Positions 1 through 53,894 of a stretch of 53,894 nt of DNA are shown in pieces. Location: IMG/VR virus record IMGVR_UViG_3300048582_000124, positions 1-53,894 of that record; one strand, 5' to 3'. The stretch comes from a virus. A model generated the notes under the pieces. The model ran no database searches, had not been told where the DNA came from, and saw only the letters and a program-made list of their open reading frames with translations. Numbering within the stretch: position 1 is the first letter of the stretch; each line of letters opens with the position of its first letter. Both the position numbers and the translations under genes were made by a program.

Positions 1-86
1 TAGCTGTCGCCTTTGATCGGCACACCAACTTTGTTAAAGTCGTTTCCTGTATTCGTCATCATAAGTATCGATGATCTAGTTGCCAT
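1..86 (-). CDS. Partial CDS, N-terminal 28 codons of an unknown protein
   Basis: An open frame starts with ATG at 86 and runs off the left edge. A good ribosome-binding site (AAGGAG) lies about 9 bases upstream, and a NATAAATA motif lies 27 bases upstream. The visible peptide begins MATRSSILMMTNTGNDFNKV. It is too short to assign; the promoter type would fit a late, perhaps virion, protein, but that is inference. Confidence 0.6.
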   Translation of the reverse strand, partial: MATRSSILMMTNTGNDFNKVGVPIKGDS

Positions 87-113
87 TACACCTGCTCCTT
101 TTTGTTGTTGTAT

Positions 114-121
114 TATTTATC
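114..121 (-). promoter_or_regulatory. Putative late promoter (GATAAATA)
   Basis: GATAAATA on the minus strand, 27 bases upstream of the ATG at 86. It matches the NATAAATA late-promoter form of T4-like phages. The predicted RNA start is about 6 bases downstream of the motif, leaving a short leader that includes the AAGGAG site. Confidence 0.5.
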
Positions 122-147
122 ATACTTACCCGAGTTTTACAGCCATT

Positions 148-174
148 AAAAAACCCGCACTAGGCGGGTTTTTT
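148..174. terminator. Bidirectional intrinsic terminator after clpA
   Basis: Perfect 11-bp inverted repeat (AAAAAACCCGC / GCGGGTTTTTT) with a 5-base loop. The A/T ends give a U-run on both strands. It lies just downstream of the clpA stop. Confidence 0.85.
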
Positions 175-188
175 GGTTCCAAGTTAGA

Positions 189-2408
189 TTACATTATCGC
201 AGCTACAACGGGTGTTTCGATTACGATGTCGTCGTCGGCTACGTTAACTGTAGCCCTCCCACCGCCGTTAAGATCGCCGTATAGTATTTTTTTACTAAGA
301 GGCTTCTTAATCTTGTCTTGAATTAGGCGTCCCAATGGACGCGCACCCATTTGCGGATCGTATCCATTTTTAGCCAACCATTCGCGTGCAGCATTTGTCA
401 ATGTCACGGCAACGGACTTAGAAGATAGCTGCTCGTTAACTTTGTCAATTTCTGCGTCAACTATATAAAACATCTCGCCCATAGTTAGTGAATTAAATTG
501 TACTACAGCATCTAAACGATTTCGAAACTCTGGCGGAAAGAACTTCTTCACGTTGTCTGCAATTGCATCGCTGTTAAATGTCTGTGCCTGAAAGCCAATG
601 CCACGCTTCTCTGCATCAGCAGCACCTAAGTTAGATGTCATTACAATTACTACGTTTTCAAAGCTAACAGTCTTGCCTTTGCTCGAAGTTAAGCGACCGT
701 CGTCCATTACTTGCAGCATTACTTGTGCAACTTCCGGAGCAGCCTTTTCGATTTCATCGAGTAGCAGGATGCAGTTAGGGTTCTCTTCGATCTCACTAAT
801 CAGCTGACCATCGCCCATCTTACCTTCGCCGTGCCCAACATATCCCGGAGGCGCACCGATTAAACGCGATACGCTATGCTTCTCTTGATACTCGGACATG
901 TCGAAACGTACAAGTTTAGTGCTTAATGCTTGTGCCAGTTGCTTGCATAGGAATGTTTTACCTGTGCCAGTTGGACCGACGAACAACAAGTTAGCAATCG
1001 GCTTGCCCGGGTCGCGCAATCCAGATTTAGCAACTTCCACAGCATCTACAATGATATCAACTGCTTTATCCTGGCCGAATACCTTATTCTTCAATTTAGC
1101 TTCGAGATTTTGCACAACCTCAACTTCTTTCAAACTGATCATGCTCAATGGAATCTTAGCAAGTTTAGCAACAGTTGCAAGAACTAAATCAGCATCTACT
1201 ACTGCAATTTCTTCTAGCTTTGCTTTTGCACCTGCGGAATCCATGATATCAATCGCTTTGTCCGGCAGGAATTTGTTATGAATGTAACGTGCGCTAAGAT
1301 CAACACAAAGATCAAGCGTACCTTCTGCGTACTGCACTTTGTGGAAGTCCACATAATACTTTTCCAAGCCTGCAAGAACACGCTTGCTATCTTCGATGCT
1401 AGGTTCTTTAATGTCGTACTTCGTGAAGCGGCGCATCAACGCCTTGTCTTTTTCGATATGTTCAGCATACTCGTCGTAAGTAGTTGCACCGATGCACATT
1501 AGTTTACCCTTAGCTAACAACGGCTTGAGCATATTACTTGCATCCATTGTATTGCCGCTAGTAGAGCCTGCGCCCATAATCATATGTATCTCGTCAATGA
1601 ACAAAATCACATTTCCTTTGGCTTCGATTTCGTCGAGTACACCTTTGAGTCGCTCTTCGAAGTCACCACGGAACTTCGTACCGGCTAGCATTGTGCCGAT
1701 GTCGAGGCTATACACAGTTTTGCCCTTGATTGCTTCCGGCACTGCACCGTCTACAATCATCTTAGCAATACCTTCTGCAACAGCAGTTTTACCTACGCCT
1801 GGCTCGCCAACATAAATTACGTTGTTCTTTTTGCGCTTTGCAAGAATCTCGATTGTGTCAGCTACTTCGGTTTCACGACCGACTACCGGATCGATATGCC
1901 CGTCTTCGCTATCTTTATTAAGATTACGACAGAAACGTTCTAAGGGGCTACCTTCGGCGCCGCCGACTTGACCTTCGCCATCGGCACGGAGCTGATTAAT
2001 AATCTTTTCGCGAGTAACACCGTGTTTGCCGAGAAAGAAAGCAGCGTGACTTTTTTCTTCACTTAAGATAGAAAGCAAAACTGCTTCTACTGTGAGTTCG
2101 TTACGACCGCTAAACACGAGTTGCGTCAATGCTCGCTGAAATACCCTGCTTAGGGCGTTAGTACGGCGAGGTTCTTGACTGTTACGCAATGCTTCCGGTA
2201 ATTCGTGCGACGGATCACTTAGGAAGTTTGTGCAATCGTTTTTAATTTTAGTAGGCTGTGACCCGATGCTAAGAAGTAAATTGCAAACTTCTTTTTCGTG
2301 CAGCAATGACCACAGTAAGTGTTCAATGGTAACGTACTCGTGATGGTTATCGGTCGCGTAGAATACTGCCCGATCAATCATTTTCTCGATTCGCTTATTA
2401 TTTGACAT
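189..2408 (-). CDS. clpA: ClpA-type AAA+ unfoldase (ATP-dependent Clp protease ATP-binding subunit)
   Basis: Double-ring AAA+ unfoldase that feeds substrates to ClpP. Residues about 1-140 form the Clp N-domain (the ClpS docking site in ClpA). AAA module 1 has Walker A GEPGVGKT (201-208) and Walker B VILFIDE (267-273). Module 2 has GPTGTGKT (478-485), LLLDE (548-552) and the sensor-2 GARPLGR (688-694). There is no ClpB-type middle coiled coil, and an IGF tripeptide (604-606) sits where ClpA carries its ClpP-docking loop, so this is ClpA rather than ClpB. Length 739 aa against about 758 in E. coli. The start has AAGGA upstream. The gene follows the J-domain gene by 8 bases and ends at a strong terminator. 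ClpP, ClpS and ClpX homologues are encoded elsewhere in the window. Confidence 0.95.
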   Translation of the reverse strand: MSNNKRIEKMIDRAVFYATDNHHEYVTIEHLLWSLLHEKEVCNLLLSIGSQPTKIKNDCTNFLSDPSHELPEALRNSQEPRRTNALSRVFQRALTQLVFSGRNELTVEAVLLSILSEEKSHAAFFLGKHGVTREKIINQLRADGEGQVGGAEGSPLERFCRNLNKDSEDGHIDPVVGRETEVADTIEILAKRKKNNVIYVGEPGVGKTAVAEGIAKMIVDGAVPEAIKGKTVYSLDIGTMLAGTKFRGDFEERLKGVLDEIEAKGNVILFIDEIHMIMGAGSTSGNTMDASNMLKPLLAKGKLMCIGATTYDEYAEHIEKDKALMRRFTKYDIKEPSIEDSKRVLAGLEKYYVDFHKVQYAEGTLDLCVDLSARYIHNKFLPDKAIDIMDSAGAKAKLEEIAVVDADLVLATVAKLAKIPLSMISLKEVEVVQNLEAKLKNKVFGQDKAVDIIVDAVEVAKSGLRDPGKPIANLLFVGPTGTGKTFLCKQLAQALSTKLVRFDMSEYQEKHSVSRLIGAPPGYVGHGEGKMGDGQLISEIEENPNCILLLDEIEKAAPEVAQVMLQVMDDGRLTSSKGKTVSFENVVIVMTSNLGAADAEKRGIGFQAQTFNSDAIADNVKKFFPPEFRNRLDAVVQFNSLTMGEMFYIVDAEIDKVNEQLSSKSVAVTLTNAAREWLAKNGYDPQMGARPLGRLIQDKIKKPLSKKILYGDLNGGGRATVNVADDDIVIETPVVAAIM

Positions 2409-2416
2409 ATAATTCC

Positions 2417-3184
2417 TTATAGTTCGATGATTTTACGACTAGCATAGTTTGCTGCAAGAGCTTCACGTGCGCTGTCGGATAGTTTAGGGATAGTGACATT
2501 ACATTTTACTAGCAAGTCACCGTGTCGGTTTACTTCTGGATTGGGCATGCCCTTGCCGGCTAGTTTAATAACTTGACCGACTTGAGTCCCTGGTTGGAAT
2601 TTAAATTTCAGTTTGTTTCCGTTTATGTGCTTAACTTCTACCTCTACACCTAGTATAGCTTCGAACGCATTGATTGTAACTTCTAATAAAAGATCATCAT
2701 TAGATCTTTTAAATTTAGGATGTGGCGTAACCTCAACAGCAACCAACGCACCGTTGACATACATACGATTGCCAGATCTAATACCTGCAGGTATCCTGAC
2801 AGGATTAGTACCGACACTAATCGTGCAGCCGGTATACGCTTGCTCTAGACTAATAGTTGCAGTGTATGATTGGCGTCGAGATCTCTGCTCTTCTTGTCGA
2901 GCATTAAATTGTCTGAACAAATCAGCGAACTCACCGGCTCTATCAAAATCTGTAAACTCGTGTCGTTGCCAGCCGTCGTTCTTAGGTGGATTTTCGTACG
3001 CTTCGCGCTTATCTTTATCAGATAGTACCTCATACGCTTCGGTGATTTCTTTAAACTTATCTTCAGCACCGGCATCTTTATTCCGATCTGGGTGAAACTG
3101 CATCGCTAATTTACGATAAGATTTTTTGATTTCTTCATCAGTGGCCTGGCGTGTTACACCAAGTATAGCATGATAATTTTTCAT
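2417..3184 (-). CDS. CbpA/DnaJ-like J-domain co-chaperone
   Basis: A 255-aa co-chaperone expected to stimulate the ATPase of DnaK. The J-domain covers residues about 4-66, with the HPD signature at 31-33. A short linker leads into a DnaJ C-terminal substrate-binding region. The DnaJ zinc-finger repeats (CxxCxGxG) are absent, which makes it a class II (CbpA-like) protein. Its ATG overlaps the stop of infA as ATGA, and clpA follows 8 bases later, so the three are probably one operon of initiation factor, co-chaperone and unfoldase. No DnaK is present in the window, so it would have to use the host DnaK or a phage gene elsewhere. Confidence 0.92.
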
Positions 3185-3402
3185 CAGTATCGGTACACTA
3201 TTCTTCCTAAGGATAGATCGTATGGGCTAACTTCGACGTCTACATCATCGCCTTTTAAAATTGCAATGTTGTTCTTTCGAATACGCCCGCTAATTATGCA
3301 ATTAATCGTGTGACCATTTTCTATTACTACGGCCTTAAATTTAGCGCCAGGAAAAGCATCTATGATAGTACACTTTAGTTTTACTAAGTCTTTGCTACTC
3401 AT
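3184..3402 (-). CDS. infA: Translation initiation factor IF-1 homologue
   Basis: 72 aa, the same length as E. coli IF-1, and an S1-like OB fold throughout. Diagnostic stretches are [17 protein letters not shown] (about 28-44) and [14 protein letters not shown] at the C-terminus, matching ENGH...ISGKMRKN and TPYDLSKGRIVFR of bacterial IF-1. IF-1 binds the 30S A site and assists IF-2 and IF-3 in start-codon selection. The gene overlaps the following J-domain gene by ATGA; its own ribosome-binding site is weak. A phage-encoded IF-1 is unusual; the residues are well kept, so it is likely functional rather than decayed. Confidence 0.93.
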
Positions 3403-3405
3403 GTG

Positions 3406-4140
3406 TTATATGCCATATTTAAAGTGTATATCATCCACGAGTAAAATTTCGTTATTTTGATTTTCAAGTGCTACCATTTTTCCTAAGTCGTGTACGCTCC
3501 ATCCTTTACCTAGCATAGAAGCTAACGTAACTATTTCTATGTTAGATGACATTTTGATGGCAGATTCGCTTAAACAGTGCATTGCCGACATACGGTCGAA
3601 TGTTCCAAAGTCTATAACTCTTGCTGCTAGTCTGCTGTTATTGTCCGTAATTATAACATAGTCTCTGTCGGTAGTCAAGCCAGATATATCGGAATTTTTT
3701 AAACTTTCTTCAATCTTTATATCTATCTTAAATTCGTCCTTAGGTACATATTGGGTTGGTTCGACGATTATGTAATTAAACAAGTCTGGATCATATAAAG
3801 ATATGGCATGGTCGAGTAAGTAAGGCTTAACCATCCAATCTTGTTTTCCTGTTATATTCTCTATATCTTGTATAAATTTAAAAAACATCTTTTGAAATTC
3901 TAAGGTTCTTTCGAATTCGACAAATACTAAGTATTCACCGTTCTCATCTGGGTTAGGACTAACTTCAGCATCTAAGATATTAAACGAGCCACGTTGTATA
4001 AACGTGTTTAAATCTTGCGCAGGCTCATCGTCGTAAAAATAGAAACCAACTACAATAACTGCTAAAGTGTCGCCCAGTTTAGGGTCGAACTCGTCAACTG
4101 AGATTAAGGAACGAATAGTACCGTTAAGTTCTCCTTTCAT
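3406..4140 (-). CDS. Hypothetical protein (244 aa)
   Basis: Not recognised. Soluble, acidic, without transmembrane segments or an obvious motif. Its start overlaps the stop of the preceding gene (TAATG), and infA follows 3 bases after its stop, so it is cotranscribed with the 178-aa orphan, infA, the J-domain gene and clpA. Confidence 0.8.
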   Translation of the reverse strand: MKGELNGTIRSLISVDEFDPKLGDTLAVIVVGFYFYDDEPAQDLNTFIQRGSFNILDAEVSPNPDENGEYLVFVEFERTLEFQKMFFKFIQDIENITGKQDWMVKPYLLDHAISLYDPDLFNYIIVEPTQYVPKDEFKIDIKIEESLKNSDISGLTTDRDYVIITDNNSRLAARVIDFGTFDRMSAMHCLSESAIKMSSNIEIVTLASMLGKGWSVHDLGKMVALENQNNEILLVDDIHFKYGI

Positions 4141-4676
4141 TACATCGATCCCTCGAACTCGTCTGTATCCCCCATACCTTCCTCAGGTGCCATCTCGTTG
4201 TTTATCTCGTCGGCGACTTCTTCACCAGAAGTGTCGAATTCGTCGTCTAAATAATCATGCAATGCATCGAGGTGCCCTACGACATACTTAGTCGGCATAT
4301 CGATAGTGACTATCCATATCGGTAGCTCGTCTATGATTGCTGCTTTAGTTTTTTGGTCACTCCAGTCTTTCGGTGATAGTACACGCCGAGGTTGATTTAA
4401 TATGTCTTTAGAGTAATGCACTTTACAACCTATCTTTTCTAAACGAAGGGCACCGTCTGGATCGGGCATTAGCTTATACGGATACATCCACGAAGTTTTA
4501 AACCAATACTTAGAAATGTGTGGACCGTCTACTAACTCGCCTGCAATCCAATTCTTGTAGTAAAATAAACCAGTCTCGTCGATAGTACGCTCAAATTCCA
4601 TCAAGAGTTCCAATACTGAATCTCCTCTTGTAATTCGTGCAAGCGTTTTTTTAATATTTTCTAAACCCTGGGGCAT
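4140..4676 (-). CDS. Hypothetical protein with acidic tail (178 aa)
   Basis: Not recognised. First gene of the leftward infA-clpA run, with GAGGAA upstream of the ATG and two NATAAATA motifs in the gap before it. The C-terminal third (about 135-178) is strongly acidic (many Asp and Glu). No membrane segment or known catalytic motif is visible. Confidence 0.8.
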   Translation of the reverse strand: MPQGLENIKKTLARITRGDSVLELLMEFERTIDETGLFYYKNWIAGELVDGPHISKYWFKTSWMYPYKLMPDPDGALRLEKIGCKVHYSKDILNQPRRVLSPKDWSDQKTKAAIIDELPIWIVTIDMPTKYVVGHLDALHDYLDDEFDTSGEEVADEINNEMAPEEGMGDTDEFEGSM

Positions 4677-4700
4677 ACGGTTTCCTCACAATATATAACA

Positions 4701-4729
4701 TATTTATCTAATTTTGTTAATTATTTATA
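4701..4729 (-). promoter_or_regulatory. Two tandem late-promoter motifs upstream of the infA-clpA run
   Basis: GATAAATA at 4701-4708 (25 bases from the ATG at 4676) and TATAAATA at 4722-4729, the exact T4 late consensus, both on the minus strand. They lie in the divergent gap before phoH. Confidence 0.5.
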
Positions 4730-4911
4730 GATTAATGAAATGCAACAATAACGCCTTATTAATAACCTAAATGTTTCTCACAATGCTAAATACTTTTGCA
4801 ATGAAAACACAAACTCCAACCGATAACATATATAAATTCCCTGGAAAGAAATCTAGGCCGAATAAGAACGACCACGATAATCGTTCCGGGACATCTAATA
4901 AAGATGACAAC

Positions 4912-4926
4912 AGGAGGTTACCTTTG
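4912..4926 (+). promoter_or_regulatory. Strong Shine-Dalgarno and TTG start deciding the phoH start
   Basis: AGGAGGT at 4912-4918 is followed 5 bases later by TTG (4924-4926), in frame with PhoH. The upstream ATGs at 4771 and 4801 have no Shine-Dalgarno sequence. Confidence 0.6.
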
Positions 4927-5652
4927 GCAAAACCAAAAAGAGCAAACTATAGCAAACAACAGCAGCAAGTAATCAATCTTAGCGAAGCTAGAGATGATGC
5001 GCTAAAGTATAAAAGATCTAAGCAAGTAACTATTATTCCTAAGAATACCGCACAGGAAGAATACGTTACACAGCTAGCAGACTACAATACTAGAATAACA
5101 TTTGCGATAGGACCAGCAGGCACAGGTAAGACAATGCTCGCAGTATTACAAGCTATTAATTCTCTAAAAAACGGAGACGTTAGCCGCATAGTAATAACGC
5201 GACCCGCAGTAGGTGTTGAAAATGAAAATCACGGTTTCTTACCGGGAACACTAGAAGAAAAAATGGCGCCATGGGTGCGTCCCATTATGGATGTGTTTGA
5301 AGAGTACTGGTCTCCGAAAGAAATCCAAGCAATGATCGAAGAACGCATCGTTGAGATTTCACCATTAATGTATATGAGGGGGAGGACATTCAAAGATTGT
5401 TATATCGTTGCAGACGAAATGCAAAACGCAACACCGGAGCAGATGAAAATGTTACTCACGCGCATCGGTGGTGGCACTCGTGTATCGGTCACGGGTGACT
5501 TAGATCAAACTGATCACAAGAAAATGAACGGTTTACACGACGTAACGAAAAGGATTAAGGCAAAGAGCTCTAGAGCAATATCTATCTGTGAGTTCCAAGC
5601 ATGCCACGTAGAACGTGACGAGATCGTAAAAGAAGTGCTTTCATTGTACTAA
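4924..5652 (+). CDS. phoH: PhoH-like ATPase
   Basis: P-loop ATPase of the PhoH family, common in T4-like phages; its exact role is unsettled (RNA-related NTPase is the usual suggestion). Visible signatures are FAIGPAGTGKT (Walker A), TRPAVG, GFLPG, the Walker B region IVADEMQNATPEQMKMLL, and VTGDLDQTD. I chose the TTG at 4924 because of the ideal AGGAGGT and because the product then starts MAKPKRANYSK, resembling phage PhoH N-termini (242 aa). The frame stays open to ATG 4771, which would add 51 Asn/Asp/Lys-rich residues (293 aa), so a second longer form is possible. It is the only large gene on the plus strand, is divergent from the infA run, and ends at a strong bidirectional terminator. 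Confidence 0.9.
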   Translation: MAKPKRANYSKQQQQVINLSEARDDALKYKRSKQVTIIPKNTAQEEYVTQLADYNTRITFAIGPAGTGKTMLAVLQAINSLKNGDVSRIVITRPAVGVENENHGFLPGTLEEKMAPWVRPIMDVFEEYWSPKEIQAMIEERIVEISPLMYMRGRTFKDCYIVADEMQNATPEQMKMLLTRIGGGTRVSVTGDLDQTDHKKMNGLHDVTKRIKAKSSRAISICEFQACHVERDEIVKEVLSLY

Positions 5653-5653
5653 A

Positions 5654-5681
5654 AAAGATAGGGGCGAAAGCCCCTATCTTT
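5654..5681. terminator. Bidirectional intrinsic terminator between convergent genes
   Basis: Perfect 12-bp stem AAAGATAGGGGC / GCCCCTATCTTT with a GAAA tetraloop. It separates phoH (plus) from the convergent 170-aa gene (minus) and serves both. Confidence 0.92.
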
Positions 5682-5682
5682 A

Positions 5683-6195
5683 TTACGCATTTTCCTCGCT
5701 CCGCCACCTTATGTGATTGGATACAACCATATACTTCTTAAAAGATTCTACTGATATTTCTTTTCTAGTCTTTACGTCCCACGCTTTGTCTTCGTACTTC
5801 TTTTCTAAGTAAAATTCAAAGTTCTGTGTTTGTGTTTGGTTAGTGTTGCCACAACCTGCTGCAAAGTTAGTGCCTGTTGCAACTTTATCCTTTACTCGCC
5901 AAATCAGCGTTCTAAGACTATTGTATCCGTCCTTATACCGAACGTCAGGCAAATCAGTAACAAGCTCTCGCGAACCGATAAAGATGCGAGGAATGTCATA
6001 TTCCTCGCATGCTGCGAAAAGTTTTTCAGCATTCACTGCTAACTGAAATTCGGCTATGTGGTGTTCTTCGATTGCTGCTTCGTATTCCGGCAGTAAGACG
6101 AATCGTCGCAGTTCATCTGCGTATTGCATTTTCCATTGAAGTTCTTTTATTCGCGCTGATGCGTCATGAAATGCATTACTAAATTTTAAACTCAC
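5683..6195 (-). CDS. Hypothetical protein (170 aa)
   Basis: Not recognised. Soluble, with a helical, charged N-terminal half (about 10-70) and no cysteine clusters or membrane segments. Its start overlaps the stop of the preceding 71-aa gene by 4 bases, and its stop abuts the terminator. Confidence 0.75.
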   Translation of the reverse strand: MSLKFSNAFHDASARIKELQWKMQYADELRRFVLLPEYEAAIEEHHIAEFQLAVNAEKLFAACEEYDIPRIFIGSRELVTDLPDVRYKDGYNSLRTLIWRVKDKVATGTNFAAGCGNTNQTQTQNFEFYLEKKYEDKAWDVKTRKEISVESFKKYMVVSNHIRWRSEENA

Positions 6196-6407
6196 GGTAA
6201 TTCACCTTTGCCATCTTCAAAAAAAGCGCGAGCACGTTCGGAGTAATAACCCACATGTCCACATTGTGTACAACAATAAGTATGCAATCCTGTGTCTACA
6301 AATGTACTTGTAGTAACCCATACATCTTTGTAAATCATTTCACCGGTGTACATACATTCACCCCAGCATTCGGTTTCCCGTTTTCGGATCTCGTGTGTAC
6401 AATTCAT
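6192..6407 (-). CDS. Small Cys-rich protein, possible zinc-binding (71 aa)
   Basis: Contains Cys at the N-terminus (MNCTHE), CWGEC, and TYCCTQCGHVGYY, which is a CxxC zinc-knuckle-like pair. Function unknown. No Shine-Dalgarno precedes the ATG; a sigma70-like -10 box ends only 5 bases upstream, so the mRNA may be leaderless or the start misplaced. Confidence 0.65.
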   Translation of the reverse strand: MNCTHEIRKRETECWGECMYTGEMIYKDVWVTTSTFVDTGLHTYCCTQCGHVGYYSERARAFFEDGKGELP

Positions 6408-6411
6408 GTTA

Positions 6412-6440
6412 ATAATAGCACTCTGTCATGTGTTTGTCAA
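6412..6440 (-). promoter_or_regulatory. Sigma70-type promoter, TTGACA-17-TATTAT
   Basis: -35 TTGACA at 6435-6440 and -10 TATTAT at 6412-6417, 17-base spacer, directly upstream of the 71-aa gene. The predicted RNA start falls on or next to its ATG. Confidence 0.75.
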
Positions 6441-6445
6441 CATGT

Positions 6446-6649
6446 TTACGCTGGCATTTCGTTAAATGCAGAACATTCTGCATGGTCGCGTGGATCATAT
6501 TCTTCCCAATCACCGGCTAGCTTATCTTCGTCAGGGACTCTTTCGTCTAGTGAGACTGTGTGATTTTTCCAGTACTTCACGGCTGGATTACTTTTTCGCC
6601 TAATTGCAGATCTTGTGTGACATATTTGTTTTGCAGATTCGTAATCCAC
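6446..6649 (-). CDS. Small hypothetical protein (67 aa, GTG start)
   Basis: Not recognised; charged and Trp-containing. It starts with GTG at 6649, with GGGGA upstream and 1 base after the guaC stop, so it is probably cotranscribed with guaC. Confidence 0.6.
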   Translation of the reverse strand: MDYESAKQICHTRSAIRRKSNPAVKYWKNHTVSLDERVPDEDKLAGDWEEYDPRDHAECSAFNEMPA

Positions 6650-6650
6650 G

Positions 6651-7661
6651 TTAGTCCCCTGTGGTGTTCTTTTCGTATATACGGTTGTACTGATTGTTCA
6701 CGCGAATGAATGTAGTACACTTAGGCAAATCTTTAAGTGTTGCAGCGCCGACGTAAGTACACGTTGATCGCAACCCGCCTAGTATTTCCTGCACAGTGTT
6801 TGCAATAGGTCCTTTCATATCCACTGCAACAGTTCTGCCTTCGCTAGCACGATAATCTTTCAAGCCGGTGCCATGCTTGTCTTGTGCAGACTTGGATGAC
6901 ATACCGTAAAATTGTGTACCTGTCTCGACATGCCCGGCGAACATAGATCCCAGCATAACAAAGTCTGCGCCTGCACCAAATGCTTTTGCAACATCACCTG
7001 GACAAGTGCAACCACCGTCAGCAATAATATGACCACCGAGCCCGTGTGCAGCATCAGCGCATTCTATGACTGCACTCAGTTGCGGATAGCCCACGCCTGT
7101 TTTAATGCGAGTCGTGCATACACCGCCGCTGCCGATACCTACCTTAACAATGTCAGCTCCGGCAAGAATTAGCTCTTGTGTCATGTCAGCAGTGACTACA
7201 TTACCTGCGATAATGGTCATATACGGATACGAATTTCTCAGATGTTTAATTGTTTCTGCAAATCGTGCGGTGTAGCCATTAGCAACGTCAACACACATAA
7301 ATTTTATTTCAACGTTAGCGCATATGATGTCCTCTAGACGTTGCAAATCATCTTCACCGATACCGCACGATACAGCAACGTTGCCGAAATTATCAAGTGG
7401 AACATTGTCCCAATCAGCAGGAGTATAGTGTTTATGTATGCAAGTAAATAAACCGTGATCATTTAGTGCATTGGCTACACTAAACTTGCCAATGGTATCC
7501 ATATTTGCTGCCATAATCGGAATACCGGTGTATGTCTTGCCAGAGTTACGAAATGTAAAAGTACGCTCTAAAGACACTTCCTTTCTGGAAGTTAATGTGC
7601 TTCGCTTTGGTCGAAATAGTACATCCGAATAATCTAGCTTAATTTCATCCTCAATTCTCAC
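6651..7661 (-). CDS. guaC: GMP reductase
   Basis: Reductively deaminates GMP to IMP with NADPH. 336 aa (E. coli GuaC 347). IMPDH/GMPR barrel with the start signature [21 protein letters not shown], the catalytic loop [20 protein letters not shown] (Cys182), [24 protein letters not shown], and the GMPR-type end [13 protein letters not shown]. It has no CBS-domain insertion, and the match to GuaC is much closer than to IMPDH. The start is GTG, overlapping the stop of the HAD gene (GTGA), with GGAG upstream. Together with the PurA homologue at 18.8-19.9 kb it would draw guanine nucleotides into the adenine branch. Confidence 0.95.
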
Positions 7662-8284
7662 TGAAAACTCTCCATTGTATCGTAACCGTATTCAAACATG
7701 ACCCAGCTATAAATATCTCGCCATGGATTCTTCATAGAAGTGCGACAAAACAAATCTGTTTTGTAATGTGCATTATACGGCGCAGATACAAGAATAGTTT
7801 TTAGCCCTACTTCGTATCCTGCTTCCGCGTTAGAGAAGTGATCTTCTAACCAAAAGAATCCACTGTCAGCCCAACGCTCGAGCACATGCCCTTTGGCGGA
7901 GCCGATTTGCAAGCAGATAATTTCATCAAACACATCACCGAAGATGCTGTGCAGATTTTCTGTGCGATATTTCAAAGCACACGGTGCATCGCTGAGGCTA
8001 GTAATTGCAACAAAACGAAAACCTTCTTTTACGAGTTTACTAACATACTCTACTGCGCCCGGCAGTGGTTCTAGTGTAGCAATATGTTCGGAATCGTTAA
8101 ATTCCTCTACAAGGCTACGCATTACTTCGTGAGTTGCGTCAAATCGCAATCCCAGATTGTAATGGTGGTCGGTTGCTGCGAGACGCTTTAATCCTTTGGA
8201 GATTGCGAACTCTTCGAATGCCGTGTTCCAGTTACAAAGTACTCCGTCCACATCGGTTAAAATGATTTTTTCTTTACTTTTCAT
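7658..8284 (-). CDS. HAD-superfamily phosphatase, probable 5'-nucleotidase
   Basis: 208 aa. HAD motif I is DVDGVL (Asp11, Asp13), motif II is the Ser in VAITSLSD, and the acidic motif IV is [22 protein letters not shown]. The layout with an alpha-helical cap after motif I resembles phage 5'(3')-deoxyribonucleotidases. It overlaps guaC by 4 bases, so a role in nucleotide turnover is likely; the substrate cannot be read from sequence. Confidence 0.8.
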
Positions 8285-8616
8285 TACAAGTCTTCCGGGA
8301 GAGAGTATTGTTTTTCAGCACGAGCTTGCCAGCCTTTGTAAGCCATGTTGATGAATCCGTTTACATAAAAATCGCCGCCAGCTTTCGCAGGTGCCGATTC
8401 GTATTGCATATCTTCGGTTAGGTAAGGATAGTGAGAATATTCTTCTTTAAACCATGCTTCGAACGCTAACCTTTCTTCTTCGTTTGAAAATTCAACTACC
8501 GGGGTAAGTAGCTCAATTAAGTCCCTCGGATAAATTAATATCGGACATACTAACGATTCGATATAATTTTCACCATCCGGTTGCCAGTGCCACACGTTGT
8601 CTTTCTCAGTTAACAT
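8284..8616 (-). CDS. Hypothetical phage protein with W-x-GWxAR-type tail motif (110 aa)
   Basis: The C-terminal part carries FEAWFKEE and later AYKGWQARAE, a pattern that recurs in small accessory proteins of enterobacterial phages with no known function. First gene after a perfect sigma70-type promoter; its stop overlaps the HAD gene start (TAATG). Confidence 0.7.
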   Translation of the reverse strand: MLTEKDNVWHWQPDGENYIESLVCPILIYPRDLIELLTPVVEFSNEEERLAFEAWFKEEYSHYPYLTEDMQYESAPAKAGGDFYVNGFINMAYKGWQARAEKQYSLPEDL

Positions 8617-8649
8617 TGCTGTGCCTGTATAACATTAGTTTATACCGTT

Positions 8650-8678
8650 ATTATAACAAAGTAAGGCAGTATTGTCAA
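8650..8678 (-). promoter_or_regulatory. Consensus sigma70 promoter, TTGACA-17-TATAAT
   Basis: Perfect -35 (8673-8678) and -10 (8650-8655) with 17-base spacing, reading into the 110-aa gene, HAD phosphatase, guaC and the small gene after it. Confidence 0.88.
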
Positions 8679-8681
8679 CTG

Positions 8682-8996
8682 TTATTTAAAATCTCTATAC
8701 GGGAAATAGCATTGCAGTGTATCTGTTGCGTCCGGATACATTTCTAACACCCTACGTAACACTTCTGCATAATCAACACCTTCGTGCCTACATTTTTCTA
8801 TAGTCTCGTGTGTTATGTCAAGCACAATACTTGCCATAAACAATTCACGCATAGGAAGAGAATATCTTTCCCCGACAATGACAGCTTCTCGTGCTTGCAC
8901 TATCTTATAGCTATCTGTATAGACCATTAGCAATATAGTATACTGTGGGCCTTGGAGTTTTTTAATAATCTTGTCGGCTTCGGTGCAGGGTTGCAT
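8682..8996 (-). CDS. Hypothetical protein (104 aa)
   Basis: Not recognised. I chose ATG 8996 (MQPCTEADK), which has AAGG upstream and follows the previous stop by 5 bases; an upstream ATG at 9038 would overlap the preceding gene by 37 bases. Mostly helical, no membrane segment. Confidence 0.65.
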   Translation of the reverse strand: MQPCTEADKIIKKLQGPQYTILLMVYTDSYKIVQAREAVIVGERYSLPMRELFMASIVLDITHETIEKCRHEGVDYAEVLRRVLEMYPDATDTLQCYFPYRDFK

Positions 8997-9001
8997 TATG
9001 C

Positions 9002-9229
9002 TTACCTTTTTACGTTGGAGGTACACTTGTAAACGCACTTTCCGTTTACACAGTTAGGGCAGGTTGGCATCGGAAGCTGGCACTTACCGTCGCCGCATAC
9101 TTCACACACTTCGGAATACGCTAAGCCTTGTATTCTAAGAATCTTAGTACACCGGGCATATTTGCTAACTGGGTTAGGTTCGTCACCGCACGGGTGCGGT
9201 CGTTCGGGCACGAATGTAGAAACAGACAT
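9002..9229 (-). CDS. Small Cys-rich zinc-ribbon-like protein (75 aa)
   Basis: Cysteines are grouped as CEVCGDGKC, CPNC and GKCVYKC in the C-terminal half, like a DnaJ-type or treble-clef zinc site. GGAG precedes the ATG. Function unknown; it sits between two orphans downstream of the clamp loader. Confidence 0.65.
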   Translation of the reverse strand: MSVSTFVPERPHPCGDEPNPVSKYARCTKILRIQGLAYSEVCEVCGDGKCQLPMPTCPNCVNGKCVYKCTSNVKR

Positions 9230-9232
9230 TTA

Positions 9233-9562
9233 TTATACTCCGGTAATAGCAGCGGATATATCTTCTGTAGTAGCAACAACAGACGTCGGTTTATATTCAT
9301 TTGCAAGCTCGCCCATTTGCTGTGGATAATGCCTGTGTAGGTACCAAATGTAATCCTGATATGTTCCGCTGTTTCTATCCTTAACAATCTTTTCTTTGAT
9401 AAAGTCGATAATTAACGTAGCTGATGTATGATGACGAGTTTTAAGTTGATCGACAAATTCACACTTCTCTTGTGTCCGTGCTTTGCGATCCTCAGTAACC
9501 TTAGTGTGTGTCAACACAATGAATACATTTTTTGCTTTACCGCGTGGTACCGTAATTGCCAT
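9233..9562 (-). CDS. Hypothetical protein (109 aa)
   Basis: Not recognised. Basic N-terminal half, then a helix and a tail of Thr/Ala/Val. It lies 9 bases after the clamp-loader ATPase; in T4 this position holds gp62 (the small clamp-loader subunit), but I see no convincing similarity and the protein is much shorter. Confidence 0.65.
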   Translation of the reverse strand: MAITVPRGKAKNVFIVLTHTKVTEDRKARTQEKCEFVDQLKTRHHTSATLIIDFIKEKIVKDRNSGTYQDYIWYLHRHYPQQMGELANEYKPTSVVATTEDISAAITGV

Positions 9563-9571
9563 GTGTCTATT

Positions 9572-10498
9572 TTATCCTCTTGCTATAATTTCGAGTTCAC
9601 AAAGTGTTGCACTCAGGTTGATTTCGGGGTCAGCGCACGATACGTGTTTTACCAGACCATTGCGGATTGTAACAATAGCTTCGTTTTCTTTGTCTTCGGT
9701 GTCTGCCCATAAGTCTAAATTTTGATACATAAATCTGAACATATCTTCGTATTCTTCTGCTCCTACTTGAGAGCAAATTAGTTTACGTGCCTCTTTATAT
9801 TTCTTACTACGAAACAATGCAATCATTTCTAGTTTATAGTCTGCTTCTGCCGATTCACCTTCGCCCGGTCTATCTAAAGAACCTTGCTGAGAATTCATCT
9901 GGCATAAATTAATGCATTTACGCATATCAGGATACGCTGCTGCGACATACATGTCAAGTGTTTCTAAATCAAATTCTACGTTTTCCGAAATTAATACAGT
10001 AGCAACCCTTGCGGCAAATTCTCCGCGATCAAGTTTTTCAATTACAAAACCTTGACAACGTGAATGTATTGCCGGAATAATTTTATGTGCATAGTTTGCA
10101 GTGAGAATGAATCTGCAACTGTTGCTAAACTTTTCCATAACGCCACGCAGTGCTGCTTGTCCATTTGGCGAAATATAATCAGCTTCGTCTAATAACACAT
10201 AACGAAACTCACCGAACCCCATAGTAGTTGCAAAATTAGTAATCCTATTTCGCACTTCGTCGACCCCGTTTTCGGTCGAACCGTTCATCTCTAACACATC
10301 GCCCCAGTCCACACCTAACTCGTGCAATAATACTTTTGCAAGTGTAGTCTTGCCGCTACCGGGGGAACCCGTGAATAATAAGTGGGGTATCGCGCCTGTT
10401 GCTATCCAACTCTGCACCTGTTTTTTTTGTCGCTCGTCACGGAATACATATTCCGAAACAGATTTAGGCCTATAGGCCTCTACCCATAACTTTTGCAT
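9572..10498 (-). CDS. Sliding-clamp loader ATPase subunit (T4 gp44-like)
   Basis: AAA+ clamp loader that opens the polymerase clamp on primed DNA. 308 aa (T4 gp44 319). RFC-type features: WVEAYRP at residues 5-11, Walker A GSPGSGKT (44-51), Walker B LLDEAD (102-107), sensor 1 ILTANY, and the SRC motif (146-148) carrying the arginine finger. The start overlaps the GroES-like gene stop (TAATG). The clamp and polymerase are not in this window. Confidence 0.92.
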   Translation of the reverse strand: MQKLWVEAYRPKSVSEYVFRDERQKKQVQSWIATGAIPHLLFTGSPGSGKTTLAKVLLHELGVDWGDVLEMNGSTENGVDEVRNRITNFATTMGFGEFRYVLLDEADYISPNGQAALRGVMEKFSNSCRFILTANYAHKIIPAIHSRCQGFVIEKLDRGEFAARVATVLISENVEFDLETLDMYVAAAYPDMRKCINLCQMNSQQGSLDRPGEGESAEADYKLEMIALFRSKKYKEARKLICSQVGAEEYEDMFRFMYQNLDLWADTEDKENEAIVTIRNGLVKHVSCADPEINLSATLCELEIIARG

Positions 10499-10860
10499 TA
10501 CATATCTCTTTTTAGTGATTCTGATTTAATAATACTTTCTGCTGCAAACGTTTCTCCCTCGGGTTCGTCTGATACTACGAGTACTCCGTCGGGATAATTT
10601 ACTTTCCACAGAAAAAATGATTTGTTGTTCTCATCGAACATTTTGAATCCGCGGGTCCACTGGCCATGCTTAATAAGTAACCATTCCCCTTCTTTAACGT
10701 CAGTGACACCTTCCCCGATAGAATATACTTGCGCCCATCTCGACCGTATGCCCGACTGTGTACCGTTATCGTCGAGCAAAATAATCTTACCTACAATTCG
10801 CACACCGCCTTGCAAATTATGCACCAGGACCTGACCTGGCAATGCTTTAGCTTTTACCAC
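10498..10860 (-). CDS. GroES-like beta-barrel protein, putative co-chaperonin
   Basis: 120 aa, GTG start. The order VLVHN...IVGKIILLDDNG...SRWAQVYSIGEGVTDVKEGEWLLIKHG resembles GroES (xVxV, GGIxLP, GxVxAVGxG, VKxGDxVLF). The mobile-loop region between the first strand and GKIIL is short (GGVR). T4 gp31 and relatives are diverged phage co-chaperonins used for capsid folding, so that role is plausible but inferred; a plain beta-barrel of other function cannot be excluded. Confidence 0.5.
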   Translation of the reverse strand: MVKAKALPGQVLVHNLQGGVRIVGKIILLDDNGTQSGIRSRWAQVYSIGEGVTDVKEGEWLLIKHGQWTRGFKMFDENNKSFFLWKVNYPDGVLVVSDEPEGETFAAESIIKSESLKRDM

Positions 10861-10866
10861 TTACAC

Positions 10867-11235
10867 TTATTCCTCATCTTCAAGAATAATGTCGCCGCTT
10901 TCGGTTTCTTTCTCGACTTTTGATTTCTTGGCGTTATCCACGGTATTGCTGCCCACAGGTCGACTTCTTTTATCTTCTTTACTCGCTTCGTCCTCGAATA
11001 CTTTTTCATCTTGTTGGTCGCCCTTAATACTTACATTAGTTTTCGAAACCGTATCTTTAGACACATAATGCCTTTGTGCCCTTGCTTGAGCCTTTTCTAT
11101 GATTTTACCGCCTGGACCTAACACGTCACCGTTTGCATTTGTACCCATGTTGCCGGCAGCCGAGGTTTTTTCATTCTTTCTACGTAATTCTTCCATATCA
11201 ACAATTACACCGCGATATGATCTGTACTTAGCCAT
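10867..11235 (-). CDS. Hypothetical protein, conserved N-terminus and acidic disordered tail (122 aa)
   Basis: N-terminus KYRSYRGVIVDMEELRRKN followed by GNMGTNANGDVLGPGGKI, a pattern I associate with small uncharacterised proteins of T4-like phages. The last 60 residues are Lys/Glu/Asp-rich and probably unstructured. AGGAG upstream. Function unknown. Confidence 0.7.
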   Translation of the reverse strand: MAKYRSYRGVIVDMEELRRKNEKTSAAGNMGTNANGDVLGPGGKIIEKAQARAQRHYVSKDTVSKTNVSIKGDQQDEKVFEDEASKEDKRSRPVGSNTVDNAKKSKVEKETESGDIILEDEE

Positions 11236-11245
11236 AATAATCTCC

Positions 11246-11776
11246 TTATTTTAAAAACTCTTTAATATCTAACGAATAGCGTATGCTATCTATCTTATGC
11301 ACACCAATTAAAAACAGTATGTAAGATGCTACGCTAGAACCGCGCCCTACACCCCAAACTATGCGATTTTCGCGCAAATAACTCACTAAGTATATAAAGA
11401 AGCGCAATACGTTGTCTAAGTCACGTTCTTTAAATAATTTGTACTCTTCTTGCACTCTTTGCACTTCGATAGGCGTAGTGCATAACGACAATACATAAGG
11501 CAATACATCTAGTGTCTTATAATTATCGGGCATAAACCAAGTGTCTATCTTATTTTGATGATACTCGTCTACTGTACCAACAGCATCGTATTTATTATCT
11601 AGAAGTTCACAATCGGAGCGTAAAAGAGAATATGCATGTTCGTTAAAAAGGGTGCATTCTTCCGTATCGCTTACTCTGACGTCTTTTATCTCGCCTCCGC
11701 AGAGAATTAAATCAATTGCTTCGTCGACAGATAAAACAACATCAAAGTATTCGTTTATGCGATCCTTAATATTCAT
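11246..11776 (-). CDS. DnaE-like fragment: isolated DNA polymerase III alpha palm segment
   Basis: 176 aa from ATG 11776, chosen because it overlaps the previous stop (TAATG); ATG 11800 would give 184 aa. Residues about 80-176 match the C-family polymerase segment that leads into the active site: a two-helix stretch, VWGVGRGSSVASY (GRGS at 144-147), then IGVHKIDSIRYSLDIKEFL, equal to LGITDIDPIRYNLLFERFL of DnaE. The protein stops just before the PDFDIDF aspartates, so it has no polymerase catalysis. It could be a decoy, regulator or nucleotide-binding module; its place after the replication gene block is suggestive. Confidence 0.75.
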   Translation of the reverse strand: MNIKDRINEYFDVVLSVDEAIDLILCGGEIKDVRVSDTEECTLFNEHAYSLLRSDCELLDNKYDAVGTVDEYHQNKIDTWFMPDNYKTLDVLPYVLSLCTTPIEVQRVQEEYKLFKERDLDNVLRFFIYLVSYLRENRIVWGVGRGSSVASYILFLIGVHKIDSIRYSLDIKEFLK

Positions 11777-12501
11777 TATTCTACAATCTTGGGTTTCCAT
11801 CTATCGATGTGTATAATCTCTGCTGGTTTAGTATCAGCAGAAATAATTTCAGTAATAGTGCCAAAACCGGATAACAGTGCATTTTCAAATTCTTGCAAAG
11901 GATCGGACACACGTTCGTATATTTCTTCTGGCAAAATATCCGAATTGGGCGGTGACAAAAATTCAAAAGAAAATCCATCGTACCTTTCCCACCACGGTGT
12001 TTCATGAAGCGACGGTAAATTAGTGTAGTTGCTTACCTTAGCAGGCAAATCGTACCCAGTGTCAGCGAGACAGAAAGTATATGTTGCCGGACTATCGCTA
12101 CTTGACAGCACTGCTTCTTTGATGAAAATATTGTCTGACACAATAGTAGACATCTTAGAATGAAGCATTCTGATAATTAAATCATCGGTTGGTTCGTCCG
12201 GACAGTGCATCATTATATTGTCAACTTTGCTGACAATGTCCATGCCTACCTCGTTAGCCGTGTTCACTGCAATAATATCGGGTAAACATGATTCTAGCCA
12301 AAAATGCAATTTCTGATAGGCCATGCCGCTAGCTGTTTGCATTTCTTTCATCGACCTAGAAGTGCCGTAATCAACTGCAACTAAATTTACTTTTAGTTCC
12401 CACTCAACTGGAATTATATACTTTTCCATTATGCGAGTACCGGAGAATTCAAAGTTTAATGTCATAAAACTTTTAATGTCGTTTTTATTTACTTTCTTCA
12501 T
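11776..12501 (-). CDS. Hypothetical protein (241 aa)
   Basis: Not recognised. Soluble and acidic, no clear motif. Overlaps the upstream 89-aa gene by 17 bases and the DnaE-like gene by TAATG, so the three are translated together. Confidence 0.75.
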   Translation of the reverse strand: MKKVNKNDIKSFMTLNFEFSGTRIMEKYIIPVEWELKVNLVAVDYGTSRSMKEMQTASGMAYQKLHFWLESCLPDIIAVNTANEVGMDIVSKVDNIMMHCPDEPTDDLIIRMLHSKMSTIVSDNIFIKEAVLSSSDSPATYTFCLADTGYDLPAKVSNYTNLPSLHETPWWERYDGFSFEFLSPPNSDILPEEIYERVSDPLQEFENALLSGFGTITEIISADTKPAEIIHIDRWKPKIVE

Positions 12502-12754
12502 TATTTGATTCTTCCGTTAGTCCTATGTTAATGGGATCCATGTATTTAGGGTTTGTTTTTTTAATATCATCTTCGAGCATCTTATCGAAACGCTTTATCT
12601 TTTCTTGTTCTAATGCGTAAATTGTTTGTTGTATAGTTTCTACTGTTGGACTATGGCCTAAATGAGATTGCATAGCAAGATAAGAATGACACTTACTTAG
12701 TTTTTCATAAATTTGGTCGTCTGTTAATGTAGATGTATCAAGAAAAGGATGCAT
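12485..12754 (-). CDS. Hypothetical helical protein (89 aa)
   Basis: Not recognised. Predicted mostly helical; an ATG directly after the previous stop (TAA-ATG) suggests translational coupling with the 130-aa gene. Confidence 0.7.
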   Translation of the reverse strand: MHPFLDTSTLTDDQIYEKLSKCHSYLAMQSHLGHSPTVETIQQTIYALEQEKIKRFDKMLEDDIKKTNPKYMDPINIGLTEESNNEESK

Positions 12755-13147
12755 TTATTTTTTAGCCGATTGATATGCTTTCATGATACCCATCCAGTCT
12801 ATGCTAGAAGGAGATAATTCGTCCGTCATCGAACTCGAAAATGATCTACCGGAGTACGGATCAGCAGCGGTTCCACGCATCGAAGTATAATACTGATCGT
12901 AATAACTTTTCCCACGACGAGTATCGGTGTTCCTAATCATAACTTCTCTACGCAAATGCTCGACTTCTTTCTCAAGTTTTGCAAATTCTGAAAATATAAT
13001 ATTTTCTAAGAATCCTGGTGTATCATTTGTGCCTGTCAACGCCGCAACAATAAGCAGTTCACGGAAAGCACTTTTTGTTTCTGGATTATCGCTGCTAATG
13101 ATTTTATCTAGCAATTTTACTAACTGTTTTAATTCTATGTTTTCCAT
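12755..13147 (-). CDS. Hypothetical protein (130 aa)
   Basis: Not recognised. Helical N-terminal half with a heptad-like stretch (about 45-70), then a Ser/Tyr/Arg-rich linker. CAGGAG upstream. An imperfect hairpin (AATGTAT...ATACATT, 13162-13198) lies just before its ribosome-binding site. Confidence 0.7.
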   Translation of the reverse strand: MENIELKQLVKLLDKIISSDNPETKSAFRELLIVAALTGTNDTPGFLENIIFSEFAKLEKEVEHLRREVMIRNTDTRRGKSYYDQYYTSMRGTAADPYSGRSFSSSMTDELSPSSIDWMGIMKAYQSAKK

Positions 13148-13206
13148 AACTATACTCCTGTAATGTATTTAGCTTAATGAAATACTAAGCTATACATTTT
13201 ATGACT

Positions 13207-13440
13207 TTACTCATCTTCGTCGTAATCGTCGTAATCGTCAAGTTCTTCTTCACTGATTGCGTAACGATTTCTGATTTCCTCTATTCGTGCAGCCAATGCT
13301 ACATCGCCCTCGTAGGTTAACGTAACATAAAACATCGGTGCTAAACCGGCAACCACATGTTCGGGCGATTGCGCCGGTGCAAAAGATAACAAAAACTTTA
13401 AATCATCTCTTAGCTGTGTGCCATTGTTTTCTTTTGTCAT
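13207..13440 (-). CDS. Small acidic protein (77 aa)
   Basis: Not recognised. The C-terminus is a run of Asp/Glu/Tyr (DDYDDYDEDE), a feature typical of DNA-mimic or binding-partner proteins but not diagnostic. GGAG upstream; a strong hairpin lies immediately before the ribosome-binding site. Confidence 0.7.
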   Translation of the reverse strand: MTKENNGTQLRDDLKFLLSFAPAQSPEHVVAGLAPMFYVTLTYEGDVALAARIEEIRNRYAISEEELDDYDDYDEDE

Positions 13441-13451
13441 AAAATCTCCGC

Positions 13452-13479
13452 GAAAAGTGCAGGTTTCCCTGCACTTTTC
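13452..13479. terminator. Strong intercistronic hairpin (terminator on plus strand, attenuator/processing hairpin on minus)
   Basis: Perfect 12-bp stem GAAAAGTGCAGG / CCTGCACTTTTC with a 4-base loop, just after the SPFH stop. On the minus strand it is followed by GCGGAG rather than a U-run, so full termination is uncertain; the next gene's ribosome-binding site begins right after it. Confidence 0.6.
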
Positions 13480-13484
13480 TTTTG

Positions 13485-14885
13485 TTATTGTTTGTCAGTA
13501 GTCGAACGATCGTAGTCTAACTGTTTCGCCATTTGCATAGTCATTAATTGCACCATGCTTTGCAATTCAGTATTGCTGCCCGTCGGCACAGAACCGTTGT
13601 CGCCGCTGCCGCTTACAAATACTGTGCTAGGTACGTTACGCTTTGCAAACGCTTCTGCCCAGACTTGTTGAATTTGTACTTCAGCTTGCAATTTTTGCTC
13701 TAGTGCGTTGTCACCTTTGATACGTGCTTCGCGTTCGTACTTATCCGCGTCTGCAAGTACTTTCTTCGATTCTGCAATTAAGCGGTCACGTTCAAGTTGA
13801 ATAGACGCAGCATCTTTCTGTACAGAAGCCTGTTCTTTAAGTTTAGCAGCGCCAATCAAAGTAAGAGCTTTGTCAGTCTCAGCTTCGGTTGTGTGTTTAA
13901 TCTGCGACTTTTTAACAGCAGCTTGCTCTTCAGCAATTTCGCGTTCGCCACGTACAATGGCAAGTTGCTTCTGTTCTTCCTCCTGAATACGTTGTTCACG
14001 TGCAATAGAACGGTCAGCGGATGCTTGCTGCTGTTGTTCCATTCGGCGCTTAAACGCATCGTTCGGCTCGAAGTCAGTAATCTTTGCGTCAACTACAGTG
14101 ATACCAAAGTTCTTATAGTTGTGAGCCCGTGTTTTGTACGAACCATCTGCATTAGTAAGTTTCAGTACGTTAAAGCGTGTTTGCTGCTGATCGCCGTACT
14201 CGTCCTGCTCAGTACCTTTAGAAGCGTCTGCGCTACCCTTTCGGTGAATAGTAGTTGTTCCGATAAATTCTTGACGATCTACAAGAAAGATACCTTCGCG
14301 CATCTGATAGTCAAAATCCATCTGGAAATCGTTACGCTTACCGTTGAAGTAATCTTCTGCAGACATCAACGAGGAGCTTGCTGTAATAACTTGCTGCACA
14401 GTAGGCACAAGTTCAGTTCGCAGCAGGTTGTCTGGTGTACGATACTCCTCTGCCATTGCAAGGAAGGACGGAATGTCTTCTGGCAAGCGGAATCGTGTAG
14501 TCTGTTGAATCAATCCATCTACACGGTCAAGCATACGAATAGATTGTGGCGGAAGTGAAGATGAAGTCATTTCTTCACCGTTATTTGAATCTTTAGTATG
14601 CGCAACTGACATAGCCTTCTTCCACGGATATTCAGTACCGAATCCCTTGAACTTCCAGCCAGGCTCGTTATATCCGATTACTTCGCCGGTAATAGTTCGT
14701 ACCTGATACAAGTAACCGGGGTCTGAATAAAACATTGCGCCTGTCCATGCACCGATTGCAATTAGTATTGCACTAATTACTGACACAAAGGGCGTGACAC
14801 GCGACCGGGCCTCTTCCGGGACAAAACCTCGTGCTACTACAAAATACGCAAGGAGTGCAATAATACCAACAATCATTAGAAACAT
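13485..14885 (-). CDS. SPFH/prohibitin-type membrane protein
   Basis: 466 aa. Two hydrophobic helices at about 2-19 and 33-53 anchor the N-terminus in the inner membrane. Residues about 60-270 resemble an SPFH (stomatin/prohibitin/HflK) domain, including the terminal ITVVDAKITDFEPNDAF, where HflK/prohibitins read like V.DV.I....P...... A long Gln/Glu/Ala/Lys-rich coiled coil (about 275-405) follows, then a Ser/Gly linker and a helical tail. SPFH proteins form large membrane rings and in bacteria restrain membrane proteases such as FtsH. Phage purpose unknown. AAAGGT upstream. Confidence 0.85.
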   Translation of the reverse strand: MFLMIVGIIALLAYFVVARGFVPEEARSRVTPFVSVISAILIAIGAWTGAMFYSDPGYLYQVRTITGEVIGYNEPGWKFKGFGTEYPWKKAMSVAHTKDSNNGEEMTSSSLPPQSIRMLDRVDGLIQQTTRFRLPEDIPSFLAMAEEYRTPDNLLRTELVPTVQQVITASSSLMSAEDYFNGKRNDFQMDFDYQMREGIFLVDRQEFIGTTTIHRKGSADASKGTEQDEYGDQQQTRFNVLKLTNADGSYKTRAHNYKNFGITVVDAKITDFEPNDAFKRRMEQQQQASADRSIAREQRIQEEEQKQLAIVRGEREIAEEQAAVKKSQIKHTTEAETDKALTLIGAAKLKEQASVQKDAASIQLERDRLIAESKKVLADADKYEREARIKGDNALEQKLQAEVQIQQVWAEAFAKRNVPSTVFVSGSGDNGSVPTGSNTELQSMVQLMTMQMAKQLDYDRSTTDKQ

Positions 14886-14903
14886 TAATTTTTACCTTTT
14901 AAG

Positions 14904-15347
14904 TTAGAGTTCGATGCCTTCTTTTAAGAAAGAAAGCGTTTTATTTCCTGCTACGATAAAATGATCGAGCAGAGTGACATCCATGCAATTTAGCAATCCA
15001 GCGATATCTTTAGTAACTTCGATGTCACTTTTGGATGCTCCGAGCTGCCCGCTTGGATGATTATGGAACAATACAACATTTGATGCATTGTTTTGCAGCA
15101 CTTCCTTCACTACTACGCGAGGATGCACACTAACTGAGTCCACTGTACCGAAGAACAGTTCTTTAATGGCAATTACGTTGTATGCAGGATCCAACATAAT
15201 AATGCCGAACACTTCTTCGGTACGCTCTGCATATTTCAGGGTCAGATAATTTTCTACATCTTCGACCTGTGACATACTTACAGCATTGCGTTGTAAACGA
15301 GCGCTAAGAATTTGCAGTGCTTTCTCTACTACTTGATCATCAGTCAT
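14904..15347 (-). CDS. RadC/YfjY-type JAB-domain protein
   Basis: 147 aa, corresponding to the C-terminal JAB (MPN) domain of RadC. The metal motif is HNHPSG (His95, His97) followed by Asp108 in SKSDIE, then LLDHFIVAG, the standard RadC ending. The N-terminal helix-hairpin-helix domain of full RadC is missing, as in plasmid and phage versions. The biochemical role of the family is unsettled; a metal-dependent hydrolase is implied by the motif. Preceded by a sigma70-type promoter; next to a macrodomain gene on its upstream side. Confidence 0.9.
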   Translation of the reverse strand: MTDDQVVEKALQILSARLQRNAVSMSQVEDVENYLTLKYAERTEEVFGIIMLDPAYNVIAIKELFFGTVDSVSVHPRVVVKEVLQNNASNVVLFHNHPSGQLGASKSDIEVTKDIAGLLNCMDVTLLDHFIVAGNKTLSFLKEGIEL

Positions 15348-15379
15348 GTGTGCATTCTGTTGTAGTTAATGACATACAT

Positions 15380-15408
15380 ATAATAGCACAACAAAATAAC
15401 TTCGTCAA
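15380..15408 (-). promoter_or_regulatory. Sigma70-type promoter, TTGACG-17-TATTAT
   Basis: -35 at 15403-15408 and -10 at 15380-15385, in the gap between the macrodomain gene and the radC-like gene. Confidence 0.75.
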
Positions 15409-15415
15409 CGTTTAG

Positions 15416-15868
15416 TTAAAGAATCCAATGCACCTTTTCCATGCTAGTTATGGTCGTGTCTATGATCTCAGCTATTACGTCCCAATCACCGCCGCCAAGC
15501 CCGGCACCGATAGATGGGAAATGGAGAATTGGTTTTATTTTGGGATAATATTTCGGTAGATCGTTGATCTTCTCAAAACACTGCAATATTGCTTCATAGT
15601 CGACCTGACGACCTATAAGAGCTTTGGGGTGACCGTTATAATAACGCTGTGTGATTGCGTTAATTACTACTCGGTCTTGATCTACTATTACGGGTACAGC
15701 CGATCCCATGCTCAGGTCGTTTCGGTAGGTCACATACACTTTCGGCCAGCGTTGTTTAATAGCTAGTGCTATGCCACTACCCATTACTCCTTGGGCGTTG
15801 CAACCGTGTACTATAAAACCACGATTATCGTCTGATAGTACAAGGTCGCCTTTTCTTTGAACAAACAT
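15416..15868 (-). CDS. Macrodomain (ADP-ribose-binding) protein
   Basis: 150 aa, a single macrodomain. Signatures are VHGCNAQGVMGSGIALAIK (about 20-38) with the Asn of the active loop, and FPSIGAGLGGGDW in the second phosphate-binding loop. The layout with a Gly-rich GAGLGGGDW resembles the ALC1-like class (Poa1p, TARG1, DarG antitoxin), which removes ADP-ribose or ADP-ribose-1''-phosphate. In a phage it could erase host ADP-ribosylation from NAD-based or DarT-type defences; that is inference. AGAGA upstream; downstream of the subtilase gene. Confidence 0.9.
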   Translation of the reverse strand: MFVQRKGDLVLSDDNRGFIVHGCNAQGVMGSGIALAIKQRWPKVYVTYRNDLSMGSAVPVIVDQDRVVINAITQRYYNGHPKALIGRQVDYEAILQCFEKINDLPKYYPKIKPILHFPSIGAGLGGGDWDVIAEIIDTTITSMEKVHWIL

Positions 15869-15884
15869 TTGTTAATCTCTTTGT

Positions 15885-16835
15885 TTATCTTCTTCTAACG
15901 CCTTGTTGTGCAAATTCTCCCATTGGGGCAAATGGCAACAAGGCACCGTATCCCTCGTCGGGGTCGTGCCATCCTGGGTGAGTAGCCATCCACAATAAAT
16001 GCTGTCGCATATCTTCTGTATTAAAAATAGGTGTGTCGCTATCTTCGACATCCATATGTTTAGCCATAATTAATGCACATAGTCCTGCAACAAACGGAGA
16101 CGCCATTGATGTGCCACTTAACGAAGCATAACTATTATCTAGATAAGTAGACCATATATCCTGCCCCGGCGCCATAAAATCTACTTCGCCTCCTCTAGAA
16201 CTGTACCCGGATATTCTTCCGTTCCAATCGTGTGATGCAACTGTAATTACACCACCATACTTTCCGGGATATCCGATAGAATTAGCAAATAATGCGCCGT
16301 CGTTTCCTGCTGCACAGCAAATAATAACACCTTTCATTAAGGCGTAATGCACTGCTTCGAACAATCTGTTTGTTGTGTCGGGTCCGCCTAATGACATATT
16401 AATAATGTGGGCGCCGTTGTCTGTTGCCCATATTATTCCGTCTGAGATCCAATCGTAAGATCCGCTACCGTCATTTGCCAACACTTTGCCAATCATTAAA
16501 TCGCACTCGGGGGCCATGCCTACGAATCCGACGTTATCCTTTCTTGCCCCTATAATGCCAGCTACATGTGTGCCGTGACCGTTTTGATCCTGTACACCGT
16601 CGCCGGTGAAATCTTTTGTTAGTACTATACCGGATTTTAAGTCTTTATGATTAAGATCCACGCCTGTGTCTAGTATTGCAACTTTTGCACCCTTGCCCAT
16701 GGTCTGTGACCAAACATCGGGTATTCCTAGCAAATTTTCTGCCCAGTTTGTTTCTTCTATATTCTCGTTGGGCAAATCAGCTTCTGATATAATTTTTCCT
16801 ACTCTAAAGCGTGGTAATCCGGGTTTAGCGTTCAT
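15885..16835 (-). CDS. Intracellular subtilisin-like serine protease (S8)
   Basis: 316 aa with the complete triad: Asp56 in AILDTGVD, His87 in NGHGTHVAG, Ser243 in SGTSMASPFVAGL, plus oxyanion Asn178 in CAAGND. There is no signal peptide, and only about 45 residues precede the catalytic domain, so it looks like an intracellular subtilisin, active in the infected cell or packaged in the virion. A strong GGAGG precedes the ATG. The gene lies upstream of the macrodomain gene. Confidence 0.95.
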   Translation of the reverse strand: MNAKPGLPRFRVGKIISEADLPNENIEETNWAENLLGIPDVWSQTMGKGAKVAILDTGVDLNHKDLKSGIVLTKDFTGDGVQDQNGHGTHVAGIIGARKDNVGFVGMAPECDLMIGKVLANDGSGSYDWISDGIIWATDNGAHIINMSLGGPDTTNRLFEAVHYALMKGVIICCAAGNDGALFANSIGYPGKYGGVITVASHDWNGRISGYSSRGGEVDFMAPGQDIWSTYLDNSYASLSGTSMASPFVAGLCALIMAKHMDVEDSDTPIFNTEDMRQHLLWMATHPGWHDPDEGYGALLPFAPMGEFAQQGVRRR

Positions 16836-16861
16836 AGTATTTTCCTCCTAACTATGTAACG

Positions 16862-17206
16862 CTATTTAGTATCTTCTTGGTAAATTATAGCAAATTTGGT
16901 ACTACTAGGCCACATTGCCTTAATAGAGACAACGTCTAGCCCTAAAAACAGTGCAACTGCCAAAATATCCTCTTCGTCTACAAACGCAAAGTAACGACGA
17001 TAATACGTCATATATGTTTTGTGATCAAAAATCGGAGACTGAATATTAGTCGAATATCCCCATATCCCTGAACAATTTTCGCCACACCATTTTTTTAATT
17101 TGCAATAAGCAGCAAAGTTAGCAGATTCTCCAAGTTCTCCACGTACACTTACTACGCGAAATCCGCATCCGCTAGGAAGATACTGGTCCATCAGGAGTTG
17201 CTTCAT
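16862..17206 (-). CDS. Hypothetical protein (114 aa)
   Basis: Not recognised. Has CKLKKWCGENCSG and several aromatic residues. TAATG overlap with the upstream 77-aa gene. Confidence 0.7.
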   Translation of the reverse strand: MKQLLMDQYLPSGCGFRVVSVRGELGESANFAAYCKLKKWCGENCSGIWGYSTNIQSPIFDHKTYMTYYRRYFAFVDEEDILAVALFLGLDVVSIKAMWPSSTKFAIIYQEDTK

Positions 17207-17439
17207 TACGCACCGTTGTAATTTTCTACAAATTCGTCGGCGTCTCTAGGATCGGAGAAACGGAAGCATGCATACTCACCGTCTGACAAGTCAGCAAAGT
17301 GACTGCGAGACTTATCAGCAAGCGATACTAAATCCTTTGTATCTAGATCGAGCGAATCTACTGCGACAGTTGTCCAGTCTCTAGTAAAGTTTTCTACTTT
17401 AACAAAATCACCCAAAATACGATTGCCCACTTGTCTCAT
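17206..17439 (-). CDS. Small hypothetical protein (77 aa)
   Basis: Not recognised. I chose ATG 17439 (MRQVGNRIL), which has AAGGGAA upstream and follows the previous stop directly; the longer frame to 17520 would overlap the preceding gene by 80 bases. Acidic C-terminus. Confidence 0.65.
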   Translation of the reverse strand: MRQVGNRILGDFVKVENFTRDWTTVAVDSLDLDTKDLVSLADKSRSHFADLSDGEYACFRFSDPRDADEFVENYNGA

Positions 17440-17440
17440 A

Positions 17441-17746
17441 TCATTTCCCTTTTTTGTTGGTAAAAACGTCAGCCCATTGTTCAACAATGTCGACCCAGAC
17501 TTCTTCGACTGTCTTCTCACTCTTTACTTTCTGCTTTATCATCTTAATCGAAACTACGTGTTCACGCCCCGATAGTAACGTAACCTTAACCCAAAGATCA
17601 TCAGACAACGCATTAACGACTGCAACTTCGTCGTCCACGTGGTCGATGCACTGCATTGTCTCGATTAAAGAAATCGGTATATACACTAAGTCAGTCGACA
17701 GCAGTAAACTAACGCGAACTGTAGTAGAGCTAAAGGTTGCGCTCAT
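17441..17746 (-). CDS. Hypothetical protein (101 aa)
   Basis: Not recognised. Beta-rich N-terminal half (VRVSLLLSTDLVYIPISL) that could be a small barrel; helical C-terminus. ATGA overlap with the upstream 79-aa gene. Confidence 0.65.
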   Translation of the reverse strand: MSATFSSTTVRVSLLLSTDLVYIPISLIETMQCIDHVDDEVAVVNALSDDLWVKVTLLSGREHVVSIKMIKQKVKSEKTVEEVWVDIVEQWADVFTNKKGK

Positions 17747-17982
17747 AACAATGACAAATATAATGCATCGTCTTTCTGAAAAGACATGTTACGTATAATC
17801 ACTGCTCGGTTAACTATAGTATGGCGTTTAAGTAAGCGTAGAACTCTCCCGTCAATAGTCCAGTTATCTTTACCATGACCTACGTTAGTGTTCAACCATT
17901 TTACAACTTTATAAAAATGATCTCTATCCCGAAAGGAAATATTAATTTTTATTAAGTTGTCTATTTTTTCTGTATCGCTCAT
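17743..17982 (-). CDS. Small hypothetical protein (79 aa)
   Basis: Not recognised. ATG 17982 (MSDTEKID) is chosen because AGGAACC precedes it and a sigma70-type promoter lies just upstream; the longer frame (18030) would begin inside that promoter. Confidence 0.65.
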   Translation of the reverse strand: MSDTEKIDNLIKINISFRDRDHFYKVVKWLNTNVGHGKDNWTIDGRVLRLLKRHTIVNRAVIIRNMSFQKDDALYLSLL

Positions 17983-18010
17983 AGTGGTTCCTAAGAATAA
18001 ATGTTTTACT

Positions 18011-18038
18011 ATATTAACACAATCATGCAAAATGTCAA
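18011..18038 (-). promoter_or_regulatory. Sigma70-type promoter, TTGACA-16-TAATAT
   Basis: -35 TTGACA (18033-18038) overlaps the end of the 240-aa gene; -10 TAATAT at 18011-18016. Starts the run of four small genes to 16862. Confidence 0.65.
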
Positions 18039-18757
18039 CTCCGAAGTAAAGATAAGGCAGTATTAAGTTGCTTGCTCGACTTGGAATCTCCCATCAACAC
18101 TTCGGTTAAAATTTCTTGATCAAGCCATTCGGTAACTTCGGGACTGTACTTAATTACCACACCATTCTTAGGCCACAATAACAAAAGTGCCCATTCTTTA
18201 GCAGTAAGCACCGATGATTGCATTGCACTGATTGTTAACAGGGGAAAAATTTCAATATTAGCTGTTAGCAGCCGCCGTAACTTAGTTTTGTCTCTTAACG
18301 TAGATAAGTTATTCGAAAGATCATTTAACCGCGACTTATCATAATTAACAAGCGTCTGCCATCCTGAATAAGAAATCCTAGACAACGGTATTTTAAGGGT
18401 TTTTACTAGTTTAGGATCGTTAGAAACTATATTATCAATTGCATAACTCGGCAGTTTTTCTAAATCAATATACTTAGCTGCAACATCTTTCGTAGATAAC
18501 CAGCGGACTCTTTCGTATACCGAAATAGAATTTACGTTAAGGTGTGGCGCAAATAATTCAAAATTAAACGCCAGGAGGTTATCGATTTGATGTGTGGTTA
18601 TATACTTAAAATCAAAAGAGTCCGGGGATCTCTTAAATTGCGCAAGTACCTTATCTGGATTAATCACATGCATTTGCCGTAAGATAGTTGCGGTAGCGGT
18701 AATTGTCGGCACTTTTGCTGTTGCTGATTTATACGTTCTTCGGTAACGGAATGACAT
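18035..18757 (-). CDS. Hypothetical protein (240 aa)
   Basis: Not recognised. Basic N-terminus, then repeated helical units with Leu-Pro turns (for example LEKLPSYAIDNIVSN, LKIPLSRISYSGWQTL), suggesting an all-alpha repeat fold. AAAGGA upstream; 1 base after the purA stop. Confidence 0.75.
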   Translation of the reverse strand: MSFRYRRTYKSATAKVPTITATATILRQMHVINPDKVLAQFKRSPDSFDFKYITTHQIDNLLAFNFELFAPHLNVNSISVYERVRWLSTKDVAAKYIDLEKLPSYAIDNIVSNDPKLVKTLKIPLSRISYSGWQTLVNYDKSRLNDLSNNLSTLRDKTKLRRLLTANIEIFPLLTISAMQSSVLTAKEWALLLLWPKNGVVIKYSPEVTEWLDQEILTEVLMGDSKSSKQLNTALSLLRS

Positions 18758-18758
18758 A

Positions 18759-19922
18759 CTAATTATCCTTTTCTATTCTTTCTATTTTTATGTGTGCAGC
18801 AGTCGGACCCCAGCTGGTGTATACGTTCTCGGCTCCAGTTGCAAGTATAACCTCATCGATAATATTGTCAACGGGGGTGTCAGTTACTGAACTGCTTTGA
18901 TCGCAATGTGTAATCATAGCATTTACAGTGTACGACAGGTCTTCTAGCTTCGACAGGTCTTCTTCGATCGCATCAAACATTTTGTCGTAGTTTAACGGAG
19001 CGAATCTTAACTCACCTTGCCAGTCATTTTTTACATTAGTATCGTCTACTATGTTAACTGGTGTAACAATCTCATTGGGTAAAGGTCCTGCGCCGTGTCG
19101 GCTTAGGTACGCCCGCGTAATGTAAAATATATCGATATCGGCTTTCATGTTACTGATTAATTGTACAACATTTGTTAACCCCGTGCTAGAACGAGTAACA
19201 TATGGAAAATCCATACTATCTTGATCTAAAAATAATCCCTGAGCACCCTCGAACACAAGGTGTTCGAACAACTCAAACGCATCGGTATCTTTACAAGGTT
19301 TTACGTTATTATAAAATTCCTTTGCATCTCTAAGAAAACGTTCATCTACTCTTTCTAGTAGAATCGGGTTATTTTCGATTCCTAATTCCACTAAGCGCAT
19401 TGGAAAATATTCTGTTTTAATGTTTTCTAACTTTTCTGCTAATGTATCTGCATCTTTTAAATCGCTCACCCGAAGTGGGAAGCCGCGTTCGGCTCGCTCG
19501 ATAGTTTCGCCGAACCCGACTCCACAGCTACCGTGGCGTTCACCGGCTCGCGCTTTTTCAATCGTTTGATTTATATACACATCGTACGGTGTAGTTACGA
19601 GACATTCCTTGTCCACGTACACGTTAGGCAAAGTGCCACATTTCTTATAGAGATCCATTGCTTCGTGCCAGAACAGTATCGGATTTACCACGAAGAATCT
19701 CGACAAGATAGTAGGGGCACCATTAAAAGTGCCCGATCCGAAGTGGTGAAATACATGACGAATTCCATCTTTACGTTGAACTGTGTGCCCTGCTTGAGCA
19801 CCACTATTAAATCGTACAACGGCTGTCTCCTTCCGGTCTTGGGTTAGCCAGTCGGTAGTAAGCCCTTTGCCTTCGTCGCCGTATCCTGCGCCGATTACAA
19901 TTTCAATAGATTTATTCGTCAC
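18759..19922 (-). CDS. purA: Adenylosuccinate synthetase (PurA family)
   Basis: Joins IMP and aspartate using GTP. 387 aa, shorter than the roughly 430 of bacteria. P-loop GYGDEGKG (about 13-20) keeps the catalytic Asp16, and AGHTV keeps the catalytic His46; FEGAQGLFLD and YVTRSSTG match the IMP-binding QFEGAQG...FVTSSNT region. The related phage enzyme PurZ (2-aminoadenine pathway) has, as I recall, lost the P-loop Asp; its presence here favours true PurA chemistry. GTG start with AAGGT upstream. GuaC in this window would supply IMP; the next enzyme (PurB) is not seen here and would be the host's. Confidence 0.88.
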   Translation of the reverse strand: MTNKSIEIVIGAGYGDEGKGLTTDWLTQDRKETAVVRFNSGAQAGHTVQRKDGIRHVFHHFGSGTFNGAPTILSRFFVVNPILFWHEAMDLYKKCGTLPNVYVDKECLVTTPYDVYINQTIEKARAGERHGSCGVGFGETIERAERGFPLRVSDLKDADTLAEKLENIKTEYFPMRLVELGIENNPILLERVDERFLRDAKEFYNNVKPCKDTDAFELFEHLVFEGAQGLFLDQDSMDFPYVTRSSTGLTNVVQLISNMKADIDIFYITRAYLSRHGAGPLPNEIVTPVNIVDDTNVKNDWQGELRFAPLNYDKMFDAIEEDLSKLEDLSYTVNAMITHCDQSSSVTDTPVDNIIDEVILATGAENVYTSWGPTAAHIKIERIEKDN

Positions 19923-19933
19923 GTTATTTTACC

Positions 19934-20821
19934 TTATTGCTGAGATTTGCCAAACAATGCTGTTTCTACTACTTTGCGGCATTGTTCGTTTTGGTACTGC
20001 TCGATTACTTCTTTCGGGTCGGCACCCTCATTAACTTCAATGACCGCAGTAATCACTTCAGAGATAAATTTGTAATCAGATAATGTAATTGCCCTCTTGC
20101 CAAGTAACGCTTGCCATCTGCCGTGTACTTCGGCGCCATGGCGCAATGCATAAGACCCTTGCTCGACAATAACATGAAACACGTGATACTTTTCTTGTGC
20201 TTCTGCTAAGTAGTCGTTAATATTGTAATCTTGTTGCTCAGTGATACCGATACGCTCGGTCAGTTTCTTAGCAGTCGCGGTAGTAGGCGGTAATTCATCG
20301 CCGATAGTGAACAAATAGCCTTTCTTACCGCGCTTTTCGAAGCAGTCAATAGAAGTTTTGCGAGCAGCAAAGATCCACGGCAGATCGTATGATTCGTAGT
20401 TGTTACCGCCACCGCCTCCTTCTAGATACAGTTCTGCAAGCTGATCAGAAATTCTGATATCTGCTTCAAATTGTGTTACCTGCAACGGCGCACTGTCACA
20501 TGAAATATCGCCCACGGCCATCATCATAAAATGTGGGTCAGTTACAGAACCACGGTCCAGCACAGTCTCAACTAATGTGCCCAAGCCTTTCTTAGCAATG
20601 TGTTCTGCAATCATCCCCATCGAACCAGTTACATCGAGTCCAACGATAATTGCAGTTGATTCCGGATTAACATCAGAGTCACGAGATTCTCGTAACGTGA
20701 TATTTTTCGGATCGTATTTGTTTACAATAGTGCGTTGCGTGAATACTTGTTCACGTGTCTGTGTAGCACGAACGCTTGCAGTTGCAGCGTACATTGTCGG
20801 TTCCCAACGAGCCGAGCCCAT
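19934..20821 (-). CDS. VWA-domain (MIDAS) protein
   Basis: 295 aa. Residues about 55-260 form a von Willebrand A-like domain: the metal-ion site DxTxS is at Asp63, Thr65, Ser67 (GLDVTGSMG), and later GGGGGNNYES and FTIGDELP supply further loops. No signal peptide or membrane segment. It lies next to a Met-rich protein (26-base gap), which may be its partner. VWA proteins often act with AAA+ ATPases, but none is adjacent. AAGGA upstream. Confidence 0.8.
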   Translation of the reverse strand: MGSARWEPTMYAATASVRATQTREQVFTQRTIVNKYDPKNITLRESRDSDVNPESTAIIVGLDVTGSMGMIAEHIAKKGLGTLVETVLDRGSVTDPHFMMMAVGDISCDSAPLQVTQFEADIRISDQLAELYLEGGGGGNNYESYDLPWIFAARKTSIDCFEKRGKKGYLFTIGDELPPTTATAKKLTERIGITEQQDYNINDYLAEAQEKYHVFHVIVEQGSYALRHGAEVHGRWQALLGKRAITLSDYKFISEVITAVIEVNEGADPKEVIEQYQNEQCRKVVETALFGKSQQ

Positions 20822-20847
20822 AGTTTATTTCCTTTTAAGTTAGTGTA

Positions 20848-21540
20848 TTAATTATCGAAGAAGCTGTTCTTGCCGCCAAAGGGTGCTCCGCCTTTGCTGC
20901 CCATCATCTTCATCATCATCATCATTTGCATCATGTTGCCCATGCCGGCAGTTCCTGATGCATCGGCTCCGGTGCCGCTTGCTCCGAGCTGGCTGAACAA
21001 CATCATCGGCATAAGTTGATCAAGCATGCTGTCGCTGTCGCCGCCACCCATCATCATCATTGGGAGCAACATATTTTGCATAGTGCCTAAGCCGCCTTCG
21101 CCGCCGGGCAGCATGTTTACGAGACTACGGAGAACCATTACGCCGCTATCGAAGCCGAGCATAGATACTTTTGGAGGAGTCCAAGTAGTAATAGTACCAC
21201 CGGGGGTCATTAGACCGAAACGCTTCATTGCGGGTTTTTCAGCAGTGGCAGCACGCTCGTTGACGGAAATGATCCAGCCCTTAGGCTTGCTATCACCGTA
21301 AATCAAGTCGCCCACTTTAACCGAATCAACAGGCGTGGACTGTGCGAAAGCAGGAACTGCCATGCCAAACTGATCAAACATGTTGACCGTAATTTGTGCA
21401 TCCTCGCCAGTGCCTTCGATTGTAGTAATGCCGTCTTCGGTTTTAACACCGATACGACCAGAGAACAGATCCCAGACTACACCGTCGACCTTACGGAAGA
21501 AACGGTTCATCAGGCGATCATTTACATTCATGTTTTTCAT
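20848..21540 (-). CDS. Methionine- and glycine-rich protein (230 aa)
   Basis: ATG 21540 (MKNMNVNDRLMNRFF) is chosen for its AAGGTG; the longer frame to 21636 overlaps the previous gene. Residues about 15-150 look like a small beta-rich domain; the last 90 residues are extraordinarily rich in Met, Gly, Ser and Ala with MMMM and MMMMMKMM runs. Such tails can bind metals, soft ligands or hydrophobic clients. Function unknown. It sits between the VWA gene and a 133-aa orphan. Confidence 0.75.
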   Translation of the reverse strand: MKNMNVNDRLMNRFFRKVDGVVWDLFSGRIGVKTEDGITTIEGTGEDAQITVNMFDQFGMAVPAFAQSTPVDSVKVGDLIYGDSKPKGWIISVNERAATAEKPAMKRFGLMTPGGTITTWTPPKVSMLGFDSGVMVLRSLVNMLPGGEGGLGTMQNMLLPMMMMGGGDSDSMLDQLMPMMLFSQLGASGTGADASGTAGMGNMMQMMMMMKMMGSKGGAPFGGKNSFFDN

Positions 21541-21541
21541 A

Positions 21542-21943
21542 TTACACCTTCCAGTAAAATTGTTTACGAGCATCTTCATCGCTGAAGGATGCATCGATAT
21601 TGTCGTTCCAGATTTTAGTTGCAACATCTTTACCAATTACATTTGCATAATTGGATATAACGTCACGTTCTTGTTGCCCTTTGCGCCAGATACTATGATC
21701 ATCACTGTATTGAAAGGTAATGTCATGGTGCCTAACTAATTGTGTAAAGTACGCTTGTTGAGCTTCGGGATCATTGTCGTCCCACTCTTGCAACACTTCG
21801 CCTACTACACGGTAATACTGAGAACAGCGACCTTTGCAGTGCTTTTCCATTTCGACTACACTAGCGAAGATTAGGTCGTGTTCGTAACCCAGCTTTTCCT
21901 CAGGACCGTAATTACTGTAGGATTTAATGTGTGCTTTAATCAT
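21542..21943 (-). CDS. Hypothetical protein (133 aa)
   Basis: Not recognised. Acidic and aromatic-rich, with CKGRC and a WDDNDPEAQQAY helix. First gene downstream of a sigma70-type promoter and followed by the Met-rich and VWA genes, so the three form one unit. Confidence 0.75.
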   Translation of the reverse strand: MIKAHIKSYSNYGPEEKLGYEHDLIFASVVEMEKHCKGRCSQYYRVVGEVLQEWDDNDPEAQQAYFTQLVRHHDITFQYSDDHSIWRKGQQERDVISNYANVIGKDVATKIWNDNIDASFSDEDARKQFYWKV

Positions 21944-21971
21944 TGCGATGCCTCTTTGTTAATGTGCTGCT

Positions 21972-22000
21972 ATTATAACGCACAATTTAACAGCCGTCAA
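21972..22000 (-). promoter_or_regulatory. Sigma70-type promoter, TTGACG-17-TATAAT
   Basis: -35 at 21995-22000 and a perfect -10 at 21972-21977, reading into the 133-aa, Met-rich and VWA genes. Confidence 0.82.
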
Positions 22001-22006
22001 CTTATT

Positions 22007-22423
22007 TTATAAGTCGCCTTCTTTTCTATTTTCCGAATGAAATGGATCAAATTTGCCGCCTGGATAACGTCCTTCTAATTTGCTGACGTTTTCTTTAATA
22101 ACTTCCATTGGATCGAGTCCAAGTGCAGTACACGCCATCATCCAGTAAAAAATTGCATCGCCTAGCTCACGTTTCATATGGTAGATGTTATCTTCGTTGT
22201 ACGGTTTACCTTGAAAGAAAATCTTCTTTACAATTTCACTGTATTCGCCCGATTCACAACACATACCGATTGCCGATGTCATGAGCAGAGACGGATTGCC
22301 ACCTGCCTTTTGAATCGTAATCATGCTGTTGATCATTTCGGCAGTAAACTTGCTTTGGTCCGAAGTAAGCCCCATCACAAATTGCCGATAATTATTTAAA
22401 ACTTCTTTAGCTTCTTTTTCCAA
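22007..22423 (-). CDS. MazG-like nucleotide pyrophosphohydrolase
   Basis: 138 aa, one all-alpha NTP-PPase domain. The metal-binding pattern is ESGEYSE (Glu57, Glu60) and RELGDAIFYW (Glu86, Asp89), the ExxE...ExxD of MazG-type enzymes, which cleave (d)NTPs to monophosphates. Phage versions are proposed to clean nucleotide pools or lower ppGpp. The start is TTG at 22423, backed by AAGGAG 7 bases upstream. Follows the dioxygenase gene by 12 bases. Confidence 0.85.
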   Translation of the reverse strand: MEKEAKEVLNNYRQFVMGLTSDQSKFTAEMINSMITIQKAGGNPSLLMTSAIGMCCESGEYSEIVKKIFFQGKPYNEDNIYHMKRELGDAIFYWMMACTALGLDPMEVIKENVSKLEGRYPGGKFDPFHSENRKEGDL

Positions 22424-22435
22424 TGTGTTGCTCCT

Positions 22436-23269
22436 TTAGTCAAATTTAGGTATAAGTTCTGGAATTTGAAAAGTTAAACGCCATAACACGCGATCTTCTT
22501 CTGTATTAAATTCAGGACGGTGATGGGAGATACTATAATTGTTGTTTATCACAAGATCGCCGACTTGCCATTGATGTGTTATTACATTCTCCGGCCTTGT
22601 TGCTATTTCCAGTAGTTTCTTTTTAATTGTAAAAAATTCGCTAGGTGTAAATCCTTCTAGCCCTAGGAAAAACAAGATACTTGCAGATAACGCTTTTCTT
22701 CCTGTGTTAGGGTTTGTTATTACTAGCGGACGCATATGAGTTTCCCATGCAGTCTCGTACGGCGCAATGTACTTGGCCTGTTTATTTTCTATTGCATCTC
22801 TTAGGTCTAAAGGACAATTGTCATACAGCCACTCTTGATCACACCATAACGTAGGTGTCGGTATACTAGGCAAAATTTCTGCATACAAGATTCTAGTAGG
22901 GCATGTTCCACCTTCTCTATACCACGGCCTGTGCGCCACATCGTTATGCCATGACACTTCTTTAGTACCTAGCACGCCGTCACGCCCGTTTCGCACCATA
23001 GTAATTTTTTTGTTATCAGGGTGGTGCAGTTTTCTTTCGAAATTTCCTACCATTCCGTCGTCATCTGCACTCCAAGACTCAGCATTGGCTAGCAGTTCTG
23101 CAAACGCAACTACCTCTGCAGGTGTACCTGTATGCCCACGAAAGACTACTAACTTTTCTGTCGCAAGTAAATTTATAACAGTATCTCGATCGAATGTCTT
23201 AAAATCGTCGTAAGTTATGACACCAAAATGAGGATTCAATCTTGTAAATCTTTTGTCAATATCCGACAT
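22436..23269 (-). CDS. TauD/TfdA-family Fe(II)/2-oxoglutarate dioxygenase
   Basis: 277 aa from ATG 23269, one base after the preceding stop (a frame to 23299 overlaps it). The facial triad is visible: His108-x-Asp110 in SWHNDVAHRP and His249 in the segment after WQVGDLVINNN; Arg264 (VLWRLTF) is the 2-oxoglutarate clamp. ATRPENVITHQWQVGDLV is the typical TauD end region. The family hydroxylates small molecules such as taurine, but the phage substrate is unknown; nucleotide, lipid or peptide substrates are possible. Cotranscribed with the MazG-like gene. Confidence 0.87.
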   Translation of the reverse strand: MSDIDKRFTRLNPHFGVITYDDFKTFDRDTVINLLATEKLVVFRGHTGTPAEVVAFAELLANAESWSADDDGMVGNFERKLHHPDNKKITMVRNGRDGVLGTKEVSWHNDVAHRPWYREGGTCPTRILYAEILPSIPTPTLWCDQEWLYDNCPLDLRDAIENKQAKYIAPYETAWETHMRPLVITNPNTGRKALSASILFFLGLEGFTPSEFFTIKKKLLEIATRPENVITHQWQVGDLVINNNYSISHHRPEFNTEEDRVLWRLTFQIPELIPKFD

Positions 23270-23270
23270 A

Positions 23271-23567
23271 CTATTTCCCGCTGTTACACAATGTTTCAAT
23301 TGACTTATAATGTTCGTATGCTTCTTTTACCGCAGGATATTTTTCCGAAATGATACGACGATCTCGTTCTTCTTTCTCATACATCGCTGCACATTCAACA
23401 AGCCTCGAAAATCCCGACGGAGAAACACAAGTAAGCTCAATCACAGTGTAAGGACGATGTGTAAGATATCCGCTAGAATATCCCGAAGTTTCTACATTAA
23501 TACTATTAATACAACACCCGAATGCAGCAAGCAAACTATGCAATTCGGTAAGCGAATGTTCTTTCAT
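23271..23567 (-). CDS. Hypothetical protein (98 aa)
   Basis: Not recognised. Cys-containing N-terminal half (FGCCINS) and a helical, charged C-terminus. Directly upstream of the dioxygenase gene. Confidence 0.65.
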   Translation of the reverse strand: MKEHSLTELHSLLAAFGCCINSINVETSGYSSGYLTHRPYTVIELTCVSPSGFSRLVECAAMYEKEERDRRIISEKYPAVKEAYEHYKSIETLCNSGK

Positions 23568-23571
23568 TATA

Positions 23572-23754
23572 TTAATTCAGCTGTTTAATTCTTTCTTGAG
23601 TTTTATTATGCAGCTTAACGTATTTTTGTTTCTCGTCACTCTCGGGCAATTCTTCTGATAGATGCTCGTATGTTTCGTCCAAAATTACAATATCTTCTAA
23701 CTCTGACGAATCAATAATCTCTAGCACTTGTTCAAAATCCATTGTACTTGTCAT
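23572..23754 (-). CDS. Small acidic helical protein (60 aa)
   Basis: Not recognised. ATG 23754 (MTSTMDFEQ) is chosen because GAGGAGGTG and a sigma70-type promoter lie just upstream; the longer frame to 23811 would cover that promoter. Two helices with many Glu and Asp. Confidence 0.65.
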   Translation of the reverse strand: MTSTMDFEQVLEIIDSSELEDIVILDETYEHLSEELPESDEKQKYVKLHNKTQERIKQLN

Positions 23755-23782
23755 AATATTACACCTCCTCGTTTGTATGCGT

Positions 23783-23811
23783 ATAATAGCATAGTGCTGC
23801 ACAGATGTCAA
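23783..23811 (-). promoter_or_regulatory. Sigma70-type promoter, TTGACA-17-TATTAT
   Basis: -35 at 23806-23811 (overlapping the stop of the 98-aa gene) and -10 at 23783-23788, reading into the 60-aa gene, the 98-aa orphan, the dioxygenase and the mazG-like gene. Confidence 0.8.
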
Positions 23812-24104
23812 TTACTATTTATTCGGGCGTAACACAATGTCGCAAGTAGTAAATCTTCTCGATTTTTAAATCTTAACGTTCGACCGCGACGAACTACGTT
23901 AAACGGCCCGAATCTTTCCCTAATTTCGTTTATTTTAGCAATAGATAAATCACATCCATCTAAACTTAATTCATTTTTCTTACCGAATGTATTCCACAAC
24001 TTGTTAAACAGTTCTGTACGTTCTTCCAGAGACGGGGACAGGGTACCGAAGTATTCCATCATATCATCGTCGGTGTAAAAACGTATAGACGGTATTAATT
24101 TCAT
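23808..24104 (-). CDS. Hypothetical protein (98 aa)
   Basis: Not recognised. Start ATG 24104 overlaps the previous stop as ATGA. The C-terminal half (ELSLDGCDLSIAKINEIRERFG...RFKNREDLLLA) is basic and could be a small nucleic-acid-binding fold, but there is no firm motif. Confidence 0.65.
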   Translation of the reverse strand: MKLIPSIRFYTDDDMMEYFGTLSPSLEERTELFNKLWNTFGKKNELSLDGCDLSIAKINEIRERFGPFNVVRRGRTLRFKNREDLLLATLCYARINSN

Positions 24105-24307
24105 TCTTTTAACTCCGGCAAACCTACTGCACGGCGTGCGCAATTTATAGGATCTATTCGGCCGCGTATAATCGCAGCATTAAGTTCGTCGAGTGTCATT
24201 ACAGAGGGCAGTGTTTCGTATGATTCAAAAACCACCGTAACACCTCCCCTTGCATGATACCTATAATAGGTACTACCGTAGCGACTACCGTAGTAGTTAT
24301 CGTCCAT
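24101..24307 (-). CDS. Small hypothetical protein (68 aa)
   Basis: Not recognised. Tyr/Gly-rich first 20 residues (YYGSRYGSTYYRYHARGG), then a helical domain. Its ATG overlaps the clpP stop (TAATG), so it is cotranslated with clpP. Confidence 0.65.
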   Translation of the reverse strand: MDDNYYGSRYGSTYYRYHARGGVTVVFESYETLPSVMTLDELNAAIIRGRIDPINCARRAVGLPELKE

Positions 24308-24927
24308 TACCGCTTGCTAACAACTTCGTCTGCCAAGCCCATTTCAACTGCTTCGGCACCGCTAAAGAATGAATCAAATTTCATAATTTCGTACAATTCA
24401 TCGTATGTTTTGCCGCGAGAGTTATGTTGCGAATACAGCTCAGTGAGACGGGTGTTAAGGCGCTCTGCTTCGACTTGATGCCGCCGCATATCTTCTAAGT
24501 CATCACTTGTGTGACGAACGTTGCCGCTAGTACCACGCAAACCGTGAGATACACGGTGTATCATGGTGCGCGATTCTGGAAGCACAAATCTGCTGCCTGG
24601 TTCCCCTGCTTGTGCAAGAAACGACCCCATACTTGCAGCTTGACCAACAACATAAGTATAGATTGGGCACTTAATGTATTGCATAACATCATAGATAGCC
24701 AGGCCCGCTGTGACAGAACCACCAGGACTGTTAATATACATGTTAACTGGCTTTTCCGGATTTTCTGCTTCTAAAAACAGCAAAGATGCAATCAATCGAT
24801 CTGCCACATCATCGTGTACTTCACCGGTTAGAAACATTACACGTTCTTTCAACAAACGGGAAAAGATGTCGTACGAACGTTCTCCTTTGGAAGTTTGTTC
24901 AATTACGTACGGAATTAGATTTGACAT
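24307..24927 (-). CDS. clpP: ClpP protease subunit
   Basis: 206-aa serine peptidase that assembles into the tetradecameric chamber served by ClpA or ClpX. Start signature [21 protein letters not shown]. Catalytic triad Ser99 (QAASMGS), His124 (MIHRVSHG) and Asp185 ([18 protein letters not shown]). [11 protein letters not shown] is the oxyanion/substrate strand. The stretch between His124 and Asp185 is about 12 residues longer than in E. coli, placing an insertion in the handle region that mediates ring-ring contacts. AGGAG upstream and a dedicated sigma70-type promoter. Confidence 0.96.
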
Positions 24928-24957
24928 TATTACTCCTTAGATTAATGGTTGAATTAT

Positions 24958-24986
24958 ATTGTACTATAGTTTTTACACGTTGTCAA
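24958..24986 (-). promoter_or_regulatory. Sigma70-type promoter of clpP, TTGACA-17-TACAAT
   Basis: -35 at 24981-24986 and -10 at 24958-24963; predicted RNA start about 25 bases before the clpP ATG. Confidence 0.82.
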
Positions 24987-24992
24987 TAAAAT

Positions 24993-25000
24993 GATAAATA
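24993..25000 (+). promoter_or_regulatory. Putative late promoter abutting a start codon
   Basis: GATAAATA on the plus strand. In T4 the RNA starts 6 bases after the motif, which here is exactly the A of the ATG at 25006, predicting a leaderless message. Confidence 0.45.
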
Positions 25001-25005
25001 ATTTT

Positions 25006-25323
25006 ATGAACATTAAAGATATACTTCTCGAATCGCCAACTGACCTTATTGCAAGGTATCATCGTACCCCTAAGGCCTGCGCTGCTGCTGATCGGTTAAA
25101 TCAAGTAGCTGAAAAGTTTGCAGAGCAAAATAAAGAGCATTATATGTCTTATTTCGGCGAATTTTATAAAAACGGTTCTACTCCTGTTTTTACTACCGAA
25201 GACAATAACGTAACTGAGGCAACTCCGTTAAACAACAAACCCGAAGATCCGCAGCACGCCTCGAACGGTTACCGAGGTATAAGACGTGCAATGCAACTCT
25301 CCGGGTGGGAACGTAAAAAGTAA
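25006..25323 (+). CDS. Hypothetical protein, possible leaderless late gene (105 aa)
   Basis: Not recognised. I start at ATG 25006 (MNIKDILLESPTDL); an in-frame ATG at 24991 would lie in the promoter motif. The MxxKDxLxES opening is seen in virion-related proteins of large T4-like phages. The C-terminus is Gly/Arg-rich (NGYRGIRRAMQLSGWERKK). No Shine-Dalgarno is present. It is convergent with the LemA-like gene, with no bases between the two stops. Confidence 0.65.
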   Translation: MNIKDILLESPTDLIARYHRTPKACAAADRLNQVAEKFAEQNKEHYMSYFGEFYKNGSTPVFTTEDNNVTEATPLNNKPEDPQHASNGYRGIRRAMQLSGWERKK

Positions 25324-25884
25324 TTAACGCAACTTAATAACGCTATCTTCGCCTGTTTCAAACTTCTGACGCACGTCGCCGAGTGTAACAATTTTGTACT
25401 TCTCGAGTTCTACTTTAGGAAATCCCGCAAGTCCCATCCAAAAACCAGACCACACATATTTCAACTGTGCCTCATAATTCATACGGACGTCGACAAGCAT
25501 TTTTTGACTAGTAGCAAAATCGTTACGGCCGGACTCCATCACTTGTTGAATTTGGCGATACAGTTGGTTATCTAATGGCATGTTCTGTTCTTTGATAAAC
25601 TGAAAAACTGCTTGACTACCTTTATCACCGTAACGCCCTTCAAATGTTGCTTGAATAACTTCTTTTAAGTCATTCTTCATCATGTCCGGCACCTGTGCAA
25701 CTTCTTGCACTTTGGTAGTGTAGTTGTTAAGCACAACTTGATTTTCTTTCCATACCCCTTCTAACCGTGCTTCGTATTGTACTGCCGAATTATGATAACT
25801 CACATAAGTCATAATAAAAAAGACAGCAGCAAGACCAAGTGCAACAAGGACCATTAGACCGATAAAACCATTTTGATTTTTCAT
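25324..25884 (-). CDS. LemA-like membrane-anchored protein (186 aa)
   Basis: An N-terminal membrane helix (about 7-28) is followed by YVSYHNSAVQYEARLEGVWKENQVVLNNYTTKV, which resembles the opening helix of LemA (a YN.L...... ..W..V...Y..R motif), and further long helices. LemA proteins are periplasm-facing helical bundles of unclear function, often encoded beside TPM-domain proteins, as here. AAAGGA upstream; 14 bases after the preceding gene. Confidence 0.6.
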   Translation of the reverse strand: MKNQNGFIGLMVLVALGLAAVFFIMTYVSYHNSAVQYEARLEGVWKENQVVLNNYTTKVQEVAQVPDMMKNDLKEVIQATFEGRYGDKGSQAVFQFIKEQNMPLDNQLYRQIQQVMESGRNDFATSQKMLVDVRMNYEAQLKYVWSGFWMGLAGFPKVELEKYKIVTLGDVRQKFETGEDSVIKLR

Positions 25885-25898
25885 GTGTTTCCTTTAAG

Positions 25899-26963
25899 TT
25901 AGTTGATGTGTTTGTGTGCAGCATAGCTCCACACAATCGGAAATGCAAACCCAAACATACCGATGCACAAAACAATCCAAAACGGAAGTTCGATGCTATC
26001 TTCCAGGTATGCAAAATCCTCAATGTCTCTACGAACGTAGTGTTTGTCGAGTACAGTTGCTATTGTAGCAGATAATGCAGGAATGTCAACCGTTTTTAAG
26101 TCTAGAATGGCATCACGCATCTGCACGTTAATGATATCTTGTGCAGCCCACGAAAAAGAATCGACTTTTTCTATTATTCCCGTCTCGTCTGCTTTGATCA
26201 TAACGTACACATCATTAATTTTCCCACCTAGATGCTTTGCTTTTGTTGTTTCGACAAAGGCTGTATCTTGATTATGGAAAATTACTACCAAATTTGCTTT
26301 CTTTTTAGGACCTAGCTGCTTAAGACTGTCGTTTAACAATTGATTAAGCAAAGACAGGTCGGTTGTGTACTTACTTCCGTGATTTATCACACGGTTAATA
26401 CGGTAATAATCGTAAACTAAGGGATAACTCGGTACAGCCAGTGTGCTGTTGTACAATTCTTTGTTAAAGATAGATAAAGGGGATGCTTTTATGTAATTAA
26501 AATAAGAATCTTCCTTAGCAAACGGTTCTCCAACAACAACTGCTGTCCAACGCGGCGGTTCGTCTGACCCGCGGCGATCCACACGATCAATCGTAATGTC
26601 ACCAACAGATGATTGTACATCCCAGTCGTAATCATTCGTATGCTCGTAGCAAGTCGAACACGATTCGCTGCACGACCTGTTTGTACCGGTACCGGTGCAG
26701 GTTGTATGGCAATTACACCGGTACGAGTGACTACACGGAACAATTTCCCGTGATTTCGAAAGGACTGCTCCGTTGAATATCTGTACGTCGGCACCTTGCA
26801 TTTGCATGCCTCCAAAATACAGCAACCCAATGACTAGTCCTTGTATAAGGACACCTACTCCCACTTCTTGCAAAGTAACAGTATGCGGGAAGATCTTCAA
26901 TGCAGCAATAAACACCACAATCGAGATACTTACAAACAAAAAAATAGCTAACCAAATGCTCAT
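25899..26963 (-). CDS. Membrane protein with Cys-rich loop and TPM-like domain (354 aa)
   Basis: Two N-terminal membrane helices (about 4-25 and 33-52) and one near the C-terminus (about 325-347). After helix 2 comes a dense Cys/His segment (about 80-107: CSHSYRCNCHTTC, CSESCSTCYEH), likely a metal or disulfide site. Residues about 205-310 (KKANLVVIFHNQD..., YVMIKADETGIIEKV, RDAILDL...ALSATIATVLDKHY) look like a TPM (YgcG-type) domain. This is weak by eye but is supported by the adjoining LemA-like gene, since LemA and TPM genes commonly pair. Confidence 0.6.
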   Translation of the reverse strand: MSIWLAIFLFVSISIVVFIAALKIFPHTVTLQEVGVGVLIQGLVIGLLYFGGMQMQGADVQIFNGAVLSKSREIVPCSHSYRCNCHTTCTGTGTNRSCSESCSTCYEHTNDYDWDVQSSVGDITIDRVDRRGSDEPPRWTAVVVGEPFAKEDSYFNYIKASPLSIFNKELYNSTLAVPSYPLVYDYYRINRVINHGSKYTTDLSLLNQLLNDSLKQLGPKKKANLVVIFHNQDTAFVETTKAKHLGGKINDVYVMIKADETGIIEKVDSFSWAAQDIINVQMRDAILDLKTVDIPALSATIATVLDKHYVRRDIEDFAYLEDSIELPFWIVLCIGMFGFAFPIVWSYAAHKHIN

Positions 26964-26993
26964 TGCACACCTATTAATGGATTATAGTAAGCT

Positions 26994-27021
26994 ATTGTAA
27001 CATATTAGCTAGCATTGTCAA
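26994..27021 (-). promoter_or_regulatory. Sigma70-type promoter, TTGACA-16-TACAAT
   Basis: -35 at 27016-27021 and -10 at 26994-26999, upstream of the TPM-like and LemA-like genes. Confidence 0.75.
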
Positions 27022-27024
27022 CCA

Positions 27025-27396
27025 CTAAATGCCTAGTAGTTTACGTTCCTCCGGAGTGAGCTTTGCAAGTGCAGCATTCTTCACTCTCACCTTGCGATCT
27101 GCTTCTTCGAGCTCTTCGAGTGCCCAGCAGACTTCATTTTCGAAGTGCTCTAAGCGAGCGTAATCCTCATTCTCTTTCATCTCTAGCGAAAGGAAGACCC
27201 TGTATTCGCCGTCTCTGCTCGAGACGATAAGTTGCTCAGTAGCTACAGCTACAGTAATGTTCCAACCTAGACGGCGAACAGCAGTGTCCATTGCAGCGAA
27301 CATCTTGCCACGGTATTCGCGCACGCGACGCTCGGCTGTAGCCATGATTTCTGCTGCGGTCTGTGGATATCGTTCTGCTTTGGGTTGACGTGCCAT
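27025..27396 (-). CDS. Hypothetical protein (123 aa)
   Basis: Not recognised. ATG 27396 is used; a GTG at 27408 is in frame. Basic N-terminus, a beta-hairpin-like middle (LIVSSRDGEYRVFLSLEM), long acidic/basic helices at the C-terminus ending LTPEERKLLGI. Own sigma70-type promoter. Confidence 0.7.
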   Translation of the reverse strand: MARQPKAERYPQTAAEIMATAERRVREYRGKMFAAMDTAVRRLGWNITVAVATEQLIVSSRDGEYRVFLSLEMKENEDYARLEHFENEVCWALEELEEADRKVRVKNAALAKLTPEERKLLGI

Positions 27397-27425
27397 TTTG
27401 TTTCTCACTGTGTTTGTTTGTGCCT

Positions 27426-27454
27426 ATTATAGCAACATCAGAGAATGATGTCAA
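27426..27454 (-). promoter_or_regulatory. Consensus sigma70 promoter, TTGACA-17-TATAAT
   Basis: Perfect -35 (27449-27454) and -10 (27426-27431), in the 58-base gap between the exonuclease gene and the 123-aa gene. Confidence 0.88.
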
Positions 27455-28234
27455 CTACATTATTTTTTCTAAAGCAACAGCTACGCTTGCAGCAAAATCT
27501 TTATCGTATTTCTCGTGATTTTCGTCGAGTGATTCCATATTTTCCAGCGCCCAACGCCAGTAACTCATCGGAATCTCAGTTAATTTCTGACCTTTGTGCT
27601 TGCCGAACTGCATAGTGTCAGTAAGCGTAGGTTCGTCTAACCAAGCATCAATTTGTTTAATATACGGTGCATCGTCGGTTAATAGTCCCCTTGCAATCAT
27701 TTCGTCGATCATTATTTCTAAAAAATAACCGGTTACTAGAGCATCGCTATCGGCCCGGTGAGCATTAATTTCGTGGTACGCAGGATCTAATATGCCAAAA
27801 CGATAACGTAGATACGGCAAGGTAAAGTTCTCTACAGTGGGATCGTTGCCCCATAGTTTTTTAGCCATGCGTAATGTGCATATCCACGTAGGCGACGTCA
27901 CTGAATAACGAGCTAATACGCTTTTATCATAAAAAGCATTATGCGCAACGCAAACTACGTCTCCGCCAAACGCAAAGATAACAGAAGTAATATCTTTAAC
28001 GCAATTTTCGAAATACGGCTTAGTCTTTACCATGGCATTAGTGATGTTAGTGATGGACGACACCATCGGGCAAATACTATCGTGCGGTTTATACATATCA
28101 ACGAATGTAGTCCATTCGGCGCCTGTATTAATGGCGTACCCTAATTCAATTACTTCTGCTACTTTATAATCTTTACTAGTTGTTTCTGTATCTACTACAA
28201 TGCAATTCTTTAAAAACTCTTCTTTTCTATTCAT
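27455..28234 (-). CDS. DnaQ-type 3'-5' exonuclease with C-terminal DUF3820
   Basis: 259 aa. DEDDh exonuclease: ExoI VVDTETT (Asp15, Glu17), ExoII VAHNAFYDKSVL (Asp103), ExoIII HRADSDA (His159, Asp164). It cleaves single-stranded DNA or RNA ends in the manner of ExoX, RNase T or DnaQ. Residues about 205-255 (MQFGKHKGQKLTEIPMSYWRW) are a DUF3820 module, also fused to exonucleases in bacteria and phages. Probably repair or nucleotide salvage. Weak ribosome-binding site; 12 bases after the SpoVR stop. Confidence 0.92.
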   Translation of the reverse strand: MNRKEEFLKNCIVVDTETTSKDYKVAEVIELGYAINTGAEWTTFVDMYKPHDSICPMVSSITNITNAMVKTKPYFENCVKDITSVIFAFGGDVVCVAHNAFYDKSVLARYSVTSPTWICTLRMAKKLWGNDPTVENFTLPYLRYRFGILDPAYHEINAHRADSDALVTGYFLEIMIDEMIARGLLTDDAPYIKQIDAWLDEPTLTDTMQFGKHKGQKLTEIPMSYWRWALENMESLDENHEKYDKDFAASVAVALEKIM

Positions 28235-28246
28235 ATATTATTACTT

Positions 28247-29725
28247 TTAATTTCCTGTTGAAAATTCGTCAATGATGTCTCCTTCGCTATCCAACGTATA
28301 AAACACTACATCGAATCCCCAAAGGCGTTTAATGTGTTTCATACATTCGTATGCAGTATCTTCATCGAGTAATTGATCGGCTTGCGTCTGGCAAGTGATT
28401 TCTAACTCTCGACTACTACCTAAGTTTGCATTTATTACTTGTATATTTGGGTCGGTATAGCCCACTTCGTATTGTGCAGCAAGTGTGCTTCTAATTCTCT
28501 TGTAACCTTCTTCGTTGTGTATACTTTTAACAACATAGAAATCGTCATCTTCGTTACCTATGTGAAACATTCTTAAATCGCGCATTAGTTTAGGCGACAA
28601 GAATTGTCTGATAAAACTTTCGTCTCTATAATTTTCGACAGCATCTTTAATTACCGCAATGTAGTCTTTACCTGCAATATTCGGGAACCATTCTATATCT
28701 TCTGGCGTAGGATTTTTGCACATACGCTCGATATCACGGAAGATTGCAAGTCCTAACGCATAAGGGTTAAAACGTGCAGAACGTTCGAAGCCTGGCTGAT
28801 ACACTACATTACTATGAACGTGCATAAACTCGAGCATAGCACCTTCGGTGATTTGCCCTGTTTCGAACAAACGATTCATTAAGTAGCAATGGACCCAACA
28901 CGCAAATCCTTCGTTCATAACTTGCGTTTGGCGCTGGGGGTAAAAGTACTGCGCCATCATACGCACAATGCGTAGAATCTCGCGCTGCCAAGGCTCTAAG
29001 ATAGGACTGTGCTTCTCAATAAATTTCAGCAAATTCTCTTCTGGCTCTGCCGGGAATGTTTTTGCTTGTTCTTTTTCGTCTTTCTTAGGTTTGTTCCACA
29101 AAATGTCTACTTGACTTTGTGTATATTCTTCTCTTTCCTTTTGACGCTCAAGCTCTTTCTCAATAGATAGCTTTCCTGGCTTCTTGTATTTGTCTACACC
29201 TTGCATACGCAGGGCATGAGCTGAGTCGAGAATCTTCTCAACTGCATCAGAACCATACTTTTCTTCGCAAGAAGCAATATAGTCCCTGGCAAAGCACAAA
29301 TAGTCAATGATAGCATCGGCCTTAGTCCAGTTTTTAAACAAATAATTGTTCTTAAAGAAATGATTGTGCCCGAAGCAGTGCTGTATTACTAGACACTGCA
29401 ATGTGGCCGTATTATCCTCCATTAAATACACAATATTTGGATCAGAATTCAACGTAAGCTCGTATGCTAGTCCTGATTTACCGCTACGATACGATTGTTC
29501 TTCGCGAACAAACGTTTTGCCATAACTCCAGTGCCTATAAGACACAGGCATACCTATAGAAGCGTATGCGTCGAGCATCTGTTCAGAAGAAATAACCTCG
29601 TAAGACGACGGGTATAGGTTTAATCCTAACTCGTCCATTGCAAGTTTATAGCCCGCATTATGAAACTTGTCGATCATATCAAATGACCAATCAGAGTTCT
29701 CAAATAACAACTTAGTTTTCTTCAA
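28247..29725 (-). CDS. SpoVR/YcgB family protein
   Basis: 492 aa (E. coli YcgB 510). Opens NSDWSFDMIDKFHNAGYKLAMDELGL and carries YPSSYEVISSEQMLDAYASIGMP, FGHNHFFKNN, EGFACWVHCYLMNRL and GFERSARFNPYALG, all family landmarks. Biochemistry unknown; in bacteria the gene travels with yeaG/prkA and yeaH and is linked to sporulation or stationary phase. The start is TTG, overlapping the yeaH stop as TTGA, with AAGGAA upstream, so it is translationally coupled. Confidence 0.93.
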   Translation of the reverse strand: MKKTKLLFENSDWSFDMIDKFHNAGYKLAMDELGLNLYPSSYEVISSEQMLDAYASIGMPVSYRHWSYGKTFVREEQSYRSGKSGLAYELTLNSDPNIVYLMEDNTATLQCLVIQHCFGHNHFFKNNYLFKNWTKADAIIDYLCFARDYIASCEEKYGSDAVEKILDSAHALRMQGVDKYKKPGKLSIEKELERQKEREEYTQSQVDILWNKPKKDEKEQAKTFPAEPEENLLKFIEKHSPILEPWQREILRIVRMMAQYFYPQRQTQVMNEGFACWVHCYLMNRLFETGQITEGAMLEFMHVHSNVVYQPGFERSARFNPYALGLAIFRDIERMCKNPTPEDIEWFPNIAGKDYIAVIKDAVENYRDESFIRQFLSPKLMRDLRMFHIGNEDDDFYVVKSIHNEEGYKRIRSTLAAQYEVGYTDPNIQVINANLGSSRELEITCQTQADQLLDEDTAYECMKHIKRLWGFDVVFYTLDSEGDIIDEFSTGN

Positions 29726-30987
29726 GACATTATTTCCTTCGAGAAAATCATTCTAAAAATTCTATACACATCCGGAACATCATTTACCTGACATATTTTT
29801 AACTCTTTATGCATCTTGCTAATTGCGTGCATCATCTCCCACATATCGCTATCTTTAGCACTGTTAGGGCTGCGCACTTCGATGTAAGCATACTGCTGGC
29901 ACAAAGGAATTATCTTTTCGTGTAACAATTCTGTTACATGATCGTTGTCTGTAGAAAAATTGTCACCGTCTGACGTTTGTGCAACATAAATGTTCCAGTC
30001 GTCCGGGCTGTATCTTTCTTTTTGCACACGCAGCATTTCCATTAAACCCGAAGATACAATTGTTCCGCCTGTTTCTTTGTTATAAAAGAAATCTTCTTCG
30101 GAGCATTCGCGACCTTCGGTGTGGTGTCTAATGAATATAACATCAACAAGATCGTATTTGTATTGCAAGAACAAGTATAGCAGCAAATAGAAACGCTTTG
30201 CTAGTTCTTTCTCATGCACGCCCATCGATGCAGACACATCCATTATGCAAAACATTACTGCTTTGTGCTTCGGAGAAGGTCTCTTTTCAAAGTTTCTAAA
30301 CTGTAAGTCGATAGGATCTAAGAACGGAACAGCATCGATACGCTTTTTAAGATGCTCTATTTCTGCTTCGATTGCAATGCGCCTTCCTTCTTGATCAGGC
30401 GTTAGTGCTGCCATTTCTTCTTGCAACAATTTTATCTTTTTGTTCTTGGGTGCCTTAAGCGAGTAACGTCTGCCTATGCTTCTTTTCATCGAACGGCAAA
30501 TGTCTAATGTTGCAGGTGTGCCTGCATTAGAAAATCCTGCGCGAACTTTTGAAAATGCAATAGTCTGATCTATGCTTTTCTTTTTTAGCTCAGGCAGTTC
30601 TAAATCTTCGAACAGTATGTCGTTAAACTCGTCCTTGCTTATGTTAAACGAGAACTCGTCTTCGCCTTCGCCGTCATCACTTGCATTGCCTGCTTTGCCT
30701 TGACTTTGTTGCGGGCGCTCGATTAGATCGCCTTGTACATACTCTCTGTTGCCAGGTAACACAAACTCTCTGTTGCCTGTTGTATGATCGTAATGAAACC
30801 ACGGTTCTTTAATACTGTCGCTAGGCACAGACACAGACTGATCGTTCTCGGTAGTGATTGACCGATTCGATAGACCTTCTCTTACGCTAGCCTTAAGATG
30901 TTCTTTGACACGCTTTATGAATCGTTGTCTATTATTTAAATTTTTGCCGGTCGGATTTAATCGTCTGTCTATAATAGTGTATGTCAT
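29722..30987 (-). CDS. yeaH: YeaH/DUF444 family protein with VWA-like domain
   Basis: 421 aa (E. coli YeaH 427). N-terminus IIDRRLNPTGKNLNNRQRFIKR matches DUF444. A basic/acidic linker (about 95-115) precedes a VWA-like C-terminal half with the metal site DVSASMG (Asp250, Ser252, Ser254) and VIFIRHHTEGREC. In bacteria YeaH is encoded with the kinase YeaG. Here it follows prkA after a hairpin, with AAGGAG before the ATG, and is coupled to spoVR. Confidence 0.94.
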   Translation of the reverse strand: MTYTIIDRRLNPTGKNLNNRQRFIKRVKEHLKASVREGLSNRSITTENDQSVSVPSDSIKEPWFHYDHTTGNREFVLPGNREYVQGDLIERPQQSQGKAGNASDDGEGEDEFSFNISKDEFNDILFEDLELPELKKKSIDQTIAFSKVRAGFSNAGTPATLDICRSMKRSIGRRYSLKAPKNKKIKLLQEEMAALTPDQEGRRIAIEAEIEHLKKRIDAVPFLDPIDLQFRNFEKRPSPKHKAVMFCIMDVSASMGVHEKELAKRFYLLLYLFLQYKYDLVDVIFIRHHTEGRECSEEDFFYNKETGGTIVSSGLMEMLRVQKERYSPDDWNIYVAQTSDGDNFSTDNDHVTELLHEKIIPLCQQYAYIEVRSPNSAKDSDMWEMMHAISKMHKELKICQVNDVPDVYRIFRMIFSKEIMS

Positions 30988-31002
30988 GGTTCGCTCCTTA
31001 TA

Positions 31003-31030
31003 AACAGCACGGTAGAACTACCGTGCTGTT
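31003..31030 (-). promoter_or_regulatory. Intercistronic hairpin between prkA and yeaH
   Basis: Perfect inverted repeat AACAGCACGGTAG / CTACCGTGCTGTT right after the prkA stop and just before the AAGGAG of yeaH. It has no U-run on the minus strand, so it is more likely a processing/stability or partial-attenuation hairpin than a full terminator. Confidence 0.7.
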
Positions 31031-31034
31031 GTCA

Positions 31035-32975
31035 TTACGACTTAGCTATTCTCGTAAACCATTCAACCAAACGATGTGTTTGTTTTGCGCTGTATCCGCG
31101 TTCAATCATGCGGCGCACAAATTCGTCGTGCTTGATCTGATCTTTCTTATTAGTCTTTGTATTACTGAAGCTGATAACTGGTAGCAGTTCTTCTGTATTA
31201 CTAAACATTTTCTTTTCGATCACTTCTCGCAGTTTTTCATAGCTAGTCCACATAGGGTTCTTACCTTGATTGTTAGCTTTTGCTCTTAGTACAAAATTAA
31301 CAACTTCAGCACGGAAGTCTTTAGGGTTAGCAATGCCTGCAGGCTTTTCTATCTTTTCGAGCTCTGCATTAAGTACTTCTCTATCAAACATTTGACCAGT
31401 GTCAGGATCTTTGTAATCAACATCCTGTGTCCATGCATCGGCGTAATCTACATAACGGTCGAACAAGTTCTGTCCGTAGTCGCTGTAGCTTTCAAGATAT
31501 GCTTTCTGAATTTCATGACCAATGAAGTCTTTGTATTCGTTTGACATATATTCTTTAATGAAGTCTAAGTATTTGGCTTCTTTCTCTTCGCCCATTTGGT
31601 CGTTTTTAATTGCCTTCTCGAGCACATTTATTAAGTGTACCGGATCAGCAGCAATTTCTTCCGAGTCATAGTTATAAGTCTGCGATAGTACTTTAAACGC
31701 AAATCTGGTAGACAAACCTGTCATACCTTCGTCGACGCCAGCCTCTTCTTTGTATTCGTGCAGTGTACGGCACTTAGGATCTTTGTCCTTTAAGTGTTCA
31801 CCGTTATATACGCACATTTTAGAAACAAGGTTGGAGTTCTTATGTTCCTTTAGTCTTGTCAGCACAAAGAAGTCAGCTAGTAACTCTAATGTGCGCGGTG
31901 CTAAAGGAGCGCCTTGCAATGCAGAGTCTCTAATCATCTTTTTGTAAATCTTAACTTCTTCGTCTCGACGTAAGCAGTAGGGAACTTTGACAATATAGAT
32001 ACGATCGAGGAATGCTTCATTATTTTTATTGTTACGGAATGTAGTCCACTCAGATTCGTTAGAGTGAGCTAACACTACCCCGTTAAACGGAATTGCACCT
32101 AAGCCTTCTTCTGTACCATTATAGTTGCCTTCCTGCGTTGCAGTTAGCAATGGGTGCAATACTTTAATAGGTGCCTTAAACATTTCGACAAATTCTAGCA
32201 TACCTTGATTAGAGTGGCACAGTCCACCGGAGTAAGAATAAGCATCAGTGTCGTGTTGGCTAAAATCTTCCAACATACGAATGTCTACTTTACCAACTAA
32301 CGAGCTAATGTCCTGATTGTTATCGTCGCCTGGTTCTGTTTTAGAGATACCGACCTGATTTAACTTGCTAGGCCATAACTTAACTACGCTAAATTTACTA
32401 ACGTCGTTCTTGAATTCTTTTAAACGCTTCAGGGCCCATGGACTAGGAATCAAGTTATAGAAATAACGTTCTGGAATACCGTATTCTTCTTGTAAAGCCT
32501 TTCTATTTTTGCTTGCAGCAAATAATCCCAGAGGCGACTCGAACACAGGACTGATTTCGTCGCCCGCTTTAAGTACATATATAGGGTGCTGCTCCGTTAA
32601 CTCTTTTAATTTCTCTGCTAGGCTGGATTTAGCAGAGCCAACCGGGCCCAGGAGATAGAGAATCTGCTTCTTTTCTTCTAAACCTTGTGCAGCATGTCGG
32701 AAGAATCCTACAATACGGTCGATCGTGTCTTCCATTCCGTAAAATTCACTAAATGCTTTGTAGGAATTAATAGTTCTACGCTGAAAGATCCTTGCTAAAC
32801 GAGGATCCTGTGTAGTATCAATTCTTTCTGGTTCACCGATAGCAGCAATCATTCTCTCTGCTGGCGTAGCGTATGTAATAGGTTCCGATTTGCACCGATC
32901 GAAATATTCTTCTAGTGTTAACTCTTCGTCGCGCTTGTCGTTGAGTTCTTGCGAAAAAAGATCAAATAACTTCAT
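31035..32975 (-). CDS. prkA: PrkA/YeaG-type serine protein kinase
   Basis: 646 aa (E. coli YeaG 644). An AAA-like N-terminal domain (PrkA AAA) with P-loop GPVGSAKSS (110-118), ALKRLKEFKNDVSKF, the stretch FVEMFKAPIKVLHPLLTATQEGNY and LDRIYIVKVPYCLRRDEE, then the PrkA C-terminal domain. PrkA phosphorylates Ser/Thr targets and, with YeaH, affects stress and nitrogen-starvation physiology in enterobacteria. AGGAG upstream and a perfect sigma70 promoter with an NATAAATA motif behind it. First gene of the prkA-yeaH-spoVR operon. Confidence 0.95.
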   Translation of the reverse strand: MKLFDLFSQELNDKRDEELTLEEYFDRCKSEPITYATPAERMIAAIGEPERIDTTQDPRLARIFQRRTINSYKAFSEFYGMEDTIDRIVGFFRHAAQGLEEKKQILYLLGPVGSAKSSLAEKLKELTEQHPIYVLKAGDEISPVFESPLGLFAASKNRKALQEEYGIPERYFYNLIPSPWALKRLKEFKNDVSKFSVVKLWPSKLNQVGISKTEPGDDNNQDISSLVGKVDIRMLEDFSQHDTDAYSYSGGLCHSNQGMLEFVEMFKAPIKVLHPLLTATQEGNYNGTEEGLGAIPFNGVVLAHSNESEWTTFRNNKNNEAFLDRIYIVKVPYCLRRDEEVKIYKKMIRDSALQGAPLAPRTLELLADFFVLTRLKEHKNSNLVSKMCVYNGEHLKDKDPKCRTLHEYKEEAGVDEGMTGLSTRFAFKVLSQTYNYDSEEIAADPVHLINVLEKAIKNDQMGEEKEAKYLDFIKEYMSNEYKDFIGHEIQKAYLESYSDYGQNLFDRYVDYADAWTQDVDYKDPDTGQMFDREVLNAELEKIEKPAGIANPKDFRAEVVNFVLRAKANNQGKNPMWTSYEKLREVIEKKMFSNTEELLPVISFSNTKTNKKDQIKHDEFVRRMIERGYSAKQTHRLVEWFTRIAKS

Positions 32976-33007
32976 ATACTTGCTCCTGTGTTTCTATATG
33001 TACGGTA

Positions 33008-33036
33008 ATTATACTACATAAATGTTATTTTGTCAA
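33008..33036 (-). promoter_or_regulatory. Consensus sigma70 promoter of prkA-yeaH-spoVR, TTGACA-17-TATAAT
   Basis: Perfect -35 (33031-33036), 17-base spacer and perfect -10 (33008-33013), about 33 bases before the prkA ATG. A CATAAATA motif at 33076-33083 could add late expression. Confidence 0.92.
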
Positions 33037-33087
33037 GTAATATTTAACCGAGCAATCCGAGCAGCCCGTTAATAATATTTATGACTT

Positions 33088-34134
33088 TTATAACTTATCG
33101 TGGTTAGTAATATACATTCTGTCTGTTACTACTTTCACTGATTTAGGAAGACGTGATTCAGTAACAACTGTTATCCTACGATACCCCTCGCCCGGGTAAC
33201 TAAAGATCCCAGGCAATCCTTCTTTATCGTATGCTTTTAAATCTAACACATGTAGGCTAGTACGGCGTCGAATTCGTAAGAATAAATTTTCAACAGATTT
33301 CGCATATTTCTCGATAGAAATTAAACAACCATCGACTGTTAATTCCCCGAAATGATACGACGATGTCACTTGCATTGGCCCTACATACATATAATCGACC
33401 ATTCCACCCATTGCTGGCGTGCCTTTGAGAATTGTCAGTATGTGTTCATTAGGTATCCGATAATATAATTCGGGCATGCATCGTGAATTTACCGGCTTGC
33501 CATCTATGTGTCGGTAGTACCGGTCGAATATGTCGTGGGCAGTATGCACTGCATATACAATTTCTTTGTTTACGTCCGGCATAGACATTAATCCGCTGAT
33601 ACCGCCACCGGCAATAGAGTGAGCGTCAAGGCCTTTTGCGCTAATGTTTATTTTTTTCTTACCAGATTGAATAACAAGATCAACATAAGGTTCTTTACCT
33701 GCGTAATGGCTGTAATCTGCCTTTTTAATGCTGGTAACTTTTTTCAAACACTTACGAGACGTCCGTAAGGTAATGCTCTTGCCTTTGTTCTTCTTAATAC
33801 CTTTAGTAATTTCGGTGATTAAACTTTGTTCTTGTCGCTCTGCTTGCTGCTTACCGGTTTCTATACCCCCGAACTCCTTATCTTTAAAAAGTTTTGTAAG
33901 TGAAACAGTGGTGTTAGTTATGGTGGGTAAAAATATACTGCCGTTGTTATTTATGAAGGGTGTATTTGCGAAATTGCGATTTTTAAGTGCAGATATTAAA
34001 TGGTCGCAGGGACGGATTTTTACAGTTTCGCCGTCTTTATCTAAGAGGCGAAACTCCATCCCTGTTAACACTCTATTTAAAAAAACATCCCAGTTGCATC
34101 GCTTCGTCAAATCCCTGACGGAGAGTGTTGCCAT
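33088..34134 (-). CDS. Hypothetical protein, possible PD-(D/E)XK-like core (348 aa)
   Basis: Not firmly recognised. Residues about 150-185 read YVDLVIQSGKKKINISAKG followed by a Gly-rich SIAGGGISGLM; an Asp on a strand and an ISAK strand after a hairpin is the spacing of PD-(D/E)XK nucleases, and similar segments occur in uncharacterised T4-like phage proteins. The rest is alpha/beta without membrane segments. No Shine-Dalgarno before the ATG; 19 bases after the acidic 760-aa gene, so likely coupled. Confidence 0.75.
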   Translation of the reverse strand: MATLSVRDLTKRCNWDVFLNRVLTGMEFRLLDKDGETVKIRPCDHLISALKNRNFANTPFINNNGSIFLPTITNTTVSLTKLFKDKEFGGIETGKQQAERQEQSLITEITKGIKKNKGKSITLRTSRKCLKKVTSIKKADYSHYAGKEPYVDLVIQSGKKKINISAKGLDAHSIAGGGISGLMSMPDVNKEIVYAVHTAHDIFDRYYRHIDGKPVNSRCMPELYYRIPNEHILTILKGTPAMGGMVDYMYVGPMQVTSSYHFGELTVDGCLISIEKYAKSVENLFLRIRRRTSLHVLDLKAYDKEGLPGIFSYPGEGYRRITVVTESRLPKSVKVVTDRMYITNHDKL

Positions 34135-34153
34135 GTACTACAATTGAAACCTC

Positions 34154-36436
34154 TTAATCAAATAATGCTTTTAATGCTTTCACTACATCGGCATCCGCGC
34201 CTTCTGTAATTACTTTTTTACTTTTCTCAGTTTTCTTACTTTCGTGTAAGGAAGAAATAAACATATCACTAGATACTTTCTTACTTTCTCCGACTACTTT
34301 GCTATATACACGCTGTATTACATCAGGGTTCATCATCATTAACTTTTCAGTATCGTAATGTCTATCGGATAAGGACATTCCCATATCTTGCATGTATGCT
34401 ATCTTGCCTAGCATATCGGAAACATCCATTGATGCTCCGCTAACTCTTGCGGCGGGCACTTCTACTTCTGGTTCATCCATGCCATCGATTTCGTCGCCGG
34501 CATCGCTCGGAGTTTCATTGTCATCGCCCCACTCGGTCGCATTACTATCGTCGTAATAATCAGATATAGGAGCAGGCTTGTCGCTGGACAAATCAACACC
34601 GGCAGATCTAGCAGCGTCGCCTGTCATGTCGGCAGCTTCGCGATCTAAACCGGCATATTCGTCATCTTCTGGTTCGAATTCAATATCGTCATTGGCTTCG
34701 CGCATATGACGCTCTGGATCGAGGCGATCAGCGGACGGATCATAATCGTCGTGCCTGCCGTCGTCACCGTCGTCACCGTCTTCTTCGCTTTCTTCGTCAT
34801 CGTAGTAGCCCGGCACATCGTCTTCCTCTTCGTGCCATTCCTTTACTATAGTTCCTTTCACTTTGCTGTGGATACGCTTGATCATATCAGCAGGCATGTC
34901 GATTAACTTATCGACATTGTACTCACGATTAGCCATTGACATACCTAAGTTCTGTAAGTAGTCAATTTCGCCAATTAAATCGGAAACATCTTCCGGCGCA
35001 TCGTGTGCGCTAACATTACCTAATTCGTCGTTACTTTCGATATCATCTAATTCATCGGCTGCACCGAAACCGTTAACAGGTTCTTCTTCCCATTCGTCGT
35101 GCTCTTGCTCTCCCATTACTTTATCTGCGATCTTGCTACCGATTGCAGAACCAGCAGCAGCACTACCGGCTCTAACTGCCATGCCGACTAACGGACCGAA
35201 TTCCTTTAATTTCATTTTACTCTCCTTTAAATTTTTTGATTCCTTTACATTGGTAGTTTTCGCCAGATAGTTGCCGGATAAATCATAATCATCGTCGTCG
35301 TAATCTACTTCACGGGGGTCTTCATCATCGTCGCTTACTTCTTCGACTGAATCGTATAGGTCGCGATTTCCTCTGTAGGCGCCCGGTGATTCGTTATCAA
35401 ACTCATCCCAGCCGCGCTCCGGATAGTTGTTCTTATCTGGTTCCGAAGGAAAACAAACTTCGCAATCGTATTCACCACAAGCACATGCTTTCGGTGAAGA
35501 TTCGTGCATTGCTGATTGATATTCGTCATACACTTCGTCGTAATATGCGTACACATCTGCATATCCATTTTTTCTTGCAGCTTTGTCTGCAATTTCGTAC
35601 GGAAGTCCTTGTTTCTCTAACCAAGGAGCTAAGTAGTCGACTGGGTCTCCATCGGGTGCAATCTCAGCAACAACTTGTTCTACTTTACGCCATATTGCAT
35701 CTAAATCTGCAACAGGTGCCGCTTCGTCAAGCGCTCGATAATCTTCATCGCTAAGATACATGTCGGTATCACGATCGTAATACTTTCCCGCCTTAGGATC
35801 ATAATATACTACTTTTCCACTCTTAGTACTAAATGGTCCTTCTAATCCTTCGCCGGATAGGTCAGTATATCTTTCTTTGTCAATCGGAAGCCTAACAGAA
35901 TAACCTTCATCGACCTCGTTAGCTTCTTCAATGGTTTTCATCCATTTTTCTAAATCTTCCATGTGAACATCCTTGTTGTTAACAGTTAAGTCAGACGTGT
36001 TTTGTTCTCTTGCACTAAGTGGGGACATACAGCCGTCGCTGCCGGTGGAAGAAAACTCTTCCCTACTCACATCGGCAGAGTCTCTAGAAATGAATTCCAC
36101 AGGGATAGATTGATCCACGCTATCTATATTACAAATAGCAGATCTTCCGTCTAATGAATATGCAACAAACACACCGTGACCAGCACCGGGTCCGTATAGT
36201 TGATCGATAACTACTTTTTGCCCTGCCTGTAACTCTGGTTTATCTCGTAGTAAGTGATCTTCCGCTGATACATCTATATTTTGATGTTGTTTAATTTGAC
36301 CAGCATAAACGCTAGCTTTTGCTTCGGTATTGTCGTCGAATTCGGACCGAGATTGTTGCGCTTCTCTCTCACCGGCCTTTGCGGCCATTTCCATACCTTG
36401 TTTAACAATATCTAACCATCTATACATATCTGACAT
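34154..36436 (-). CDS. Large acidic protein with internal duplication, possible prohead or virion component (760 aa)
   Basis: Very rich in Asp/Glu with long acidic stretches and little hydrophobic core. A Cys cluster CACGEYDCEVC lies near the middle. A 44-residue helical unit occurs twice in the C-terminal half (VSDLIGEIDYLQNLGMSMAN... and VSDMLGKIAYMQDMGMSLSD...). A segment KMKLKEFGPLVGMAVRAGSAA, preceded by KESKNLKES, looks like a new N-terminus and could be a processing site. The C-terminus is basic (KKTEKSKK) then ADVVKALKALFD. A scaffold or core role is inferred from composition. GATAAATA lies 32 bases upstream; AAAGGA precedes the ATG. Confidence 0.8.
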   Translation of the reverse strand: MSDMYRWLDIVKQGMEMAAKAGEREAQQSRSEFDDNTEAKASVYAGQIKQHQNIDVSAEDHLLRDKPELQAGQKVVIDQLYGPGAGHGVFVAYSLDGRSAICNIDSVDQSIPVEFISRDSADVSREEFSSTGSDGCMSPLSAREQNTSDLTVNNKDVHMEDLEKWMKTIEEANEVDEGYSVRLPIDKERYTDLSGEGLEGPFSTKSGKVVYYDPKAGKYYDRDTDMYLSDEDYRALDEAAPVADLDAIWRKVEQVVAEIAPDGDPVDYLAPWLEKQGLPYEIADKAARKNGYADVYAYYDEVYDEYQSAMHESSPKACACGEYDCEVCFPSEPDKNNYPERGWDEFDNESPGAYRGNRDLYDSVEEVSDDDEDPREVDYDDDDYDLSGNYLAKTTNVKESKNLKESKMKLKEFGPLVGMAVRAGSAAAGSAIGSKIADKVMGEQEHDEWEEEPVNGFGAADELDDIESNDELGNVSAHDAPEDVSDLIGEIDYLQNLGMSMANREYNVDKLIDMPADMIKRIHSKVKGTIVKEWHEEEDDVPGYYDDEESEEDGDDGDDGRHDDYDPSADRLDPERHMREANDDIEFEPEDDEYAGLDREAADMTGDAARSAGVDLSSDKPAPISDYYDDSNATEWGDDNETPSDAGDEIDGMDEPEVEVPAARVSGASMDVSDMLGKIAYMQDMGMSLSDRHYDTEKLMMMNPDVIQRVYSKVVGESKKVSSDMFISSLHESKKTEKSKKVITEGADADVVKALKALFD
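34297..34428 (-). repeat. Internal protein repeat, copy 2
   Basis: Codes for VSDMLGKIAYMQDMGMSLSD and following residues to VYSKVVG; about half identical to copy 1 at 34855-34992. Confidence 0.75.
34855..34992 (-). repeat. Internal protein repeat, copy 1
   Basis: Codes for VSDLIGEIDYLQNLGMSMAN and following residues to IHSKVKG. Shared frame: VSD-(L/M)-(I/L)-G-x-I-x-Y-(L/M)-Q-x-(L/M)-GMS. Confidence 0.75.
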
Positions 36437-36467
36437 AGTACAATCCTTTGTAAACTATAATAACTTA

Positions 36468-36475
36468 TATTTATC
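36468..36475 (-). promoter_or_regulatory. Putative late promoter (GATAAATA)
   Basis: Minus-strand GATAAATA, 32 bases upstream of the ATG of the 760-aa acidic protein, with AAAGGA in the predicted leader. Confidence 0.5.
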
Positions 36476-36492
36476 TTTTTCTTACAATTATG

Positions 36493-37800
36493 TTAGTCAG
36501 GAACGAACTTGTCGTAACGTATTGTCACGAACCGGGGCAAAAACAGTGATTTTATGTTAGTATTCTTATCACTTATGATTTCATTGTATCTAATTGTACC
36601 GATAGTGCCCATCATTGCTTGCCTAGTCATCTGTTTACGATCATTATCCGAAAATCCTGTACCCACCCATACTACTAAGTCTCGAGCAAGATTGGAATAC
36701 TCCAGCGCACCCATCATGCCTTCGTATTTACCGGTGCCTTCTTGCCAGTCTGTTACTTCTAGCTCCATTTCGTTCACTGCTTTGAACTTAATTAAGTGTT
36801 TACTGCGCTTATCTTCCCAAACACTTGCTAAATTCTTCAGCATAGTACCTTCTTCACCGCGTGCTATAGCTTCTGCAAAGTGATCGAGCACTTCTTTGAA
36901 GTTGTTTACTACTTTAGATTCGATTATGCTATAAAGTATATGAGGTGTCAGGTCTACGTGAGTAACAAGTTTAGAAAAGCGATCTTCGTACGGGGTAGTG
37001 TCTTCGTATTTTAAGAATTTATCGTAATCTATCATATCCCATAGGCGAACACGGACCTTAGCTGCTTCTTTGGCAGTAATAGTGCCTTTCACCGCTTTGT
37101 TTAGGATCCCGTTCCCGGTTTTGCGGTCCAGCGTCTTACCGTCTGACTCAACGACAATAAGCTCTCCGTCAAATACAACATCCCGCGAATAGCTCCTGCC
37201 AAGATTGCAAAAGCTATCATCCAGATGACCCAGAAGATCCACCAACTTACCAGAGCGGCCACGGACAGTGACATACCAATTGCCGCTTGCATTTTGTCTG
37301 ACGATAACATTAACACGCATTCCGTCAGCTTTGATTTGACTGATTGCCGGATAGACAATAGCTTTGATTGTATCTTCATCGTATGCTTTTCCTAGTAGAC
37401 AAGGGTAAGTCGGAATCAAGTCCTTGTACACTTTATTTACCGTTGATTCTGCTACCCCACAGCGCAAATCCTTGCCTATAATCCGCTCTGCCACAACAGC
37501 GTCGTACGGATGCATAGATTCTAACAGGTTTTTTAGGTGTGCAATGGCGGCGTGACCGGAGACAGTGCGGTCAGAGAAATTAGGAAGTTCTGCAAAGAAT
37601 TGTTTAAGTGTTACGGTAGGGTGATCAGCAGAATCGTAATTGGGAATTTTCTTGATGTTGTACTGCATATAAGGATTTAATGCATGAACTAAGACACCTT
37701 TTAAATCCTCATTATCTTTGTGTGCTTCTAAAATACTAATTTTGTCGTTTCTGCTAGCAGTAAATGCTAGCCTATCTAATATCCCGTAAACACTAGTCAT
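36493..37800 (-). CDS. ATP-dependent DNA ligase (T4 gp30-like)
   Basis: 435 aa (T4 ligase 487). Adenylation Lys157 lies in motif I KADGMR (157-162). Motif III FDGELIVV, motif IV EGTMLKNL and motif V HLIKFKAV are visible. Residues 1-130 form the N-terminal helical domain with LKNLLESMHPYDAVVAERII and DLRCGVAESTVNKVY, as in T4 ligase. Seals nicks during replication and repair. AAGGAA upstream; overlaps the upstream zinc-ribbon gene by 8 bases. Confidence 0.95.
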   Translation of the reverse strand: MTSVYGILDRLAFTASRNDKISILEAHKDNEDLKGVLVHALNPYMQYNIKKIPNYDSADHPTVTLKQFFAELPNFSDRTVSGHAAIAHLKNLLESMHPYDAVVAERIIGKDLRCGVAESTVNKVYKDLIPTYPCLLGKAYDEDTIKAIVYPAISQIKADGMRVNVIVRQNASGNWYVTVRGRSGKLVDLLGHLDDSFCNLGRSYSRDVVFDGELIVVESDGKTLDRKTGNGILNKAVKGTITAKEAAKVRVRLWDMIDYDKFLKYEDTTPYEDRFSKLVTHVDLTPHILYSIIESKVVNNFKEVLDHFAEAIARGEEGTMLKNLASVWEDKRSKHLIKFKAVNEMELEVTDWQEGTGKYEGMMGALEYSNLARDLVVWVGTGFSDNDRKQMTRQAMMGTIGTIRYNEIISDKNTNIKSLFLPRFVTIRYDKFVPD

Positions 37801-38152
37801 ATTTACATTTTCCTTGCGATGTCAATGTACATTCGTATGTTTGCAATCCTTTATCATCTTTCCACTCCCAACCGGAAACCGAAAATACGTACCCGCCACA
37901 TCGGTGGCAAATAATCTTCACTTCGTCGTCGTCGTACGGTCCTAACACAGTCCAGTTAAATTCTATTAAATCCGGATATAGTAATTTCAGAATTACTGCA
38001 TCTTCGTCTGTCACTTCATAATAGGTGTGATTGTTACTCCAATTTTTCAACGGAGTGTGCTCTTTATATCTAAATAGTCCAGAAGCGTTTAACGACGGCT
38101 GTACTTTCGGATTGTCGTCGTACCCGCCTAAAGGAAAACCTAATAATTTCAT
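37793..38152 (-). CDS. Hypothetical protein with C-terminal zinc-ribbon-like cysteines (119 aa)
   Basis: Start ATG 38152 (MKLLGFPLGG) overlaps the previous stop as ATGA. The C-terminal part has CHRCGGYVF and then CTLTSQGKC, a CxxC...CxnC pair that may bind zinc. Function unknown; overlaps the ligase start by 8 bases. Confidence 0.7.
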   Translation of the reverse strand: MKLLGFPLGGYDDNPKVQPSLNASGLFRYKEHTPLKNWSNNHTYYEVTDEDAVILKLLYPDLIEFNWTVLGPYDDDEVKIICHRCGGYVFSVSGWEWKDDKGLQTYECTLTSQGKCKYD

Positions 38153-38358
38153 TTCTTTTCTATATTGTCCCATACATCTAGGGCGTGGTCGACCATTGCG
38201 TCGACGTCTTCGTCGGTCATTGCAACAAAAACTCTATGATAATGATCATCACAGTAAGATTTACCTGCTAAGGTGGGCTTGCGACATACTTCGCCTTTCT
38301 TAGACCACTCACAAGTGACTGCTTTATATTCCCCGTAATACAATTTTGCATCATTCAT
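38149..38358 (-). CDS. Small protein with CxnCxnCxxH zinc-like motif (69 aa)
   Basis: CEWSKKGEVCRKPTLAGKSYCDDHYHRV gives a Cys-Cys-Cys-His set resembling the zinc knuckles of small phage proteins; an acidic helix follows. ATGA overlaps on both sides. Confidence 0.7.
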   Translation of the reverse strand: MNDAKLYYGEYKAVTCEWSKKGEVCRKPTLAGKSYCDDHYHRVFVAMTDEDVDAMVDHALDVWDNIEKK

Positions 38359-38684
38359 TTTTGATCTAACTCACTTAGGGGTAAACATTCTATAATTGCA
38401 TAATCGTATTTTTCGTTAATGCAAATTTCTAATACATCCGACAACTGAACATCGTCATCGGCAGTAGTGTGCCAATATACCCTAAGCGGAGAATCTACAA
38501 ATCCTGTCAACCTTTTAATAGTGCTATCGATATAATTGTCGATATTTTTATAGTTATCGTCGAACTTGTCGATGGGCCCCAATAATTCATCTCTATAATT
38601 AATGACTCTAACCATCTTAATTACTTTGCCTGCATCATCTATTATGTTGTATTTTATACCTAATTCATTAATATCTGTTTTCAT
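38355..38684 (-). CDS. Hypothetical protein (109 aa)
   Basis: Not recognised. ATG 38684 (MKTDINELG) is chosen because GAGG lies upstream; ATG 38696 lacks one. Alpha/beta composition. Confidence 0.65.
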   Translation of the reverse strand: MKTDINELGIKYNIIDDAGKVIKMVRVINYRDELLGPIDKFDDNYKNIDNYIDSTIKRLTGFVDSPLRVYWHTTADDDVQLSDVLEICINEKYDYAIIECLPLSELDQK

Positions 38685-38692
38685 GATTATCC

Positions 38693-38980
38693 TCATATGT
38701 CATAGAATGAAATAGTAAATTCGTTTTCGGCCTCGGCCCATACAGACAACACTGGTCGAATCTCTAAGTTAACTGCCCAATCAGCAGGGCCTTCGTGCCA
38801 TACTACTTGTGCATCTGCATAGCCGCCTTGCCGGTTAACCTCTTCTTTTGATAATACCTTGATATTATGCAGTCTATGTCCGTATTCTCGCATATTGTCT
38901 CTAAGTTGACATGCTAAAGTTTGCGCAGCATGATACGACGCAAGGGATTTACACTCATCCCAATGTGCTTTAGTCCTCAT
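38693..38980 (-). CDS. Hypothetical protein (95 aa)
   Basis: Not recognised. Helical N-terminal half and beta-rich C-terminal half; AAGGAG upstream. Confidence 0.7.
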   Translation of the reverse strand: MRTKAHWDECKSLASYHAAQTLACQLRDNMREYGHRLHNIKVLSKEEVNRQGGYADAQVVWHEGPADWAVNLEIRPVLSVWAEAENEFTISFYDI

Positions 38981-38992
38981 TAAGAAGCTCCT

Positions 38993-39280
38993 TTACTCGG
39001 TGAATAAATGTTCTAAGATCGTTTGTGCTTTTTCTACTTGATCGTTGTCGAGTGCTATTTTAGTGCGATGGGTGACATGTATTAATTTTGCGTAGTCTTG
39101 GGAGATGATATACAAAGCAGTACGCTCTAGTATAGTACGTTTTTCTTCAGCAGACATCGTTTCAGGAAATTCATTATAAAGAGAACTTTGTTTTATCAAA
39201 TCACACACATCATCAATTATTGTTAAAAAATTAATGTCACCGCCGAGTGTAAGCCACGCTTGATATTCTTTCCCATACAT
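38993..39280 (-). CDS. Hypothetical protein (95 aa)
   Basis: Not recognised. Helical throughout. ATG 39280 has AGGA upstream; a GTG at 39286 is in frame. Preceded by a palindromic leader element and a GATAAATA motif. Confidence 0.68.
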   Translation of the reverse strand: MYGKEYQAWLTLGGDINFLTIIDDVCDLIKQSSLYNEFPETMSAEEKRTILERTALYIISQDYAKLIHVTHRTKIALDNDQVEKAQTILEHLFTE

Positions 39281-39301
39281 AATCACATCCTATGATTACA
39301 T

Positions 39302-39322
39302 TGTTTATCTGTGAGATAAACA
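39302..39322. repeat. Perfect palindrome in a 93-base leader
   Basis: 9-bp inverted repeat TGTTTATCT / AGATAAACA with a 3-base spacer, between the GATAAATA motif at 39367-39374 and the 95-aa gene. It could be an operator or an RNA hairpin. Confidence 0.6.
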
Positions 39323-39366
39323 CGGTGTTTTTGTTTATTGCAAAATAAGACTCCCGTCTATAAAAA

Positions 39367-39374
39367 TATTTATC
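39367..39374 (-). promoter_or_regulatory. Putative late promoter (GATAAATA)
   Basis: Minus-strand motif overlapping the clpS stop, 87 bases upstream of the 95-aa gene. Confidence 0.4.
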
Positions 39375-39688
39375 TATTCTTCTTCACAAGTTGCACGAAG
39401 CGGAAATTGATTTAGTCTTGCCATGTTTACTGCCTCGAGCGCCTTTTCTTCGGCAATCTCCTTTGTGTAAACACCCGCGATACCCCTACCGTTGGTATGA
39501 ATAAGAAATGTAATCTCATGCGCTTGCTCTTCGGTTTTATGGAAAATACGTCGCAATACTGCGATTACAAAATCAAAGGTAGTACGATCGTCGTTGTGCA
39601 AAATAACTTTATACAAATTAGGTGCGTTAACGCGGACATCTTCTTCTACTGCTGTTTCGCCACGAATCGACGGGTTAATAACTGCCAC
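39374..39688 (-). CDS. clpS: ClpS, N-degron adaptor of ClpA
   Basis: 104 aa from GTG 39688 (E. coli ClpS 106). This start has AGGAG 8 bases upstream; the ATG at 39730 lies upstream of the predicted RNA start. Core motifs: LYKVILHNDD (Asn32, Asp33, Asp34), Thr36, His64 in LIHTNG and GVYTKEIAEEKA match the residues that hold the substrate alpha-amino group and side chain. The gate residue equal to E. coli Met40 is Phe38. ClpS delivers proteins with Leu, Phe, Tyr or Trp N-termini to ClpA. Disordered N-terminal extension (about 1-20) as needed for delivery. It has its own promoter. Confidence 0.95.
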   Translation of the reverse strand: MAVINPSIRGETAVEEDVRVNAPNLYKVILHNDDRTTFDFVIAVLRRIFHKTEEQAHEITFLIHTNGRGIAGVYTKEIAEEKALEAVNMARLNQFPLRATCEEE

Positions 39689-39712
39689 TTCTTTTCTCCT
39701 CTTAAAATGAAA

Positions 39713-39749
39713 AGCCCTTTGTCCGTGCATTGTACACTAACAAAGGGCT
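39713..39749 (-). terminator. Intrinsic terminator of hsp20 overlapping the clpS promoter
   Basis: 10-bp inverted repeat AGCCCTTTGT / ACAAAGGGCT with a 17-base loop, followed by TTTTC on the minus strand. The loop contains the clpS -10 box, so only transcripts coming from hsp20 can form the hairpin. Confidence 0.7.
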
Positions 39750-39758
39750 CAGTGTCAA
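39729..39758 (-). promoter_or_regulatory. Sigma70-type promoter of clpS, TTGACA-18-TACAAT
   Basis: -35 at 39753-39758 and -10 at 39729-39734. The arms of the 10-bp inverted repeat flank the -10 and span the predicted start, so the repeat may also be an operator. Confidence 0.75.
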
Positions 39759-39771
39759 CATAAATTACTAT

Positions 39772-40338
39772 TTATTTGATAGTAATCAATTTCGGTTTTT
39801 CTTCTTCGGGGGTATTCTGAATAAGAGATACAGTGAGAATGCCGTCCTCGAGTGTTGCATCAGCAACTTCTACATGATCTGCAAGAGTCCACGATAGCTT
39901 AAACGAACGAGTTGAAATGCCTTTATGATGGTACTTAGGTGTTTGAACTGCTACTGTCGGCTCATCTTTTTCAGTCGGTTCGACTGCTGCAACATCAGAT
40001 GCCGACACTGTGTTACCAGCAATTGACTTTTGCTTCTTAACTGTGCGAATCAAAGTCGGTAGTGGTTCATCTAATGCAGTTTCGGTCGTTTTCTTACCTA
40101 CGATAGTAAGTTTGTTCTGATGCCGTTCTATCATAATTTCGTCACGCTTGAATCCTGCAACAGCAATTTCAATTGCGATAGAATTATCAGCATGTGAAAT
40201 AACATTATGCGGGGGATAATTAGTAGTTGCTACGCTGAAGCGATTTTCAATATCATGGAAGATCGGGTCGAAACCTAATGCCACACGGTTAAGACGTTCA
40301 AAAAGGAAAGATAGATCCGTTGGGTTGAAATTTGTCAT
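39772..40338 (-). CDS. Hsp20/IbpA-type small heat-shock protein
   Basis: 188 aa from ATG 40338, with AAGGAG 6 bases upstream (the longer frame to 40398 runs through the leader). Alpha-crystallin domain: IAIEIAVAGFKRDEIMIERHQNKLTIVGKK (about 54-83) and FKLSWTLADHVEVADATLEDGILTVSLI (about 146-173) match IbpA. Between these halves is an extra segment of about 40 residues (about 85-130, Thr/Ala/Val/Glu-rich), so it is longer than E. coli IbpA (137 aa). The C-terminal LITIK resembles the IxI anchor. Holds unfolding proteins for refolding; phage relatives exist. The leader carries a ROSE-like element. Confidence 0.92.
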   Translation of the reverse strand: MTNFNPTDLSFLFERLNRVALGFDPIFHDIENRFSVATTNYPPHNVISHADNSIAIEIAVAGFKRDEIMIERHQNKLTIVGKKTTETALDEPLPTLIRTVKKQKSIAGNTVSASDVAAVEPTEKDEPTVAVQTPKYHHKGISTRSFKLSWTLADHVEVADATLEDGILTVSLIQNTPEEEKPKLITIK

Positions 40339-40340
40339 AT

Positions 40341-40372
40341 GAAACTCCTTATAATAAGCAAGTCTTTTGCTT
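40341..40372 (-). promoter_or_regulatory. Putative ROSE-like RNA thermometer masking the hsp20 ribosome-binding site
   Basis: In the RNA, UUGCU (40361-40357) faces AGGA of the Shine-Dalgarno (40349-40346) across a 7-base loop, with the G of UUGCU bulged, and the stem continues as AGAC/GUUU: about nine pairs in total. U(U/C)GCU opposite the Shine-Dalgarno is the signature of ROSE thermometers, which precede small heat-shock genes. An alternative hairpin, AAGCAA (40372-40367) with UUGCUU (40361-40356), would free the site. Confidence 0.6.
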
Positions 40373-40405
40373 GTAAAATAGCCTGCACCATGCAGCACTA
40401 TTATG

Positions 40406-40430
40406 CGAAAATAAACGCTTGTTATTTTCG
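40406..40430 (-). repeat. Leader hairpin upstream of the ROSE-like element
   Basis: Perfect 9-bp inverted repeat CGAAAATAA / TTATTTTCG with a 7-base loop, in the predicted hsp20 leader. ROSE leaders usually contain one or more such 5' hairpins. Confidence 0.6.
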
Positions 40431-40435
40431 TATTT

Positions 40436-40443
40436 TATTTATC
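40436..40443 (-). promoter_or_regulatory. Putative late promoter of hsp20 (GATAAATA)
   Basis: Minus-strand motif 98 bases before the hsp20 ATG; it would give a leader of about 90 bases containing the two hairpins. Confidence 0.45.
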
Positions 40444-40464
40444 TTTTGTCAAATTACAATCAAT

Positions 40465-40493
40465 AAAAATCCGGTATCAAATACCGGATTTTT
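40465..40493. terminator. Bidirectional intrinsic terminator between the 182-aa exported protein and hsp20
   Basis: Perfect 13-bp stem AAAAATCCGGTAT / ATACCGGATTTTT with a CAA loop and A/T ends on both strands. Confidence 0.9.
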
Positions 40494-40510
40494 AGTTGTT
40501 CTGTGTGTTA

Positions 40511-41059
40511 TTAGATTAGTGTAAAGATACCAATTAAGATACCAATCGGTAACACGTCAGTTACTGCTCCACCGACAACCTTAGTTGGGTGGGCGTAATC
40601 AGCAGCCTCGGACGATCTGTCTAGGTATTTCTGAAATAAGCCGAGCTCACGATTAGCAGACTTATAAAGTGCTGCTTGACCTTCACTCCCGGCAAGTGTC
40701 TTTTGAGCTAAACCAACATATCTTTCATACTGCTCCATGTGAATTGCTGCTTGACGCAGATTCATGCACTGTGCAGAATCAGAACCCATCGAAATACCGG
40801 CGCTTTGACCTTGACCGGCAGCACCGTATTGGCAGCTCTGGACAAAGACGCTAGCAGACGATGCTACCGGAATATCCGGGGCTTGTACAGTACTTACGTT
40901 ACCGCTTTGGTCGATGTAAGTCTGTGAACCAGATTGAGCCGCAGCGCCGGCTTGAGAAGCAGCACCTGAGTTTGCGGTCGACGTAGTATTGTCGAAAGCA
41001 GCAAAAACAGAACCACTCATTGCAACCATTGCGCCAATCATTAAAATTTTCTTAAGCAT
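40511..41059 (-). CDS. Exported protein with signal peptide (182 aa)
   Basis: Signal peptide MLKKILMIGAMVAMSGSVFA with an AxA-type cut (about 20/21). The mature part begins with a Ser/Ala/Gly/Gln-rich stretch, has two Cys (about 77 and 97), a helical middle (about 100-155) and a C-terminal hydrophobic segment (VLPIGILIGIFTLI), so it may sit in the periplasm attached to a membrane. Function unknown. AGGAGG upstream. Second gene after a consensus promoter. Confidence 0.8.
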   Translation of the reverse strand: MLKKILMIGAMVAMSGSVFAAFDNTTSTANSGAASQAGAAAQSGSQTYIDQSGNVSTVQAPDIPVASSASVFVQSCQYGAAGQGQSAGISMGSDSAQCMNLRQAAIHMEQYERYVGLAQKTLAGSEGQAALYKSANRELGLFQKYLDRSSEAADYAHPTKVVGGAVTDVLPIGILIGIFTLI

Positions 41060-41088
41060 TTTTTATCCTCCTAAGGATAGTTATAAGT

Positions 41089-41116
41089 GTAGTGGGGCTG
41101 AAATCAACCCCACTAC
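41089..41116. repeat. Intercistronic hairpin between two exported-protein genes
   Basis: 9-bp stem GTAGTGGGG / CCCCACTAC, extendable by TGA/TCA. No U-run follows on the minus strand, so a processing or attenuating hairpin is more likely than a terminator. Confidence 0.55.
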
Positions 41117-41131
41117 ATATCGTACCGCGTA

Positions 41132-41518
41132 TTAAGGCTGGAAACCTAGACCAATAGTACCGAAGCCAGCTTGTGCGCCGGAACCGGACACACCAGTAGC
41201 GCCAAAACCACTAGCTGCGCCAGCAAGGCCAAGAGCAGCAGAAGTGCTGTTACCGGTCGAACCAGTGCCGGAAGTTTGGCTTACACGAGTGCCAGTCGGG
41301 GTAATGCGGGCAGCAGCAGTACCACCGGAAACAGTGCCTGCATTAGCTGTAGTACCGGCAACACCAGCGAGAGCAGCACCCGAACCACCCTGAACAGAAG
41401 CACCGCTGATAGATTCGGAACCTACCTGAGCAAGACCACCGTAAAGGTTAAGGGAAGCTGCCTGAGCAGTACCAGCAATCATAAGAGCTGCAACAGCAGC
41501 AACCATATATTTCATCAT
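41132..41518 (-). CDS. Exported Gly/Ala/Ser-rich protein (128 aa)
   Basis: Signal peptide MMKYMVAAVAALMIAGTAQA (cut about 20/21). The mature protein is almost wholly Gly, Ala, Ser and Thr with short SGxGAxxG units, no Cys and very few charged residues. It could be a low-complexity periplasmic or surface-exposed polymer. Function unknown. AGGAG upstream and a perfect sigma70 promoter; paired with the exported protein downstream. Confidence 0.82.
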   Translation of the reverse strand: MMKYMVAAVAALMIAGTAQAASLNLYGGLAQVGSESISGASVQGGSGAALAGVAGTTANAGTVSGGTAAARITPTGTRVSQTSGTGSTGNSTSAALGLAGAASGFGATGVSGSGAQAGFGTIGLGFQP

Positions 41519-41595
41519 TTTTTATTTCTCCTAGGGTTAATGTTTTTGGGATAATCCCGTTTAAATTACAACTACATTTGTAATTGTACCCGTGC

Positions 41596-41624
41596 ATTAT
41601 ACACGAATTTTACATAGTTGTCAA
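41596..41624 (-). promoter_or_regulatory. Consensus sigma70 promoter for the exported-protein pair, TTGACA-17-TATAAT
   Basis: Perfect -35 (41619-41624, overlapping the bS21 stop) and -10 (41596-41601). Confidence 0.9.
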
Positions 41625-41866
41625 TAGCTTTTTTTACTATCTTCAACTCTTTCTAGCGATTTCAGCCAACGCTTTCTCGCCATTTTCTTTCTTACCTTTT
41701 TCTTTTCACTTTCGGATTCGAAGTGCATTCTGTCTCGCACTTCTTTCAAAATGCCCGACTCTTGTACTTTATTAGTGAAAAGGCGCAGTGCCTTATTAAA
41801 ATCACGATCTACAACTACTGACAATCCTGTCACAGTTACTGGAAATCTATTATCGTGTCTACTCAT
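41621..41866 (-). CDS. rpsU: Ribosomal protein bS21 homologue
   Basis: 81 aa (E. coli S21 71). After a 15-residue N-terminal extension, VVVDRDFNKALRLFTNKVQESGILKEVRDRMHFES matches the S21 core ([25 protein letters not shown]), followed by a Lys/Arg-rich helix with KKKVRKKMARKRWLKSL. bS21 sits beside the anti-Shine-Dalgarno end of 16S rRNA and influences initiation. The gene begins inside the end of clpX (8-base overlap), so it is translated with clpX. S21 genes are known from some large phages. Confidence 0.9.
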   Translation of the reverse strand: MSRHDNRFPVTVTGLSVVVDRDFNKALRLFTNKVQESGILKEVRDRMHFESESEKKKVRKKMARKRWLKSLERVEDSKKSY

Positions 41867-43085
41867 CTTTGTTTACCTGTTTCTTCCTTTTCTTAAAGAT
41901 ATGTGTGGTGTTACCGTTACCGTCTACAACAACTTTTACCACACCTTGCTTAGATAAGTCAGGAAGGTTAAATTGTGTAGAATGTAATGTCTTTTCTAGC
42001 AGTGACCTAAGACCACGTGCTCCTGTTTTTCTATCTAAACTAATCCTCGCTATGGAAGACATATATTTATCATCTAATTCTAAGTCCACCCCATCTAAAG
42101 CGAACATATACTTAAATTGGGTTATCAAACTATTCTTAGGTTCACTCAGGATTTTAACAAGCATCTCTTCTGTAAGCTCACTTAAAACAGCTACAACTGG
42201 AAATCTACCTATAAATTCAGGAATAATACCAAATTCAATAATATCTTCCGGTGTTACTTCGGCTAATAATCCTTTGTCTTTATTCTTATCTTGTATTTCC
42301 GCATGTATTCCGATTGATGTAGTGGTACAACGTTTTTTTACTACATCTTCGAGCCCTATGAATGCCCCACTTGCAACAAACAGCACATTAGTAGTGTCGA
42401 ATTCGATAGTTTCACCCATTAATGCGCGCTTTTGTATCTTAACTATAGTACCTTCGACTAATTTTAGCAATGCTTGCTGTACACCTTCTCCTGAAACATC
42501 TCTGCTTACACTATTAGATTTACTCTTTCTAGCAATTTTATCAATTTCATCGATGAACACGATTCCTCGTTGTGCTTTTTCGACATCGCCATTAGCTTTT
42601 TCCAGCAATTGCTCTACTAAAGACTCGACGTCTTCACCGACATAACCCGCTTCAGTCAGAGAAGTTGCATCGGCAATAACACAAGGTATATCGAACAGTT
42701 TAGCAATTGTTTTAACTATTAGTGTTTTTCCGGAACCGGATGGTCCGAGCAACAGTAGATTAGATTTTTCTAATTCGATATCAGACGTATTATTAATACG
42801 TTTGTAATGATTATAAACTGCAATACTAATAGCAGACTTAGCAGGATCTTGCCCTATGACGTATTTGTCTAAATGCGCCTTAATTTCTGACGGAGTGTAG
42901 ATTTTATCTACATGATTTTCTATTTTTTCTTCGATAGGACGTACATCGTGTATTACCGAATGACTAAAATCAACACATTCATTACAAATGTATATAATTT
43001 TACCCTCGAACACAGGACCTGCCACCATTTGTCTTACTTCTTTTCTGTTCTTTTCACAGAAAGAACACACAACTTCTGCTGCCAT
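41859..43085 (-). CDS. clpX: ClpX unfoldase
   Basis: 408 aa from ATG 43085, which has GGAGG upstream (the GTG at 43100 is the longer frame). N-terminal zinc-binding domain with VCSFCEKN (Cys7, Cys10) and YICNEC (Cys34, Cys37). AAA+ core: Walker A GPSGSGKT (114-121), Walker B FIDEID (177-182), the pore loop AGYVGEDV, sensor GARGLRSLLE. The ClpP-docking tripeptide is IGI (258-260) instead of the usual IGF. Unfolds tagged proteins for ClpP. Overlaps rpsU; downstream of the coiled-coil membrane gene. Confidence 0.95.
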   Translation of the reverse strand: MAAEVVCSFCEKNRKEVRQMVAGPVFEGKIIYICNECVDFSHSVIHDVRPIEEKIENHVDKIYTPSEIKAHLDKYVIGQDPAKSAISIAVYNHYKRINNTSDIELEKSNLLLLGPSGSGKTLIVKTIAKLFDIPCVIADATSLTEAGYVGEDVESLVEQLLEKANGDVEKAQRGIVFIDEIDKIARKSKSNSVSRDVSGEGVQQALLKLVEGTIVKIQKRALMGETIEFDTTNVLFVASGAFIGLEDVVKKRCTTTSIGIHAEIQDKNKDKGLLAEVTPEDIIEFGIIPEFIGRFPVVAVLSELTEEMLVKILSEPKNSLITQFKYMFALDGVDLELDDKYMSSIARISLDRKTGARGLRSLLEKTLHSTQFNLPDLSKQGVVKVVVDGNGNTTHIFKKRKKQVNKDE

Positions 43086-43086
43086 G

Positions 43087-44016
43087 TTATCTACCTCCAC
43101 GACTTAGCCACCCTCTCCTTGTTGTATCTATAGTTGTTGCATCGTCGGGCGGCGACGGTGCTGTGTCTTCTGTAGTATATTTATTTATACTACTTTCGTC
43201 AAGAACCGGTTCTTTTTCTGGTAAAGTAATTGGTTCTAATGTATTTTCTACAGGCAAAGCATCGTTTGCTCGTTTATGTGTCATTAACGACTGATTAGCA
43301 GCAATAAGCAGCAATATCGCAAGCGGATCTAGCACCACGACTAACAATATTATTACAAATCTTACTGCTGATTCTAAATCTGCCTTTTCATTTCCATAGA
43401 ATAGTTCTGCAACATATCGTATAGGACCAACTTCAGCCTCGAGTTTCCTAACATCGACCATTAACTCGAACTTTTTATCTTCAAGTTGATCAATTTGTGT
43501 TAAAGATTCAGATATAATTGCCTGTAGTTGTGTTCTTTCTGCCTGTTGTTCTTTTCTTATTGCTAATGCGCCACCGGCTCCGGAAATCTTACTATATTCC
43601 ATAAGTGTAGTTACTGCATTGTCTAATTGTAACACTATTCGATTAGCACTGTCGACTTCTTTTTGCAGTTTTTGTATTTGTTGATCAATTCTTTCTACTT
43701 TTGCTACGGTATCACCTGCTGGTGCCGTTTGATCTAAGTGGGCTTTCGATAAATATCCGAAGACGCCGATGCTAGTAATGCACATTAACACAATCACTGC
43801 GGTGGTTAAATAAGTCTTAAGAAGAATACCTGTACTCTTCCAATTCCTGTACAACCAACTCGCAGTGACTAACTTAGCTACTTCGAGCGTTGCGCCCATT
43901 ATAAGAATAGATAAAATGGCAGTCGGAAATATAGCCATAAGTCCGACTATAGAAAACCATGCGGCTACTCCTGCAACCATTAGAGCAGTAATTAATGTTA
44001 GTATAATAAATAGCAT
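43087..44016 (-). CDS. Coiled-coil membrane protein (309 aa)
   Basis: Three membrane helices near the N-terminus (about 2-22, 25-48, 68-90), a long coiled coil (about 100-200) and a fourth helix (about 215-243); the C-terminal 65 residues are a Pro/Thr/Glu-rich tail ending WLSRGGR. Similar coil-containing membrane proteins are common in T4-like marine phages; function unknown. No Shine-Dalgarno: GATAAATA ends 4 bases before the ATG. Confidence 0.8.
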   Translation of the reverse strand: MLFIILTLITALMVAGVAAWFSIVGLMAIFPTAILSILIMGATLEVAKLVTASWLYRNWKSTGILLKTYLTTAVIVLMCITSIGVFGYLSKAHLDQTAPAGDTVAKVERIDQQIQKLQKEVDSANRIVLQLDNAVTTLMEYSKISGAGGALAIRKEQQAERTQLQAIISESLTQIDQLEDKKFELMVDVRKLEAEVGPIRYVAELFYGNEKADLESAVRFVIILLVVVLDPLAILLLIAANQSLMTHKRANDALPVENTLEPITLPEKEPVLDESSINKYTTEDTAPSPPDDATTIDTTRRGWLSRGGR

Positions 44017-44019
44017 CTA

Positions 44020-44319
44020 TTATTTATCTACTGGTTTTCGCAAGGGTAAAGCAGAATCGGATAATAACCCTTTTAATTTTAGCGAAAGTGCTTCTTCTCC
44101 GCACAGTTCATAAATATCAACGTCTGCACCGATCATTAACGCTTGCACGCCGGTGGGCAAAACCACATCTAATGCCCGTTTACCTTCGTCTCGATAACTT
44201 TCATTTATGTGCCGTGTTTGCCGCGGCAGAACAAACACCAGGACGTTACCCTCTTTTACACTAATTTCATGCAAAACGCCCGTCTCGCCGCGTAGTGTGT
44301 CGAAAACTTTATATGCCAT
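44020..44319 (-). CDS. Hypothetical protein (99 aa)
   Basis: Not recognised. Beta-rich first half, helical end. TAATG overlap with the upstream QueD-like gene, so cotranslated. Confidence 0.7.
   Translation of the reverse strand: MAYKVFDTLRGETGVLHEISVKEGNVLVFVLPRQTRHINESYRDEGKRALDVVLPTGVQALMIGADVDIYELCGEEALSLKLKGLLSDSALPLRKPVDK
44021..44028 (-). promoter_or_regulatory. Putative late promoter abutting a start codon
   Basis: GATAAATA followed by ATAG and the ATG of the coiled-coil membrane protein (44016). The predicted RNA start falls on the start codon. Confidence 0.4.
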
Positions 44320-44813
44320 TATAGTTCATACCATGCTGAGTTTGCCGGAGTTTCCCGTACTTCTACCTTTCTGCAACGTATTCCACCGTTCGGATAGTAC
44401 TCTGGGAGCCAAATTTCATTTAAATAGTCATGTAAGAATTTAGACAGTGCCTCGCACCCTGTGGCTTCGACTACTACCATCTTAGCTAGTGCAGCTTTAT
44501 GCAAACCTTCTAGCTGCTCAAACGCAGGATCATCTTGTGCTACAAGCATAGTGTGATCGAAGTTTTCTTTTAAGAATTCCTTAAATGGTTTTAAGGAGCC
44601 GAAATCAACAACCCAGTTTCTTGCATCAAGTGTTTCGCATTCAAACTCAAAGTAGAACCCAAGTGCATAACCATGCAAAGCACAACAGCCGGGAATCTCG
44701 TCTCTGCTGTAAAGTGCTTCTCTACTTTTACCACTCTTCCTATCTGCTCGCCACTGTCGATAGCAAACCGCAAACCCTTCTTCAGGCCCATATCTTTTAG
44801 TCGATACGTACAT
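44319..44813 (-). CDS. QueD/PTPS-family protein with altered metal ligands
   Basis: 164 aa of the 6-pyruvoyltetrahydropterin synthase / 6-carboxytetrahydropterin synthase fold. Visible: PGCCALHGYALGFYFEFE (Cys43/44, His47), WVVDFGSLK, FDHTML (Asp86, His87) and EVRETPANSAWY (Glu154). The zinc motif HxH of QueD is HGY here, and the first zinc His near the N-terminus is replaced (FAVCYRQW). I recall a sub-family with this pattern; its activity is not certain. Follows folE by TAATG overlap, which fits use of 7,8-dihydroneopterin triphosphate. Confidence 0.85.
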   Translation of the reverse strand: MYVSTKRYGPEEGFAVCYRQWRADRKSGKSREALYSRDEIPGCCALHGYALGFYFEFECETLDARNWVVDFGSLKPFKEFLKENFDHTMLVAQDDPAFEQLEGLHKAALAKMVVVEATGCEALSKFLHDYLNEIWLPEYYPNGGIRCRKVEVRETPANSAWYEL

Positions 44814-45490
44814 TATTTCCCCTTAGCTAACGCCATGAATTCTGCTCTTGTTGCCGAATCGTCCTTAAACGAACCGCCTAATTTACTAGTAACAGTATGC
44901 GATGCATGATCCTGTATACCTCGATTTTTAACACAGCCGTGTTCAGCATCTATCAATACAGCGACGTTATCTGTTTCTAGTATATAACACAGTGCGTGGA
45001 ATATTTGACCTGTTAGACGTTCTTGTACTTGTGGTCTACGAGAAAAATAATCCGCTACGCGGTTTAATTTCGATAGACCGAGTACTTTTTTATTCGGAAT
45101 ATATGCAATAGTTGCAGTCCCGGTTATGGGCTGAAAATGATGTTCACAAAATGAAGTAATATTGATAGACTTTTCCATTACCATTTCGTCGTATTGCATC
45201 TTATTATCTACCACTGTGCATTTCGGGAAAGTTTCTGTATCTAAACCATAAAACAATTCCGATACGTACATCTTAGCAACACGCAACGGTGTATCGCACA
45301 TACTGTCGTCATTTAAGTCCAGCCCGAGTACATTCATAACTCCTGTCATATGCGCTTGAATTGTTTCAATTCTTTCCTTAACCGGACTTTTATCGCTATT
45401 GACTGTAGGTGTTTCCATTCCTATGCTAACTAGGTGTTTGTGAACTTTTAGACCAAGTTCGGGGTCACACTTCCTTTTGTCTAGAGACAT
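44813..45490 (-). CDS. folE: GTP cyclohydrolase I
   Basis: Converts GTP to 7,8-dihydroneopterin triphosphate, the first step of folate and of queuosine/7-deazaguanine synthesis. 225 aa (E. coli 222). Zinc ligands Cys115 and His118 (FCEHHFQP) and Cys186 (EHGCVKNRG) are present, plus PITGTATIAYIPN and QDHASHTVTS. Strong AGGAGG upstream and a GATAAATA motif with a leader hairpin (CTACTGC/GCAGTAG, 45524-45554). Head of the folE-queD-like-99aa-membrane-clpX-rpsU run. Confidence 0.95.
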   Translation of the reverse strand: MSLDKRKCDPELGLKVHKHLVSIGMETPTVNSDKSPVKERIETIQAHMTGVMNVLGLDLNDDSMCDTPLRVAKMYVSELFYGLDTETFPKCTVVDNKMQYDEMVMEKSINITSFCEHHFQPITGTATIAYIPNKKVLGLSKLNRVADYFSRRPQVQERLTGQIFHALCYILETDNVAVLIDAEHGCVKNRGIQDHASHTVTSKLGGSFKDDSATRAEFMALAKGK

Positions 45491-45554
45491 GAGATTTCCT
45501 CCTGAAATCGTTATTTTTAGATGCTACTGCAAACTGCCTGTCTGCATGCAGTAG

Positions 45555-45562
45555 TATTTATC
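45555..45562 (-). promoter_or_regulatory. Putative late promoter of the folE run (GATAAATA)
   Basis: Minus-strand motif 65 bases before the folE ATG, overlapping the 3' neighbour's end. Confidence 0.45.
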
Positions 45563-45563
45563 A

Positions 45564-45890
45564 TTAATAATACCCGTGCTTCGAGCAAAGTGGTGTCATA
45601 TCGCCATACGACTGAGATACACCGTTTTGCATACTACGAATAGATTTAACAAGAATGCTGACATCAGACTTCAACGTTGTCACTTCATTCCTTAACGCCA
45701 TGACTTCCATATTTGCAAGAGCAAGACGGTTATACATTTCGAGAAGAAACGATGTCCCGGCTCTGTGAGCACCCGAAAGTACATCTATTACTTGATCTTG
45801 TTCAATTAACTGGAGTAATTTATCAGGACTAAGTGTGTTAAGCACTGTATTAAGTGCGTACAATTGTTGCGTTTGTTCGTCATTGAGCAT
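45564..45890 (-). CDS. Hypothetical coiled-coil protein (108 aa)
   Basis: Not recognised. Helical with a heptad-like stretch (about 50-90, MYNRLALANMEVMALRNEVTTL); C-terminus with Cys-His. AAGGAG upstream; 9 bases after thyA. Confidence 0.7.
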   Translation of the reverse strand: MLNDEQTQQLYALNTVLNTLSPDKLLQLIEQDQVIDVLSGAHRAGTSFLLEMYNRLALANMEVMALRNEVTTLKSDVSILVKSIRSMQNGVSQSYGDMTPLCSKHGYY

Positions 45891-45899
45891 AACGACTCC

Positions 45900-46751
45900 T
45901 TAAACTGCCATTCCTGGCTTGTTTTTAAAATCCGGTTCCGGATCATAGCCGTTTATTGTTACATCTTCGTACTGTAACGCTAACAACTCGTCTAACGTAC
46001 TGAAGTCTTTGTTAAATGACAACGTAGGTAGTGCATTCGGTGTGCGCTTCTCCTGTTCTATTGCCATTTCTAATTGATTTTGATACAAATGTACATCCCA
46101 GCCGAAGAACACTAACTCGCCGGGTTGCAATCCTAACAGTTTTGCAAATGCCATGTTAAGGAAAGCATAGCTCATAATGTTATATGGTAGTCCGTATGCA
46201 GTATCTACGCTACGTTGAATCCAACAGCTATTTAATCTTCCGTTTTCGACCGAGTACATTTGCATAATATGGCATGGCGGAAGTGGAGTGCCACTGTTTT
46301 GCTGTGGGTTCCATGCAGAAACAATGTGACGACGCCCATTAGGATCGTTTTTCAGTCCTTCGAGGAGTTCGGCAATTTGATCTACGCCGTCGTGATTACC
46401 AAGGGAGCCACCAAAATTGCGCCACTGGTGACTATAGCCGGTGCCCAAGGATCCTTCGGGGAGATGGTGGAGTCCACGATTGTCCAAAAACTCTCGTGTG
46501 GTGTTGCCTTTCCAAATGTTAATGTTCTTCTCTTCGAGCGTCTTTGTGTCTGTCTCGCCACGGAGGAACATCATTGTTTCCTCAAACGCAATTCTGAGAG
46601 CAACCTTCCGCGTAGTTATAATCGGGAAGCCGTCTGATAAGTCCCAACGTAGAGTAGCACCGTTGATAAATGTGCTGCCTATACCGGTGCGGTCAGGGCG
46701 CTGAGTGCCTGTTGTTAAAATTTCGTGCAATAAATCTAAATAGTTCTGCAT
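45900..46751 (-). CDS. thyA: Thymidylate synthase (ThyA type)
   Basis: Methylates dUMP to dTMP with methylenetetrahydrofolate. 283 aa (E. coli 264). RPDRTGIGSTF, catalytic Cys160 in PLPPCHIM, QRSVDTAYGLPYN with Asn191, and HLYQNQLE near the end. Asn191 corresponds to the Asn that selects dUMP; dCMP hydroxymethylases carry Asp there, so this is a thymidylate synthase. Good ribosome-binding site (GAGG); 2 bases after the SleB-like gene on its downstream side. Confidence 0.96.
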   Translation of the reverse strand: MQNYLDLLHEILTTGTQRPDRTGIGSTFINGATLRWDLSDGFPIITTRKVALRIAFEETMMFLRGETDTKTLEEKNINIWKGNTTREFLDNRGLHHLPEGSLGTGYSHQWRNFGGSLGNHDGVDQIAELLEGLKNDPNGRRHIVSAWNPQQNSGTPLPPCHIMQMYSVENGRLNSCWIQRSVDTAYGLPYNIMSYAFLNMAFAKLLGLQPGELVFFGWDVHLYQNQLEMAIEQEKRTPNALPTLSFNKDFSTLDELLALQYEDVTINGYDPEPDFKNKPGMAV

Positions 46752-46753
46752 CC

Positions 46754-47245
46754 TTACCTCATGAATTTATGATTTCCGTATGTTTTTGTTGCAGCAAAGG
46801 CGTTTGCCCACCGAGGGTTTGCCAATTTAGGATTATAATAATGTGTAGCTCCAGCAGTGTTGTCAACTGCAACACCGGATAGCGCCATTATTGCTACAGT
46901 TGCAGCAAGTTCAAACGAATCAATGTTCTTCTGCACTGGCTTGCCGTTATGATAAAACTTAATGTCGTCTGGTTTACCATCGCAATACCAGGAGAATTGA
47001 CATTTATTCCTTAAGGGACGACCTGCACCGTCCCGGATTGCTTGTGTGATCACTTCTTTTACTGTTTTTTCGTTTGTAACTCTATTCAGTGTTGTGTGTG
47101 CAACAGCAAATTGACCTGCAAAGGATTCGCCACGAGCTTCGTGATAAATATTCTTTGCAAGCCAATATGCATCTTCCTCATTTACGTTTATTGCTAGCTG
47201 ATTCTGTGACAGCAATTGTACCAATATCAGATTTGCAGTTAACAT
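46754..47245 (-). CDS. SleB/CwlJ-type cell-wall hydrolase
   Basis: 163 aa, one Hydrolase_2 domain: LAKNIYHEARGESFAGQFAVAHTTLNRV (catalytic Glu36 in HEARGE), CQFSWYCDGKP and ATHYYNPKLANPRWA. A hydrophobic N-terminus (about 1-12) is weak as a signal peptide. Cleaves peptidoglycan glycan (lytic transglycosylase-type), so it could be an endolysin or a tail-associated enzyme. AAAGG upstream; follows the phosphatase gene by 14 bases. Confidence 0.9.
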   Translation of the reverse strand: MLTANLILVQLLSQNQLAINVNEEDAYWLAKNIYHEARGESFAGQFAVAHTTLNRVTNEKTVKEVITQAIRDGAGRPLRNKCQFSWYCDGKPDDIKFYHNGKPVQKNIDSFELAATVAIMALSGVAVDNTAGATHYYNPKLANPRWANAFAATKTYGNHKFMR

Positions 47246-47259
47246 AAGTACTACCTTTG

Positions 47260-48024
47260 TTAATGAAATGGAACAAACGACGTAAAGGTTAACGCATCGT
47301 CGGTGAATTTAAACACAGCTCCGGTCACATGACCGCCAATTACCGATGATTTGCCAGCACTAGTGTCCGTAAATAACACAGTGCCGCCAGCTACACCAGT
47401 TCTTGTCACTGCTTCTGTTGTCGCTTTACCCATAGCAGTCCTGTCGTGTCCAACTACAACAGTGCGGCCGGCTGGGATTTTATCTACCCAACCGTAAGTC
47501 CTGACAGGAAATCCCACTTCGTCGCGAGTTCCGTCTACTTCGCCGTACAACGCCATTGCTTTTGCTTTCCCTGTTAATGTTTCGGGTGCATCCCAAACGC
47601 TATGGTGCGCAGCAGCATGTAAAAACGTAGTATCTCCGAAGCGGAAGTAATGTTTTGCCCTATCATGCTCTACGATTCCGCGAACATCTGCTAAGAATGC
47701 ATCAACATCAGATACGTGATCTAACGTAGCTAACTGGTCCTTGCCTAAGTGGACAGGATTTCCAGCAGCGTACCGATAGAACTTGTCTTCGTGGTTGCCG
47801 ATAATAGCAACAGCACGACCCGTATCTAACGATTCCCGTACAAAAGCTACAGTTTCGTGCGGTCGCTTGCCGCCGTCAATATAATCGCCCAAAAACACTA
47901 CAAAAAAGTCATGTTCAGTGGCGTATTTAACGGCGGCAGTAACTAAATGAAACTCCGCATGGACATCGCTTACGGCTAAAACACCGGAGTATCTGTCTCT
48001 GTCTATAATATGTTTTAAGTCCAT
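47260..48024 (-). CDS. Calcineurin-like phosphoesterase (PPP/ApaH type)
   Basis: 254 aa. Metal motifs SDVHAE (Asp20, His22), GDYIDGG (Asp47), GNHEDKF (Asn77, His78) and VVGHDRTA match the bacterial PPP group (ApaH, PrpA, lambda phosphatase). It may dephosphorylate proteins or dinucleoside polyphosphates. Own sigma70-type promoter and AGGTG upstream. Confidence 0.9.
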   Translation of the reverse strand: MDLKHIIDRDRYSGVLAVSDVHAEFHLVTAAVKYATEHDFFVVFLGDYIDGGKRPHETVAFVRESLDTGRAVAIIGNHEDKFYRYAAGNPVHLGKDQLATLDHVSDVDAFLADVRGIVEHDRAKHYFRFGDTTFLHAAAHHSVWDAPETLTGKAKAMALYGEVDGTRDEVGFPVRTYGWVDKIPAGRTVVVGHDRTAMGKATTEAVTRTGVAGGTVLFTDTSAGKSSVIGGHVTGAVFKFTDDALTFTSFVPFH

Positions 48025-48068
48025 GTGGACACCTACTAAATGAAACGCTGTTTTCAGCTTTAGTGTGT

Positions 48069-48097
48069 AGTATACATAGATTTAGAGTACTTGTCAA
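48069..48097 (-). promoter_or_regulatory. Sigma70-type promoter, TTGACA-17-TATACT
   Basis: -35 at 48092-48097 and -10 at 48069-48074, in the 79-base gap between the two phosphoesterase genes. Confidence 0.8.
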
Positions 48098-48103
48098 GCG
48101 TTA

Positions 48104-48904
48104 TTAGACTAAAAGAACAAAATTCTCGTCAAATCCAACTTCCTTCGGATCCTCGTATCCTGCATAACCCCGGGGATTACTCATCACGTAAGTATCGCCT
48201 AACTTTACGTTAATAGCAGTGTGCGTATGCCCGAATAACCAGTAATCAATCTTATACTGATTAAACAACCTATCGCAGTTTGCATGAAACGCTGGATTAA
48301 GCGGATGATTTGCAAACTTGCCAGCCGCAAGAGACGGGCTCGGGGAGAAGTGAGTACACACAATTGTGGTGCCGTTCCACTCTTTACTTAATTCTTCCTC
48401 GAAAAATGATATAGTTGCAGCATGATACTTTATAGTGTCAGACGGTTGCAGTCTACGAACATTCTGATGGATATACGGCCCTACTTCATTAGGCGTGTAA
48501 AGTTCAATTACATGATAATCATTCATGTTGCGCTTTGCGTATTCCATTGCCATGAAATCACCGTTGTTAAGGTCAGTCCACATAGTTGCACCTAAAATAC
48601 GAATATCATCATGTATAAAAACTTCGTTATCAAGCACAAACAGGTTATTGTGTTCTGCTTCTCTATCTTTCCAATACTTTTTAACAGCATTGTACTCGCC
48701 GCCGTAGAATTCGTGGTTGCCCAGAATGTACAGAACAAACTTAAATTGTCTTGTGCAACGTTCGACAAACTCTCGTGGTTTTCCGCGCTCGCCAATATCG
48801 CCGTTTAGGATCAAAATGGTTTCAGCATCTTCGGGGCGCTTAGGCACTTTGAATTTTCCGCACTCCAGGTGGAGATCGGACCATAAGATTATTCTCTGAA
48901 GCAT
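48104..48904 (-). CDS. Calcineurin-like metallophosphoesterase (266 aa)
   Basis: Metal motifs SDLHLE (Asp10, His12), NGDIGERG (Asp36), GNHEFYGG (Asn63, His64), then THFSPS and FGHTHTAINVKLG. This is the YkuE/Icc-like class rather than the PPP class of its neighbour. Substrate unknown. The start is preceded by AT-rich TATAATATAAT and has no clear ribosome-binding site. Confidence 0.9.
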   Translation of the reverse strand: MLQRIILWSDLHLECGKFKVPKRPEDAETILILNGDIGERGKPREFVERCTRQFKFVLYILGNHEFYGGEYNAVKKYWKDREAEHNNLFVLDNEVFIHDDIRILGATMWTDLNNGDFMAMEYAKRNMNDYHVIELYTPNEVGPYIHQNVRRLQPSDTIKYHAATISFFEEELSKEWNGTTIVCTHFSPSPSLAAGKFANHPLNPAFHANCDRLFNQYKIDYWLFGHTHTAINVKLGDTYVMSNPRGYAGYEDPKEVGFDENFVLLV

Positions 48905-48910
48905 ATTATA

Positions 48911-49303
48911 TTATATCTCGCTGTCTGGCCATTCTACTGGATACCAATGCATTTCAGCAAGTACTTTAGCAACACGTTCGCTAACTGTGCCTTCGCTGCC
49001 GCTAGAATACCAGTCCATGTAGTCTTCTTGTATGTCTTGTTTAATTAAAAATCTGTTACGCAAATCAGCAATTATTCCGCCAGCATATCGCCACGATGAG
49101 CTAAATGCATCGTTATCACCGTAGTCCGACGGTTGTTGTTTTTTCAATGCTATAACAATAGTCTCGGGGTCTTCGGGTGGCATAAAAACCCAGCGCATAT
49201 TACATAACGCAGCATACAGCTCTTTTGCAAAAGTGTCATCTTTTACCAGATTAAGTATAACATTAGACGCTACGAGATCATATTCAAGATTATACGGATA
49301 CAT
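48911..49303 (-). CDS. Hypothetical protein (130 aa)
   Basis: Not recognised. I use ATG 49303 (MYPYNLEYD), directly after the previous stop; a TTG at 49336 would overlap it by 32 bases. Acidic with several Trp. Confidence 0.68.
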   Translation of the reverse strand: MYPYNLEYDLVASNVILNLVKDDTFAKELYAALCNMRWVFMPPEDPETIVIALKKQQPSDYGDNDAFSSSWRYAGGIIADLRNRFLIKQDIQEDYMDWYSSGSEGTVSERVAKVLAEMHWYPVEWPDSEI

Positions 49304-49304
49304 A

Positions 49305-50054
49305 TCAAGTCCATAGTGATTTACGTATTTTAACAAGACGAATTAACATTTCGGTATCTTCTTCTATCCACCTTTCTTCTTGTTCTTGATGATCCTTGCA
49401 CCATTGTTGAAAAGCGGCGTAATATTCTGGATGTTTCTTACGGTACGCATCTGTCATCCTGTGCATAAAAGAACGATTATTGTCGCATTCCGGTTCCGGT
49501 GGAGATTCCAACTCTTCTCTTGCAGGTCGATCAAAAACCCACCAAGTGTATAGTTCAATTACCTCTCTTGCAGCGGCTGCTTGGTGAGGATTAGGTTCTT
49601 GCTCGTCGGCGTCGAGAGTGGCTTCCCATTCTAGGTATTTTATACCATTGAGCGGATTAATTACCCTTCTACGACCCAGTAGTTTATTAAGACTAGATGG
49701 TGCTTCTTCACCTGACTCATGACAAAAGCGATACATACTAGCCTTTTCAACTTCAACAAACTTCTTTAATAAATTAAAGTTTGTATGCAGAATGAGAGTA
49801 TCCGTATCGTAATAACCAGGATTTAGTCCAGTGTCAACTATGTGATATCTACGATTCACCCGATACCGAAGCCAGTCTTGGGCCGCTTCGTATTTCCATT
49901 TAACCGGATACCAAGTTAAGTAAGGTAGCTTACGTGTAATCCAATATCGAATAGGGGCTTGTTTAATGAACTCTTGTTCCCATTCGTGCCATTCATCGGC
50001 CGTTCCCATCCGTAAACGATCAAAATTTAACCATTTTTTAAATCCAGATAGCAT
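49305..50054 (-). CDS. Conserved phage hypothetical protein (249 aa)
   Basis: Helical, with many Trp and Tyr (WYPVKWKYEAAQDWLRYR, VDTGLNPGYYDTDTLILHTNF). The GYYD(T/S)D..ILH.NF stretch is one I associate with uncharacterised proteins of large phages. The C-terminal half has YYAAFQQWCKDHQEQEERWIEEDTE. No function is assignable. GAGA upstream. Confidence 0.75.
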   Translation of the reverse strand: MLSGFKKWLNFDRLRMGTADEWHEWEQEFIKQAPIRYWITRKLPYLTWYPVKWKYEAAQDWLRYRVNRRYHIVDTGLNPGYYDTDTLILHTNFNLLKKFVEVEKASMYRFCHESGEEAPSSLNKLLGRRRVINPLNGIKYLEWEATLDADEQEPNPHQAAAAREVIELYTWWVFDRPAREELESPPEPECDNNRSFMHRMTDAYRKKHPEYYAAFQQWCKDHQEQEERWIEEDTEMLIRLVKIRKSLWT

Positions 50055-50056
50055 TC

Positions 50057-50260
50057 TTACTTCTCTACTGTGTGCGATACGAACCCGTTTAGTTTTTCAG
50101 CTTCTGCAATAATTTCTTCAGAAGAGACATCTGCACACGGTAGCACTCCGTTAGTTGTATCTAACTTGTATTGTTCTACCATTTTACGCTCTCTTACGAT
50201 AGAATATGCTAATTGTAGCAAATCTGAGCGGATTTCATAAGGTGTTTTACCTGTTTTCAT
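50057..50260 (-). CDS. Small conserved phage protein (67 aa)
   Basis: KTPYEIRSDLLQLAYSIVRERK is a helix found in small T4-like phage proteins of unknown function. It is the first gene after a sigma70-type promoter, followed by the 249-aa gene at 2 bases. Confidence 0.72.
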   Translation of the reverse strand: MKTGKTPYEIRSDLLQLAYSIVRERKMVEQYKLDTTNGVLPCADVSSEEIIAEAEKLNGFVSHTVEK

Positions 50261-50282
50261 GTGTGTTCTCCATTGTTTTATT

Positions 50283-50311
50283 ATTATACACTATATTTGC
50301 TAGTCATGCAA
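50283..50311 (-). promoter_or_regulatory. Sigma70-type promoter, TTGCAT-17-TATAAT
   Basis: Perfect -10 (50283-50288), weaker -35 TTGCAT (50306-50311), 17-base spacer. Confidence 0.72.
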
Positions 50312-50314
50312 CTA

Positions 50315-50632
50315 CTATGTGATTATTTTTTTTGCCTGCGGTAATACTAAATCAGTTGCAGCTGATTCGTATGCTGTTTTAAAACTCGAAGCCGGCGCAT
50401 AGGTAGCTACAATTGAACTATACCTAAACGTCGGGTCCGAGTTATCGTCGGCCATCATTAAGAAAGGTAGCAAAGTTAGCCCCGATTGTGTAGCAGCTAA
50501 CTGGAAAGGGCGATGAACTACGACTTCCTTGTCGCTGAAGGATACAACCTTTCCAATAATTTCTTCCCCGGATGATATCTTAAACGAAATTACTTCATTT
50601 ACTGTTATTTGTGTGTCTTTTCTTATTAGCAT
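50315..50632 (-). CDS. Small beta-rich protein, possible Sm-like fold (105 aa)
   Basis: ISFKISSGEEIIGKVVSFSDKEVVVHRPFQLA (about 15-47) has the strand order and the G-x-x-x-G turn of an Sm/LSm barrel; similar proteins occur in T4-like phages. RNA binding is only a guess. GAAG upstream. Confidence 0.6.
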   Translation of the reverse strand: MLIRKDTQITVNEVISFKISSGEEIIGKVVSFSDKEVVVHRPFQLAATQSGLTLLPFLMMADDNSDPTFRYSSIVATYAPASSFKTAYESAATDLVLPQAKKIIT

Positions 50633-50639
50633 CTTCGAA

Positions 50640-51092
50640 TTACTTCTTTAGGATTAATGGAATTTCATTATCTTTTGGTGGATAACCTTCGCCGTCCGAC
50701 GGATCGTCTTCCATTACTGATAATACCCCAAATTGTGTTTTATCTACAGCATAGTTAACAGTAAACTCAAAATTACCGTATCCGTCTACTCCACCGCCTA
50801 AAGTAGCGCCGCCGGCAATAATTTTACCAGTAGCATCTGCTAGCTGCCAAGGTACATTCGATTCAAAAGAACGAGAACACCCCTTAACTGTAAAACCCGA
50901 CTTAACTCTATCTCCCGACTTAGGAGACTGGACAATGACGAAGCCTGCATCAGACAATGCACTGTCGTCGTTCTTGCAATTATCCACAATCTCTGGACGT
51001 GGTCTGTGAGACTGATGTACAAACGGGCCTGTGCAAGCTGAAATAAGCGCAGTTAACCCTAACACTAATGCAATGAGACTAAAATTAAACAT
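50640..51092 (-). CDS. Lipoprotein with Gmad2-type immunoglobulin-like domain (150 aa)
   Basis: Signal sequence ending in the lipobox LISAC (Cys20 lipidated), so it is a membrane-anchored lipoprotein. Residues about 50-150 (IVQSPKSGDRVKSGFTVKG...DGYGNFEFTVNYAVD) resemble the Gmad2 domain (spore-germination immunoglobulin-like). In phages, small lipoproteins often block superinfection, which is a guess here. AAAGGAG upstream; 11 bases after nrdB. Confidence 0.78.
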   Translation of the reverse strand: MFNFSLIALVLGLTALISACTGPFVHQSHRPRPEIVDNCKNDDSALSDAGFVIVQSPKSGDRVKSGFTVKGCSRSFESNVPWQLADATGKIIAGGATLGGGVDGYGNFEFTVNYAVDKTQFGVLSVMEDDPSDGEGYPPKDNEIPLILKK

Positions 51093-51103
51093 ATATTACT
51101 CCT

Positions 51104-52195
51104 TTAAAAATCAAATTCAATTACGTCATCCCCTAAATCATCCTTAATTACGTTTAGGGCGTAATTGTTGTTGTCGGCCTCTTGGTTTGCGTTCTGGAAT
51201 TTGTCTATATTTATCCAATTTGACATCCAAGCAAGTGGATTCTTAGTGGTCTTTCTCGGATTAGGCAATTTTAAATCTTTATATATTGCCTGTGCGTTAG
51301 ACACTACCCACTCATTTAACAAATTAGGCGTTAATCCGACAATCGAGCGGCCGTCTTCGAATAAAAACTCAGTCCATGCAAACTCTTGCCGAACTACTTC
51401 CTCAATCATCTCGCATAATTCATCTTTCATGCTCTCGAATGCTATCTGCCCACGCTCAGTTTTCAATTCGGCATGTAAAACCGCGGAATCGAACTCGGCG
51501 TGACAAGCTAGCTCGTCAATCATGATCTTTTGTACTGCTTTACCAATGCTCTGAAAGAATCCCTGCTCCACTATTGCAAAAGTAGCAGCAAAGGATGACA
51601 TAAATTGCAGTCTTTCAAGTATATATAAAGCAAACATAGCTTTGAAAACATAGTTGTATGTTCCCTGATCGTTTTGACGCAACCCTAATGTAAATTCTGC
51701 GCCAACTCTTGCTAAATCTTCAAACGCCTGTGACACCTTTTCGGCTCTTTTGTGGAATACAGGCGTATTCATAATCATGTCAAATATTTCATTAGGATTC
51801 TTAATACAAAGCCTAATCATCTCACTATATGTTAACGAATGAATAATTTCCATATTGGAGTTTTCCATCATCGCCGCCCATGCTTCGGAGCATGTTACAA
51901 ACGGTGCAAACAGTGGCGCAATGGCGCGCGATGCTACTGAATCTAGCTCCCACTGGAATGCTAAGTTCAGTATCATAATCTTATAAACGCTTTCGGGGCA
52001 CTTTATAAAATCTAAGCGTGACTGGTCGTGGTTAAACTCATCCTCTACCCAACGCTGCGATACTTGCTGCTTATAAATCTTAAACAGCTTAGGGTATCGA
52101 ACGTTAATAGAATCGTAAAGTCCGGGCTGTTGACCGAGGAAAATAGAATAACTATTATCCTTCCACTCTGTGTTCTGTGTATTAAAAACTGACAT
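51104..52195 (-). CDS. nrdB: Ribonucleotide reductase class Ia beta subunit
   Basis: 363 aa (E. coli 376). Diiron ligands visible: Asp85 (ELDSVAS), Glu116 and His119 (MEIIHS), radical Tyr123 (HSLTYSE), then EFTLGLRQND, the later Glu/His of FAIVEQGFF and ELACHAEFD; the numbers are offset by one from E. coli (Asp84, Glu115, His118, Tyr122). ATG at 52195 or 52198 both possible (AAAGGA upstream). Cotranscribed with nrdA, whose stop is 11 bases upstream. Confidence 0.95.
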   Translation of the reverse strand: MSVFNTQNTEWKDNSYSIFLGQQPGLYDSINVRYPKLFKIYKQQVSQRWVEDEFNHDQSRLDFIKCPESVYKIMILNLAFQWELDSVASRAIAPLFAPFVTCSEAWAAMMENSNMEIIHSLTYSEMIRLCIKNPNEIFDMIMNTPVFHKRAEKVSQAFEDLARVGAEFTLGLRQNDQGTYNYVFKAMFALYILERLQFMSSFAATFAIVEQGFFQSIGKAVQKIMIDELACHAEFDSAVLHAELKTERGQIAFESMKDELCEMIEEVVRQEFAWTEFLFEDGRSIVGLTPNLLNEWVVSNAQAIYKDLKLPNPRKTTKNPLAWMSNWINIDKFQNANQEADNNNYALNVIKDDLGDDVIEFDF

Positions 52196-52206
52196 CATAT
52201 ATTCCT

Positions 52207-53894
52207 TTATAAACTGCATGCGCCGCTGGCACAGCCGCGTTCTTGATCATCTGTGTGCATCGTGGACATTGTAGAACTAGTACCGGAATTAAAATAATAC
52301 CTGGTCTTTAATCCTAACTTTGCTCTGTATGCAAATTCTTCTAATATTTGTTTTGTCCCGATCTTTTTATCTTCATCGCTCTTCATATTGATGTAAAAAT
52401 CTGCACTAATACCTTGCCCGGTAAATTTTTGCACCACAGCATATACTTCTGCCATATCGTTATGCGATATATCCCATGCAAACTCATAATCATTCTTTAA
52501 ACTCTCGTATCTGGGAGCCAGGAACGGGATTTTATTTATGCCAGAAGTCTTAATTACTGCAATTTCTCTGATCGGATATAGACCGTTTGTTGTCCCGGAC
52601 GATAAAGAAGACGACTCGCAAGGCATGTGCGCTTCTAATACGCTGTTTCGTATCCCACCATTTGCTATAATTTCTTGTCTTAGTGTTTCCCAATCACAAT
52701 GCAACGGCTCGTCGACAATTGTGTCGATGAACTTGTTGGCAGTATCAATAGGTAGCCAGCCATCGGGATACTTCGTCTTATTCATCCACTTGCATACACC
52801 ATATTCTTTAGCAAGGCGCAAAGAAGCTCTGTGAAGAGAATAGCTATGAAGTTCAGCTAAACGATGAATGTATCTTTTGCCTTCTAGAGTAGAATACTTT
52901 AGTTTCTTTGTAGCTAAATCATATGCTAGATTAGTAATACCGATTCCGGCGGAACGACGTGCTTGTGCAGTGCGCTTTAGGTGAGGGAACGGATAATCCA
53001 TAATCTCAATCACAGTATCGACCATTAACAGTGCATAGTACGAAACTTCCTCATACTCTCTCGGCTTAACGTTCCCTGCTATGATTGCTGCTAGGTTACA
53101 CAAGCCGATTTCGCCTGGGGCATCCGGCTCACTAGAATAAAGATCTGCGACACTATTAAATCCCGAAGTAACCAACGCAATCTCTTGACACAAGTTAGAA
53201 CTGTAAATCTTCTCTTTAAACGGCGTGTGTCGGTTTAATTCCGCACAGTTATGCTCGTAAAGTCTGCCGGTACTGTACGCTTCAGTTAGCACAGTAGTTG
53301 CAATTTCGCGTGCCTTCATAAATTTCTTAGGTATACGCTTGTTTTTTAGCACTTTTTCATACAATTCTACGAACTTACTTTCATCGGCGTCGTACATTGC
53401 TTCATACAAGTCCGGTGCGTCGGCGTAGCTAACAAGCATCCAGTCGTCGTTCATTAACGCTTTCTTAACAAACGTTAGGTTATAACCAAAAGAGTAATCA
53501 ATATCTTTAATACGCTTTTCGGTAACAGTTTGCACATTCTTTAGCTTCATTAGATCCTCGAGTTCCGGATCTAACAAGTTAAAGTGCATAGTAAGTGCGC
53601 CACCACGATTGGCTTGTAAATTAGCTAATACTGATGCTTGTGCCACTTTATAGTAAGGGAGTTTACCTTGATGTACAATCATTCCATGCCTAACTTTATC
53701 GCCGGCGCTACGAGACTTAATGTGATGGCCGATGCCTGCAGATGCACAAGTCATCATATATGCAATGTGATCTGCTGCTGCTAAAGAAGGGGCTGTGTCA
53801 TTAGTAGTAATAACACAACACGATGCGTACTGTTTCTTAGGTGTGCCTAAATTAATCAAATTAGGCGACGGTGGATTAATTTTCTTCATACTAA
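52207..53894 (-). CDS. nrdA: Ribonucleotide reductase class Ia alpha subunit, C-terminal part (runs off window)
   Basis: The frame is open to the right edge; the first Met visible is at 53889. Landmarks: QYASCCVI (active-site Cys), NLCQEIAL (Cys and Glu of the thiyl radical/acid site), GEIGLCNLAA (second active-site Cys), and the C-terminal redox pair GCASGACSL. E. coli NrdA has about 200 residues, including the ATP cone, before the first of these, so the N-terminal third lies outside the window; a start at 53889 would give an incomplete enzyme. Makes deoxynucleotides with NrdB. Confidence 0.95.
   Translation of the reverse strand, partial: SMKKINPPSPNLINLGTPKKQYASCCVITTNDTAPSLAAADHIAYMMTCASAGIGHHIKSRSAGDKVRHGMIVHQGKLPYYKVAQASVLANLQANRGGALTMHFNLLDPELEDLMKLKNVQTVTEKRIKDIDYSFGYNLTFVKKALMNDDWMLVSYADAPDLYEAMYDADESKFVELYEKVLKNKRIPKKFMKAREIATTVLTEAYSTGRLYEHNCAELNRHTPFKEKIYSSNLCQEIALVTSGFNSVADLYSSEPDAPGEIGLCNLAAIIAGNVKPREYEEVSYYALLMVDTVIEIMDYPFPHLKRTAQARRSAGIGITNLAYDLATKKLKYSTLEGKRYIHRLAELHSYSLHRASLRLAKEYGVCKWMNKTKYPDGWLPIDTANKFIDTIVDEPLHCDWETLRQEIIANGGIRNSVLEAHMPCESSSLSSGTTNGLYPIREIAVIKTSGINKIPFLAPRYESLKNDYEFAWDISHNDMAEVYAVVQKFTGQGISADFYINMKSDEDKKIGTKQILEEFAYRAKLGLKTRYYFNSGTSSTMSTMHTDDQERGCASGACSL

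Follow-up and report, generated by a model that had tools for sequence, protein, structure and literature searches.

ROSE elements are usually described from rhizobia and gammaproteobacteria. The short ROSE of Pseudomonas ibpA (RF02523, ROSE_3; PMC3669281) comprises two hairpins before a small heat-shock gene, and heat has been proven to melt its hairpin II and not its hairpin I (PMC3669281). Hairpin I contains a bulged G and belongs to the GAUGCC..GGGUC type, and hairpin II places U[U/C]GCU against the Shine-Dalgarno (SD) sequence, also with a bulged G. The phage leaders described here resemble it in this two-hairpin layout and in preceding a small heat-shock gene. In contrast to ROSE_3 of Pseudomonas, they stay under the Rfam gathering score, are AU-rich, stand behind a phage-type promoter rather than a sigma-32 promoter, often have a start-codon clamp (GUCAU/AUGAC), and also precede dnaK and phasin-like genes. 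The leader on which this analysis is centred further differs in that it lacks the clamp, has a longer SD stem, and bears one more hairpin on its 5′ side. The enterobacterial ibpA ROSE (RF01832, ROSE_2) shares the U[U/C]GCU/SD core, the bulged G, and the small heat-shock gene, but it has more hairpins, and neither this leader nor those of the other phages match its model. The rhizobial ROSE (RF00435) and the ABC-transporter ROSE-like or ROSE-G elements (PMC11342760, PMC12857270) have the ROSE motif against the SD in common with the phage leaders, but their architectures and genes are different, and RF00435 has no match in the DNA analysed.

Temperature-responsive leaders have been reported from phages, namely lambda cIII, the SPbeta blyA fourU, and the Caudoviricetes sigma-70 fourU (PMC11182007, PMC10586365), but none is of the ROSE type and none lies on a chaperone gene. 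The hsp20 gene is described as a cyanophage core gene (PMC7674155). In the open-licence literature searched, neither phage ROSE elements nor any control of cyanophage hsp20 by temperature were found, and a ROSE-type element before the hsp20 of well-known cyanophages appears to be unreported so far. To our knowledge, no ROSE thermometer has been reported from a phage before. Should the element act as its Pseudomonas counterpart does, water temperature would directly govern how much chaperone is made in infected bacteria of the sea and of fresh water, and ROSE thermometers would be extended to cyanophages and SAR11.

The leader analysed belongs to the hsp20 gene of the virus record IMGVR_UViG_3300048582_000124, whose 53,894 bases are the window. 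By sequence comparison, the element in this leader belongs, as a divergent member, to a family that precedes nearly all phage hsp20 genes examined. With good confidence, the leader can be taken for a ROSE-type RNA switch on translation that is very likely a thermometer, the temperature response being expected by analogy with the ROSE family.

The hsp20 leader and its hairpins

The phage genes of the window include a head maturation protease and a clamp loader, and no DNA similarity between the window and known phages was found. The hsp20 gene (39772..40338, minus strand) encodes 188 amino acids with an alpha-crystallin domain. Its product matches Pfam PF00011 HSP20 (E 4.2e-14) and PHROG 432 Hsp20 (E 5.4e-36), and its nearest relative in the IMG/VR collection has 39% identity. 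One distant relative of the window phage was found via DNA ligase, and there too the element precedes hsp20. The start codon is ATG 40338-40336 on the minus strand. The mechanical ORF has the in-frame GTG 40398 as its first codon, and translation from there would turn the element into coding sequence that pairs by chance. Such a start is extremely improbable, since a consensus SD, AAGGAG (40345..40350, minus strand), stands 6 nt before ATG 40338 instead, the aligned ATG is the start in relatives, and the covariance-model match ends at ATG 40338. The leader from 40402 onward reads AAUAGUGCUGCAUGGUGCAGGCUAUUUUACAAGCAAAAGACUUGCUUAUUAUAAGGAGUUUCAUAUG; its sequence and coordinates had been given correctly in the first-pass annotation.

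Hairpin II is the ROSE hairpin, AGACUU[G]CUUA-UUA-UAAGGAGUUU (40342..40365, minus strand). Constrained folds contain the pairing proposed earlier, with UUGCU opposite the SD, a bulged G (G40359), and a stem extended by AGAC/GUUU. The outer pairs are A40365-U40342, G40364-U40343, A40363-U40344, C40362-G40345, U40361-A40346, and U40360-G40347. After the bulged G, the inner pairs C40358-G40348, U40357-A40349, U40356-A40350, and A40355-U40351 close a UUA loop. The anti-SD motif UUGCU, which conforms to the ROSE motif U[U/C]GCU, occupies 40357..40361 (minus strand). For an RNA that stops at the AUG, hairpin II is the minimum free energy (MFE) fold in ViennaRNA.

Hairpin I, AAUAGU[G]CUGCA-UGG-UGCAGGCUAUU (40377..40402, minus strand), has 11 pairs and a bulged G40396, and folds at 15-50 C. 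It was missed in the first-pass annotation and is located between the SD hairpin and a 9-bp hairpin, CGAAAATAA/TTATTTTCG (40406..40430, minus strand; 40430-40422 with 40414-40406). This 9-bp hairpin, recognised earlier as lying 5′ of the ROSE hairpin, is present in both sequence and folding, but it falls outside the family consensus, and hairpin I is the conserved one. In ROSE thermometers the SD hairpin is the 3′-most of two to four, and it is likewise the 3′-most in the window leader, which consists of hairpins I and II and the extra 5′ hairpin. In a few relatives (L029, L035, L060), too, the leader forms a third hairpin, at another place.

Two covariance models were built with the window left out. 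R1 comes from ten other hsp20 leaders, a seed reduced to this size because the first MAFFT leader alignments were out of structural register, and R2 comes from 54 other elements, including dnaK and phasin-like leaders. Searched over both strands without filters, both rank the hsp20 leader first in the window, R1 with 15.5 bits and E 0.075 against 11.9 for the next match, and R2 with 31.6 bits and E 1.3e-5 against 14.0 bits for the runner-up, the E-values of both models being rough because calibration was shortened. The two matches finish two codons inside hsp20. The R2 match aligns hairpins I and II and is a significant held-out match. In its alignment hairpin I and the ROSE core are intact in the window, whereas the start-codon clamp is missing, its helix 2 being broken; in place of the clamp, the window lengthens the SD stem by AGAC/GUUU. 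Among the SD-bearing ORF leaders of the window, the hsp20 leader has the sole correctly spaced U[U/C]GCU core. The Rfam ROSE search that had been suggested for this leader does match the site with ROSE_3, but the score of 17.2 bits (E 0.24 across the 4227 Rfam families) falls short of the gathering score of 43; no Rfam family matches the window at its gathering threshold. Opposite-strand Rfam matches to frnS, rseX, AgrB, and others were attributed to the AU-rich terminator region and rejected.

Folding predictions depend on where the RNA ends. With an RNA ending at the AUG, the value predicted by ViennaRNA for unpaired SD is 0.28 at 15 C and reaches 0.77 at 45 C; with coding sequence it is 0.01 at 15 C and reaches 0.2 at 45 C. 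When at least 12 nt of coding sequence are present, the MFE fold at 15-50 C contains an alternative SD lock, GGAGUUU with AAAUUUC of codons 3-4 (40327..40348, minus strand). At 25 C with coding sequence included, ViennaRNA favours other folds by about 4 kcal/mol, and the SD is closed there too. The leaders of HIMB114 and Melnitz likewise fold differently in ViennaRNA. This is read as a limit of the energy model, because nearest-neighbour energies also misfold the enteric ibpA ROSE control, which scores 100 bits with Rfam ROSE_2.

In longer RNAs the MFE fold also contains a competing hairpin, AAGCAA/UUGCUU (40356..40372, minus strand; 40372-40367 with 40361-40356), specific to the window sequence. 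The first-pass annotation had proposed that this hairpin releases the SD and makes the element bistable. The pairing can form and is the MFE in RNAs extending beyond the start codon, but it is absent from the relatives compared; the majority of them have GUCAU at the AAGCAA position, complementary to the start AUGAC. Release of the SD by this hairpin would be confined to RNAs ending near the AUG; once at least 12 nt of coding sequence are included, it fails because GGAGUUU pairs with AAAUUUC, and the SD stays locked. Bistability of the window leader is possible but unsupported, and a switch of this kind is improbable.

The element in other phages and in bacteria

A comparison set of 80 IMG/VR loci with related hsp20 genes was collected. 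The pairing of UUGCU with AGGA, whose loss in relatives had been named earlier as grounds for rejecting the element, is conserved: U[U/C]GCU stands 8-12 nt before AGGA in all 47 distinct readable IMG/VR hsp20 leaders, a count that leaves out two loci truncated before the leader and L057, whose start was not fixable. The related loci and the window together contain 169 distinct SD-bearing ORF leaders; the core is present in 47, comprising 40 of hsp20, six of dnaK, and one other. Whole-record searches with R1 gave a match in 47 of 49 records. The R1 matches in L092 and L094 appear to be chance. Rfam ROSE_3 matches several hsp20 starts in these loci with E 1e-7 to 1e-5 and is the best Rfam family at several phage leaders. 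Phage members other than the window score 24.9-34.6 bits with it, and the Pseudomonas ibpA positive control scores 69.2 bits.

IMG/VR was also scanned for the core alone (TTGCTTA-N0-4-AAGGAGA-N3-8-ATG, hairpin I not required). At least 120 loci were found, and the matches listed include 96 before hsp20, four before dnaK, and one before a phasin-like gene, although these loci are mutually related and the counts are not independent trials. A scrambled core gave no hsp20 and no dnaK among the 120 matches listed. R2 finds the full element, including hairpin I, in 69 of the 80 core-scan loci listed.

In cultured phages, R2 matches the hsp20 start in 16 of 18 (E < 0.01), including S-PM2, P-SSM2, P-SSM4, S-SM2, S-RIM2, S-CRM01, Mosig, HTVC115P, Melnitz, Atu_ph07, Phosso, and PA5oct, and the core is visible by eye in the remaining two, HTVC008M and S-T4. 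The annotated start of S-T4 hsp20 (L236, about 780-867) is too far downstream, and the likely one is the ATG after UCUCGCUUUCAGGAGAG. The core occurs in cyanophages and in phages of Pelagibacter, Methylophilales, Agrobacterium, Sinorhizobium, and Pseudomonas, with the host pairs Atu_ph07 and Agrobacterium C58, Phosso and Sinorhizobium, and S-PM2 and Synechococcus WH7803. Bacterial hsp20 leaders bear the same element, for example that of SAR11 HIMB114. In SAR11 chromosomes (L272 1397-1462, L273, L275, L276, L281) the two-hairpin element is found before hsp20. Two records marked UNVERIFIED, OQ572409 (L222, Pseudomonas phage Y7) and MG065691 (L232, Campylobacter phage A11a), contain a bacterial ibpA with ROSE. 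They serve as positive controls, OQ572409 scoring 69 bits with ROSE_3 and MG065691, whose ibpA is enteric, 100 bits with ROSE_2, and the genes are probably contamination by host or other bacterial DNA.

Comparison of the leaders of related phages, which the first-pass annotation had recommended, gives strong covariation, with double changes above the shuffled and slid controls. The 62 matches aligned to R1 have 118 double-changed cells against 22.6 +- 3.7 shuffled and at most 20 slid, and 77 more diverse matches have 321 against 110.8 +- 10.5 shuffled and at most 90 slid; these alignments were fitted to the model and hence lean towards it. Most of the covariation is in hairpin I, where about 9-10 of the 11 family pairs have double changes. 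The third helix, GUCAU/AUGAC over the start codon, has them in four of its five pairs. This clamp is missing from part of the phage leader family as well as from the window, and phasin-like leaders pair GAAC/GUUC or AACAU/AUGUU instead. The SD stem is almost invariant because the SD itself must stay constant. The covariation concerns pairs shared by the family, no close relative of the window hsp20 having been found in the collection. Taken together, the held-out models, the UUGCU/AGGA conservation, the covariation, and the likeness to Pseudomonas ROSE support the initial proposal that this phage hsp20 is preceded by a ROSE-like element which sequesters the SD.

The bulged G of the anti-SD strand is G in all 77 aligned sequences, many of which were picked by a G-containing pattern, the cultured phages and bacteria not. 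It bears on whether the leader could be a temperature-independent brake, in which weak occlusion of the SD keeps Hsp20 synthesis constantly low and the hairpins otherwise serve mRNA stability. The SD is indeed mostly closed at 15-45 C in some predicted folds. A constant brake is nevertheless unlikely, because what is strictly kept is the bulged G with U[U/C]GCU, the destabilising signature of ROSE, and not perfect pairing. Both features are also kept in the cultured phages and bacteria, which were not selected by motif, and the element is nearly restricted to chaperone-type genes.

The element was observed before phage dnaK in L084 2038-2107 (minus strand), L018 961-1015, L064 893-950, L071 939-1004, and L106 721-781, and at several dnaK loci hsp20 lies just downstream with a separate copy. 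Phasin-like genes are preceded by it in L081 1238-1304, L082 1597-1660, L089 187-251, L090 168-239, L091 178-236, L093 795-853 (minus strand), and L100 2797-2860 (minus strand). The phasin-like phage proteins are small (76-94 aa), and two of them score just under the Pfam PF09361 cut-off. Element-like sequences stand before groES in L088 (158-212) and in L151 (9654-9714, minus strand), where the two are adjacent. In L088 the sequence lies about 110 nt upstream of groES and opens a 34-codon frame ending at the groES SD, either a decayed copy or a leader peptide. Element-like leaders of 21-25 bits also occur before rubredoxin-like genes (L117 2231-2286, L153 4045-4099).

Promoters and control of translation

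A late-promoter-like box, GATAAATA (T4-type, TATAAATA-like; 40436..40443, minus strand), is a possible start of the window leader. A consensus scan also gave a sigma-70-like promoter candidate, TTGACA-17-GAAAAT (40424..40452, minus strand; TTGACA at 40452-40447), with 10 of 12 matches, which is not by itself evidence of function. In the relatives, a TAAATA-type box precedes hairpin I by 4-9 nt in 37 of 44 leaders and by exactly 4 nt in 31, against a background of 11 of 307 other ORFs. From this position, the transcript would begin at the foot of hairpin I. Several box-less leaders (L016, L018, L064, L071, L076) have dnaK just upstream, with a separate element for each gene. The late-type motif noted earlier at the start of the window leader does contain a TAAATA box (40441-40436), but it stands 33 nt from hairpin I where 4 is usual, so its assignment as a late box is weaker in the window.

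For some T4 late genes, early read-through transcripts are known to lock the SD, whereas late transcripts start inside the element and have a free SD. The closeness of late-type boxes to the element would fit such an early/late switch in these phages. In the 37 of 44 leaders, however, the boxes are 5′ of the entire element, so late transcripts would include both arms, which makes the T4-like scheme very unlikely.

Sigma-32-like promoters were found in none of 47 phage leaders, while some bacterial hsp20 leaders have them (HIMB114, L272; L273). It appears that the phage or its ancestors retained the ROSE leader known from bacterial hsp20 genes and exchanged the sigma-32 promoter for a phage-type one, so that heat control would rest on the RNA alone. 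In the proposed thermometer, the weak hairpin II would occlude the SD at low temperature and exclude ribosomes, and in the window phage the alternative pairing between the SD and the start of the coding sequence would add to this lock. On warming, hairpin II would melt while hairpin I stays folded, and Hsp20 would be made.

The element may also be a protein-binding operator through which Hsp20 represses its own translation until it is titrated by aggregates, in the manner of E. coli IbpA, with melting secondary. Arg93 is the residue by which IbpA of E. coli, Cedecea, and Vibrio binds the ROSE leader of its own gene (PMC10474464). The window Hsp20 has the aligned Arg (GISTRSF), as do, with one exception, the phage Hsp20 proteins compared, and a shared operator would suit the occurrence of the element ahead of dnaK and of phasin-like genes as well. 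On the other hand, this Arg is common across alpha-crystallin domains in general, and the auxiliary R97/K98 are not retained in the window Hsp20. An operator is also compatible with melting, as E. coli has both. Control mainly through an operator, argued here by analogy with IbpA, is a secondary and somewhat doubtful reading, and the thermometer is preferred.

Tentatively, large phages might run a heat-shock regulon by RNA, with ROSE-type gating of hsp20, dnaK, and phasin-like genes and with phage Hsp20 as a possible feedback repressor. The element of such a small regulon would stand behind phage-type promoters, and it lies once before groES. If this were true, chaperone output during infection would follow temperature and aggregate load without host sigma-32.

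Gene neighbourhood in the window

A bidirectional terminator-like hairpin (40464..40494), found by scan with 14 pairs on each strand, separates hsp20 from the upstream gene. Two small low-complexity ORFs lie upstream of hsp20 (40511-41059 and 41132-41518); their N-termini are signal-peptide-like, and they have no Pfam match. A Clp-type ATPase (189-2408; PHROG 4871), ClpS (39374-39730), and ClpX (41859-43100) are encoded around hsp20, and together with it they form an uncommon proteostasis set. The window also contains an adenylosuccinate synthetase-like gene (18759-19922). It belongs to PHROG 1211 (PurZ type) and may be a sign of modified (2-aminoadenine) DNA.
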